Source: Lachnospiraceae bacterium (GTDB lineage Bacteria > Bacillota > Clostridia > Lachnospirales > Lachnospiraceae). From it: a stretch of DNA of 45,847 nucleotides. The notes beneath the pieces are model-generated. The model had not been told where the DNA came from, ran no database searches, and worked only from the letters and a program-made list of their open reading frames with translations. Each line of letters starts with the position of its first letter. Positions within the stretch are counted from its first letter, which is position 1. Below are positions 1 through 45,847 of the stretch, piece after piece. The stretch lies in the NCBI GenBank assembly GCA_017467805.1, contig JAFUKJ010000061.1, positions 1 to 45,847 on the forward strand, read 5' to 3'. A program made the position numbers and the translations under genes.

Positions 1-455
1 AGCACAAGATATCGAAAACTAGCAAAACCGATATCCTATGCTCGATAAAAGTGTTCCTGTACCTAAAAATCTTATTAAATGGATATAAAATACCTAGATT
101 CGAGGTACCACGACAGGATTTTCGTTACAGTACCTCGCAGGTACTATCAATATACAAATATAAGAATGAAATCAAGAGTTAAAGCACCTGTGTATAGAAT
201 TAATTCATTCCAATTCAATACCTTAAGCTTTGCTTGGTTGATATGAAAGAACAGGGAAGAATGTCTTTCATTAGGCAGTTAAATTAAAATTTAGCTAATT
301 ACCTATGTAAATGATACGTCCGCTTTTATCCAATAACCTGTTAGTGCGGACGCCGCAAGAACTCGACAAACCCGAATTTGCGCATACTACTCAGCTGTCG
401 CGGTGTTCGTCAAAGCATTCAGCAAGCTGATGCCTTTCCTCACTACCCGCGCAAA
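1..455. other. Gene-free stretch with short inverted repeats
   Basis: I see no coding region or recognisable RNA here. The stretch holds several short inverted repeats: 8-14 with 29-35, 101-108 (CGAGGTAC) with 130-137 (GTACCTCG), and 317-323 (CGTCCGC) with 346-352 (GCGGACG). It lies downstream of the RNase P RNA terminator. It may contain an unrecognised small RNA or the remains of a gene that ends beyond the window edge. No function can be assigned. Confidence 0.5.
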
Positions 456-481
456 AAAGGACCTGTAAAAACAGGTCCTTT
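456..481 (-). terminator. Terminator of the RNase P RNA gene
   Basis: An 11-bp perfect stem (456-466 with 471-481) closes an AAAA loop. Read on the minus strand it is followed by a run of six T. It lies just past the 3' end of the RNase P RNA, so it is the expected intrinsic terminator of that gene. Confidence 0.9.
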
Positions 482-489
482 ACATACAT

Positions 490-860
490 TATGATGCAAG
501 CGTAGCGATAAGCCGGGTTATGTCGGCGTCATTGGTCTCCCAATACGCGAATGATCATCTATCTAGGACTATCGTTACCGATAGCCTCAAGCGACCTACC
601 TGGAAACAGGTCGGGCAAACCTATCGTTCCCTAACTTGGTCTTGCTTCGGATGGGGTTTACATATGCCCTCCTCGTTACCTTGGAGGCGGTAGTCTCTTA
701 CACTGCCTTTCCACCCTTACTCAGTAAACTGAGCGGTATATTTCTGTTGCACTAGCCTTGGAGTCACCTCCACCAGACGTTATCTGGCATCCTGCCCTAT
801 GAAGCCCGGACTTTCCTCACCCCCACTTACGTGAGGCCGCGATCATTTGCCACACTTGCC
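490..860 (-). ncRNA. rnpB: RNase P RNA (catalytic subunit of ribonuclease P)
   Basis: This is the RNA enzyme that trims 5' leaders from pre-tRNA. On the minus strand it shows the conserved core GAGGAAAGTCCGGGC near the 5' end and AACCCGGCTTA near the 3' end, which form the P4 region. The internal stretch GTGTAAGAGACTACCG matches the usual GGTAAGAG-type segment. The ends pair as helix P1: 849-859 with 496-506, allowing G-U pairs. The gene has a sigma-A promoter and an intrinsic terminator, so it looks like an independent unit downstream of the kinase gene. The ends are estimated from P1 and the promoter and may be off by a few bases. Confidence 0.95.
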
Positions 861-865
861 GATTC

Positions 866-894
866 ATTATATCCCTTCCTGACAAATTAATCAA
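866..894 (-). promoter_or_regulatory. Sigma-A promoter of rnpB
   Basis: On the minus strand the -35 box TTGATT (889-894) is separated by 17 bp from a perfect -10 box TATAAT (866-871). The predicted start falls near 860, exactly at the first helix of RNase P RNA. The promoter sits in the 40-bp gap after the nucleoside kinase stop codon. Confidence 0.85.
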
Positions 895-902
895 GCTCTG
901 AA

Positions 903-2567
903 TTATACGTTGAAACAGCTTCCTCCCACAAACTCTCTTACAATCGAATTCTTTGGTAAGTCCTCCGTGCTGACACCTAAGAAATAGCTTAAGAACTTCA
1001 GCAAACGTACTGCCTCGAAGTACTCAGGCTCACCTGGCTCAATACTATATAACAACGGCTCTGCATACTGCTTTAAAACAGCAAGCTCGTAAATCAATGC
1101 CGAATTAAACATTGCATCTGCACTTTCCTGATATGGGAAAATATTCTCCGTCTCACCACGTCTTACAGATGGCCACATCTCAATCGTACGCTTTGCACTT
1201 GCACCACGGGTTCTGGCATCACGCACCATTCTGCGAAGCAGTCTTCCATCCGTGGTTGGAATTCTGTTATGTTCATCTATATTCAAGGTCGTCAGACAAC
1301 TAATATAAATCTTATACTTACTCTCAGCAGGAAGCGCATAGGACATCTTATCATTCAGAGAATGGATTCCTTCTATGACAAGCACATCATCCTTACCTAA
1401 CTGCTTAAAGTTCCCTTTATACTCTCGCTTACCAGTTACAAAGTTGAACTTAGGAAGCTCTACTCGTTTACCAGCAAGTAAATCCATCATATCCTGATTA
1501 AACTGCTTCGTATCAATCGCTTCTAAGCATTCAAAATCATAGTCACCGTTTGGCTGACGAGGTGTTAGCTCTCTATCCACAAAATAATCATCAACTGCTA
1601 TCGGATGCGGCACCAAGCCATGAGTTCTAAGCTGTACCGATAATCTGTGTGAAAAGGTAGTCTTTCCAGACGATGATGGTCCTGCTATCATAACAAACTT
1701 GATACCGTCTCTTGATACAATATCCGCTGCGATTTCACTGATTCTACTCTCCTGCAAAGCCTCCTGAACCAACATCAATTCGTTGAAATTGCCATCCCGA
1801 ATCTGTGCATTCAAATCACCAACTGCATCAATTCCAAGCTTAACGCCCCACTCCGAGGCAGTTTGCATTGCCCCAAAAAGCTTAGGTAGCGGCTTAAACT
1901 CCTCCAGTTCATCAGGTGTACTCTTCTTTGGAAGGTTCAATATAAATCCACCCTCATATGGTAGTAAATCAAAGCAATTCATCATACCTGTGCTTGGAAG
2001 CATATAGCCATAATAATAATCATAATAGCCATCCAGATTATAAACATTTACCGTAGACCTGCCGCGATAACGAAACAGCTTAATCTTGTCATACATCTTC
2101 TGCTTTTCAAAAAGCTCATTGGCATCCTCCAGAGACATGGATGACTTCATGATACGCAAATCTTTATCCACATACTCCTGCATCTTTGCCTTTACCTTAT
2201 CCACCAGCTCCTTTGTTACTTCAAAATCGCCCTGCTTGGAATAGTAATAGCCTTCACCTATAGCAAATTCCATCTTAATGGTCTTAATGTTATCCTGACC
2301 TACAACCTCTGTAATTGCCTTCATCAAAATCAACGTTGCAGTTCTGACGTAAGTCTTATGTCCGATGTCATCTGCCAAAGTAACAAACTCCAACTCGCAA
2401 TCCTTATCTACCTTCTTAAAAAGCTCACGAATCTTACCATTACGGATTACCAATGCAATCGGATGCTGATAATCCTTCTGATATTCCTTTGCAATCTCCT
2501 CGTAGGTTGTTCCTTTTGGATATTCCTTCTGTATCTCCCCAATTTTAACAATATATCCTTTTTCCAT
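903..2567 (-). CDS. Nucleoside (uridine-type) kinase with N-terminal ThrRS-like domains
   Basis: The 554-residue protein ends in a uridine-kinase P-loop domain. The Walker A is GPSSSGKTT, followed by a DDYF segment and the VIEGIHSL stretch typical of the family. The N-terminal half resembles the TGS and editing-like domains of threonyl-tRNA synthetase (HKTYVRTAT region), the usual layout of the long clostridial form. It likely phosphorylates uridine or a related nucleoside in the cytoplasm; the exact substrate cannot be read from sequence. I start at 2567 because AAGGAGG lies just upstream; a longer in-frame reading has no such site. It is the last protein gene of the dgt-dnaG-rpoD operon. 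Confidence 0.85.
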   Translation of the reverse strand: MEKGYIVKIGEIQKEYPKGTTYEEIAKEYQKDYQHPIALVIRNGKIRELFKKVDKDCELEFVTLADDIGHKTYVRTATLILMKAITEVVGQDNIKTIKMEFAIGEGYYYSKQGDFEVTKELVDKVKAKMQEYVDKDLRIMKSSMSLEDANELFEKQKMYDKIKLFRYRGRSTVNVYNLDGYYDYYYGYMLPSTGMMNCFDLLPYEGGFILNLPKKSTPDELEEFKPLPKLFGAMQTASEWGVKLGIDAVGDLNAQIRDGNFNELMLVQEALQESRISEIAADIVSRDGIKFVMIAGPSSSGKTTFSHRLSVQLRTHGLVPHPIAVDDYFVDRELTPRQPNGDYDFECLEAIDTKQFNQDMMDLLAGKRVELPKFNFVTGKREYKGNFKQLGKDDVLVIEGIHSLNDKMSYALPAESKYKIYISCLTTLNIDEHNRIPTTDGRLLRRMVRDARTRGASAKRTIEMWPSVRRGETENIFPYQESADAMFNSALIYELAVLKQYAEPLLYSIEPGEPEYFEAVRLLKFLSYFLGVSTEDLPKNSIVREFVGGSCFNV

Positions 2568-2596
2568 TCCCCATCCTCCTTGTTTTACACCTTTTC

Positions 2597-3382
2597 TTAC
2601 ACTACAACAAACGGTTCCTGATACTTCGCACAATGCACAGTCACGCCTGGAAGCTCGCGTTTTGCCCATTCCTCCATATATGGAATAAACAGCTTCTCAA
2701 TTCCATAATGTCCTGCATCAATAATGGATATTCCCTGTGCCACCGCATCAATTCCCTCATGATGGTCAATATCGCCCGTAATCATAACATCTGCTCCTAC
2801 CTGCAAAGCTTCCTTCAAATAGCTTCCACCAGAGCCTGGCATTACTGCCGCAATCTCAACCACTTCATTCAAATCACCATACACACGAACATTTGGTACT
2901 TGGAAACGTTGCTTTACCAGCTCAGCACAATCCTTCAGCATCATCTTATGCGAAAGCTTTCCAAAACGTCCACAGCCTTCTGAGCCAAGTGCATCTGCAT
3001 GTGTCACATCCAGCACCTGTCTATGCTTCAGTTCCATGGCATCCGCAGCCGCATCTGCCATTCCCATGACATCAAAATTCGTATGCATTGCATAGTAACA
3101 AATATCATTTCTCAAGAGCTGATACACTCTTCTTCCTATAAAATGCTCTGTTGTAACGCTTTTTAGCTTTGAAAAAATAAGAGGATGATGCGTCAAAAGC
3201 AGATCCGCCTTTAAGCAGACCGCCTCCTCTATAACATCATCCGTAGCATCCAGAGCAATATATATACTTTTTATTTCCTTATCCGGTCTTCCTGCAAGTA
3301 AGCCAACATTATCCCAGTCTTCCGCATAAGTAACAGGAGAATGTACTTCCAGCTTTTCCATAATCTCGTAACATTTCATCAT
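2597..3382 (-). CDS. Nif3-like dinuclear metal centre protein (DUF34 family)
   Basis: The 261-residue protein has the NIF3/DUF34 signature: an early YAEDWDNVGLL motif, LLTHHPLIF with two metal-binding histidines, HTNFD, and a late GHYGIEK segment. Family members form hexameric toroids with a two-metal site. Their reaction is not firmly settled; GTP cyclohydrolase I-like or metal-handling roles have been proposed. Its start overlaps the trmK stop by one base (TAATG), with GGAGGATC upstream, so the two are translationally coupled. The trmK-nif3 pairing is common in Firmicutes. The length equals the short family form, without the inserted PII-like domain. Confidence 0.9.
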   Translation of the reverse strand: MMKCYEIMEKLEVHSPVTYAEDWDNVGLLAGRPDKEIKSIYIALDATDDVIEEAVCLKADLLLTHHPLIFSKLKSVTTEHFIGRRVYQLLRNDICYYAMHTNFDVMGMADAAADAMELKHRQVLDVTHADALGSEGCGRFGKLSHKMMLKDCAELVKQRFQVPNVRVYGDLNEVVEIAAVMPGSGGSYLKEALQVGADVMITGDIDHHEGIDAVAQGISIIDAGHYGIEKLFIPYMEEWAKRELPGVTVHCAKYQEPFVVV

Positions 3383-4212
3383 TAGATCCTCCAGTATTTA
3401 TATAAGCAAAATACAATATCACTCAACGCCGTCTCCAGCTCCAGTATTCGATACTGCTGTCTGGCATTGGGCTTCGGCTGATTCATCAGATTACCTCTGA
3501 TATTCTCAAGATTCTCCTTCTGCCACAGCAGGTACTGTTTCAGTATCGGATGTGCTGTTTCCAGTAAGTACGGACCATATGTATCCTGTACCCTCTTAAG
3601 CTTTTGGGCCTCTTCCTTTGATACATCAGATATGACAGGTGGCTCCTTGTCATCACCAGCCTCAGGTACAGGCCCTGCAGAGGTCTTTCTCTTCTCAGAA
3701 AGATTATCCGCAATATACTTCTCCTGCTTACCAAAGGCGCCAGGGATGACATGCATCATAGGATAGTATTTACCATCCTCACACACCATATCCTCTTTGT
3801 CTATTATAAATCCTGCTTCCCGTAAGAAGCTCCGCACCTCGTCAATCTCTGACTGAGGCTGCAGAATCAACTGCTTCATGTCCTGAATCAGAGCCATTCC
3901 TTTCATGAGAATCGCAATGGTTAATCTACCGCCCATTCCAGCGCAGATAATACCATCTGCCTCTCCAGGCTGCAAAGCGTCTGCCCCATCTGAAAGTCTG
4001 GTCTCTATATATTCTTCCATTTCGTAATCACGAATATTACTTTTAGCCTGATGTAAAGGTCCTGCGTTAACGTCCATGGCTATTACTTTCTTGCAGACAC
4101 CGCGGCGAATCAACTCCATGGAAACATATCCATGGTCGCAGCCGATATCTGCCATGCAGTCACAAGGCTCAACCAAGCCTGCAACTGCCTGCATTCTATC
4201 TGATAATAGCAT
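3382..4212 (-). CDS. trmK: tRNA (adenine-22-N1)-methyltransferase TrmK
   Basis: This is a class I SAM-dependent methyltransferase that makes m1A22 in tRNA. It shows the SAM-binding motif MADIGCDHGYVS near residue 20, an acidic MDVNAGPL motif, and the catalytic-region motif ICAGMGGRL, all typical of TrmK. The C-terminal coiled-coil region is present. At 276 residues it is longer than usual: residues about 165-205 form a charged, low-complexity segment (EKRKTSAGPVPEAGDDKEPP) that looks like a family-specific insertion. It starts 14 bp after the rpoD stop codon, behind AAGGGG. Confidence 0.92.
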   Translation of the reverse strand: MLLSDRMQAVAGLVEPCDCMADIGCDHGYVSMELIRRGVCKKVIAMDVNAGPLHQAKSNIRDYEMEEYIETRLSDGADALQPGEADGIICAGMGGRLTIAILMKGMALIQDMKQLILQPQSEIDEVRSFLREAGFIIDKEDMVCEDGKYYPMMHVIPGAFGKQEKYIADNLSEKRKTSAGPVPEAGDDKEPPVISDVSKEEAQKLKRVQDTYGPYLLETAHPILKQYLLWQKENLENIRGNLMNQPKPNARQQYRILELETALSDIVFCLYKYWRI

Positions 4213-4226
4213 CTACATTTCCCCTT

Positions 4227-5342
4227 TTAATCCAAATAATCCTTCAGCTTACGGCTTCTGGATGGATGACGAAGCTTACGAAGGGCTTTTGCCTCAATCT
4301 GTCTGATACGTTCTCTGGTAACGTTAAATTCCTTACCAACCTCTTCAAGTGTTCTGGCACGTCCATCATCAAGACCAAATCTGAGTCTTAATACCTTCTG
4401 CTCTCTATCTGTTAATGTATCAAGCACCTCTACTAACTGCTCCTTAAGGAGTGTAAATGCTGCTGCATCCGCAGGTACAGGTACATTATCATCCTGAATA
4501 AAGTCACCTAAATGGCTGTCTTCCTCTTCACCGATAGGTGTTTCAAGAGAAACTGGCTCCTGTGAAATCTTCAAAATCTCACGAACTCTATCCTCTGGCA
4601 TATTCATTTCCTTTGCGATCTCTTCTGGAGATGGCTCACGACCAAGCTCCTGTAAGAGCTGTCTGCTGACACGAATCAGCTTATTGATAGTCTCAACCAT
4701 ATGAACAGGAATACGAATGGTTCTTGCCTGGTCTGCAATCGCTCTTGTAATCGCCTGTCTAATCCACCATGTAGCATAAGTAGAGAACTTATAACCCTTA
4801 CGGTAATCAAACTTCTCAACCGCCTTAATCAAACCAAGGTTACCCTCCTGAATCAAATCAAGGAAAAGCATTCCTCGTCCAACATATCTCTTTGCAATAC
4901 TTACTACCAGTCGAAGGTTTGCCTCTGCAAGACGCTTCTTTGCATCCTCATCGCCTACCTCCATTCTCTTAGCAAGCTCGATTTCCTCCTCTGCACTTAA
5001 AAGCGGTACCTTACCGATTTCCTTTAAATACATTCTGACAGGGTCTTCGATACCGATTCCGTCAGGAACAGAGAGGTCAATCTTCTCCATATCCACATCG
5101 TCTTCATCACTTAAGAGAAGCTCTTCATCAGGAAGGTCATCATCCTCTTCTGTAATACGAAGTACGTCAACATTGTTCTGCTCTAACGTCTCGAGAATCT
5201 TCTCAAAGGAATCCTCTTCTAACGGAATATCCTTGAAGAAATCGCTGATTTCTGTATACTCTAATACATTTTTCTTTTTCTTTGCGACAGCTAATAACTC
5301 CTTCAGCTTCGCATCAAATTTTGCTTGTGTGTTTTCATCCAT
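4227..5342 (-). CDS. rpoD: Primary sigma factor RpoD (SigA)
   Basis: This 371-residue protein is the housekeeping sigma factor. Region 1.1 is acidic. Region 1.2 is [16 protein letters not shown]. Region 2 includes [16 protein letters not shown] and the -10-binding [15 protein letters not shown]. Region 3 is followed by region 4 ([10 protein letters not shown]...[32 protein letters not shown]), which reads the -35 box. I start at ATG 5342 because GGAGG lies 10 bp upstream; a TTG three codons earlier is too close to it. It follows dnaG by 33 bp, the classical primase-sigma operon pairing. Confidence 0.97.
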
Positions 5343-5375
5343 TTTGGTCAATCCTCCATATCTTTATCATTTACC

Positions 5376-7157
5376 CTAATCCATTGATATATGCTTTCTG
5401 CTTAGCTCTTCAAGCGCTTTCTTACCCTCGATAACCTTATTAAGCGTCGTAATATCTACTCCCATTCTTGATGAGTAATATTCAAAGCTGTTACGTTTTA
5501 CACTAACTAATATATCATGAAAAGCTTTTTCCTTCTCCTGGTCACTCTCAAGCTGCTCAAGCTTTGTCGTGAACAAGGAAGCGGCTTCGCTTTGCTCCTT
5601 TTCATCCGCAAACATATTAATTATGCCCGCAGGATTAAAACAATTATTCTCAATATCCGCAAACATTCTCTCTGCCACCTTGGCATATAACTCTATCGTA
5701 AAGTCTGCAGGAGTTATATACTGCTTAATCTTCGGATACAACTGCGGATAATCTGTAATCCATGTCAGCAGCAGTCTCTGTGCCTTCTTCGTATTCTCCT
5801 CAGGCGTATTCTTGCTCTGAATACCTGACTTTGGTCTCTCAGGCACGACTGCATAGCCTCCCGTCTTGGCAGCCATATTCACTACCAGCTTCCTTAGATT
5901 ATCAAAGCCGATATGATACTTGTCCGCCACTGCAGTGATATAATTCTCACGCTCTACATCCTCTGCAAACTCACATAGCTTTCTCGCTATCTGATTATGG
6001 AAATTCGTCTTCTCTTCGGGGTCATTCATATTATAATCCCTCTCCAGCATACGAATCTCAAACATAAAGGAGTTCTCTGCGTGGTCAATTCTATCCTGAA
6101 ATGCTTCTTTTCCAAGATTCTTCATAAATTCATCAGGGTCCTTATAAGGCGACATGTCGATTATCTTACCAGATAATCCCGCATCCTTCAATATCCTGAT
6201 GGCACGAAGTGCTGCCTTCACACCTGCACCGTCACTATCGTATGCAAGCAAAACATCCTTCGTATACTTCTTAATCAGATTAGCCTGTCCAGGTGTAAAT
6301 GCTGTACCAAGGGATGCTACCGCCTGTGTAAAGCCTGCCTGATGCATACTGATAACATCCATATAGCCCTCGCACAGAATAATATTCCCCGCGCGCGCAG
6401 TTCTGGCATAATTCATACCATAAAGATTCCTGCTCTTATCGAATATCTCTGTCTCAGGAGAGTTCAAATACTTCGGTCCGCTATCAGTATCTCCCATAAT
6501 TCGTCCGCCAAAACCGATTACTCTATGATTGATATCCTGAATCGGGAACATGACTCTGTTCCAGAACTGTGTAGTCGTTCCTCTACGTTCGTCCATCTTT
6601 GCAAGTCCCACATCTCGAATCAAATCCTCTGTGAAGCCTTTGCTCTTAAGATATACAATAAGCTCCTCGCCTCTTATCGGTGCATAGCCAAGTCCAAAAT
6701 TCTTACGAACCTCTTCCGACAGCTGACGCCTGTCCAAATATTCCTTTGCCTTTACTCCTCGCTCGGAACGAAGCTGGTAAAAGTAAAACTTTGCCGCCTC
6801 TTTGTTCACCTCTAAAAGTCTCTGTCTTCTGGTCTCTCGCTTCTTCGCCTCCTCAGAGTACTCAACCTCTGGCAAAGCAACGCCCGCCTTCTCGGCAAGA
6901 TACTTAATCGCTTCAGGGAATGTGTAATTCTCATGCTTCATCACAAAGGTAACTACATTACCACCCTCACCGCAACCAAAGCACTTGTAAATCTGTCTGC
7001 TCCTGTTTACCGAAAAAGATGGTGTCTTTTCACTATGAAACGGACAGCAGCAAATATAATTACTTCCTCGCTTCTGCAAGCCTACATAACCCGAAATAAT
7101 ATCAACTATATCATTTTTCTGTCTAATCTCTTCTACTAACTCTTCCGGATAATACAT
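5376..7157 (-). CDS. dnaG: DNA primase DnaG
   Basis: The 593-residue protein makes RNA primers for replication. A CHC2 zinc finger comes first: C38 and H41 in CPFH, then C59 and C62. The catalytic TOPRIM core follows, with LCEGYMDVISMHQAGF near residue 260 and the metal-binding AYDSDGAG near 310. A C-terminal helicase-interaction domain completes the usual length. The start at 7157 has AGAGG upstream; a longer reading would run into the dgt end without a better site. dnaG lies 19 bp after dgt and 33 bp before rpoD, an operon linking DNA synthesis and transcription. Confidence 0.97.
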   Translation of the reverse strand: MYYPEELVEEIRQKNDIVDIISGYVGLQKRGSNYICCCPFHSEKTPSFSVNRSRQIYKCFGCGEGGNVVTFVMKHENYTFPEAIKYLAEKAGVALPEVEYSEEAKKRETRRQRLLEVNKEAAKFYFYQLRSERGVKAKEYLDRRQLSEEVRKNFGLGYAPIRGEELIVYLKSKGFTEDLIRDVGLAKMDERRGTTTQFWNRVMFPIQDINHRVIGFGGRIMGDTDSGPKYLNSPETEIFDKSRNLYGMNYARTARAGNIILCEGYMDVISMHQAGFTQAVASLGTAFTPGQANLIKKYTKDVLLAYDSDGAGVKAALRAIRILKDAGLSGKIIDMSPYKDPDEFMKNLGKEAFQDRIDHAENSFMFEIRMLERDYNMNDPEEKTNFHNQIARKLCEFAEDVERENYITAVADKYHIGFDNLRKLVVNMAAKTGGYAVVPERPKSGIQSKNTPEENTKKAQRLLLTWITDYPQLYPKIKQYITPADFTIELYAKVAERMFADIENNCFNPAGIINMFADEKEQSEAASLFTTKLEQLESDQEKEKAFHDILVSVKRNSFEYYSSRMGVDITTLNKVIEGKKALEELSRKHISMD

Positions 7158-7176
7158 CCTTAAAACCTCTTTCTTA

Positions 7177-8181
7177 CTAGCCCATCCAGAACTTTGGTAC
7201 ATACAGCTCATCGTACAGTGCAATCGCATATCTGTCCGTCATGGAGCTGATATAATCACATACCACCTGTTCCCTTGGTTCGCCTCCCAAGCCTAATTCC
7301 AAGAAAAATCTAGGTAATTCATTAGTATGTGTCATGAAATGCTCATATAAGGTCTTCACAAGGCTGACCGCCTTATCCTCCTCTGCCTTAGCAATCGGAT
7401 TACTATATACCTTATCAAACATAAACTGTCTTAAATCACGCATAGCACGCTCTACATCCTCGGACATCCGCACATCATCCGTACCCTTACTGGTTACTAC
7501 GATATCATGAATAAAAGCATTAAGTCTTTCTCTTGGCGTGTAACCAATGATTTCTCCAATCTCTCTTGGTACATCGGACTCCTTAAGAATACCTGCGCGA
7601 ACCGCATCATCCATATCATGATAGGTATAAGCTATCTTGTCCGAATAGCGCACTACCTTGCCTTCCAGTGTTGCGGGCATATTCGCGGTCTGATGATTAC
7701 GAATACCGTCTCTTACTTCCCAGGTAAGATTCAAGCCTTCGCCTTCCTTCTCCAACAGGTCTACCTGTCGCACACTCTGCTCATTGTGTTCAAATCCGAA
7801 AGGACATACCTCATTCAACGCCCTCTCTCCTGCGTGTCCAAAGGGTGTATGCCCTAAATCATGTCCTAGTGCGATTGCCTCTACCAAATCTTCGTTAAGC
7901 TGCAAAGCCTTCGCTATGGTTCTGGCGTTCTGAGATACTTCAAGGGTATGGGTCAAACGTGTTCTGTAATGGTCTCCCTCTGGTGACAGAAAAACCTGTG
8001 TTTTATCCTTCAGGCGTCTGAACGCCTTCGAATGCAGGATCCTGTCTCTATCTCTCTGAAATACAGGACGGATGTCGCACTCTACCTCCGCCTTTGCTCT
8101 TCCCTTCGAGTTCATACTAAGTGTTGCATACGGACTTAAATAGTCCTTTTCCCATAATTCCAAATTTTCACGAATTGTCAT
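7177..8181 (-). CDS. dgt: dGTP triphosphohydrolase-like HD protein
   Basis: The 334-residue HD-domain protein carries YRTRLTHTLEVSQNARTI and the metal-binding GHDLGHTPFGHAGE, the hallmark of the dGTPase family that cuts dNTPs to nucleoside and triphosphate. Later family motifs such as RNHQT and DKIAYTYHDMDDAVRAG are present. The short Firmicutes form preceding dnaG is well known; whether it prefers dGTP is not shown by sequence. I start at 8181 because GGGAG lies seven bases upstream; the longer reading extends into a terminator-like hairpin at 8202-8226. It is probably the first gene of the operon. Confidence 0.9.
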   Translation of the reverse strand: MTIRENLELWEKDYLSPYATLSMNSKGRAKAEVECDIRPVFQRDRDRILHSKAFRRLKDKTQVFLSPEGDHYRTRLTHTLEVSQNARTIAKALQLNEDLVEAIALGHDLGHTPFGHAGERALNEVCPFGFEHNEQSVRQVDLLEKEGEGLNLTWEVRDGIRNHQTANMPATLEGKVVRYSDKIAYTYHDMDDAVRAGILKESDVPREIGEIIGYTPRERLNAFIHDIVVTSKGTDDVRMSEDVERAMRDLRQFMFDKVYSNPIAKAEEDKAVSLVKTLYEHFMTHTNELPRFFLELGLGGEPREQVVCDYISSMTDRYAIALYDELYVPKFWMG

Positions 8182-8201
8182 AGCAAACTCCCAATACACA
8201 A

Positions 8202-8226
8202 AAGTACCTTCGAGCATGTCGAAGGT
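8202..8226 (-). terminator. Perfect 10-bp hairpin before dgt
   Basis: GTACCTTCGA pairs with TCGAAGGTAC around a five-base loop. On the minus strand it is followed by TTTT. It lies about 90 bp past the MotB-like stop codon and 20 bp before the dgt start. It is best read as the terminator of the MotA/MotB unit, though it could also act in the dgt leader. Confidence 0.7.
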
Positions 8227-8313
8227 ACAAAATGAACACTCTCTATTTTTAATATTCTGCACGGAAAGGCGAATTCCTTTTTATTTTTTTAATTTAGTTC
8301 TTCTTTTTCGCCT

Positions 8314-9093
8314 CTAGCTGTTTTCGTTTAATATACTCAACATCTCATCAATCATATCCTCATCCTTAAGTCTGAACTTGACCTCTACACGTCTGGATGC
8401 CTCCATATTCACTGTTCCATCCTCGTTATAAATCGGATTGCTATAGGAGCGTCCATTGGCTGTGACAATATCTCTTAGCTCATGGATATCCATTGTGGGC
8501 AGCACATTGCTTTCATCCGCAAGGCAAAATGCCGCCACCGCCAAGGCACGCTTTTGCGACAACTCCAAATTCGTAATATAGCTTCCCTGCGTATCCGTAT
8601 GTCCTTCAATAATCACTTCGCCAATATAATCCTTGTACTCCTGACTCAGCAGCACATGAAAATATCTGGGCAGGAATTCCTTCAAAAATGCTTCTCCTGA
8701 CGCCTTCAACATATACTGATTATAATCAAATAACACACCGGAATCGAAGGTAATTGAGCCTGTTTGCGAATCTACTGTAATCTTAAGATTCGTATTTTCA
8801 AATTCTTCCTTCAGACTTTCTACTACTTCCCCACGAATACCGATAATCTGGTCGAGTTGTTCCTGCTGCGCTTCCATAACTTCCTGCTGCCTTGCAACCA
8901 ACGCCTGTTGTTCTGCCACTATCTGTTGCTGCCCTGCTAACTCCTGCTCCTTCTGCTCATACTGACTCCTTGCCTGCAGCATGGTAAATGAGATAATCAG
9001 TACAAAAGTCAGGAGCAATGCCGCCATCATATCCGAATAAGAAAGCCAATATGAAACTTCTTCATCTTCTACTTTATTTCTTCTATATGCCAT
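8314..9093 (-). CDS. MotB/OmpA-like stator protein (ZorB-like)
   Basis: The 259-residue protein has a short cytoplasmic head and one membrane helix around residues 17-38. The proton-channel aspartate lies in the SYSDMMAALL motif, at the position of the essential Asp of MotB and ZorB. A Q-rich coiled coil follows (residues about 45-80), then an OmpA-like peptidoglycan-binding domain with EGHTDTQG and LSQKRA. It overlaps its MotA-like partner by 25 bp. The pair should form an ion-driven motor or energy-coupling complex anchored to the wall. No flagellar, Tol or Zorya effector gene is adjacent, so the driven process is unknown. Confidence 0.85.
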   Translation of the reverse strand: MAYRRNKVEDEEVSYWLSYSDMMAALLLTFVLIISFTMLQARSQYEQKEQELAGQQQIVAEQQALVARQQEVMEAQQEQLDQIIGIRGEVVESLKEEFENTNLKITVDSQTGSITFDSGVLFDYNQYMLKASGEAFLKEFLPRYFHVLLSQEYKDYIGEVIIEGHTDTQGSYITNLELSQKRALAVAAFCLADESNVLPTMDIHELRDIVTANGRSYSNPIYNEDGTVNMEASRRVEVKFRLKDEDMIDEMLSILNENS

Positions 9094-9938
9094 TCTTTTC
9101 TATCCTCTACCTGTATCTCGCTTTCTTTGCTTGCCTTCTGTGAAGCATTTATCTCCATCCTCTCAGCAATGCTTCTCATCTCCTCCAAAAGCTGCTTCTG
9201 ATAGGCAAGCAGCATATTCATACCATCACTTTGATGCTCAGGCATTACATATTTTTGATGTACATCAAGAAAATTATCCATTACCTGATTCGCATCGCCA
9301 AGCTTTCTTTTATATACATAATTGAAGCATAAGGAAAATACCATACCATAAATCGAAGTATGAAAAGCAACCTTAATACCCTCCATCAAAGGCGCAATAC
9401 TGTCCGAGATTTCCTGTGCTGTCCCTGTATTAAAATTGTGTAGGCCAAAGGACAACCCGATAAATGTACCAAGTATTCCCAGTCCTGTCATTGTTCCTGA
9501 AACAAGGTTCATCATATTCCTATCTATCGCTTTATCAATCACATCTCTGTTAATGTAATCTTCAATACTGCATTTATATCCATTCTCAATATTCACTGAC
9601 ATTCGTGTCATTTCACGCTGGTATTCTTTGTATCTGGAATTCAACTCTCCTACACCAAAACTGATTCCCTGCTCCTTATAGCTCTCCCACAATAAATCCT
9701 GCTCCCTGTCAAAATCTTCCTTTATCTGCTTTGACACTCTATCCAGACTCTGCATGATTTTATTTACATCACGAAAACACATAAAAGCATGCACAAAGAT
9801 AATTCCCACTATAAGAAACATACCTGCATTTACCAGGATATTGGCAATATCAGTAGCAGTCCAATAATTAAGATACAGACACAACATCACCATTGCAATA
9901 TATACATAGATTAATATTCTTTCTTGTCTTTTCTTCAT
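9069..9938 (-). CDS. MotA/TolQ/ExbB-like channel protein (ZorA-like)
   Basis: The 289-residue membrane protein has two N-terminal helices (about 8-28 and 30-54), then a cytoplasmic helical region. Two channel helices follow, with GLGILGTFIGLSFGL and GIKVAFHTSIYGMVFSL, matching the conserved MotA/TolQ/ZorA channel segments. It is the ring subunit around the MotB-like dimer encoded downstream. The C-terminal tail is short (about 60 residues), unlike the very long tail of defence ZorA proteins. SD-like GGAGG lies 11 bp before the start, and a sigma-A promoter lies at 9973-10002. Confidence 0.85.
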   Translation of the reverse strand: MKKRQERILIYVYIAMVMLCLYLNYWTATDIANILVNAGMFLIVGIIFVHAFMCFRDVNKIMQSLDRVSKQIKEDFDREQDLLWESYKEQGISFGVGELNSRYKEYQREMTRMSVNIENGYKCSIEDYINRDVIDKAIDRNMMNLVSGTMTGLGILGTFIGLSFGLHNFNTGTAQEISDSIAPLMEGIKVAFHTSIYGMVFSLCFNYVYKRKLGDANQVMDNFLDVHQKYVMPEHQSDGMNMLLAYQKQLLEEMRSIAERMEINASQKASKESEIQVEDRKEWHIEEIK

Positions 9939-9972
9939 TCTATAACCATGCCTCCATCGCTCAATATAGTAA

Positions 9973-10002
9973 ATTATATCATTTCTGCAAACCTTCTAGC
10001 AA
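9973..10002 (-). promoter_or_regulatory. Sigma-A promoter of the MotA/MotB-like pair
   Basis: On the minus strand TTGCTA (9997-10002) is followed after 18 bp by a perfect TATAAT (9973-9978). It lies 35 bp before the MotA-like start codon and beyond the terminator of the DUF1846 gene, so the pair is probably transcribed on its own. Confidence 0.65.
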
Positions 10003-10052
10003 CCTACATACACACCAAACACCGCCACGCTTCGCAAGACGGCTTATTGGGC

Positions 10053-10080
10053 AAAAGAACCACGCAGCTGCGTGGTTCTT
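10053..10080 (-). terminator. Terminator of the DUF1846 gene
   Basis: A 26-bp perfect palindrome (10055-10080; half-site AAGAACCACGCAG) lies eight bases past the DUF1846 stop codon. On the minus strand it is followed by two further T, which with its own TT arm end makes TTTT. Confidence 0.85.
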
Positions 10081-10087
10081 CAAAAGC

Positions 10088-11566
10088 TTAATAGCTTACT
10101 TTCTTATTCTCATACTGTGCTTCCATGGTCATCTGGATAGATAAGCGCTTCATCTGCTTCACATCTACAGGTGAAAGCATAACAGATGTATGTGCCTGAC
10201 AGCCTGCAAGCTTCGGAAGCTGCTCTAATGCAAGTGCTGCCTCTGCGTGATTCGCTGCACTAATAGAAAGTGCAATCAACACCTCATCTGTATGAAGACG
10301 AGGATTACGGCTGCCAAGATATGCTGTCTTCAGTCGCTGAATCGGCTCTAAAGACTCTGGTGCAATCACATCTACATCCTGATCAATACCAGCCAATGCC
10401 TTTAATGCATTCAAAAGCATAGCCGAAGTCGCTCCAAGTAATGTAGAAGTCTTACCCGTAATAATACGTCCATCTGTAAGCTCAATTGCTGCTGCTGGTG
10501 TATTCTTCAACTCTGCAAGCTTACGAGCCGCTGGAACAACTGCTCTATCTGTTGGTGTAATACCTGCCTGATTCATAATCAGTTCAAGCTTATAAATCTC
10601 TTCCTCCTGACTATGTCCCTCCAACAAACCTGACAACGCTGCGAAATATCTTCTGATAATCTCCTGACGTGAAGCCTCCTGGCAAGCCTCATCATCAGAA
10701 ATCGAACTGCCTACCATATTTACACCCATGTCTGTAGGTGACTGGTATGGACTCTCACCATAAATACGTTCAAACATTGCCTTTAAAACAGGGAATATCT
10801 CTACATCACGGTTATAATTAACCGTTGAAATACCATATGCCTCTAAATGGAACGGGTCAATCATATTTACATCATTCAAATCTGCTGTTGCAGCCTCATA
10901 AGCTAAGTTAATCGGATGCTTTAACGGAATATTCCAAATAGGGAAGGTCTCAAACTTCGCATAACCTGCTCTAACGCCTCTCTTATGCTCATGATAAAGC
11001 TGTGAAAGGCAGGTTGCCATCTTACCGCTTCCTGGTCCTGGTGCTGTAATAACTACCAACGGACGTGTTGTCTCAATATAATCATTCTTACCAAAACCTT
11101 CATCACTTACAATATAGCCGAGATTATTCGGATATCCTGGAATTACATAATGTGTATACACCTTAATACCAAGCTTAATCAATCTCTGCTTAAACAAATC
11201 TGCACTTGTCTGACCTGAGTATTGTGTAATAACTACGCTTCCTACATATAAGCCCTTCTCTTCAAAGGAATTAATCAATCGAAGCACATCTACATCATAA
11301 GTAATACCAAGATCGCCTCGAATCTTATTCTTCTCTATATCTCCAGCACTGATTACGATAACAATCTCTGCCTGCTCTGAAAGCTGCATCAATAATTGAA
11401 GCTTAGAATCAGGCTGAAATCCTGGTAACACTCTTGATGCATGATAGTCATCAAAAAGCTTTCCTCCAAACTCCAGATAAAGCTTGTCACCAAACTTATT
11501 AATTCTCTCACGAATATTTCGTGACTGCGTTTCTAAATATTTATCGTTATCGAAACCTATTTTCAT
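10088..11566 (-). CDS. DUF1846 domain protein
   Basis: The 492-residue protein matches the DUF1846 family, cytoplasmic proteins of Firmicutes and Actinobacteria. Visible family segments are the N-terminal GFDNDKYLETQSRNIRERI, a P-loop-like APGPGSGKMATCLSQLYHE near residue 180, and a C-terminal LPKLAGCQAH. The GPGSGK element and an apparent Rossmann-like core suggest nucleotide binding, but no reaction is established for the family. The start is 11566, ahead of a longer reading that adds ten residues. The gene stands alone: a terminator follows, and a long hairpin-rich leader precedes it. Confidence 0.85.
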   Translation of the reverse strand: MKIGFDNDKYLETQSRNIRERINKFGDKLYLEFGGKLFDDYHASRVLPGFQPDSKLQLLMQLSEQAEIVIVISAGDIEKNKIRGDLGITYDVDVLRLINSFEEKGLYVGSVVITQYSGQTSADLFKQRLIKLGIKVYTHYVIPGYPNNLGYIVSDEGFGKNDYIETTRPLVVITAPGPGSGKMATCLSQLYHEHKRGVRAGYAKFETFPIWNIPLKHPINLAYEAATADLNDVNMIDPFHLEAYGISTVNYNRDVEIFPVLKAMFERIYGESPYQSPTDMGVNMVGSSISDDEACQEASRQEIIRRYFAALSGLLEGHSQEEEIYKLELIMNQAGITPTDRAVVPAARKLAELKNTPAAAIELTDGRIITGKTSTLLGATSAMLLNALKALAGIDQDVDVIAPESLEPIQRLKTAYLGSRNPRLHTDEVLIALSISAANHAEAALALEQLPKLAGCQAHTSVMLSPVDVKQMKRLSIQMTMEAQYENKKVSY

Positions 11567-11585
11567 ACTTTCTGAACCTTTCCTA

Positions 11586-11656
11586 TAGACTCGCAAAGAC
11601 GCACTTCGTGCTTTGCTCTACACTCATGTAGACTCGCAAAGGCGCACTTCGTGCTT
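11586..11656. repeat. Two 28-bp direct repeats with internal hairpins
   Basis: Two copies (11586-11613 and 11629-11656) differ at a single base and start 43 bp apart. Each contains the small hairpin GCACTTCGTGC. Between them TCTACA (11617-11622) pairs with TGTAGA (11627-11632), and TCTGCTTCGCAGA follows at 11661-11673. The block fills the space just upstream of the DUF1846 start, so it forms its 5' untranslated region. It looks like a small dispersed intergenic repeat rather than a CRISPR. Confidence 0.75.
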
Positions 11657-11693
11657 ATTGTCTGCTTCGCAGACTCTTTGCTCGTTATCGCGG

Positions 11694-11733
11694 TAAAAAA
11701 CAAATGCCACCTACGGTGTCGCTTGTTTTTTTA
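11694..11733 (-). terminator. Terminator-like hairpin after the ABC exporter genes
   Basis: An imperfect inverted repeat with A-rich and T-rich outer arms (11694-11711 with 11715-11733) surrounds a three-base loop. It has a T-run in both directions. It lies about 80 bp past the exporter stop codon. A possible promoter at 11743-11772 lies upstream of it, so it could also act as an attenuator for the DUF1846 gene. Confidence 0.65.
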
Positions 11734-11742
11734 CTCGCGTAC

Positions 11743-11772
11743 ATTATACTACAACTTAATTTTATCTTTCCA
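11743..11772 (-). promoter_or_regulatory. Possible promoter of the DUF1846 gene
   Basis: On the minus strand TGGAAA (11767-11772), an 18-bp spacer and TATAAT (11743-11748) form a fair sigma-A promoter. Transcription would start near 11736 and run through the hairpin at 11694-11733 and both 28-bp repeats before reaching the start codon. Confidence 0.5.
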
Positions 11773-11811
11773 CACTTTTGTAGAAAAAATTTCAACAAAA
11801 TCTCGACCAAA

Positions 11812-13623
11812 TTATGCCGTTTCTTCGTCCTCATTACTCATGTAAAGCGAATAGTATCTTCCCTTCTTCTGCATCAGTTCCTCATGATTACCCGTTTCCA
11901 CGATTCGTCCCTTATCCATAACGATAATACAGTCTGCATCCTGAATTGTAGAAAGTCTGTGTGCAATAATCAGACTAGTTCGATTCTCCATCAACTTCAC
12001 CATAGCATCCTGAATATGCTTCTCCGTACGGGTATCTACACTGGAGGTTGCCTCATCCAGAATCAATATCTTAGGATTTGCAAGAAAGGCACGAGCAATG
12101 GACAAGAGCTGTCTTTGTCCCTGTGAAAGATTGCAGCCTGACTCTGTAAGCTGTGTTGCAAAGCCCTGTGGCAGATGACGAATCATACCATAGCAGTGGC
12201 TCATCTTCACTGCCGCTTCAATCTCTTCTCTCGTCGCTTCAGGCTTAGAATACTTCACATTATTCTCTACCGTGTCAGCAAAGAGTACCGTATCCTGTAA
12301 TACAATTGCCGTATTCCTTCTAAGCTCCTCGCAGGCAATATCCTTAATATTCACGCCATCAATCAGAATCTCTCCGCTATCTACATCATAAAAACGCATC
12401 AAAAGATTAACTACCGTAGTCTTACCGCTTCCCGTAGCACCTACCAGTGCAATCTTGTGTCCTGCGCGCACTTCAAAGTTAAAGTCATACAATACCTGAT
12501 GTCCTGGAATATAAGAGAAATCTACATTCTTAAAGGTAATTACTCCCTTGGCATTCTCCATATTCTGACTTCCCGACTTATCCTCACTTGGCTCATCCAT
12601 AATGGCAAAAACTCGCTCAGCACCTGCAATCGCTGTCTGAATCTGTCCATATACCTGTGCAAGCTCGTCAATCGGTCTTCCAAACTGCTTTGCATACACA
12701 ATAAATGCAGAAATAATACCAATGGAAATCTCTCCCGTAATTGCAAAATACCCTCCAAATGCCGCAATTATCACAAAGCCGATATTATTGATAACATTCA
12801 TAACAGGTCCCATAGAACCGCCTAAAATTTCCGCCGCAATACCTACCTTTGTAAGCTCATCGGAAACCTGATTAAACTCCTCTATTACCGCATTCTTTCT
12901 ATTATAAGCTACCACAGTCTTATAGCCTGTTACCATTTCCTCTACTGTACCATTCAAATTTCCAAGGAGCGTCTGACGCTTTCTGTAAAACTTTCTCATG
13001 GCTGTAGATAGTGCCTTTGTGGCAACCACTGTCAGAATCATTGTCACACAGGACAATACCGCCAGCTGCGGACAGAGATACAGCATCATTGCCACTGTTC
13101 CGATTACCGTAAGAACGCCTGAAAACATAGAGCTTAGGGACTGGGATACTGTATTGGAAATATTCTCTACATCATTGGTCATACGGCTCATAATATCACC
13201 GTGAGAATGTCTGTCGAGATACTTAATTGGCAAATTCACAATTTTCTCAAATAAATCCTCACGCATACGTCTTACGATACCCTGACTTAATATTGCGCTG
13301 AATCTGCTCTGCGCCAGTGTACAAAGACTCTGAATACCATATACAGAAAGCATAACAAGCAAAACACCGCCTAAGTCCTCATAGCTTGCCTGTGCGATGG
13401 AATCAATTGCCTGACTTTGCAGCTTAGGTGCTATCACAGAGCATACAACAATCATCAATACCACAAGCAACAGATAAATCAACAGCTTCTTCTCTTCGGC
13501 AAAATACTGTAGCAAACGCTTAATTGTCTGTTTCCCATCCTTAGCCTTTTCTACCTTCTGCATATTGCGTGGGCCTCTGGTTCCAGGCACCTTATACTGA
13601 TTCATAGACGGATTATTAGCCAT
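11812..13623 (-). CDS. ABC exporter, heterodimer subunit with complete ATPase motifs
   Basis: The 603-residue protein is an ABC exporter with six membrane helices followed by an ATPase domain. Walker A is GATGSGKTT, Walker B LILDEATSSVD keeps the catalytic glutamate, and the switch histidine is in IIAHRLST. The signature is LSQGQ rather than LSGGQ. That is what one expects of the subunit that contributes its signature to the degenerate site of a BmrCD/LmrCD-type heterodimer. Its ATG (13623) overlaps the end of the partner gene by 8 bp behind GGAGGTG, so the two are coupled. The substrate is unknown; drugs, lipids or peptides are typical for the family. Confidence 0.9.
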   Translation of the reverse strand: MANNPSMNQYKVPGTRGPRNMQKVEKAKDGKQTIKRLLQYFAEEKKLLIYLLLVVLMIVVCSVIAPKLQSQAIDSIAQASYEDLGGVLLVMLSVYGIQSLCTLAQSRFSAILSQGIVRRMREDLFEKIVNLPIKYLDRHSHGDIMSRMTNDVENISNTVSQSLSSMFSGVLTVIGTVAMMLYLCPQLAVLSCVTMILTVVATKALSTAMRKFYRKRQTLLGNLNGTVEEMVTGYKTVVAYNRKNAVIEEFNQVSDELTKVGIAAEILGGSMGPVMNVINNIGFVIIAAFGGYFAITGEISIGIISAFIVYAKQFGRPIDELAQVYGQIQTAIAGAERVFAIMDEPSEDKSGSQNMENAKGVITFKNVDFSYIPGHQVLYDFNFEVRAGHKIALVGATGSGKTTVVNLLMRFYDVDSGEILIDGVNIKDIACEELRRNTAIVLQDTVLFADTVENNVKYSKPEATREEIEAAVKMSHCYGMIRHLPQGFATQLTESGCNLSQGQRQLLSIARAFLANPKILILDEATSSVDTRTEKHIQDAMVKLMENRTSLIIAHRLSTIQDADCIIVMDKGRIVETGNHEELMQKKGRYYSLYMSNEDEETA

Positions 13624-15373
13624 TGATATCACCTCCGTTCTTAAGCTGTGACTGATAAATCTCCTGATATACCTCACTACCAGCCAGCAGCTCCTCATGA
13701 TTACCACAGGCTACAATGCCGCCATTCTCCAACACAACGATTCTGTCTGCATCCTTCACGGAAGCGATTCTCTGTGCAATGATAATCTTTGTCTGATTGC
13801 TATACTCCTGCTTCAGGGCTTTATAAAGCTTTGCTTCTGTCGCAAGGTCCAAAGCACTGGTAGCATCATCTAATATCAGAATCTCTGCTTCGCGAAGCAC
13901 CGCACGGCTGATGGCTACTCGCTGCTTTTGACCACCAGAAAGGCTGGTTCCTCCCTGCGTTACCTGTGTGTCCATTCCCTCTGACTTTGTCTGAATAAAC
14001 TCCATTGCCTGTGCAATCTCTGCTGCATGCTCCACCTGCTCTCTTGAAGCCTCAGGATTACCCCATAATATATTTTCTGCAATACTGCTGCTAAATATCT
14101 CGCTCTTTTGCAACGCCACAGCTATCTTATTACGAAGAAGTGCCAGCGGATATTCCCTAACATCTACGTCATCCACCAGAACCTGTCCTTCCAATGCGTC
14201 ATAAAATCTTGGAATAAGATTCACAAGGCTAGTCTTTCCGCAGCCTGTCGCACCAAGAATGGCAAGCGTTTCTCCTGGCGCAATCACAAGATTAATATTC
14301 TCCAGCACCTTATCAGCCCCCTCTTCCCCTTCTACGGAGGTTGGATATGCAAAAGATACATTTCTAAACTCTACCTTGCCCTTTATAGAAGGCTCTTCCT
14401 GCAAAGTACCGTCAGCAATCGTCGGCTCACAGTCCAATACCTCCTGAATACGTCTGCCCGATGCCACGCCACGGGAAACTGACTGAAAAATCATAGTCAT
14501 ACGCATAACCGCATTCAAAATCTGTGATGTATATGTAATCGCCGCCATAACATTACCAGGTGTTACCGCGCCATTCTGCACCTCGATGCTTCCTACCTTA
14601 ATTACTGCTACTACTGCAATATTCAGAATAATGTTCATAATCGGTGTCATATAAGAAAGTAAAAGCAATACATCAAGCTGCGTATTCACAAGCTCACCAT
14701 TTGCCTTTCGGAAACGCTCCTGCTCATACTCCTCCTTCACATATGCCTTAACTACTCTTGAGCCTGCTACATTTTCCTGCATAACGCTGTTCACACCATC
14801 CAGTTTCTTCTGCAGAACACCAAATAAAGGATTCACCTTACTGATAAAGTAAATAACGCAGACCAATACAAATGGAAACGCACATGCAATCACTACACCA
14901 AAGCTCAGGTCCAGTGTTAACATGGACACAATACCGCCGCCAAACAAAAGGAAGGTTCTTACAAAACCGCGAATCGCCTGAGATACCAGCTGCTGCACCT
15001 GTGTGATATCATTCGTCACTCTTGTAATCAGAGAACCTGTCGAAAACTTATCCGTCTGCTCAAAGGACAAGGACATAATTTTCTCAAAGCTGTCCTTTCT
15101 TATATCATTTCCGAGCTTCTGACTGCATAGCTGCGCAAATACGCCCGACATAATACCGCAGAAACATCCAATCAATACCAGACCTATCATCTGTAAGCCT
15201 GTCGTAATAATCAGATTCAAATCTCCTACATTATTGTTGGATAACCCTAACACACCCTCATCCACGATAATACTCATAAGACGCGGCTGCAACAAATCCA
15301 TAAATACTTCACCAAACATAAAAATCGGTGCAAATATCGCAAAATACCAATAACGAACCAAATATTTCTTCAT
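13616..15373 (-). CDS. ABC exporter, heterodimer subunit with degenerate ATP site
   Basis: The 585-residue exporter subunit has six N-terminal membrane helices and an ATPase domain with Walker A GATGCGKTS and a canonical LSGGQ signature. Two catalytic positions are altered. Walker B reads LILDDATSALD, with Asp in place of the catalytic Glu, and the switch motif is IIAQRIAS, with Gln in place of His. Paired with the LSQGQ of its partner, these changes all fall in one of the two composite ATP sites, as in known asymmetric heterodimers. It is the first gene of the pair. The promoter region is shared with cotH, which runs the other way. Confidence 0.9.
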   Translation of the reverse strand: MKKYLVRYWYFAIFAPIFMFGEVFMDLLQPRLMSIIVDEGVLGLSNNNVGDLNLIITTGLQMIGLVLIGCFCGIMSGVFAQLCSQKLGNDIRKDSFEKIMSLSFEQTDKFSTGSLITRVTNDITQVQQLVSQAIRGFVRTFLLFGGGIVSMLTLDLSFGVVIACAFPFVLVCVIYFISKVNPLFGVLQKKLDGVNSVMQENVAGSRVVKAYVKEEYEQERFRKANGELVNTQLDVLLLLSYMTPIMNIILNIAVVAVIKVGSIEVQNGAVTPGNVMAAITYTSQILNAVMRMTMIFQSVSRGVASGRRIQEVLDCEPTIADGTLQEEPSIKGKVEFRNVSFAYPTSVEGEEGADKVLENINLVIAPGETLAILGATGCGKTSLVNLIPRFYDALEGQVLVDDVDVREYPLALLRNKIAVALQKSEIFSSSIAENILWGNPEASREQVEHAAEIAQAMEFIQTKSEGMDTQVTQGGTSLSGGQKQRVAISRAVLREAEILILDDATSALDLATEAKLYKALKQEYSNQTKIIIAQRIASVKDADRIVVLENGGIVACGNHEELLAGSEVYQEIYQSQLKNGGDING

Positions 15374-15439
15374 ACCTCAAAACCTTACTTTCTATGACTT
15401 TATGTAAATACTTTTCTAAATTAAATTATGCCTTTTAAT

Positions 15440-15455
15440 CCTTGAAAAATCAAGG
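15440..15455. promoter_or_regulatory. Palindrome in the ABC exporter/cotH divergent region
   Basis: CCTTGA and TCAAGG face each other around AAAA. On the minus strand the same bases contain a possible -35 (TTGATT) for the exporter genes, with TAATTT about 19 bp downstream. The palindrome is therefore placed like an operator. No adjacent regulator gene is seen. Confidence 0.45.
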
Positions 15456-15464
15456 GATGAGTTT

Positions 15465-15491
15465 TCTTAATAATTTCTTAAAAAATCTTAA
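15465..15491. repeat. Three phased TCTTAA repeats upstream of cotH
   Basis: TCTTAA occurs at 15465, 15476 and 15486, spacing of 11 and 10 bp, one helical turn each. OmpR/PhoB-type response regulators bind arrays of this kind. It ends about 22 bp upstream of the proposed cotH -35 box. It may also be chance in an AT-rich stretch. Confidence 0.4.
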
Positions 15492-15513
15492 TAAAAAATT
15501 TATGTAACTTTAA

Positions 15514-15543
15514 TTGTAGATTGCTTTTTTCGTATGTTAGAAT
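15514..15543 (+). promoter_or_regulatory. Possible cotH promoter
   Basis: TTGTAG (15514-15519), an 18-bp spacer and TAGAAT (15538-15543) make a fair sigma-A promoter about 45 bp before the cotH start codon. Confidence 0.4.
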
Positions 15544-15589
15544 ACCGATTGGCAGTTTATTCTATTTTAAAATGAGGGAGTATATTATA

Positions 15590-17197
15590 ATGAGTCGCAA
15601 AATTAAATTTATAGCAATAACGGTTTTACTTTTAGTATTTATACATATATCCTATACAACAGTTGCTCAGGATAATTCTATTTTCATTACCATTTTCTCC
15701 TCCGAAGACCATAGCTTTGATATTTCAGCGCAGGTTGCCGCCTCGTCAACGCAACACATCATTAATGCCTATTATGATGATGCCAACACATATTATCTAT
15801 TTATGCCAGCCTACACCAAAGACAAAAAACTTGTTTTCGAAACAGGTGACGGCATTCATTTAGCAAGTGTTTCATCAGACACGAACACTTATACCATCAA
15901 CAATACTTATCAATTGATTCTGCTATATAGTTCAAACATTCCAAGCATCCACCTTTCATTAGAGGATGACTTATCCTATATAACAGCAGACAAACAAAAC
16001 AGTACTTGCGGACAGGCTTTTTTTATCAACACAGACGGTTCTACTGCCTATTCGGGTAACTTAGATGAAATAAAGGGCAGGGGGAATAATAGCTGGAATT
16101 GGGAAAAGAAGCCATTCAACATTACGTTGACCGATTCCATATCCTTTGGCGGACTTCCTTTAACTGAGGATTTTTCCTTAGTTGCATCAAATGACAATAG
16201 CTTTTTGCGTAATTATATATCCAAAGAGATGTCTATCGCCATGAATTCATACTCTCTTAACTGTATTCATATTGACTTATATATCAACAATGAATATCAG
16301 GGAATCTATGAATTATGGAACAAGCTAACACCGAATTCTATCGGTATTACCGATTTGGAAACAGAAAATAAAGATGTTATCCGCAACCTCCCAGAAATTA
16401 ATCAGCTTACTACCGATTCTTTTCTTGAGGACTGGACTCAGGCGCCAACTGGAAAATGGTGGGATTTTACAGAGAAATCTTCCAATAATACTGGTGGTTA
16501 TATAATCGAAGTGGACTACTCTTACAGATATCTGGAAGAAGCCAGTGGCTTTACACTTGATGACGGTACTTGTTTTGTTGTAAAGTCTCCCAAGTATATT
16601 TCAGAAGCTCAGTACGCATATATTTCAGAATACGTGAATCAATGTGTTGATACTATGTACGCTAGTGTCGGTTTGGATAATTATGACGAACTATCACAAT
16701 ATATTAATATACCATCCTTTATTTCAAAATATCTGGTGGAAGAGGTTAGTAAAAACTTTGATTGTTCTTCAACCAGCCAGTATTTTTATAAAGATGCCAA
16801 TGACGTATTATACGCTGGCCCCGTGTGGGACTATAATGCTGCATATTGTAACGGCTACACCAACGATTCCATTGATTTCGACGACCCTGAAGGTTTTTCC
16901 GCACGCAATATTCCTGGTAAGTTAAACTGGTGGCAGCTATTATATTACAATGGGGAATTTTACGATGATATGACTTATGTTTATACAAATACTTTATATC
17001 CCTATTTAAATAAGCTGACAGAGACACTTCTTCCTAAATGGGAAAACGCCCTGACTGACAGTGCAGTTATGGATTCCATCAAATGGAAACGCGCCGCCTC
17101 TCCCGAAGCAGCGCGCACAGCTTATCATAATGAAGTTACATCCGTATCTGACTTCCTTAAAGTCAGAAAAGAATTCTTATATAACGAATGGAATTAA
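15590..17197 (+). CDS. Exported CotH-type kinase
   Basis: The 535-residue protein starts with a signal peptide (RKIKF then a hydrophobic stretch ITVLLLVFIHISY). The CotH kinase domain shows IKGRGNNSWNWEKKPF near residue 165, DNSFLRNYISKEM, and the late acidic metal-binding segment AGPVWDYNAAYCNGY. CotH proteins are atypical protein kinases that phosphorylate spore-coat or surface proteins. The start at 15590 has a GAGGGAG site upstream and gives the signal peptide directly. It converges on the DUF4956 and VTC genes, its usual companions; the stop codons overlap by 4 bp. It is one of only three plus-strand genes here. Confidence 0.9.
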   Translation: MSRKIKFIAITVLLLVFIHISYTTVAQDNSIFITIFSSEDHSFDISAQVAASSTQHIINAYYDDANTYYLFMPAYTKDKKLVFETGDGIHLASVSSDTNTYTINNTYQLILLYSSNIPSIHLSLEDDLSYITADKQNSTCGQAFFINTDGSTAYSGNLDEIKGRGNNSWNWEKKPFNITLTDSISFGGLPLTEDFSLVASNDNSFLRNYISKEMSIAMNSYSLNCIHIDLYINNEYQGIYELWNKLTPNSIGITDLETENKDVIRNLPEINQLTTDSFLEDWTQAPTGKWWDFTEKSSNNTGGYIIEVDYSYRYLEEASGFTLDDGTCFVVKSPKYISEAQYAYISEYVNQCVDTMYASVGLDNYDELSQYINIPSFISKYLVEEVSKNFDCSSTSQYFYKDANDVLYAGPVWDYNAAYCNGYTNDSIDFDDPEGFSARNIPGKLNWWQLLYYNGEFYDDMTYVYTNTLYPYLNKLTETLLPKWENALTDSAVMDSIKWKRAASPEAARTAYHNEVTSVSDFLKVRKEFLYNEWN

Positions 17198-17868
17198 TAT
17201 ACAGCCTCACCATCGTGAGCAATTAATGAAGTCGTTAATACATGTTCAACAGAAGAAGCTGCGTCAAGCAGCTCTTTTTGTTTGGCTGTCTTACACTCGA
17301 TAATGTAATCTGTTCCTCTCATGGTTCTGTTTCTTGACTTAATGATTGGATTCTTCACAAATGTCTTTACCGCACTAAGCAGAACAGTTTCGTCTCCCTG
17401 TTCGTCCATATTTACTACCAGCAAAACTGATGGTCTTCCACCAGGAAGAAGCTCTAAAAGGAATATTAATATCGTAACCGCAATAGAAATAATCAATGCA
17501 AGCTCATAATTCATCGCACCTAAGATAATTCCTATACTGATAGACCAGAATAAAAATACCATATCCTTTGGTTCCTTCACTGCTGTTCTAAATCTTACAA
17601 TAGACAACGCACCAACCATACCCAAAGAAACAATCAGGTTCGACTGCATCGCCATAATAATTCCTGCTGTGATTACAGGCAACACCGCCAGTGTTATTCC
17701 AAGCTGCTTGCTATAAAAGCTCTTTTTATTCGCAAGGTAATATATTCCATATATGTATAGTGCAAAGAGAATACAAATACCAATTGTTACACTCGCATTC
17801 GTCATGGAAAGTGAGTTATTCTGCATATTTTCTATTACTGTCTTCTTAATGATGTCGTTAAATGTCAT
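17194..17868 (-). CDS. DUF4956 membrane protein
   Basis: The 224-residue protein has four to five membrane helices: about 27-45, 55-75, then two in the stretch FLFWSISIGIILGAMNYELALIISIAVTILIFLLE. The conserved DUF4956 core SLGMVGALSIVRFRTAVKEPKDMVFLF lies between them. A soluble C-terminal domain of about 75 residues follows. Its reaction is unknown. DUF4956 genes commonly sit beside VTC-domain and CotH genes, as here. It follows the VTC gene by 14 bp and is preceded by GGAGG. Confidence 0.88.
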   Translation of the reverse strand: MTFNDIIKKTVIENMQNNSLSMTNASVTIGICILFALYIYGIYYLANKKSFYSKQLGITLAVLPVITAGIIMAMQSNLIVSLGMVGALSIVRFRTAVKEPKDMVFLFWSISIGIILGAMNYELALIISIAVTILIFLLELLPGGRPSVLLVVNMDEQGDETVLLSAVKTFVKNPIIKSRNRTMRGTDYIIECKTAKQKELLDAASSVEHVLTTSLIAHDGEAVY

Positions 17869-17882
17869 ATTGTGCCTCCTAA

Positions 17883-18569
17883 TTATGTCCCTATTGAGTA
17901 TTTTCTACATAAGTAATATTTTGAAAAGGTTGTCCTATCCAGTTTCCCAGTATTCAATGCCGCCTTAATATACCGTGGCATAAATTCATCATACTTCACT
18001 TCTAATACATGCTTACCGCTTGGCATGATTGGACGTTTACCAATATCCTTATCAAAGAACTGTCCTATCTCAGTAGCTGCTGAGATATTCCTGTCAAAGG
18101 TAATTCGTACATTACCTTCAGGACAAATAAATGCCTTGCGCTCATAAGCTACAACAACCTTCGGCTTCAAAAGATTCATCGCTGCATATGCCTTGAATTG
18201 CTTCAAAAAATCTTCATCCTGCGGCTGTATCTGATACTGTCCATCCAATAATCTCTGACACTCCTCATAAGAAAGATTACAGCTCTCCTTACGGGTCATA
18301 TCATGATTCTTAATCTTCTTCTCCAAATGAATGTAGGAATCATCACCATTATAGATTCTGATACGATACTTGAATCTGGGACTTACACCCATAATATTCT
18401 GCTTCAAAGCAGTATCCTTATAATCATCAAAATAAGCGCTTCGTATCTCATAAGCGCCATTCTCGTAGTGCTTGTCCGTCTTAATCAGACCTGTAAGCTT
18501 ATTCTCAAGTAAGACTAAATCCCTCTCATCAACCAAATATTTTAATTCATGTCGATATTTATTCTGCAT
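17883..18569 (-). CDS. VTC-domain protein (polyphosphate polymerase-like)
   Basis: The 228-residue protein is a triphosphate-tunnel fold of the VTC family. It shows HELKYLV at the start, the YEIRSAYFDD segment, basic tunnel strands FKYRIRIYNGD and LEKKIKN, a middle VVAYERKAF, VRITFDRN, and the late LEVKYDEFMP. Yeast Vtc4 makes polyphosphate through this domain. In bacteria the product is not well established, and a link to CotH substrates is inferred only from gene neighbourhood. It is first in a two-gene unit with DUF4956. Confidence 0.88.
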   Translation of the reverse strand: MQNKYRHELKYLVDERDLVLLENKLTGLIKTDKHYENGAYEIRSAYFDDYKDTALKQNIMGVSPRFKYRIRIYNGDDSYIHLEKKIKNHDMTRKESCNLSYEECQRLLDGQYQIQPQDEDFLKQFKAYAAMNLLKPKVVVAYERKAFICPEGNVRITFDRNISAATEIGQFFDKDIGKRPIMPSGKHVLEVKYDEFMPRYIKAALNTGKLDRTTFSKYYLCRKYSIGT

Positions 18570-18630
18570 ACTATGAATTCACTCTCTTAAATTTAGATTT
18601 CAGAAAGCCACTATTTAAGTGTAGCTTAGA

Positions 18631-18661
18631 ATATTATGTCAACTTTTCATAGTATTGTCAA
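18631..18661 (-). promoter_or_regulatory. Likely promoter of the VTC-DUF4956 unit
   Basis: On the minus strand TTGACA (18656-18661) is followed after 19 bp by TAATAT (18631-18636). A second TTGACA directly abuts the -10. The spacer is longer than ideal, and the leader to the start codon is about 60 bases. Confidence 0.5.
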
Positions 18662-18701
18662 TGTCAGAAATGTAAACATTTTGTGTACTTTTAGGAGATA
18701 G

Positions 18702-19097
18702 CTATTTTAAAAGTTCTTCCGTTAATGCCAGTATCTGTGGCGCTATTCTTTCTCTCTGGCGCTTTGTAAGCATCTTATATACAGGATATGCCAGTGCCAA
18801 AATCACAATTCCTATCACACCTACCAAAATTCCAAGCAACAGGAATTGATTGGTCCATACCATCGCAAGGCTCATGCCTGTACCAAACACCAGAGTTCCC
18901 ACAATACCAAGTACCAACGCCCAGATGGTGCCTGGTCTCTCTGCACTTTGGTCAAGTCGTCTTAACTGCGCCATTTTAGCCTCAGTCGTATCGGGCGGCA
19001 TCAGATTGTATTTTCTTTTAATTTCTTCTATTTCCTTTTGCTGCTTTGCCGAATATGTATATGTAAAGCCTGTTTCCTGATTTACTTCCTTATTCAA
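18702..19097 (-). CDS. Small two-helix membrane protein of unknown function
   Basis: The 131-residue protein has a charged N-terminal third (residues 1-52, including QQKEIEEIKRKYN). Two membrane helices follow at about 58-80 and 85-107, then a basic C-terminal tail. I see no catalytic motif. It overlaps the end of the preceding membrane-protein gene by 8 bp and is last in a four-gene run with a response regulator and a histidine kinase, so it is probably co-expressed with that signalling system. Confidence 0.75.
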   Translation of the reverse strand: MNKEVNQETGFTYTYSAKQQKEIEEIKRKYNLMPPDTTEAKMAQLRRLDQSAERPGTIWALVLGIVGTLVFGTGMSLAMVWTNQFLLLGILVGVIGIVILALAYPVYKMLTKRQRERIAPQILALTEELLK

Positions 19098-19998
19098 CTT
19101 CTAACGCTTCCTTTCTCATATCCAATTTTTTTATTTCCTTATTCGTAATATGCACCAGCCATATTGCCAGTACAAACTCACCAAAACAAACAGCTCCTCC
19201 TGTCAGCATATTCATCAACTGCATAAACTCTGCCTGTTCGGCTCCAAACTGCATCAGCATAGCTGTCTGAAGCGCAAATATGGACATAAGCGCGCAGGAT
19301 AGCGACACTACCTTGGCTGCTGACAGAATTGGTCTTTCCATTTTTCGATATTTAATAATATTTTTAATTGCCATACCAAAACAAAAGAATGCATATGCCG
19401 CCTGAGCATATATCATAACGCCTGGATAGTCATAATATTTGTTCTTCCATACCATCTGAATGACAAGCCCCGTCATAACTATATGTAATAAAAACATAAG
19501 CTTACCACAGAAACGACTGCTCTTTAGTTCAAAGCCCCTGCGTTCTCCCGATTCCATCGCTTGTCCTTTTCTATCTCGCCTGATAAGTCCTATTCGAATC
19601 AGACTTAGTACTTCATAATATACAGCCATTGCGCCTGTCCAGACGGAACGATAATAAATACCTGCCGCCAAATAGAAGGCAGCATAAATAAGATTAATTC
19701 CACCACTTCCATACAGCGAAACCTTCGCCCGTAATAACGGGTCCTCCAAATATCTTCCACTGTATTTATTTGCTTTTAATATACGTTTTATCTTTTTTAT
19801 CACGGCAGGCACTCTCAAGCACACAATAACCAGTGTATAAAACGACAACAAATAACTGCTATAAGCAATAATCGGATTCGCATCCTGGTATCCCAGTGAA
19901 TACACCAACAATACCGCAGACACCAATACCAGTATCAGCTTAATAAACCAATGTGGAAAGAGCAAATACCACCACCATTGTTTTCCTTTGTTTTTCAT
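19090..19998 (-). CDS. Multi-helix membrane protein downstream of the histidine kinase
   Basis: The 302-residue protein has about eight hydrophobic helices and no motif I recognise. Helices begin near residues 12, 38, 95, 120, 165, 200, 225 and 260. I start at 19998 because GAGG lies eight bases upstream; a start at 20022 would overlap the kinase gene. It lies 10 bp after the kinase stop codon, so it may be a partner or target of the two-component system. Function unknown. Confidence 0.7.
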   Translation of the reverse strand: MKNKGKQWWWYLLFPHWFIKLILVLVSAVLLVYSLGYQDANPIIAYSSYLLSFYTLVIVCLRVPAVIKKIKRILKANKYSGRYLEDPLLRAKVSLYGSGGINLIYAAFYLAAGIYYRSVWTGAMAVYYEVLSLIRIGLIRRDRKGQAMESGERRGFELKSSRFCGKLMFLLHIVMTGLVIQMVWKNKYYDYPGVMIYAQAAYAFFCFGMAIKNIIKYRKMERPILSAAKVVSLSCALMSIFALQTAMLMQFGAEQAEFMQLMNMLTGGAVCFGEFVLAIWLVHITNKEIKKLDMRKEALEVE

Positions 19999-20008
19999 AT
20001 CATTTTCC

Positions 20009-21070
20009 TCACGTCTTCGCATCTAATGAAACGGTGAAGGTTGTTCCTTCCCCTAACACACTCTGTACACTGATATTCCCCTCTGCAATATCAATTACTC
20101 TTTTGACCAAAGCAAGCCCAAGTCCATTGCCCTGTGTAGCATGAGAGGTATCTCCCTGATAGAACTTTTCAAAAATATGTCTGCCAGTCTCCTGACTAAT
20201 GCCACAGCCTGTATCACTTACAGACACAAGTACCTTATCTTCAAGCCTTTTTACCTCTACCGTTACCCTGCCTTCCTCCTTACAAAACTTAATTGCATTG
20301 GAAAATAGATTGTTCCACACAAGGCTTAAAAGCTCTGCATCCTGATATATCAAAACATCCTCTTCAATATCCGTTTCAATCTCCAGCTGCTTCTTTTCCC
20401 ATACATACTCGTGCATTAAAAGGCACTCGCAAATCTGCTCGGAAAGATTATAAGTCTTCTTCTCAGGATAAATCTGCTGGTTCTCTAAACGATTCAGCTT
20501 CAAAATATTTGTAATCAAATCAGAAAGTCTCTTCGTCTGTTCAGTGATTGCTTTTGCATACTCCTGCTGCTGTTCAGGCTTTAAAACACCGCTTTGCAGC
20601 ATTGTCGCATAGTTAGAAATCACGGCAAGAGGAGTCTTAATCTCATGAGAAACATTAGAAATAAAGTCAGTTCTTAAAGTTTCAACACCTGCAAGCTCCG
20701 CAGTCATATCATTCAACCCCTTAATGATGGAGTCAAACTCATTATCACTGTTTTCTCCTTTAATATAAGGAATTCGAACTGTGAAATCACCTGCTACAAT
20801 CTTCTCCATACCTTCTCTGATACGTTTTACGGGTCTTGTTACCATCCACGCACGTCTGGTAAAATCAAAAATACCAAATAGCAAAGTTAGCAAAATGATA
20901 TTCCAAAAAGTTATTGGCGCCATTGCTCTAACTTCAGCTTCATCCATCTGCATTCCATGTAAAAATAGCAGGAAATTACAGGTTACTACAAATGCAATCA
21001 TGACAAAGAAAATAATCAAACGCCAGCCTGCCTTTAAAAATTTCTTTATCTTGTGCCATTCGATTCTCAC
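20009..21070 (-). CDS. Sensor histidine kinase
   Basis: The 353-residue kinase has two membrane helices (about 15-37 and 53-70) with only a short outside loop. A HAMP linker follows, then the phospho-acceptor box SNVSHEIKTPL with H142. The N box is NLFSNAIKFC, followed by G1 SVSDTGCGIS and G2 GNGLGLALVK. Such a small outer loop suggests that it senses within the membrane or through a partner protein, perhaps one of the two membrane proteins downstream. It overlaps the response regulator gene by 4 bp (ATGA). Confidence 0.92.
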   Translation of the reverse strand: MRIEWHKIKKFLKAGWRLIIFFVMIAFVVTCNFLLFLHGMQMDEAEVRAMAPITFWNIILLTLLFGIFDFTRRAWMVTRPVKRIREGMEKIVAGDFTVRIPYIKGENSDNEFDSIIKGLNDMTAELAGVETLRTDFISNVSHEIKTPLAVISNYATMLQSGVLKPEQQQEYAKAITEQTKRLSDLITNILKLNRLENQQIYPEKKTYNLSEQICECLLMHEYVWEKKQLEIETDIEEDVLIYQDAELLSLVWNNLFSNAIKFCKEEGRVTVEVKRLEDKVLVSVSDTGCGISQETGRHIFEKFYQGDTSHATQGNGLGLALVKRVIDIAEGNISVQSVLGEGTTFTVSLDAKT

Positions 21071-21738
21071 TTAATCACCGCCTTATATCCCAAACCATGT
21101 ACTGTTACAATCTCAAAGCTATCACAATCCGAGAACTTATCTCTTATCTTTGTCATATATACATCTACAACTCTGGCACCTGATGCTGAATCCGCGTCCC
21201 AGAACTCTTCCATCAGCTTTGCACGGGTAAAGGTTTTCTTAGGATAAGATAACAGCTTATAGAGAATATCAAACTCTCTTACCGTCAAAGTAACCTCTTC
21301 TCCCTTTACATATGCCGTATGCTCCTGCGCATCCAGCACTAAATCTCCAATCTCTATCTTCTTACCAGTTGCAATCTTAGCACGTCTGAGCAGTGCCTCC
21401 ATTCTAAGAAGCAGCTCCTCCAAATCCACAGGCTTTACCAGATAATCATCTACACCTGCGCGGAAGCCCTTCTTCTTTGATTCAAAATCATCTCTTGCCG
21501 TCATAAATAGAATCGGAATATCCTCATTCATCTCTCTGACCGTCTGGGCAAACTCAAAGCCATCCGTTCCAGGCATCATAATATCTGAAATAATCAAATC
21601 AAAGACATTCTCGTACATCTCGTCATACGCTTCATTTGCATCCAAAGCTCCAATCGCCTCATAGCCATTATTATTCAAAAACATACAAACTGTCTGATTC
21701 AAATCCTTATCATCTTCTACTAATAGTACTTTAAACAT
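21067..21738 (-). CDS. OmpR/PhoB-type response regulator
   Basis: The 223-residue protein has a receiver domain with acidic residues D9 and D10, phospho-acceptor D52 (SDIMMPGTDG) and K102 (VKP). A winged-helix DNA-binding domain follows (LTVREFDILYKLLSYP...VDVYMTKIRDKF). It is the partner of the histidine kinase, whose gene it overlaps. I start at 21738, with AAGGGG upstream, rather than ten codons earlier. Confidence 0.94.
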   Translation of the reverse strand: MFKVLLVEDDKDLNQTVCMFLNNNGYEAIGALDANEAYDEMYENVFDLIISDIMMPGTDGFEFAQTVREMNEDIPILFMTARDDFESKKKGFRAGVDDYLVKPVDLEELLLRMEALLRRAKIATGKKIEIGDLVLDAQEHTAYVKGEEVTLTVREFDILYKLLSYPKKTFTRAKLMEEFWDADSASGARVVDVYMTKIRDKFSDCDSFEIVTVHGLGYKAVIK

Positions 21739-21854
21739 AAACAGCACCCCTTTTATTCTTTCTAACAACGTGGTTTGTATATATCATCATGGTAACACAA
21801 TTTACTATATCAGCCAAATGTTTAAGAATTGTTAAACGGAAAGAATATCATATA

Positions 21855-21887
21855 AAAAACACCCACCCTATCAAAAATAGAGTGGGG
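21855..21887 (-). terminator. Terminator of the HD-GYP gene
   Basis: A 10-position stem with one mismatch (21863-21872 with 21878-21887) closes a five-base loop. On the minus strand it is followed by six T. It starts within 10 bp of the HD-GYP stop codon. Confidence 0.85.
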
Positions 21888-21894
21888 ATACTTT

Positions 21895-23391
21895 TTATAC
21901 TCCGAACTGTTCTCTTGAGAACGCCTCCATATCTACTCTTGCGCGTTTAAAGCATTCCATTAGTTGTGGAGAGAAAACGCCGCATTCTCCATTGAGAATC
22001 ATATCATAAGCTTCGCCCAGTGAGTATGCGTCCTTGTATACACGCTTGCTAATCAAGGCATCATATACATCGGCAACGGATACAATCTGTGCCTCTAAGG
22101 AGATTTCTTCACCCTTTAAGCCATCAGGATAGCCTCTGCCATCATAACGCTCATGATGGTGACGACAGATGTCGTAACAGTATTTATAGTAATTTTCATC
22201 CTGAAGATTTTCCATGGTAACTAAGATATCACAGCCCTTGGTAGTATGCTTTTTCATCTCATCGAATTCTTCAGGAGTTAGCTTGCCTGGCTTTAATAGG
22301 ATGCCGTCAGGAATTGCTATCTTACCAATGTCGTGCATGGCAGATGCGGAAGAAATGACATCAATCAACTCAGGCGTGTAGTGAACATTGTCATAAACCT
22401 CGTTAACGTATTTGAGCATTATTTTTGTGAAGCCCTTAATACGCTGAATGTGGTCGCCTGACTCTACACTTCTAAACTCAACGACGGTACTAAGAATATC
22501 AATGATATCATTATTGATTGCCTTAAGATTCTGCTTTTGTCTCTTCTTTACAGCATCATCAATATCAAAAATAGTCATGAGAAAGCCATCGGAGTCACCG
22601 CTTTTCATGCGGAAGCATTCAACTTCCTTCCAACGATAATTTCCTTCCTCATCACAGAAGCGAATTTCAATAGAATATAAGCCTTTTTCAGCGCGGTATT
22701 CCTCTGTGTTTTCAATATTTTTAGGAAGTGACTTTGAAAAATGCAAATCATCCTGATGAATGTACATTTTGCAAGCCTCAAAATAATCTTCCAAGGTACC
22801 AATATCCTTGGCTTTTTCTAAAATGCCTCTTTTTTGTAAAATATTGTAGTAGTTTTGATTTTCATTTACATAGATAAAGGCATCATAACGCTTTCCTAAG
22901 ATATTAGATAGTTCTCCAACCATAGATTCTGAGGCAGGGTGTATTTCAGTAGATTTCGAAACCGTATTGGAAAGACCTAATGCATTATCTACATTGAGTA
23001 CCATTCCTAAGATACCAGAAACCTCTCCGTTGGTTTCTATGAGTGGTTCTTTGATGATTTCATAGTAATGCATTTCATTACCGCATGCCTCGGGTGCAAG
23101 CATACGGCTGCCTGTTTTGGATTGCATGATTTTCTTATCGTCTTCGCGATAGGCACGTGCAATTTCCTCAGGTGTATTTCTGTCAAAATCAGATTTGCCT
23201 AATAATTCTCCGCGTTCTACACCATTGATTGCATCACAGGTCTTATTCGCGAAACAATAACGACTTTGGGTGTCCTTGGCAAATATATTAACAGGAATCG
23301 TATCTAATATAAGCTCTAAAAATTGATTGCGTTCTTCTAATTCTTTTATTTTCTGCTGCATCTCTTCGTTTGATAATGAATTGGTATTCAT
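21895..23391 (-). CDS. PAS and HD-GYP domain signalling protein
   Basis: The 498-residue soluble protein starts with a coiled coil and a PAS domain (residues about 20-140, ILDTIPVNIFAKD). A second, weaker PAS-like module follows (170-280), then an HD-GYP domain. Metal-binding residues lie in MHDIGKIAIPDGILLKPG and in HHHERYDGRGYP, matching the HHExxDGxGYP consensus, followed by SVADVYDAL. HD-GYP enzymes usually degrade cyclic di-GMP, but the sequence alone does not prove the substrate. It stands alone with its own terminator. Position 23392-23559 upstream holds its presumed promoter region. Confidence 0.9.
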   Translation of the reverse strand: MNTNSLSNEEMQQKIKELEERNQFLELILDTIPVNIFAKDTQSRYCFANKTCDAINGVERGELLGKSDFDRNTPEEIARAYREDDKKIMQSKTGSRMLAPEACGNEMHYYEIIKEPLIETNGEVSGILGMVLNVDNALGLSNTVSKSTEIHPASESMVGELSNILGKRYDAFIYVNENQNYYNILQKRGILEKAKDIGTLEDYFEACKMYIHQDDLHFSKSLPKNIENTEEYRAEKGLYSIEIRFCDEEGNYRWKEVECFRMKSGDSDGFLMTIFDIDDAVKKRQKQNLKAINNDIIDILSTVVEFRSVESGDHIQRIKGFTKIMLKYVNEVYDNVHYTPELIDVISSASAMHDIGKIAIPDGILLKPGKLTPEEFDEMKKHTTKGCDILVTMENLQDENYYKYCYDICRHHHERYDGRGYPDGLKGEEISLEAQIVSVADVYDALISKRVYKDAYSLGEAYDMILNGECGVFSPQLMECFKRARVDMEAFSREQFGV

Positions 23392-23559
23392 GTTAATATC
23401 ACCTCTGCTCTAATTGCGTCAGAATATAATTATACTGATAATAAAAATACGCTAATTATATGATAGCACTAAAAGATACATACAACAAGGATAAAAAAAG
23501 GTTGATAATATACAATTCTGCCATATCATAAATATCCTTGTCATTTAATTTAGATAAAT

Positions 23560-25512
23560 TCAGCCTATCTCCTCAAGCTCCAATTCTGTTTCCATCATGC
23601 GTTCTAACAGAGTCTCCTGCTGATGCTCCTCGGCATCCAATAAATTCTGCAATTCCATCAGCTTCTGATAATCTGTTGCCAATGCGGGGTCCATTAATTG
23701 CATTTGAAGCTCTGCTGCCTTTGCCTCACTTTCTGCAAGCTGCTTTTCATATTTCTTTAACTGATTTTCCAGACGGGACTTAATCTTTCCAGGATTATAG
23801 TAGGTCTTCTTGTCAAAGACATCCTCAAGTGTTGGATTCTTCTCTTGTGCTGCTTTCTGTGATATTCCTACCTGACTTGCCACATTGGCTGTTCTCTGTA
23901 GCTTCTCTTTTTCATCCAGATACGCTTGATAATCACCACGATACTGCTTGACCTCCTGCGTGCCAAACTCCAGAATACCTGTTGCGACCTGCTTGATAAA
24001 ATATCTATCATGAGATACAAACAAGACAGTTCCAGGAAAATCCTGTAGCATCTTTTCTAACGCTTCCTTTCCAATCATATCCATATGGTTAGTAGGCTCA
24101 TCCAGTATCAATAGATTCGGCTTTGTCTGAAACATCTTGCACAATGCCAGTCGTACCTTCTCGCCACCCGAGAGCTGCCCCATCTTCTTCATAACCTCTT
24201 CCTGCGAAAACATAAAGCTTCCAAGAGCACTTCTGACATCCTCTCGTAAGAGCTTAGGATACTCCTCCCAGAAGTTATCCAGTACCGTCTGCTCAGGGTC
24301 TGCATCATTTACAACAGCTCTTTGCTGGTCAAAATACCCCCATTCTACATTCGGACCTATGGTAAAGCTACCTCCAAGAGGCTCGAGCATACCTACTATT
24401 GTTTTCAAAAGTGTAGACTTTCCCTTGCCATTCTCTCCAAGAATAGCAATTTTCTCTCCCTTTTTTAATTGAAAGGATACTTCACTCAATACCTTGTCAT
24501 AACCGATTGCCAGCTTTCTTGCCGTCAATACGTCGGTATAGCTTTCAATCCTTGGGGTAAACATAGCACGGAAGGTCTTAGTGTCAAAGCGTCTTGGCTT
24601 CTCAATCTTCACCATATGCTCAATCGCCATACGTTTAGAGCGTGTTGCCGCAACCTTTGTTGGCGTATTCTTCCACTTCTCTATCCACTCCGTCAGACGA
24701 GCAATCTCCTTTTGCTGTTCCTCGTAATCCTTCTCCTGCTTGATCAAATCCTCTTCCTTACGCTTCATAAAGGCAGAATAATTTCCCGGATAACGTTTGA
24801 TTCGATGATATTCAATCTCATAGGTAACATCGATAATTCTGTCCAAAAACATACGGTCATGAGACACAATGACCACTGCCTTGTCATATTCCTTCAAATA
24901 TCCCTCTAACCACTCAATGGTCGGCAAGTCCAAATGGTTGGTAGGCTCATCTAAAAGCATAATGTCAGGTCTGCTTAAGAGAAGCTTCATAAACGCAACC
25001 TTCGTCTGCTGTCCCCCTGAAAAGCTTCCAATTGAACGTGCTAAATCCTCGAGCGGAAATCCAAAGCTCTGAAACATAACCTCCATATCTCTTCGCCATG
25101 TATAGCCTCGTAATGCCTCCATCTGCTTTTGAAGGTTATCGTATTCATACATCAAGGACTGCTCTCCCGTTTGCATACTTTCCTCAATCTCCTTCATACG
25201 AGCTTCGCATGCAAACACTGGCGCAAATGCCTTCTTAATCTCCTCTTCTACCGTAACCTCTCCATCCTCAAAACTAATCTGACGCAGAAAGCCTATCTGC
25301 TGCTTTCCTGCCATCGTAATACCACATTCCTCATCGCTATCAAGATTAGCCATCTTGATTTCCTCAGCAATCAGCTTGAGCAGGGTAGTTTTTCCACAAC
25401 CATTACGTCCTACCACTGCAATTTTCTCGCTGTCATGTATCTCGAAATTCACATCCTCTAATATGGTATCCGCCGCATACTGTACAATCGCATGCTTTAT
25501 CTGATATCTCAT
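23560..25512 (-). CDS. ABC-F family ATPase
   Basis: The 650-residue protein has two ATPase domains and no membrane helices. The first has Walker A GRNGCGKTT, signature FSGGQ and Walker B MLLDEPTNHLD; the second has GENGKGKST, LSGGE and LILDEPTNHMD. Between them lies the charged P-site interaction linker, and a C-terminal coiled coil ends the chain. ABC-F proteins bind the ribosomal E site and either help stalled translation or protect against antibiotics; which applies here is open. Its start overlaps the rsgA stop (ATGA) behind GGAGGAG, so the two are coupled. A leader ORF and terminator upstream of rsgA suggest attenuation. Confidence 0.93.
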   Translation of the reverse strand: MRYQIKHAIVQYAADTILEDVNFEIHDSEKIAVVGRNGCGKTTLLKLIAEEIKMANLDSDEECGITMAGKQQIGFLRQISFEDGEVTVEEEIKKAFAPVFACEARMKEIEESMQTGEQSLMYEYDNLQKQMEALRGYTWRRDMEVMFQSFGFPLEDLARSIGSFSGGQQTKVAFMKLLLSRPDIMLLDEPTNHLDLPTIEWLEGYLKEYDKAVVIVSHDRMFLDRIIDVTYEIEYHRIKRYPGNYSAFMKRKEEDLIKQEKDYEEQQKEIARLTEWIEKWKNTPTKVAATRSKRMAIEHMVKIEKPRRFDTKTFRAMFTPRIESYTDVLTARKLAIGYDKVLSEVSFQLKKGEKIAILGENGKGKSTLLKTIVGMLEPLGGSFTIGPNVEWGYFDQQRAVVNDADPEQTVLDNFWEEYPKLLREDVRSALGSFMFSQEEVMKKMGQLSGGEKVRLALCKMFQTKPNLLILDEPTNHMDMIGKEALEKMLQDFPGTVLFVSHDRYFIKQVATGILEFGTQEVKQYRGDYQAYLDEKEKLQRTANVASQVGISQKAAQEKNPTLEDVFDKKTYYNPGKIKSRLENQLKKYEKQLAESEAKAAELQMQLMDPALATDYQKLMELQNLLDAEEHQQETLLERMMETELELEEIG

Positions 25513-26519
25513 GTTCTCCTCCTCATTGCCTTTTCCATTCGCCTTTGTATAATCGCTTTCTTTTCTCTTGCAAAGGCTTCTTCTCGTTGCATATGCAAAT
25601 ATGTATTCCATCGTCTCTCGTCTAGACTTCCATCCTCTAATGCACTTCTTATCGCACATCCCGGTTCCGTCTTATGTCCACAATTTGAAAATCTACACCT
25701 TGTAAAAAGTTCCTCTACATCCTCATATGATGTCTGTAAGCCCTCATCGACATCGCTAACAGTTAATTTACGAATTCCCGGTGTATCAATGATTCTTCCG
25801 CCACCAGCAATCACTTCTCCATTCGGTAGAGTAATCTCCTTGGGCAGATTCATACACTGCTTATAGGTAGTCGTATGTCTTCCCTGAGCATCGGCTTCTC
25901 TGATACCACCTGTCAGCATTTCTTCCTTCCCCATAACCATATTAACAAAAGAAGACTTCCCTACACCTGACGACCCAAGCAACACTGTTGTCTTTCCACC
26001 TTGGAAAAATCTCTCCAGCTGCGCAACGCCTTCACCTGTTACCGAACTTACGCAATAAATCTCCACTCCTGGTGCTACTGACTCTGCCTGTACCACATAG
26101 TCTTGTGGATTCTCACACAAATCGGCCTTAGTCAAAATGATAATCGGAATACCACCGCTTTGCCAGGCTACTGTTACGTATCGCTCTAGCTTCGACAAAT
26201 GAAAATCCCTATTCATCGACATTGTAATAAACACATAATCAAAATTTGCCGCCACTGCCAGGTCATTCTGCCCTTGGGTTACATTCTGACGCATAAATAC
26301 TGACTTTCTAGGTAGTACCTTAGTGATTAAACTATCACCAAGCTCATTTCTTATTAGCTCCACTTCGTCTCCCACTGTTGGGAAATCAATCATCTCCTCC
26401 GTGTTGTAAAAGCACGATGTTTTTAATCTGCCGTACAGCCCTTCCTCTCCTACACTAAGCTCATAGCGTTCACGATGTACCGCTGTTACTGTTGCAATCT
26501 GTTTGTTTTCTAAATTCAT
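25509..26519 (-). CDS. rsgA: Ribosome small-subunit GTPase RsgA
   Basis: The 336-residue protein is a circularly permuted GTPase that acts in late 30S maturation. An OB-fold comes first. The GTPase motifs then appear in permuted order: G4 LTKADL, G1 GSSGVGKSS and G3 DTPGI. A C-terminal zinc-binding segment CRFSNCGHKTEPGC completes the family pattern. I start at 26519 because GGAGAG lies upstream; the longer in-frame reading crosses hairpins at 26617-26663. It is the first gene of a two-gene operon with the ABC-F protein, both acting on ribosomes. Confidence 0.93.
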   Translation of the reverse strand: MNLENKQIATVTAVHRERYELSVGEEGLYGRLKTSCFYNTEEMIDFPTVGDEVELIRNELGDSLITKVLPRKSVFMRQNVTQGQNDLAVAANFDYVFITMSMNRDFHLSKLERYVTVAWQSGGIPIIILTKADLCENPQDYVVQAESVAPGVEIYCVSSVTGEGVAQLERFFQGGKTTVLLGSSGVGKSSFVNMVMGKEEMLTGGIREADAQGRHTTTYKQCMNLPKEITLPNGEVIAGGGRIIDTPGIRKLTVSDVDEGLQTSYEDVEELFTRCRFSNCGHKTEPGCAIRSALEDGSLDERRWNTYLHMQREEAFAREKKAIIQRRMEKAMRRRT

Positions 26520-26616
26520 TTTGTTCTCTCCATTCACATACAATACATTAATATTCCTACAAGTAGTTGTCAGGAACAACCATTGTGTAGTTTGTACGTG
26601 AAACCAGAGTTCGAAT

Positions 26617-26663
26617 AGAATGTGCAACAGCACATTCTCGCATCGAGTGCGGTCGCTTGCGAC
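26617..26663 (-). other. Hairpin cluster in the rsgA leader
   Basis: A perfect 9-bp stem (AGAATGTGC at 26617-26625 with GCACATTCT at 26630-26638) is followed by two smaller ones: GCATCGAGTGC near 26640 and GTCGCTTGCGAC near 26652. All lie between the leader terminator and rsgA, so they belong to the read-through transcript. Their role is unknown. Confidence 0.6.
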
Positions 26664-26686
26664 ATATTCTTTTCGCACGAGTACGC

Positions 26687-26722
26687 AAAAAAAAAATCGT
26701 GGTACTCAAACGAATACCACGA
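26687..26722 (-). terminator. Strong intrinsic terminator after the leader ORF
   Basis: On the minus strand TCGTGGTA pairs with TACCACGA (26715-26722 with 26697-26704) and is followed by ten T (26687-26696). It lies 32 bp past the 22-codon ORF and about 170 bp before rsgA, so it either ends a small transcript or attenuates the rsgA operon. Confidence 0.9.
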
Positions 26723-26754
26723 CAAATAATCATAGACCTTTATGAAACAAATCT

Positions 26755-26823
26755 TTATCTATTCTCAACCGAGGTAATCACGTACAATATGAAGTTCTTC
26801 TCAATAGCTGTTCTCTTATTCAT
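26755..26823 (-). CDS. 22-residue leader peptide or small protein
   Basis: An ATG at 26823 follows a near-perfect Shine-Dalgarno AAGGAGGT (26831-26838) at ideal spacing and opens a 22-codon frame. The peptide begins MNKRTAIEKN and ends ITSVENR. It has a positively charged start, a central hydrophobic patch (FILYVI) and no cysteine. A sigma-A promoter lies 45 bp upstream and a strong terminator 32 bp downstream, so this is a complete tiny transcription unit. I infer a leader ORF controlling rsgA and the ABC-F gene by attenuation; a free-standing small protein is the alternative. I do not recognise the peptide. Confidence 0.7.
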   Translation of the reverse strand: MNKRTAIEKNFILYVITSVENR

Positions 26824-26866
26824 CGCTTTTACCTCCTTAAATTCTTTAAATTTCAACTACTTGTTT

Positions 26867-26896
26867 ATCATATACCTAACATTCTGATATTGTCAA
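26867..26896 (-). promoter_or_regulatory. Sigma-A promoter of the leader ORF/rsgA operon
   Basis: On the minus strand a perfect TTGACA (26891-26896), an 18-bp spacer and TATGAT (26867-26872) lie just after the stop codon of the flavin reductase gene. No terminator separates the two units. Confidence 0.8.
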
Positions 26897-26904
26897 TCAA
26901 TTTT

Positions 26905-27549
26905 CTAATAAACTCGCTCAAAATCAGATGCTGGGTGCTTACAAGCTGGACAAATATAATCAGCTGGAAGCTCCTTGCCCACATACTCATAACCACATAT
27001 CTTACAACGCCATATTGTCTGCCCCTCTAATTCAGGCGAACCAGAGTCAACAGTCTTAGGTGTGATAACTGATGGCTGTGGCTTAATATTCTGATGATAG
27101 TAGCTATAAGTTGCAGAAGGCACACTGCTTAGGAGCTTCATATCATTTACGCTTCCTATGAAAAGACTGTGTGTTCCCAAATCTATTGTATTCTCTACCT
27201 CCACTGAAAAGCAGGAATTTGTTCCTTTTGTAATATAATAAATTCCATTTACATCCCTTTGACATTCGCTAAGGTTCGCAAACTTATTCACATTTCTGCC
27301 ACTTTGAAAACCAAAATGCTTAATCAACTCAAAGTCTGCCTCTTCGCTTAATGTAGAAACACAAAACTTACCTGTAGCCATAACCATATCATGCGTATAA
27401 TTTTGCTTATTTACCGCAATCAATATACGATTTGGCTCCGCTGTCACCTGCTCTACCGTATTAATGATGCATCCATTATCTTTTTCTCCTTGTCTAGCTG
27501 TCAGTATAAAAATACCATAACTGAGTTTATTCAATGCCGCTAATTCCAT
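26905..27549 (-). CDS. Flavin reductase-rubredoxin fusion (high-molecular-weight rubredoxin type)
   Basis: The 214-residue protein joins an FMN-binding flavin reductase-like domain (residues about 1-150, with the opening LSYGIFILTA and GKFCVSTLS) to a C-terminal rubredoxin. The rubredoxin has the iron-binding pairs CKICGYEY and CPACKH. Proteins of this layout (Hrb) pass electrons from NAD(P)H oxidoreductases to flavodiiron proteins during oxygen or NO stress in anaerobes. The redox partner is not encoded nearby. The linker (about 150-175) is proline- and serine-rich. Confidence 0.9.
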   Translation of the reverse strand: MELAALNKLSYGIFILTARQGEKDNGCIINTVEQVTAEPNRILIAVNKQNYTHDMVMATGKFCVSTLSEEADFELIKHFGFQSGRNVNKFANLSECQRDVNGIYYITKGTNSCFSVEVENTIDLGTHSLFIGSVNDMKLLSSVPSATYSYYHQNIKPQPSVITPKTVDSGSPELEGQTIWRCKICGYEYVGKELPADYICPACKHPASDFERVY

Positions 27550-27658
27550 ATGTTTGATTCCTTTCGAGAATTACAAATACAATCTGTTATTACTATATGT
27601 TATTAGCATTGACAAATGTGATTGTTTTCATACATAGACAGGCCGCTCGAAATCTAAC

Positions 27659-29488
27659 TTATGCGTAATACACCGCCTGTGCATTCCAAAGGTCAGAGTA
27701 TAGGCCTTCCTGTTTTACCAGCTCCTCGTGAGAGCCTCGCTGCACCACTGTTCCTTTATCAAATACGAGAATATCCTCGCAGAATCTACACGATGCTAAT
27801 CTATGGGAAATGTAAATTGCCGTCTTATTTCCTACCATCTTATCAAAGCCTGCAAAGACCTCACACTCTGACACTGGGTCGAGAGCTGCCGTAGGCTCAT
27901 CCATAATGACAAACGGCGCATTCTTATATATCGCTCTGGCGATTGCCATCTTCTGCTTCTCTCCACCAGAAAATGAAACACCCTCTTCTGCAAAATCCTT
28001 GCCAACATAAGTATTCAGCCCGTCTGGAAGCGTGGCAATTCTTTCTCCAAGTCCCGCTTTTGTCAATGCATCCAAAGCGCGCTCCTCATCTACCTGCTCA
28101 CTCGCTGCCACATTTTCTCCTACTGGAAATGCAAACATTCTAAAATCCTGAAATACCACAGCAAACAAGCTGCAATATTCCTGATAGTCAAACTTTCTGA
28201 TATCAATACCGTTTACCTTGATACACCCTTCAGTCACATCATATAAACGACAAAGAAGCTTGATAAATGTAGTCTTACCTGAACCATTTTTCCCTACAAT
28301 TGCCATCTTCTCGCCAATTGTAAACTTCAAATTCAAATCCTTAATAATATCCTGCTCTGTTCCTGGATAGCGGAAGGAAACATGCTCAAACTCCACGGAA
28401 AATTTATTATCTCTTCGCTTCTCCATTGGGATAGTACCTTCATATTTACGCTTAGAAAGGCTCATATATTCAACGTAGTCTTTGCAGTACAAGCCAACTG
28501 TATTCAGATTCGCCATTGCCACCGCACACTTTGCCACAGCCATAGAAAATCGTAATATACTTGAAGCATAGGTTACTACTCCGCCAATCGTAATCATGCC
28601 TGCATAGGCACGAAGTCCTGTGAACAGGTACACCAATAGTCCTGACAGGTCGGAAAGTCCCTGTCCTACACATTCGCGCTTTGTAAAGATTGATGCAAGT
28701 CTTTCCTTTCCATCTATTACATTTTGATTACTTACTTCTATATCATTCTCGATAAGCTCCTGTTGAGCATAGATACGCAAATCCTTCTGTGACTCTATCC
28801 CCGCAAGCTTATCCAGATAGTAATTTCTTCTATTATAATCCTTTGTCAGCTTGTCATATTCGTCCTTACTGCGTCTGGCGACTACATCATTATACTTATA
28901 ATTGATTGCAACAAAGACACAAACTACCGCAAACAAAAGCACCGAGCTTACCCAAGAGCAAATAAAACCCTCTCCCTGCTTAGATGAAATAAATAGAGGA
29001 ATCATAATAACAAGCGCCAAAACAATAGAAACTACAGACGTTAGTATCTGCTCAAAACGATACAATAACCAACCAGACATTCCAATATAATTCCCCTCTG
29101 CCTGACTCTTATATCGAAGCTCCTGCACACGCGGCTCTTCCAAATACTCATAATCCATGGACAAAGACTTTCTGTTCAATAGCTCTGCTTCGATTTCCTT
29201 AATATATTCGTTCTTCTGATTATACCACTCTCGAATTCTTGCCTCGATTAATCGAAGTAACATATTAACCCCAAGAGCTATCAATGCGTATTTGAGCAGT
29301 TCTTCTATGCCTGCCCCTGCATACACCGCATCCAGCAAAAATCCCATCAGCACAATGCTAATAAAAGGTCTGACACCTCCAAGAATCGACAAGAGTACAC
29401 TATTTATCAGCATATCCTTATTCTGCTTTGCGAAGTCCTTTAGAAAAATGACAACATATTTCCACTCTATTTTATCTGCCTTATTCAT
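27659..29488 (-). CDS. ABC exporter subunit (second of pair)
   Basis: The 609-residue protein has an N-terminal membrane domain of about six helices and an ATPase domain with Walker A GKNGSGKTT, signature FSGGEKQK, Walker B VIMDEPTAALD and switch ISHRLAS. All catalytic positions are intact, unlike the exporter at 13.6 kb. Its ATG (29488) follows GGAGGG and overlaps the end of the upstream exporter gene by 8 bp, so the two probably form a heterodimer. The agr cassette and an XRE regulator lie just upstream; peptide or antimicrobial export is plausible but unproven. Confidence 0.9.
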   Translation of the reverse strand: MNKADKIEWKYVVIFLKDFAKQNKDMLINSVLLSILGGVRPFISIVLMGFLLDAVYAGAGIEELLKYALIALGVNMLLRLIEARIREWYNQKNEYIKEIEAELLNRKSLSMDYEYLEEPRVQELRYKSQAEGNYIGMSGWLLYRFEQILTSVVSIVLALVIMIPLFISSKQGEGFICSWVSSVLLFAVVCVFVAINYKYNDVVARRSKDEYDKLTKDYNRRNYYLDKLAGIESQKDLRIYAQQELIENDIEVSNQNVIDGKERLASIFTKRECVGQGLSDLSGLLVYLFTGLRAYAGMITIGGVVTYASSILRFSMAVAKCAVAMANLNTVGLYCKDYVEYMSLSKRKYEGTIPMEKRRDNKFSVEFEHVSFRYPGTEQDIIKDLNLKFTIGEKMAIVGKNGSGKTTFIKLLCRLYDVTEGCIKVNGIDIRKFDYQEYCSLFAVVFQDFRMFAFPVGENVAASEQVDEERALDALTKAGLGERIATLPDGLNTYVGKDFAEEGVSFSGGEKQKMAIARAIYKNAPFVIMDEPTAALDPVSECEVFAGFDKMVGNKTAIYISHRLASCRFCEDILVFDKGTVVQRGSHEELVKQEGLYSDLWNAQAVYYA

Positions 29489-31388
29489 TGAAAATGCCCT
29501 CCTTTCCTGATTCATCCTCCACATAGGAGTCGCCCATAATTTCACTGCGTTTTCTATACTCTTCCTGCTCTTTATAATACTTGCCTTGCAGTTCGAAAAG
29601 CTCAGCATATCTGCCCTTTGCCAGCATCAATGTCTCATGAGTTCCCTCTTCTATAATACTTCCATTCTCCAATAAGATAATACGATCACAGAAACGTGTA
29701 CTGGATAATCTATGCGAGATATAAATAGAGGTTCTGCCCTGTGTCGCCTCACTGAAATTCTGATACAAGGCATTCTCTGCAATCGGGTCAAGTGCCGCCG
29801 TCGGCTCATCTAATAACATCAACTGCGAATCCTTATATAAAGCTCTTGCAAACAACAATTTCTGCTTCTCTCCACCCGAATAATCAAGCGCACTGTCATT
29901 TACCTCACGTACCAGCAAGGTCTCGCCTTTCTCAGGAAGGCTATTATACTTCTCTTCAAAGCCCGACATAGAAAGCGCCCATGAAAGCTTTTCTCTGTCA
30001 ATCTCCTGCGGTGACTGTCCTGTGATATTCATATCCAATGTCACAGGAAGCAAAGTCGTATCCTGGAACAACACAGAAAGCATCTGATAGTAAGACTCTC
30101 TGTTATACGAAGTAATTGGCTTTCCATTTACGAGAATTTCACCTTCTGTAGGCTGATAAAAGCCACATATCAGCTTTACAAGTGTAGTCTTACCAGCACC
30201 ATTTAAGCCCAATAATGCCAGCTTTTCTCCTGCCCTTATCGTTAAATTAATGTTAGCCAGAGTCGGTTTCTCATTCCCTGGATAAGTGTATGAAACATTC
30301 TTGAGTTCCACAGTTACCGCACCATCTGTACGGAAGCTCTCCTTTTCCTCTTCATTATCTCCCCAAGGACTTTCAATCTCTAAAAACTCTCTCAAACTAC
30401 TAAGCTCCACGCTCATCGGTTCTAACTGCATCGCCTGACGAATCAGTGTTTCCAGATATGATGTAAAGCCGCTCGTCAAACCAAGATACAATACAAACTC
30501 CGCTACAGTCAGCTCATTGTGAACCAATAGCCATATCAAATATCCCCACGCCAGCATATCTACTAAGAATCCAATAATCGCATCTGAAACACTTCTTAAA
30601 AAATACCAGCTATGTATGCTTGCGAAAATAGAGTTCATATTCTCAAGTGCTTCATCATACTTCTTAATAAACCAGTCAAGCATCTGATAAACACGAATGT
30701 CCTTACCAGCACTGCTTTCCACTGCCTGTCTGCTGATATACGCCGCTTCCTTCGCATGTCTGCTCAGCTTCGCATGATATTCCTTATGCTTCTTTCTTGC
30801 CAAAGACAAAAGCTTCATACTGGAAATGACAGAAAACATCATCAACAGAACTAAGGTTATACTCTTACTACCTATGATAAATCCATAAAATATAATTGCC
30901 AGAATTGCTGATATGCACATAGGAAATGAACTACACGCAAGCGTAAAATTGTAACCATTTCTCAATGCCCTCCAAGCATTTCCAATTACCTTCTGCTCCT
31001 CTTCTCCTTCTAACAAGTTATAGTCCATCAGCATCATCTTACGAAAGCATCGCTTGCTCAGATATACAGGCAACAAACTGCTACAATTGGAAACATAAGT
31101 CCCCATTCCTTGTACAATCATATTGCAAATCAGCATAATCCCTGTAAGCAGACATATATACCACACCATATGTGTAACATCCCACTGCCCCTGCAACGCA
31201 CGAACTACCTCCGAAGGAATCAACGTTCCAAGATAAGATGCCGCCACCATCGGAATCACCACTATAAACTGGTAATAAAACAACTTCTTATCATTCTCAT
31301 AAGCACACTGCATACAGTATCGTATATTACTAAACAGTCCGTACTTTCCTTTCTTACGACTGCCAAACACCTGTTGAAATTCAATCAT
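29481..31388 (-). CDS. ABC exporter subunit (first of pair)
   Basis: The 635-residue exporter subunit has about six membrane helices and an ATPase domain with GLNGAGKTT, YSGGEKQK, MLLDEPTAALD and ISHRLSS; both composite sites of the pair would be complete. I start at 31388 behind GGGTAGGG, giving MIEFQQVFG; an ATG 18 codons earlier has no clear ribosome site. It is transcribed after a gap holding a nested palindrome (31444-31480), which probably controls it. Confidence 0.88.
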   Translation of the reverse strand: MIEFQQVFGSRKKGKYGLFSNIRYCMQCAYENDKKLFYYQFIVVIPMVAASYLGTLIPSEVVRALQGQWDVTHMVWYICLLTGIMLICNMIVQGMGTYVSNCSSLLPVYLSKRCFRKMMLMDYNLLEGEEEQKVIGNAWRALRNGYNFTLACSSFPMCISAILAIIFYGFIIGSKSITLVLLMMFSVISSMKLLSLARKKHKEYHAKLSRHAKEAAYISRQAVESSAGKDIRVYQMLDWFIKKYDEALENMNSIFASIHSWYFLRSVSDAIIGFLVDMLAWGYLIWLLVHNELTVAEFVLYLGLTSGFTSYLETLIRQAMQLEPMSVELSSLREFLEIESPWGDNEEEKESFRTDGAVTVELKNVSYTYPGNEKPTLANINLTIRAGEKLALLGLNGAGKTTLVKLICGFYQPTEGEILVNGKPITSYNRESYYQMLSVLFQDTTLLPVTLDMNITGQSPQEIDREKLSWALSMSGFEEKYNSLPEKGETLLVREVNDSALDYSGGEKQKLLFARALYKDSQLMLLDEPTAALDPIAENALYQNFSEATQGRTSIYISHRLSSTRFCDRIILLENGSIIEEGTHETLMLAKGRYAELFELQGKYYKEQEEYRKRSEIMGDSYVEDESGKEGIFNE

Positions 31389-31443
31389 ATCAATAATCCC
31401 TACCCTTCCAATTCCTGCACAAGATATAAAACCCAATCTCATA

Positions 31444-31480
31444 TCGACTTATTTCACTTTATCAGTGTAACACAAGTCGA
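31444..31480. promoter_or_regulatory. Nested palindrome upstream of the exporter pair
   Basis: Outer arms TCGACTT (31444-31450) and AAGTCGA (31474-31480) enclose inner arms CACT (31455-31458) and AGTG (31464-31467). The site lies 56 bp before the exporter start and 60 bp past the end of the XRE regulator gene. It looks like an operator, most simply for that regulator. Confidence 0.6.
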
Positions 31481-31539
31481 CATAATATTGGGTATTTTTG
31501 CACGAATGGTAGCGTAGGAAGCACGAAATGCAATTTGTC

Positions 31540-31902
31540 TCACATTCCATACTCATTCACTATATCCAATAGACGAATAAGCCTTTCTATTTGTCTGATA
31601 TCAAGCATCTCGATTTTTTCTAGTAATTCCTTATTAAACTCACCTCTCGTACCTAATCCACCAAGAATATAATCACAATCTGCATTTAATATTTTTGAAA
31701 TCCTATACAGTACAAAGGTAGAGAATCCCTTTTTTCCCGTTTCTATTTCATATAAGAACTTTGTCGAAACTCCAATAGCCTCAGCAAATTCCTCTCTGTT
31801 ATATCCTTCTCGCAGCCTCAATCTCAATATTCTTGCTCCAACGTCCACTTGAAATTCATCCTTCGTATATTGCTTTTCTTTCACTCGTACCAACTCCACC
31901 AT
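31540..31902 (-). CDS. XRE-family helix-turn-helix regulator
   Basis: The 120-residue protein has a Cro/CI-type helix-turn-helix at about residues 22-80 (ILRLRLREGYNREEFAEAIGVSTKFLYEIETGKKGFS). A short helical C-terminus, perhaps for dimerisation, follows. The ATG at 31902 lacks a good ribosome site. A GTG six codons later (31884) has GGAG nine bases upstream and may be the true start. It lies between the agr cassette and the exporter pair and probably represses or activates the exporter genes through the palindrome at 31444-31480. Confidence 0.85.
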   Translation of the reverse strand: MVELVRVKEKQYTKDEFQVDVGARILRLRLREGYNREEFAEAIGVSTKFLYEIETGKKGFSTFVLYRISKILNADCDYILGGLGTRGEFNKELLEKIEMLDIRQIERLIRLLDIVNEYGM

Positions 31903-31930
31903 TATTACTTCAAAAATACATTTCCGGCAA

Positions 31931-31981
31931 TAACCGATAGTTCCTTCTCATTACCTGTAGTTCCTATTTTATCTATATGAT
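31931..31981 (+). promoter_or_regulatory. Candidate AgrA boxes and agrBD promoter
   Basis: TAGTTCCT occurs twice, at 31938 and 31958, exactly 20 bp apart, within a longer match (T-ACC--TAGTTCCT). LytTR regulators such as AgrA bind direct repeats containing AGTT at roughly 21-bp spacing, with the second box overlapping a weak -35. Here TATGAT (31976-31981) fits as the -10. The agrB start is about 160 bases downstream. The same repeats lie 29-63 bp upstream of the XRE gene on the other strand. Confidence 0.5.
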
Positions 31982-31993
31982 AATCTCCCTCTT

Positions 31994-32020
31994 GCATTCT
32001 TGACTGAATGCAGTTCATTC
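31994..32020. repeat. Alternating inverted repeats in the agrB leader
   Basis: GCATTC (31994-31999), GAATGC (32006-32011) and CATTC (32016-32020) give two alternative hairpins that share the middle arm. It may be an operator or a switch in the agrBD leader. Short enough to be chance. Confidence 0.35.
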
Positions 32021-32142
32021 TCGCGTCAAGTCTCATTTTGGGTGGATTTTGTCACATTCAGACGAATATACGCTTAATTCGCACAAGATTTTAAAACCTC
32101 ATTATCCTGCATAGTACAGTACCTTCATCGGAGGTATTTTCC

Positions 32143-32706
32143 ATGCAATTATTAACCAAACTCATTTATCAGAACGAAAGCATACCTGAAGAACAGAAAA
32201 AATATGTCCTTTTTCATATAAAGTGTTTTTTATACGATGGCAGCAAGTTTTTACTTTTCTTATTATTTTTTCTTTTCATCAATCGCTTGGATATGTACAT
32301 ATATGCATTTATCATCATGCTCCCCTTGCGATTAACCTCGGGCGGGCTGCATTTTAAGCATTACTGGAGCTGTTTACTATTCTCCTTTGGATATATGCTT
32401 CTGGCTACCGTACCGCTTGCCACCGTGCGCCTACCATATGGTGTATCAATCATTATGCTTTTACTATGTATCGTCATAAATGGCTCCATTGGTCCCATTT
32501 GCTCAGCATCCAGACCAGCTTTGCCCCAGCAGGAAATTATTCTTGCTCGCAAAAAAGCAATTATGCTGACAGTATATGCAACCATTCTTACTATATTGTT
32601 CTGGGATACGACTCTTGCTCCCGTAGGATTTTGGTCTATCATACTGCATTCTTTGCAGTTATTAATAGGAAATATGATAAAGAAAAGAGGGGAAAAGATA
32701 TGTTAA
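32143..32706 (+). CDS. agrB: AgrB-type autoinducer-processing protease
   Basis: The 187-residue membrane protein is the AgrB cysteine endopeptidase that trims and cyclises AgrD. The catalytic pair H70 and C77 lies in SGGLHFKHYWSC with the usual spacing of seven, and the conserved arginine R63 precedes it. Several membrane helices follow. GGAGG lies eight bases before ATG. Its end overlaps agrD by 7 bp. A serine in the AgrD core means this enzyme should form a lactone rather than a thiolactone. Confidence 0.92.
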   Translation: MQLLTKLIYQNESIPEEQKKYVLFHIKCFLYDGSKFLLFLLFFLFINRLDMYIYAFIIMLPLRLTSGGLHFKHYWSCLLFSFGYMLLATVPLATVRLPYGVSIIMLLLCIVINGSIGPICSASRPALPQQEIILARKKAIMLTVYATILTILFWDTTLAPVGFWSIILHSLQLLIGNMIKKRGEKIC

Positions 32707-32837
32707 ATAAGCTTATGAAGGTAGTTAGTATGTTTGTAATGACCGCATCATGGTTACCAGATTATATGGATCTTCCATATATCGGAAATTCGATTTTCTT
32801 TTTTGGCGAACCTCAATATCCTTCAGAGGACAATTAA
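32700..32837 (+). CDS. agrD: AgrD-type cyclic lactone autoinducer precursor
   Basis: The 45-residue precursor starts inside the end of agrB behind AGAGGGG. It has the three AgrD parts: an amphipathic N-terminal membrane anchor (residues 1-19), a core, and an acidic tail GEPQYPSEDN. Aligned on the tail as in S. aureus AgrD (cleavage before D-E-V-E-V-P), the core ends with S31-I-F-F-F35, serine in place of the usual cysteine. Predicted product: a five-residue lactone ring with an N-terminal tail of unknown length ending in PYIGN. The N-terminal cleavage point cannot be read. Confidence 0.88.
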   Translation: MLNKLMKVVSMFVMTASWLPDYMDLPYIGNSIFFFGEPQYPSEDN

Positions 32838-32861
32838 AAGGGGCATTTCACAGCCCCTTTT
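32836..32861. terminator. Bidirectional terminator between agrD and agrC
   Basis: AAAAGGGGC (32836-32844) pairs perfectly with GCCCCTTTT (32853-32861) around an eight-base loop, with T-runs in both directions. It overlaps the agrD stop codon and abuts the agrC stop codon, so it ends both convergent transcripts. Confidence 0.92.
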
Positions 32862-34125
32862 ATATCAAAACCTTAACCCTAAAATAGTTTATCCCCTCAT
32901 AGTTTACATTCCCCATGCTAAGTTCTGCCTTATTCTTTTTTGCTATCGCAATCAGTCTCGGAATTCCCATTCCCCGATTTATCCCCTTGGTACTATATCC
33001 ATTCCTGCAAAATTTCTCTATTTCGCTATTTGGAATCTTCCTACTTGTATTCGCAATTTCAATACTGAAATGTTTTTCGTCTTCTGCTATAATCTGCACA
33101 TTTAATACTCTCTGTTCAGAAACCTTATCCCTCAATTCTTCCACAGCATTATCAATTAATATTCCTAATATTTCGATTAACTCCACTATATCAATCATAT
33201 CTCTAAAATTAATAGCATGTACATTTTGATTTACTTCAATGTTCTCATTCTGCGCAGATGTTAATTTGGAATATAATGCCCCCACGACAATCGGTTCTAT
33301 ATTCTGCTTTAACAAACGATTTAACGAATTTTCCAGTAATATCTTATCACAATATTGACATTGTGCCTGGCGCAATTCATCTGAATTCTCTATAGAATAC
33401 TGCATACTTTTTATCGCATTAATATGGTTATCAAATTCATGTTGTCTCTGTCTTATCGCCACAATCGCCTCTTCAAAAGACTTATTATAAATTTGATATA
33501 ATTGTAACTCTTTTTCTTTATTTTTTCTTTCTCTCTCCGTTGTTAAGAATAATTCCAACAACAAAACTACTATCCAAATCCCCCCTACCACTTGAAATAT
33601 AATCTCTGCTTGTACATTCTCGATTCGCTGATATAAAAAGAATAGATATAATATAGACATTCCAAAAAGTATAGTTAAAATAAGTATCAAATGTCTTTTT
33701 AAAAGAATAATAATTGCAGAGTAATATTTATCCTTCCATAACCAGAAAAAAGAGCAAATAATAAGATTCGTTATTATCGAAGCCTGCATTGCGTCAAAAG
33801 ACTCTTTAAAAATCATTTTCAAAATAAAATATATGCTTAATTGAAGACTTGGTATTACCAACATCATAATCCCCCAAACCTTAAGTGCCTCGAAGCATTT
33901 CTTCACTAAACACATCCTGGTATAAGCAAAAAGTAGGAAATAAATGACCATATTTAACAACATACTATTAGGCGTTCCTTTATCGATATATAACCATATA
34001 ATTACATTCAAGAAAAAAACTATAACATTATAAATATTTATTTCCTTTTTCTCTTTAGCAATAACATGCAAACATAATATTATTCCTATATATTCCGCAA
34101 TTATCTGTACTAACTTAATCATCAT
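32860..34125 (-). CDS. agrC: AgrC-type quorum-sensing histidine kinase
   Basis: The 421-residue kinase has six to seven N-terminal membrane helices (residues 1-195) that should bind the peptide. A phospho-acceptor helix follows with H229 in RQRQHEFDNH, the HPK10 hallmark. The GHKL ATPase domain shows LIDNAVEE and GMGIPRL. It overlaps the agrA gene by 11 bp and is downstream of it, the reverse of the S. aureus order. The receptor for the lactone encoded by agrD is expected to be this protein. Confidence 0.9.
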   Translation of the reverse strand: MMIKLVQIIAEYIGIILCLHVIAKEKKEINIYNVIVFFLNVIIWLYIDKGTPNSMLLNMVIYFLLFAYTRMCLVKKCFEALKVWGIMMLVIPSLQLSIYFILKMIFKESFDAMQASIITNLIICSFFWLWKDKYYSAIIILLKRHLILILTILFGMSILYLFFLYQRIENVQAEIIFQVVGGIWIVVLLLELFLTTERERKNKEKELQLYQIYNKSFEEAIVAIRQRQHEFDNHINAIKSMQYSIENSDELRQAQCQYCDKILLENSLNRLLKQNIEPIVVGALYSKLTSAQNENIEVNQNVHAINFRDMIDIVELIEILGILIDNAVEELRDKVSEQRVLNVQIIAEDEKHFSIEIANTSRKIPNSEIEKFCRNGYSTKGINRGMGIPRLIAIAKKNKAELSMGNVNYEGINYFRVKVLI

Positions 34126-34846
34126 ATCCCAACTCTTCGTAAAACTTCTTTCCTAATTTACATCCAATCTCTAACTGTTTTCCGTTGCGCATACGAACAT
34201 AGTGATTCATCCTATCCACAGCCTCTATATACTTACGATTCACCAAAGCACCTCGGTTACACTGCAAGAAATACTCTCTCGGTAATTCCTTTAGCATATC
34301 CCTGACTGTCTTATACGGAATGTCCACCTCATCATCTACGGTATACACATGCAGCTTACGCCGAATCATCTCTGCGCAAATAATCTGCTCCGTATTCAAC
34401 ATGTACAACACTCCATCTTTCCTATAAGTAAAATTCACATCGTACTTAGGTCGAAGCAAAGGCATTCCTAATGCCGTCATAACCTTCTCACAAACAACCT
34501 CGTTCTCAAACGGCTTTTCTATATAATCAAAACAATGCAGCTTATGAAATGCATTCATCTGTTGGTCTATTAAAGATGTAATAAATATGACTGGAGTATA
34601 TTTATACTGCTCCATTTGTCTAAGCTTCTCGACAAATTGTATTCCTGATACATCCTGCTGAATCGAAGAATCGAGAATAATATCCACTAAGAATAAATCT
34701 ATCGTTTCTTCCAATGCATACTTATATGCTTCTTCTTTCGTTCCTGCACAAAAAATAGCACCAGCAGAATTACATTCGTGTACTATCCTTGCCAGTGCAT
34801 CCATACAAATTTTATTATCTTCTACAATTAATACATTTCTCTTCAT
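34115..34846 (-). CDS. agrA: AgrA-type LytTR response regulator
   Basis: The 243-residue protein has a receiver domain (acidic D10, phospho-acceptor D55 in DLFLVDIILD, and the lysine in EKPF) and a C-terminal LytTR DNA-binding domain (YLQCNRGALVNRKYIEAVDRM-type end). It should activate agrBD and perhaps the adjacent exporter or regulator genes. It is first in the agrA-agrC unit, which runs toward agrBD. Confidence 0.9.
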   Translation of the reverse strand: MKRNVLIVEDNKICMDALARIVHECNSAGAIFCAGTKEEAYKYALEETIDLFLVDIILDSSIQQDVSGIQFVEKLRQMEQYKYTPVIFITSLIDQQMNAFHKLHCFDYIEKPFENEVVCEKVMTALGMPLLRPKYDVNFTYRKDGVLYMLNTEQIICAEMIRRKLHVYTVDDEVDIPYKTVRDMLKELPREYFLQCNRGALVNRKYIEAVDRMNHYVRMRNGKQLEIGCKLGKKFYEELGYDD

Positions 34847-34913
34847 TATACTTCCTATGCTATCTACAACTTCTCATCCACATATACAAATGGAAAATAT
34901 TACCTTTTTACCC

Positions 34914-34942
34914 ATTTTATTACACAATGCATCATTTTTCAA
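34914..34942 (-). promoter_or_regulatory. Promoter of agrA-agrC
   Basis: On the minus strand TTGAAA (34937-34942), a 17-bp spacer and TAAAAT (34914-34919) form a good sigma-A promoter about 70 bp before the agrA start. Confidence 0.65.
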
Positions 34943-34950
34943 CAATAACA

Positions 34951-34978
34951 AAGGGCTGTGCCTTGTACACAACCCCTT
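34951..34978 (-). terminator. Terminator of the MutS-like operon
   Basis: An imperfect stem (GGGCTGTG with CACAACCC, one mismatch) lies eight bases past the stop codon of the MutS-like gene. On the minus strand it is followed by TTTGTTATTG, a weak T-rich tail. Confidence 0.65.
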
Positions 34979-34986
34979 ATTTCAAC

Positions 34987-36606
34987 CTATTTCCCTATAA
35001 TTCTCTCATACAAATCCATACCAAAGCTGGTAAGCTCAGGCTCATGCTGTATCATGTGGTAAGTGCGTCTTCCCTTTTCTGCGCGTTCAGCACTGAAGAA
35101 CTCAATATTAGTTTCCTTACTCTCCTTAGACTCCTGATAGATGCGTTGCGCAAAAGAAAGCAAATGTGTCACTGTTAACACCTTAACATATGCCTCAATC
35201 AGAGCCTTTATAATATCATACGCAATAATCGAACCTTCCTTCTCCGTTGTTGTCGCAAAAGACTCATTCAACAGTACCATGGAGTTGCTCTCAAGATTAT
35301 CAATAATCTGACTCATGCGATTCAGCTCCTCATCCAATCGACCACTGTTCATCGCACTGTCTTCTCTCCTTGTAAAATGAGTAAAGAAAGACGGGAAGAT
35401 ACCACTCTCATACTTCGCAGCAATAACAGGAAGTCCACACTGCATCATAATCTGTGCAATACCAATACTCCTTAAAAAGGTGGATTTACCGCCTTGGTTC
35501 GCACCAGTGATTACTAAAAGCATACGCTCTCTAATATCACAAGTATTTCCTACAGGTGTAATTCTCTGCTCAACCGCCATAACAAATTCCTTAAGATTCT
35601 CAAAGCATAATTCATCCTGCTTTACAACCTTCGGAAAACAATATGGCAGATAAAATCTCTTAATATGATGCTTCATATTAAGAGCTGCCCTATAAAAGCC
35701 CAATTGAAAATGAAGCTGGTCAAAGAACTCATTCAAACTCAATACAAATGGAGCGCAGGCTGAAACCACATATCGAACCACACCATATTCCAAATCATCT
35801 GCCTGCTTCTGAATATTTTCGTCATTTTTCAATACAATCGCCGTAGACTGCTGTGTATAAAGGTACTCCTTCATCTTTTCCTTTACACTATCAAATCCAA
35901 AACGCTTCAGCTTGGTTGAAACCTCGTCCAACACAAAATCATTACACTTTAAGCCTTGCATCAGATTACATCCAAGCACTATTCTCGGTTTTGCATCTAT
36001 TCTGGCTCTCTGCTCTCCGTCCGTGTCCTTTGTATAAAAGGAAATATCCTTTAGTATTTTCTGAAAGGCAATCTCCTTTTCCTCTGGAAACTCATCACAC
36101 AATCTTTCATAAAAGCCTGTCAATCCCTTAGATGTAAGCCTCTGTCGCTCTTCTGCAAGCATTCTCTTTATATCACTAAGCGTTGTTACAAATAACTTCA
36201 ATATCTGAATATCAGAAATTAACCTTGCCGCAGAATCCTTGTTATTCTTGCTGGTTACCCTTCTGCCCAATGTATCCCAGGTCTTTAGCAGCTCATCAAC
36301 CTTGGAATATAACTTACGGATAAGCTCTTCATTATGAAAGGCATCCTGCAATATCTCATGACGATATACTATCTGTGCCTCTGTCTGCAATGGCGAAAGC
36401 ATAACACTCTCCATGGTTTGCTTTAGAAACAAATCCTCCTGTTCAATATGCGCAACTGTGTCCTGTGAATTTTCCTTATATACCACGTCCTTTGCTGATA
36501 TGGAAAAAAGAGTTTTCAATCCCAAATCCTGCACAATGTTCCCTGCATCACGATATCGCCCAATTCCTATCCATTCTTTATCTTCATATAACAAATGTAC
36601 TTTCAT
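34987..36606 (-). CDS. MutS-family ATPase without mismatch-binding domain (A)
   Basis: The 539-residue protein keeps the MutS core and ATPase: helical clamp and lever regions, then Walker A TGANQGGKST near residue 370 and Walker B MVLLNESFATTTEKEG. Asparagine takes the place of the usual Walker B aspartate, while the catalytic Glu stays. The mismatch-recognition and connector domains of MutS1 are missing, and so is the Smr nuclease of MutS2. It starts inside the end of its neighbour (4-bp overlap), so the two may form a heterodimer. Role unknown: DNA-structure recognition or repair is possible. Confidence 0.85.
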   Translation of the reverse strand: MKVHLLYEDKEWIGIGRYRDAGNIVQDLGLKTLFSISAKDVVYKENSQDTVAHIEQEDLFLKQTMESVMLSPLQTEAQIVYRHEILQDAFHNEELIRKLYSKVDELLKTWDTLGRRVTSKNNKDSAARLISDIQILKLFVTTLSDIKRMLAEERQRLTSKGLTGFYERLCDEFPEEKEIAFQKILKDISFYTKDTDGEQRARIDAKPRIVLGCNLMQGLKCNDFVLDEVSTKLKRFGFDSVKEKMKEYLYTQQSTAIVLKNDENIQKQADDLEYGVVRYVVSACAPFVLSLNEFFDQLHFQLGFYRAALNMKHHIKRFYLPYCFPKVVKQDELCFENLKEFVMAVEQRITPVGNTCDIRERMLLVITGANQGGKSTFLRSIGIAQIMMQCGLPVIAAKYESGIFPSFFTHFTRREDSAMNSGRLDEELNRMSQIIDNLESNSMVLLNESFATTTEKEGSIIAYDIIKALIEAYVKVLTVTHLLSFAQRIYQESKESKETNIEFFSAERAEKGRRTYHMIQHEPELTSFGMDLYERIIGK

Positions 36607-38102
36607 CGTAGTCTCTCCTTAAGCTGCTCATATGTTAGACGATACTTGTTCACCTGATTAATTGCACACACAGAATCATCTGCCTCATACCTGCATATCT
36701 TAAAATTCTGCTTTTTCTGTTCATCCACCATAGCACGCATACTCACCACACTCTCATGCGCCTTGGTAAGTTCTTTTAAATGTGTAACATAGATTCCTCT
36801 GCACTCCTGCGCAATAAAATGCTCTAACACCTTTTTCCCCATAATACAAGCGTCATAATTAGCCGCTGTCGTAAAAAGCTCGTTAATAATGACAAAGGCA
36901 TTACGATAATTCTCGCACATCATAGGCTTTAGACGCATCAACTCTTCCATCAGCTTACCACGACCTGTTTCCACGCTTTCCTCCACCGAAAAATGCGTCA
37001 ATATTCCCGAAAAGCTATGTACATTCGCCGCCGTTGCTGGAACATCCAATCCCATTTTCGTCAGATAAATAAGCTGTCCTAAGCTTCTGGCAAATGTGGT
37101 CTTACCGCCCTGATTCGGCCCTGTCACCACCAAAAAGCTTTCACCCTTACAATAATTCATATCATTGGCAATGACTGCTTTCCCTGTTCTTATGCTATCG
37201 CAGGCAAGAGCCAAATCATACAACCCCTGCGCGCTCATATCCTTACTCTCATCCACCGACGGCGTCACAAACACAAAGCCCTTTAACTCCATACTTTGCT
37301 GAAAATGGTAATAAGACAGATAGTACGATATTTCTTCTGCAAATTGAAGCAGTACTGCATTTTCATAGTTCTCATACTCGTGATAAAATGCTCGCATCTC
37401 CTTAAAGAATGCTGGCTGCTTTTTCGAAAACCTCTGAACAATTTCCTTCTCTAAGCTGTTCATCTCAGGCGCATTTCCAAACGGACTCTTCATCTGCATC
37501 GTATGTCCACCTAAGATTTCCTGCAAAAATCGCTCGTAGCTGCCTTCCACTTCGCCTTCTTCCACCACCAGACATTCCTGCTCATACACCAGCTTTACCC
37601 GAAAGCTTTGCAGTTTTTCCCGCAAATCCAGTGCAGTCTTTTGCATCCTTGTGTATTCCTCTGATGTAGTATAGCTTTTTAACAATTCTCTAAGCTCCAA
37701 TAGCCCCTTAGACTGTATCGTAGCCTCTTGCAAACCTTCATATAGCTTGGTATATGCCTCACAATAAGCCGCAATCTCCTGAATCATCCATGCAGCCCTC
37801 TGCATTCCGATGCCAACCTCACTCTTCCTCTCAATCGCCTGCTTTCTTGCTTCCATTCGTTCCATAAACTCTGTTAAAAGCTGATTTACCTCTGCCCTTT
37901 TTACATCTGCATAAACTGCTCTTCTGTAATCCTCACAGGACTTATCTGCTGGTAAGTAATGAAAATACTGCTTTACAGGCACTAAACTCTGACCTTGAAT
38001 CTGTTCAATCACCTGGTCTAGATTCAAATCATATATAAAGCCTGGTATACCTTCTTCCTTTTGCAGATTCTCCCTGTTATCCAATATACTTATAAAAACC
38101 AT
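36603..38102 (-). CDS. MutS-family ATPase without mismatch-binding domain (B)
   Basis: The 499-residue protein is related to its downstream neighbour but diverged. Walker A is TGPNQGGKTT, Walker B FVIINELFTTA, again with Asn-Glu. The long helical middle (residues about 90-270) may be the clamp. It too lacks mismatch-binding and Smr domains. I start at 38102 (MVFISILD), with AAGGAG 13 bases upstream; this overlaps the preceding gene by 26 bp, and a start 24 codons earlier would lengthen the overlap. The two ATPases probably act together. Confidence 0.85.
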   Translation of the reverse strand: MVFISILDNRENLQKEEGIPGFIYDLNLDQVIEQIQGQSLVPVKQYFHYLPADKSCEDYRRAVYADVKRAEVNQLLTEFMERMEARKQAIERKSEVGIGMQRAAWMIQEIAAYCEAYTKLYEGLQEATIQSKGLLELRELLKSYTTSEEYTRMQKTALDLREKLQSFRVKLVYEQECLVVEEGEVEGSYERFLQEILGGHTMQMKSPFGNAPEMNSLEKEIVQRFSKKQPAFFKEMRAFYHEYENYENAVLLQFAEEISYYLSYYHFQQSMELKGFVFVTPSVDESKDMSAQGLYDLALACDSIRTGKAVIANDMNYCKGESFLVVTGPNQGGKTTFARSLGQLIYLTKMGLDVPATAANVHSFSGILTHFSVEESVETGRGKLMEELMRLKPMMCENYRNAFVIINELFTTAANYDACIMGKKVLEHFIAQECRGIYVTHLKELTKAHESVVSMRAMVDEQKKQNFKICRYEADDSVCAINQVNKYRLTYEQLKERLR

Positions 38103-38793
38103 ATAGCTTATTTTTCTCCTTTTTGCCACTCCCAAAATACATTTTCTCAATGATATTCTTACATTGTTGTTCATCCATCTTCAACACAAATGCATCCCTA
38201 AGTCTTTGTTCCATAGAGACATATCCTTCCTTATACACCATAATGCTTGTAGCAAGCCCCATAGAATCATAAAAGGAAAGAGGATATCCCTGATAAGAAT
38301 CAAGAGACAAATACTCCTCATCAAGTTTGTCCCAAAATACACCTTTATTCATAGCATCCAGAAATTCTTTTATCGTTTCCTCTTCTGTTGAAAGCTCACA
38401 CAAAACTTCCTCTTCCTTCATCTCTCCCCTTACTGTTACTGCTTCTGATAAATGAAAACGGTCTTCATACAGTTCGCTCCCTTTTTTCAAAGTAATATCA
38501 TTTAGGTGCTCAAAAACAACCACATGATACGATGTTTCCATAAATGGCATTGAAATTTCATGGTAGAGAGCAATCCTAAAATTTTCATCGTATCCATTTA
38601 TTCGATAAAGCTTTCCTTCACAGGTACTTTCTAAAAGCAATGCCTCATCCACAGACCAAAACTGCCAGTGATTTCCAAAAACGTTCCCTATCTCGTCTCC
38701 TAAAATAATGTCATCAGCCAGGTCTTCCTTCTCAGTTGCACTGTAATATAGAGCAGATGTATATATCTGATCATTGCAATATTTGCATTTCAT
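38077..38793 (-). CDS. Unknown protein with N-terminal CxxC, upstream of the MutS-like pair
   Basis: I do not recognise this 238-residue acidic protein. It opens with MKCKYCNDQI, a CxxC that could bind zinc if another pair exists, but I see no second clear CxxC. The rest is mixed alpha/beta without membrane helices. Its end overlaps the start of MutS-like B by 26 bp, so it belongs to that operon and may be its partner. Function unknown. Confidence 0.75.
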   Translation of the reverse strand: MKCKYCNDQIYTSALYYSATEKEDLADDIILGDEIGNVFGNHWQFWSVDEALLLESTCEGKLYRINGYDENFRIALYHEISMPFMETSYHVVVFEHLNDITLKKGSELYEDRFHLSEAVTVRGEMKEEEVLCELSTEEETIKEFLDAMNKGVFWDKLDEEYLSLDSYQGYPLSFYDSMGLATSIMVYKEGYVSMEQRLRDAFVLKMDEQQCKNIIEKMYFGSGKKEKNKLYGFYKYIG

Positions 38794-38820
38794 TTCGCAT
38801 TGCCAATTCCTTACAATTAA

Positions 38821-39156
38821 TTAGTTTAATAATATCAAAGCTCTTACTTCCTCTATTTCTTCATTAAAAACTTCTACTTCATCATCTGTCAAACCATACT
38901 CGATTAAATTCAACATCTCGTATTTAGATATTATAGTTTCTAATCTCCTTTTAAATTGCTCAGATATTTTCCTCCCACATCTTGAATATCTAGTTGCAAT
39001 GGTCATATTCAGAATAATTTCATCAATCTCTGTCATCCCATGATTATAGTAAATACTTTGTTCAACTGCCACATCATATTCGCTTCCTTGGTCAATCCAT
39101 CCATAAAATATTTCCAAAGCTTCATATTTTTTTTGATAAAAATTAATTCTACTCAC
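38821..39156 (-). CDS. Small helical protein of unknown function
   Basis: The GTG at 39156 has GAGAGGAGA nine bases upstream and gives 111 residues (SRINFYQKKYEALEIFYGW...). An ATG 13 codons earlier lacks a ribosome site. The protein is helical and acidic at its C-terminus (EVEVFNEEIEEV). Size, acidity and its place in a run of small AT-rich genes suggest an immunity-type protein, but this is inference only. Confidence 0.6.
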   Translation of the reverse strand: MSRINFYQKKYEALEIFYGWIDQGSEYDVAVEQSIYYNHGMTEIDEIILNMTIATRYSRCGRKISEQFKRRLETIISKYEMLNLIEYGLTDDEVEVFNEEIEEVRALILLN

Positions 39157-39287
39157 TTCCAGAATTCTCCTCTCACATTTGCGTGATAATATCATAATTT
39201 TATAGCTATTAAAACACCTTCGTCAACAATTGCTTTTCTGCATGAAAATAAGATGCTTACATCGAAATTGCTACATTTTTAATACTA

Positions 39288-39611
39288 CTAATAATTATTT
39301 CTAACAATACTTAAATCTGTAATAAATTTTGAATACTCATTTCCAAGTTCAACCTTTAATTCGTTTTCCTCATCTTCATTCATTAATTGATTTAATCTAT
39401 CAATTATTTGATTGCAATTCAAATTTTTTTCTGTGTAAAATAAAATCAAAAAAACATGAATACAAACGTTTTCCACGAAACCAAAATCGTCTCCATGTTC
39501 ATATTCATTTAAAACAGCAGGACAAATTTGATTTTCATTAAAACCCATTTTGTAAAACCGCTCAAAATCTTCTTCTACACATTCTTTCAATTCTTCATAG
39601 TCAAATATCAT
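39288..39611 (-). CDS. Small acidic protein, immunity-protein-like
   Basis: The 107-residue acidic protein has the pattern AVLNEYEHGDDFGFVENVCIHVFLILFYTE. It recalls bacterial immunity proteins of the Imm3 kind (a VLNEY helix followed by a hydrophobic helix), though the match is only by eye. It lies in a run of small unrelated genes without a toxin next to them. Such orphan immunity genes protect against toxins of neighbours. The assignment is weak. Confidence 0.55.
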   Translation of the reverse strand: MIFDYEELKECVEEDFERFYKMGFNENQICPAVLNEYEHGDDFGFVENVCIHVFLILFYTEKNLNCNQIIDRLNQLMNEDEENELKVELGNEYSKFITDLSIVRNNY

Positions 39612-39705
39612 TCTGCACCTCTCTATTCTACAAATATGTTTAATTCTATATTCGGGAACATTCTTCTAAATCATCAATTGTCAAATAACCACAACAGGGA
39701 CATCT

Positions 39706-39984
39706 TTACTCTCTTTGCAATATATACACGCCTTGTACTATATTACCTTTAAACTTTTTTGGCAGAGACTTTAATTTAATATGTTTGTTTAAAATCCATA
39801 TCATTACATTTTTTGAATTATGAATCACATCACAAATATTCTCACTATAACAAATATCAGTTTCTAATCCTATTCCTACTACGTCAAGTGACTCATCTAT
39901 TAGTTCATTTAACACAAGAACTGCTTGAACTATTTCTTTGTAGAATTCGCAATTATCCTCTGTTATCTTTTCACAATCCAACAT
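39706..39984 (-). CDS. Small protein of unknown function
   Basis: The 92-residue acidic protein begins MLDCEKITEDNCEFYKEI and ends with a basic strand-rich stretch. AGAAGGG lies upstream of the ATG. It is the first of the run of three small genes at 38.8-40 kb. I recognise no family. Confidence 0.55.
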   Translation of the reverse strand: MLDCEKITEDNCEFYKEIVQAVLVLNELIDESLDVVGIGLETDICYSENICDVIHNSKNVMIWILNKHIKLKSLPKKFKGNIVQGVYILQRE

Positions 39985-40311
39985 AGAATACCCTTCTGTG
40001 TTAATCCATAATGTACCTCCATTTGCAATTGAATATTAACCTCCATATATTTCATTTTACAATACTTCTGCTACCTGGCTTCACTTATTATGGCTACTTC
40101 TATCCAAAACCATAAGATGCGATATTTTTCTCAATTCCCTCTTTACCCCTTTAAACTCCCCTCCACACACAACGCGCCCCAGCCCCCTTATGTCAAGTTA
40201 TTGTCACGAAGTTTTTTTGTGTCAAACTTCCGAAAGGTGCATGTTATCGTTGGGAATATGGTAGATTAATGCTAAGTTGGGGGAAATTAGTGGTAGGTTA
40301 GTGCTAAGTGA
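39985..40311. other. Gap between small-gene run and nitrilase cassette
   Basis: No gene is evident. GAAGTTT (40208-40214) and AAACTTC (40224-40230) form an inverted repeat near TGTCA motifs, and GCTAAGT occurs twice near 40270 and 40303. The stretch could contain one end of the mobile element whose recombinases lie at 43-45.8 kb, but I cannot point to an attachment site. Confidence 0.4.
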
Positions 40312-40337
40312 AAAGCCGACGATTTCTCGTCGGCTTT
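40312..40337 (-). terminator. Terminator of the nitrilase cassette
   Basis: AAAGCCGACGA (40312-40322) pairs perfectly with TCGTCGGCTTT (40327-40337) around four bases. It lies seven bases past the stop codon of the last cassette gene, followed by TTTT on the minus strand. Confidence 0.9.
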
Positions 40338-40344
40338 CCCTATA

Positions 40345-40959
40345 TCATTTCTGTTTAGAATTATTTATGAGTTTATCTGCTATTGAATTCATTAAAATTA
40401 TTGAATAATTCTCATCTACAAGACTTGCATACAAATCACTTATCTCCTCCCCTAATCCTGTTTCATTTGCAAAATCTTCCTTTATCGCATTGCGTGTTAA
40501 ATGATTTAGCGCATAGAACGTTGTAACCGAATCCAATGCATTTAAAAAATTACTCATTTCTTCTTTTTCCATTTTATATTTTTCATATTTAATCCTAAAG
40601 TTTGGATCAAAACGAATAACATAATTTTCCATTGAAGCTCTCACCAAATTTTTCACATTTTCTTCATTCTCTTTAGCTAATGCACGAACTTTTTCGAAAT
40701 ATATAAATCCTTTTAACGAACTCTCAATCCATTCATTAAACCACATCGCAAATTTTTCATCATTAACAACTTCTAAAACAGTATTTATTATTTGTTTACT
40801 TATCTTACAATTATTTTTAATTTCATCCAAAAATTCTCCAATTAACTCTTGCAATGTTATATCGATTTCATCAGTTTTACCATCCACCAACTTTGAAATC
40901 CAATCTTGATCTTTCTCCGAAATTCTTTTTATATACTCTTGGCATCTCTTTTTGTTCAT
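40345..40959 (-). CDS. Unknown helical protein, third gene of nitrilase cassette
   Basis: I do not recognise this 204-residue, all-helical, charged protein. It has no membrane helix and no clear catalytic motif. A hydrophobic-helix stretch lies near residues 140-160 (FLNALDSVTTFYALNHL). Its start overlaps the winged-helix gene by 83 bp, an unusually long overlap, with GGAAGGATGG upstream. It is last in the unit and is followed by a strong terminator. Confidence 0.7.
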   Translation of the reverse strand: MNKKRCQEYIKRISEKDQDWISKLVDGKTDEIDITLQELIGEFLDEIKNNCKISKQIINTVLEVVNDEKFAMWFNEWIESSLKGFIYFEKVRALAKENEENVKNLVRASMENYVIRFDPNFRIKYEKYKMEKEEMSNFLNALDSVTTFYALNHLTRNAIKEDFANETGLGEEISDLYASLVDENYSIILMNSIADKLINNSKQK

Positions 40960-41695
40960 AATTTTCTACCATCCTTCCTAAAAATTCCAATTCATTCTTT
41001 TCAGATACTAAATACTTTTTTTCTTCTCCTATAAAATTAAATGTACGATTCATTTTTTCATCGCAGTATTTTTTATTGTTATAATCAATTATAAAATTTT
41101 TTTTTTCAGGAGTCACACTTTTATTATTAATTAAATAATTTGATTTTGCCCATTCTCTTCCTTGATATGTCAACTCATAAAAAACAGCTTTTCCACTTCC
41201 CCATTTTTCAACTATACCACTATCATTTAATTCATTAATAACATCGGAAATATAGCCTTTAGATATTTTTGTAGCTCTCGCAATATCTGCATTTCTTGCA
41301 TTATGATGTTCCGCTAAATAATTTAATATAATGTAGGCTTTCTGCTTTCCTTTAATTGCATCAATCATTTTTTTATGAAGCCTACTTTTTTCTTCCTGTA
41401 TGCTAAGTATTCTATTAAAAATATTCCATGCCGCAACAAAGTATCCCATTTGATACCCTGTTGCATATTCTTGCCCTAATTTCCCCGCTTCTTTCGTTGC
41501 ATAATTTCTCAACTTCCTTGTATCCTTCAAATTTTCCCACATATTGTCATACTGACTTGTTTCATAATTTACAAGTATATCCATTACAAACTTTTTATTA
41601 TACTGTTCTAATAAAGCTTCATATTTATACTTTGTGTCTTTGTTCTCTGATATAACTTCAATATTATCCAAAAAATCTTTTATTTTATTATTCAT
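40877..41695 (-). CDS. Winged-helix (MarR-like) protein in nitrilase cassette
   Basis: The 272-residue protein has a helical N-terminal half, then a MarR/ArsR-like winged helix at about residues 100-170 (ILNYLAEHHNARNADIARATKISKGYISDVINEL). A C-terminal tail of about 100 residues has no recognised fold. I start at 41695 because GGAG lies five bases upstream; an earlier TTG would overlap the nitrilase stop. Its length exceeds that of a simple repressor, so it may be both sensor and effector. Confidence 0.75.
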   Translation of the reverse strand: MNNKIKDFLDNIEVISENKDTKYKYEALLEQYNKKFVMDILVNYETSQYDNMWENLKDTRKLRNYATKEAGKLGQEYATGYQMGYFVAAWNIFNRILSIQEEKSRLHKKMIDAIKGKQKAYIILNYLAEHHNARNADIARATKISKGYISDVINELNDSGIVEKWGSGKAVFYELTYQGREWAKSNYLINNKSVTPEKKNFIIDYNNKKYCDEKMNRTFNFIGEEKKYLVSEKNELEFLGRMVENYEQKEMPRVYKKNFGERSRLDFKVGGW

Positions 41696-41712
41696 ATTTT
41701 CTCCCATACTAA

Positions 41713-43098
41713 TCAAAACGGTATCTCATTAACATATAAACATTGACTACATTCTTTTCTTGAACATTTCCTCTTAAATTTCTGGTTATCAGGTGCATCC
41801 CCCATTCTTTTCTTTGTAAAATTAGTAATCGATGCAATTATTTCAAAATTTTCCTTTTTACTATATGGTAATGTCTCTGCCGAACACGAATTTACCCATA
41901 CGATATTACAATCAAATTCCTTACCTTGCGCAATAATCGTATCAAAACTATATTCACCTGTAGAAAAAGAAGGAACCAAAATCAGCGTAGTTTTTAATTT
42001 AGCAAGTAACAATTCTCGATTTTTTCTATCTAAAAAATCCTTGCAAATCAAAATTCCAATTCTCCCAAATCCTTCCACATGCAAAATATTGACAATCCAA
42101 GGATTACTTTTTGATATATCTTCTATATTTTGCTCAGGGTCAACAAAACATCTATTTTTACTTTGCTTACATACTTCTTGACACTCAGCCCCTAATTGTA
42201 TAGTTATTATACACTTATTACTATTCCCAATATTATCTTCCTCGGCATGCCAAACACTAGGCCACACAATAATAGGAGGAGCATTATGAGATATATCTTT
42301 TTGTACTTCCTTGATGATTTTTTCATCACCCAACATCTCTGGAAATACTAATATATCAACCTTTTTATTATAAGCCTTTTCTATGATAGATTTTAAGTTA
42401 TATCTCAAAATATCTTTCTTATCCAATCCAACTATCTTGAAATACTTATTATCATTCCTTTTATATTTTGAATCTATCAAGATTTTTTCACACGTTAATG
42501 GTGAAACACCTATCACCAACTTTCCTTTATTCATAGCATCTCTAGCTACATCCGAACTAATCCTGTAATTATGAACTTCTATATCTTTTAAATCATCCAA
42601 CTCACAGAAATAAAAATATTTGATAAAATTTTCAATGCTATTATGGTAATAACTTCCTTGACTTTTATGTTCCCATTCACATCTAACCCTAGGAAATATC
42701 GCAATTCGAATACTTTCAAAATTACAATTTAAAGGTTCAATTTTCTCAATGTCCTCACAAATCCCTACAGAATTACTATATACTGGTTCCAATGCGCAAT
42801 CCAAATAATGAAGAAGCAAAAGTAAACATTCTATATTGTGTTCATATTCCCTTATATACATTACTAGATCGAGAATCAATTTTCTATTTAGATCTTTTGT
42901 TGATAATATTTTTACTCCTCCCCTAGAATCTACAATTTGCGGTATCTTCGCTCTCAATATTTTAACAAGGGATATTTTTACTTTATCTACCATAACAGAC
43001 GTCTCAATTCTTGTAAACTCGTTACTAGTAGTATTTGACGAAAGTATAACTTTAATAATATATGCAAATAAGTTAAATACAATTTCTCTATTTTCCAT
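41713..43098 (-). CDS. Nitrilase-fold (carbon-nitrogen hydrolase) protein
   Basis: The 461-residue protein has a nitrilase-superfamily domain in its C-terminal two-thirds. The catalytic glutamate is in DILVFPEML (E254) and the nucleophile cysteine in GRIGILICKDFLD (C352). The lysine should lie in the stretch around residue 311-314 (KQSKNRC). The N-terminal 130 residues are helical and unassigned, and the end is cysteine-rich (CSRKECSQC). Nitrilase domains occur in some anti-phage reverse transcriptases, but none is here. I start at 43098: the ATG three codons earlier touches the GGAGGA site. Confidence 0.78.
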   Translation of the reverse strand: MENREIVFNLFAYIIKVILSSNTTSNEFTRIETSVMVDKVKISLVKILRAKIPQIVDSRGGVKILSTKDLNRKLILDLVMYIREYEHNIECLLLLLHYLDCALEPVYSNSVGICEDIEKIEPLNCNFESIRIAIFPRVRCEWEHKSQGSYYHNSIENFIKYFYFCELDDLKDIEVHNYRISSDVARDAMNKGKLVIGVSPLTCEKILIDSKYKRNDNKYFKIVGLDKKDILRYNLKSIIEKAYNKKVDILVFPEMLGDEKIIKEVQKDISHNAPPIIVWPSVWHAEEDNIGNSNKCIITIQLGAECQEVCKQSKNRCFVDPEQNIEDISKSNPWIVNILHVEGFGRIGILICKDFLDRKNRELLLAKLKTTLILVPSFSTGEYSFDTIIAQGKEFDCNIVWVNSCSAETLPYSKKENFEIIASITNFTKKRMGDAPDNQKFKRKCSRKECSQCLYVNEIPF

Positions 43099-43121
43099 GA
43101 AGCTCATTCCTCCGTAGAATT

Positions 43122-43150
43122 AGTATATCATGTCGTAATCTATTTTTCAA
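43122..43150 (-). promoter_or_regulatory. Promoter of nitrilase cassette
   Basis: On the minus strand TTGAAA (43145-43150), a 17-bp spacer and TATACT (43122-43127) form a good sigma-A promoter 24 bp before the start codon. The cassette is therefore a unit separate from the recombinases. Confidence 0.75.
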
Positions 43151-43235
43151 TTTTTTGTTCGTTATTGTTCGCTTGGTTTTAGTTGAATAATATTGGCCTA
43201 AACGCTCCCCCTCTACACATATAACAAGCACTTTT

Positions 43236-44776
43236 CTAAATCTTCTCCCCAAACATCCACTCTATCTCCACGCTCTTATCATGATACAGATATATCTTCT
43301 TAATAAACGTATCCACAATCTCCTCGGTTAGTTCTTCCATATGAGAATATCGGATAATCTTCTTCATATCCTCCTTCTTTACATCATACTCCTGCTCTAC
43401 TACACTGATTTTCTCTTGTAACTCACCTAACTTTTCCTGCAGACTTTCCAACTGCATCGTGAGACTACTTGATTGCTCTTTATATTCCTCGGCGGTCATA
43501 TCACTCAAAGCATAACTTTCATACAAGGACTTCTTAGCTGCTTGCACATTCTCTATCTCCAACTTATTGTCACGTAGCTCGTCTTTCAAGCTGCGCAACA
43601 CACTTTCATAATGTGCCTCCATATTCCCTGCCTGTTGATACGAATCTCCCCAAATCATTAACTCTTGATTCAATCTCTTTAATACAATTTCCTCTAATAT
43701 ATCTGCCTTGAAATGAGTGCAGCACTCCGGTATCTTAAGCAAGGAATGCCTGCTACATTCAAAGCGACTATACTTGCAGTATGATGCCTTTGGCTTAAAT
43801 GACAATGCATATCCACATCCCCCGCATATCATCTTCCCTACAAGCACATGCTTTTTCTTGCTCGTATCTCTTTTCTTGGGACCATGTAACATCTTATTCG
43901 CCTGCTCAAATAATTCTTCCGAAACTATGGCTTCATGATGATTCTTAATTACCTTCCATTCCTCTTGGGGATGACGAATTATACTACTATTCCCTGCAAT
44001 ATTCGTACTTCTCTTACCATAAATCATCTCGCCAAGATATACTCTGTTAGATACAATCCTTGTAATAGATGATGGATTCCATGAAATCACCTTGTCGCTG
44101 TTATTCGTCTTAACTGTGTCCATGTAGGAATATTTCTTTCCTGCAAATACCGAGCAATCTTCTTGTTACTCTCACCAGCAGCTTTCATCATAAAGATTTC
44201 GCGGATTACTTCTGCCTTTTCCTCTTGAATCAGAATCTGATTCTTTTCTTCCGTACTCTTCACATAACCATATGGAGTTTGTCCAAATATGTATTCACCG
44301 TTCTCACACTTACTTTGATATACTGCTTTCATCTTAATAGAAAGGTCCTTACTGTATAAATCATAAACCAATGTCTTGAAAGCCGTATCCATCTCAATTG
44401 TATTTCCTTCATGGGAATCGCTATCGTAATTATCATTAATTGCAATAAATCGCACTCCCATAAATGGAAATATCTGATTCAGGTAAGTTCCAAGCTCTAT
44501 GTAATCTCTGCAAAATCGTGACAAATCCTTTACCACAATACATTGAACTCTCTGCTTTTTTACATCTTCTAATAATTCCTTTATCCCTGGGCGGTCGAAA
44601 TTAGTTCCTGAATATCCATCATCACAATACTCTTTCACAGAGTATTGCGATGCACCAAAATGTTTTCTAATATATTCCTTTATTAAAATCCTCTGATTTC
44701 CAATACTATTACTTTCCTCTTTATATCCTTCATCCTCGTTTGACAATCGAAGATACATTGCAATCACATTCATCAT
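43236..44776 (-). pseudogene. Large serine recombinase, split by a frameshift
   Basis: The first frame (44776 to 44087) carries the resolvase domain. It starts MMNVIAMYLRLSNEDEG, includes the serine region NSIGNQR and VVKDLSRFCRDYIELG, and reaches the recombinase linker. A second frame (44123 to 43236) continues with the recombinase and zinc-ribbon domains (MICGGCGYALSF...CSRH) and a coiled coil. Joining them needs a -1 shift, or restoring one lost base, around 44100-44130. I see no slippery heptamer, so it is probably a mutation or a sequencing error. Its start overlaps the upstream recombinase by 4 bp behind GGAGGG. Confidence 0.85.
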
Positions 44777-45847
44777 ACAAGTCCCTCCAACATATCATTA
44801 GAAAACTGATAGAACACTTCAATACGCTTACCAGGATATAGATAAAGTCTTTCTATTAGTGCATCAACCATATCCTTTGTCCACACACTTTTATTTTTCA
44901 ACATCGCTAATGCACCAATTGCTTTAATATATTTACTTCCTAGCTTCTCAATATCTTTTTTCCGTTCTTCACATTGACGCAAACGCTCAGCAATCTCTTC
45001 CTGCTTCTTGGCAACTGACAATTTTACAGAAACAAAGTCCTTCTGTTCCAGCTTTCCATTGCGATAATTCATATATGCTTTCTGAACGCTGCCTTCTAAC
45101 TGACTCTGCTCCACTTCAATACGTCTTTGTTCTTTTTCCATGGCGACTTTGGCACTCTCTATATTTTTGCTTGCCATAGCTTTATAAGTTTTTGTTTTTT
45201 CCAAATATGCCTTAAATTCCACTTGCATCATGGAAGAAAGAATATCTACCAATGCATCTTTTGTTATCGTGTTTGATGTCGGACAACTATCCACCTTAGA
45301 ACTCTTACCGTTTGGACACAAATAAGCATCTACTCGCTTCACTGTTCCATTTGCGTATGTTGTCACTCTGCTTGTCCTTGTCATTTTCTTCCCACAGACG
45401 CCACAGTAAAAGACATCATCAAATATATTCTCTTCTATTGGATAGTTATCTGAATGATGTTTCCGATTCGCAACTTCCTCCGCAATCTCTTTCCTAATAT
45501 CTTGCGCTTGCTCAAATAGTTCTTTACTAACCAGTCCCGCATGTGTATTGATTTTTGTTACCCATTCGCTCTCATCTTTATGAATACGATTCTTTTCATT
45601 TTTAGCCGTAATACTGGTCTTTCCTTGCACCAAATCTCCAGTATAAGTTCTTGCGCTTAATATTCTTTTTATCGTGTCTACTTCCCATCCTTTGTAACCA
45701 GAATCCTCTAAAAAGAATACCTGCCCTGTTTTCTTATAAATAGTCGGTGGATTAATTCTCCTAGTATGAAGTTCTTTCAATACACTTGCATAACTCCTAT
45801 GTTGAACAAAGCTTTCAAATATCAATCTAACAATCTCTGCGGTGTTA
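44773..45847 (-). CDS. Large serine recombinase, C-terminal part (cut by window edge)
   Basis: The frame is open to the right edge of the window, so the N-terminal resolvase domain lies outside. What is seen is the recombinase domain (SARTYTGDLVQGK, HAGLVSKELFEQAQDI), a zinc ribbon (VFYCGVCGKKM with CPNGKSSKVDSC), a long coiled coil, and the end. It is followed without a gap by a second recombinase. Tandem large serine recombinases are typical of integrative mobile elements. Confidence 0.9.
   Translation of the reverse strand, partial: NTAEIVRLIFESFVQHRSYASVLKELHTRRINPPTIYKKTGQVFFLEDSGYKGWEVDTIKRILSARTYTGDLVQGKTSITAKNEKNRIHKDESEWVTKINTHAGLVSKELFEQAQDIRKEIAEEVANRKHHSDNYPIEENIFDDVFYCGVCGKKMTRTSRVTTYANGTVKRVDAYLCPNGKSSKVDSCPTSNTITKDALVDILSSMMQVEFKAYLEKTKTYKAMASKNIESAKVAMEKEQRRIEVEQSQLEGSVQKAYMNYRNGKLEQKDFVSVKLSVAKKQEEIAERLRQCEERKKDIEKLGSKYIKAIGALAMLKNKSVWTKDMVDALIERLYLYPGKRIEVFYQFSNDMLEGLV

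Follow-up and report, generated by a model that had tools for sequence, protein, structure and literature searches.

A putative three-strand, ribosome-mediated attenuator upstream of a second rsgA and an ABC-F gene in Lachnospiraceae

Ribosome-mediated attenuation of the vmlR, hflXr and bmrBCD type is an already known kind of regulation. Sections of the published accounts describe vmlR as induced by ribosome stalling on an upstream ORF (PMC9226507), attribute the sensing of several drug classes by toiL to induction by stalling at many positions (PMC12121999), and call the role of the bmrB anti-anti-terminator unclear (PMC4191407). Here, we analyze a locus in a 45,847-nt Lachnospiraceae contig (the window) that, judging from its sequence and that of its relatives, is very probably a ribosome-mediated transcription attenuator made of three competing strands and turned on when a ribosome stalls at about codons 1-10 of a leader ORF.

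An earlier note on this DNA had listed a promoter, a ribosome site, a 22-codon ORF, a strong terminator, rsgA and an ABC-F gene, in this order. The sequence confirmed the arrangement; all the switch parts that it named lie on the minus strand (Table 1), and the rsgA stop and ABC-F start overlap in ATGA (25512-25509). A hand count likewise reproduced its pairing of the ORF segment 26779-26768 (region 2) with 26723-26712 (region 3) at 10 of 12 positions, G-U pairs included. The leader ORF, the terminator and the ORF:terminator-arm antiterminator of that attenuation reading proved conserved and covarying, but the ribosome site had been missed as the third strand. Region 2 is a perfect 7-bp complement of the leader's own ribosome site (26777-26771 with 26835-26829), and this region 1:2 pairing is, by sequence, the anti-antiterminator absent from the earlier note. 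A predicted translated leader ORF with its ribosome site stands between promoter and intrinsic terminator, and the predicted anti-antiterminator, antiterminator and terminator are mutually exclusive. The local fold (26860-26680) is only marginally more stable than that of shuffled sequences (z -1.3), and a lone 10/12 match would be little proof; pairing specific to each element's own partners across 49 elements, however, is more than chance.

Table 1. Predicted features of the attenuator locus and its operon in the window
Feature	Position	Strand	Basis
Promoter, TTGACA (26896-26891), 18 nt, TATGAT (26872-26867)	26867..26896	-	11/12 consensus positions (promoter scan)
Region 1, leader ORF ribosome site GGAGGTAA, also partner of region 2 (anti-antiterminator)	26829..26836	-	sequence, covariation
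Leader ORF, 22 codons and stop, MNKRTAIEKNFILYVITSVENR*	26755..26823	-	ORF translation
Region 2, within leader codons 15-19; alternative partners region 1 or region 3	26768..26779	-	pairing, covariation
Region 3, terminator 5' arm, antiterminator partner of region 2	26712..26723	-	pairing, covariation
Intrinsic terminator, hairpin 26723-26696 (12 pairs), then T run to 26687	26687..26723	-	sequence, terminator scan
RsgA paralogue (RsgA2)	25509..26519	-	TIGR00157 above cut-off
ABC-F protein gene	23560..25512	-	NF000355 above cut-off

Relatives were collected with a covariance model (R1) built on the ribosome-site hairpin alone, the terminator being outside the model. R1 matched 26843-26766 in its own genome (51.3 bits, E 2.6e-8) and gave 40 further matches at E <= 0.0013 in 397 genomes of the family. 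A leader ORF and a terminator were present at 39 of these 40 and, despite the terminator-free model, at 23 of the 24 matches outside the training set; the counts leave out one false match (L161) and 22 R1 matches at E 0.0034-0.1. The terminator was set by hand in 10 of 49 elements, where automatic selection had either failed or picked a different hairpin. Upstream of the 49 elements, a promoter-like site scored at least 9/12 in 36 and at least 10/12 in 31, versus 14% and 2% of mononucleotide shuffles, respectively. Region 2 is degenerate in one genus relative (L037). A simpler pattern, GAGGTAN{38,68}TTACCTCGG, yielded 26 matches in 25 of the 397 genomes, but still more came from its reversed control, and by eye roughly half of the pattern's matches were coding sequence; the covariance model was used instead. 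Spread beyond the family was also rejected, as the five matches (E 7.6e-4 to 6.2e-3) in other families, from a search of 291 genomes of the class, resemble ordinary coding sequence by eye, with no terminator seen. Rfam gave no match at gathering score for the window element or in 16 loci with relatives, and neither the element's sequence family nor its gene set was found in Rfam or the literature searched.

Covariation among relatives, which the earlier note had proposed as a check, was supported for both 1:2 and 2:3: in 35 non-redundant elements, own partners outscored swapped ones in 20,000 of 20,000 permutations. None of the 20,000 reached the observed value for 1:2 or 2:3 by any of four measures, either with all 49 elements or with the 35 under 75% identity. 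Single linkage placed all 49 in one group, and greedy representatives were used for these tests, the window being represented by a 96% relative (L032). With 17 elements under 65% identity, 2:3 was still reached by 0 of 20,000; with nine under 60%, 1:2 became weak (5045 and 503 of 20,000 permutations reached the observed value), whereas 2:3 stayed at 5 and 1. Counted pair by pair, 2:3 was 76.7% paired versus 39.5-54.8% in slid registers, beating all six shifts on 35 elements, and its covariation score exceeded 500 of 500 shuffles; the corresponding figures for 1:2 were 79.3% versus 35.7-48.3%, with 1 of 500 shuffles reaching the covariation score. Pairs changed on both sides were not above shuffles (151/500 for 1:2 and 359/500 for 2:3). 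Sequence comparison demonstrates the parts of the element, both pairings and the geometry.

An ATG-started leader ORF of 19-40 codons spans region 2 in all 49 elements, and the CCTC of region 2 lies exactly 17 nt from the leader stop in 31 of them; a ribosome terminating at this stop would cover region 2. In four leaders (L143, L144, L153 and L160), the same letters are used in a different frame, giving LPR instead of TS, and it is therefore the RNA rather than the peptide that is conserved. The macrolide-type stall motif Lys/Arg-x-Lys/Arg showed no enrichment in leader codons 2-11 (7/35 versus 7.4 in shuffles).

Folding computations used the window transcript cut before the terminator 3' arm and a fixed ribosome footprint of our choosing. 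Without a ribosome, the probability of 1:2 was 0.99; placing the P site at codons 1-10 gave 2:3 a probability of 0.55-0.84, which fell to 0.06 at codon 11. In the 49 elements folded, 2:3 exceeded 0.5 in 48 with a ribosome at codon 7 and in 6 without a ribosome, a state in which 1:2 exceeded 0.5 in 38. The terminator is stronger than 2:3 in the full-length fold (-17.6 versus -9.5 kcal/mol), and the on state must therefore be kinetic. For the order of folding, the inducing signal and the relief of translation stress by the products, we infer the following. In a leader without a ribosome, 1:2 would close and leave region 3 free for the terminator, ending transcription. Fast translation would bring the ribosome to the leader stop, where it would occupy region 2, so that the terminator would form again. 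A ribosome stalled or lingering at about codons 1-10 would instead block 1:2 and expose region 2; 2:3 could then form first, and RNA polymerase would continue into rsgA2 and the ABC-F gene. Because early stalling would allow 2:3 and read-through, output should rise whenever early elongation is slowed, be it by ribosome-targeting drugs or by ribosomes held at the start codon.

Other explanations were weighed against this attenuator. The hairpin might be a plain terminator of the upstream transcript next to a chance ORF, with rsgA2 served by its own promoter behind it, and a terminator-like hairpin after a flavin reductase gene would indeed be ordinary. Yet 39 of 40 family matches combine the terminator with the leader ORF, the leader's own promoter and both pairings, which makes such a coincidence very improbable. 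An independent promoter between 26680 and 26519, which the earlier note had held would speak against attenuation, did not emerge, as the minus-strand scan listed no promoter-like site between terminator and rsgA; the scan is crude, and this negative is weak evidence because 12 sites were found versus 10.1 expected by chance in the region. A trp-type amino-acid attenuator, with stalling at hungry leader codons, would follow an identical three-strand logic, but leader residues 2-11 of 35 elements hold no run of a single residue (the commonest, Asn, makes up 15%) and the genes behind the elements are not biosynthetic, leaving it an equally slim chance. Slimmer still is that of a protein-binding leader, e.g., for ribosomal protein autoregulation: the best sub-threshold Rfam match, L20_leader (21.4 bits, E 0.065), scores far under the gathering score of 58.7 bits, and the conserved part consists of single strands that pair with each other.

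A sensor of initiation comes closer to the data. Here, a shortage of, for example, 50S subunits or late 30S maturation would leave 30S subunits waiting at the leader start, where they would occupy region 1 and activate the operon. In favor of this, region 1 coincides with the ribosome site, the probability of 2:3 already reaches 0.60 when the P site is at codon 1, the gene behind the window element encodes an RsgA-like assembly GTPase, and vmlR is described as induced by loss of cshA, which accumulates free 30S (PMC9226507). Start-only sensing, however, would need neither the long ORF nor its conserved end geometry, and we consider this version unlikely, if worth keeping in mind.

The genes behind 39 family elements comprise an RsgA paralogue, alone or GNAT-fused, in 20 cases (L025, with a partial RsgA match, was left out), paired ABC exporters in 8, GNATs in 3, a PF09818 ATPase in 3, and other or unreadable genes in 5. 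RqcH was rejected as the target behind L148, since a small ORF and some 500 nt separate the two. The window RsgA scores 143.8 bits with TIGR00157 (cut-off 100), and its genome carries another RsgA. In the RsgA tree, 35 paralogue rows fall on one side of a branch with support 94/83, found in 96% of bootstrap trees; adjoining them, on a very long branch, sits one row of the canonical set (L029). By sequence, then, the window gene is a second, accessory rsgA and not the housekeeping copy. NF000355 (480.8 bits, cut-off 380) assigns the ABC-F protein to the ribosomal protection-like class, with a putative role in resistance; OptrA (NF000514) was its best match but was rejected at 560 bits versus a cut-off of 1450. 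The proposed match to known leader attenuators of ABC-F genes thus holds for the kind of system, but the family is not a copy of them: an ABC-F gene was recognized directly behind 0 of 39 family relatives, in contrast to the 20 with an RsgA paralogue, and of 36 loci with the RsgA paralogue, 3 showed a strong ABC-F match no more than 1.5 kb from it.

We tentatively propose that one RNA switch defines an unrecognized translation-stress regulon of Lachnospiraceae, in which slowed early elongation may raise a second RsgA, a GNAT-RsgA fusion, ABC-F proteins, GNATs and paired exporters. Once induced, this additional RsgA might protect or re-mature the 30S subunit, as the small-subunit counterpart of HflXr on stalled 70S. 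If so, a major group of anaerobes would possess a defined sensor of stalled ribosomes that can be searched for by sequence, and the genes that cells with blocked ribosomes call on could be read off as a list. The second RsgA and the GNAT-RsgA fusion would become candidate factors in stress or resistance, and neither was found in such a role in the literature searched. Since the design has three strands, one of them the ribosome site, clear tests could be made by altering ten-letter stretches singly or with compensation.

The window element can be compared with described leaders, as far as sections of the cited reports portray them. toiL-topAI of Escherichia coli shares a uORF with induction by stalling at many positions, but works through topAI translation and Rho, with no intrinsic terminator (PMC12121999). 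The cplR leader of Clostridioides difficile also puts a clostridial ABC-F gene under uORF-controlled attenuation; unlike in the window, the main gene's ribosome site is sequestered in the terminator stem and the uORF (MRI) is very short (PMC10201436). bmrB-bmrCD of Bacillus subtilis resembles the family in its leader ORF, its ribosome-mediated transcription attenuation and its output, a heterodimeric ABC exporter pair such as those behind 8 of the 39 family elements, but the bmrB terminator lies inside the leader coding region, whereas that of the window follows the ORF (PMC4191407). In rli80-hflXr of Listeria monocytogenes, a leader ORF, of 14 codons, likewise lies over an anti-anti-terminator followed by a terminator; its product is a paralogue of the ribosome GTPase HflX, where the window has a paralogue of RsgA, and its leader contains RLR, a motif type without excess in our family (PMC6310831). 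The vmlR leader of B. subtilis shares with the window an upstream ORF in the anti-antiterminator stem, an antiterminator, a terminator and an ABC-F gene (PMC9226507). Its ORF, Met-Ile-Asn, is three codons long and sits in an SL-1 bulge, versus 22 codons in a loop, and its ribosome site is single-stranded before SL-1, whereas in the window the ribosome site would itself be one strand of the anti-antiterminator (PMC9226507).

Judged by its sequence, the leader on the minus strand of the window is a real, conserved attenuator, in the order promoter, ribosome site, 22-codon ORF, terminator, RsgA gene, and ABC-F gene. The pairing of 26779-26768 with 26723-26712 proposed in the earlier note is correct (10 of 12 positions, counting G-U). 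In the minimum-energy leader fold, UUACCUC in the ORF also pairs with the ribosome site, so that region 2, as this part of the ORF is called here, can pair with either of two strands: the ribosome site (region 1, 26836-26829; anti-antiterminator pairing 1:2) and the 5' arm of the terminator (region 3; antiterminator pairing 2:3). Sequence comparison shows these parts, the pairings, and the geometry. The stretch 26590-26690, between terminator and rsgA, contains inverted repeats; it is mostly missing from a 96% relative (L032; L-numbers denote relatives' loci) and has five partial copies elsewhere in the genome. Two adjacent ABC exporter-like genes lie upstream (27659-31442).

Features of the window
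Feature	Position	Strand
Promoter	26896-26867	minus
Leader ORF, 22 codons, ribosome site in front	26823-26755	minus
Strong terminator	26723-26687	minus
RsgA gene	26519-25509	minus
ABC-F gene	25512-23560	minus
RNase P RNA, class A	493-858	minus

The RsgA of the window is a paralogue: its genome holds a second RsgA match with 30% identity (G000:C24). A >190-bit copy occurs in 24 of 150 genomes of a Lachnospiraceae family sample (one further partial match, L025, was left out), 23 of which hold a further RsgA match; within the genus, all 13 of the 39 genomes with the copy hold another. A 57-row tree placed all 35 paralogues on one side of a branch (support 94/83), with one canonical row (L029) as a very long branch beside them. 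The L031 RsgA is 96% identical to that of the window.

On first inspection by eye, GAGGTAAT ... ATTACCTCGG ... CCGTGGTA recurred repeatedly around paralogue loci. A covariance model of the ribosome-site hairpin (R1; 80 positions, 9 pairs), trained on 23 leaders from ribosome site to region 2 only, found only one leader in the window and matched 57 of 397 family genomes at E <= 0.1. All 40 matches at E <= 0.0013, the window's own excluded, were fetched, and 39, from 34 genomes, showed a terminator behind a leader ORF; the other (L161) is coding sequence. Sixteen of the 40 were training members, and 23 of the remaining 24 were real by the same features. Among 291 genomes of a class sample, 9 had matches at E <= 0.01; the five matches outside the family appear spurious, and the element thus seems confined to Lachnospiraceae. 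At the element, no Rfam family reached its gathering score; one weak L20_leader match fell far below threshold.

R1 matched 12 of 13 genus paralogue loci, including the window (region 2 is degenerate in one, L037). Elsewhere in the family it matched 9 of 23 paralogue loci. By eye, 8 of these 23 (L002-L008 and L010) carry a different leader upstream of the paralogue, with a (G)AAAGGAG or AAAGG ribosome site, an ORF of ~9-11 codons, and then a hairpin followed by ACCUUUCGUGA (or a variant of it) and a terminator, possibly following the same logic with other letters; the 1.5 kb fetched at another 6 showed no leader.

Selection acts on both pairings, as judged by comparing own with swapped partners among regions cut from 49 elements (the 39 plus 10 from the genus). 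Own partners exceeded swapped ones in flank pairs (1:2, 4.24 versus 3.55; 2:3, 5.73 versus 4.63) and duplex energy (1:2, -13.8 versus -11.4 kcal/mol; 2:3, -11.9 versus -9.7 kcal/mol), values reached by 0 of 20,000 permutations in all four measures, likewise with 35 elements below 75% identity. With 17 elements below 65%, the two measures were reached by 0 and 0 (2:3) and by 137 and 41 permutations (1:2). With 9 below 60%, the figures were 5 and 1 (2:3) and 5,045 and 503 (1:2), so that pair counts give no support for 1:2 at that depth. Over 35 rows, 1:2 was paired at 79.3% (slid registers, 35.7-48.3%) and 2:3 at 76.7% (39.5-54.8%), neither equalled in 500 shuffles; covariation scores were reached by 1 and 0 of 500, respectively. 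Pairs with two-sided changes did not exceed shuffles (1:2, 151/500; 2:3, 359/500). Permutation and pair-count controls remove relatedness only in part.

Leaders span 19-40 codons (median, 22), and all 49 start with ATG and span region 2. The first C of CCTC lies 17 nt from the stop codon in 31 of 49 leaders (20 of 35 nonredundant); given the known size of the ribosome footprint, a ribosome that has reached the stop codon would therefore cover region 2. Region 2 reads ACC TCG in 45 leaders and CCT CGG in L143, L144, L153, and L160, where this other frame keeps the letters and not the residues. Promoter-like sites (at least 9/12) precede 36 of 49 elements, versus 14% of shuffles.

When transcripts were folded cut before the terminator's 3' arm, 1:2 in the window had a probability of 0.99 without a ribosome; with the P site at codons 1-10, 2:3 reached 0.55-0.84, falling to 0.06 at codon 11. 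Without a ribosome, 1:2 exceeded 0.5 in 38 of 49 elements and 2:3 in 6; with one, 2:3 did so in 48. These probabilities suggest a three-state reading, in which an empty leader or a fast ribosome would leave the operon off and a ribosome lingering in the first half of the ORF would turn it on. We infer the signal and kinetics of the switch, and consider the proposed attenuation mechanism likely.

Behind the 39 elements, with Pfam domains of fusion, GNAT, PF09818, and exporter types assigned on one member each, lie the RsgA paralogue (20), two consecutive ABC exporter genes (8), GNAT (3; the L137 match covers 61 residues only), a PF09818 P-loop ATPase (L143, L153, and L160), and other or unreadable genes (L122, L133, L134, L148, and L154). 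Eight of the 20 paralogues are fused behind a GNAT domain (~525-535 residues; L123, L131, L136, L139, L151, L155, L157, and L159), and all eight fusions are located behind the leader. At L126, an RNHCP-domain protein gene separates leader and paralogue. Among the fetched flanks of 36 paralogue loci, ABC-F matches were strong in the window, L032, and L036 and weaker in L013 and L005.

In the literature searched, neither titles nor abstract openings were concerned with the present element, with a fusion of GNAT to RsgA, or with leader-ORF control of an RsgA gene. The kind of attenuator is already known (vmlR, hflXr, bmrBCD, and cplR), and multi-drug sensing is described for the toiL leader (PMC12121999). 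The element is no copy of the ABC-F leader attenuators invoked in the earlier note: an ABC-F gene was recognised directly behind none of the 39 relatives' elements. Compared with vmlR, hflXr, bmrBCD, cplR, and toiL, the present element differs in its sequence family and gene set, in the long ORF inside the loop, and in that the ribosome site itself is a pairing strand.
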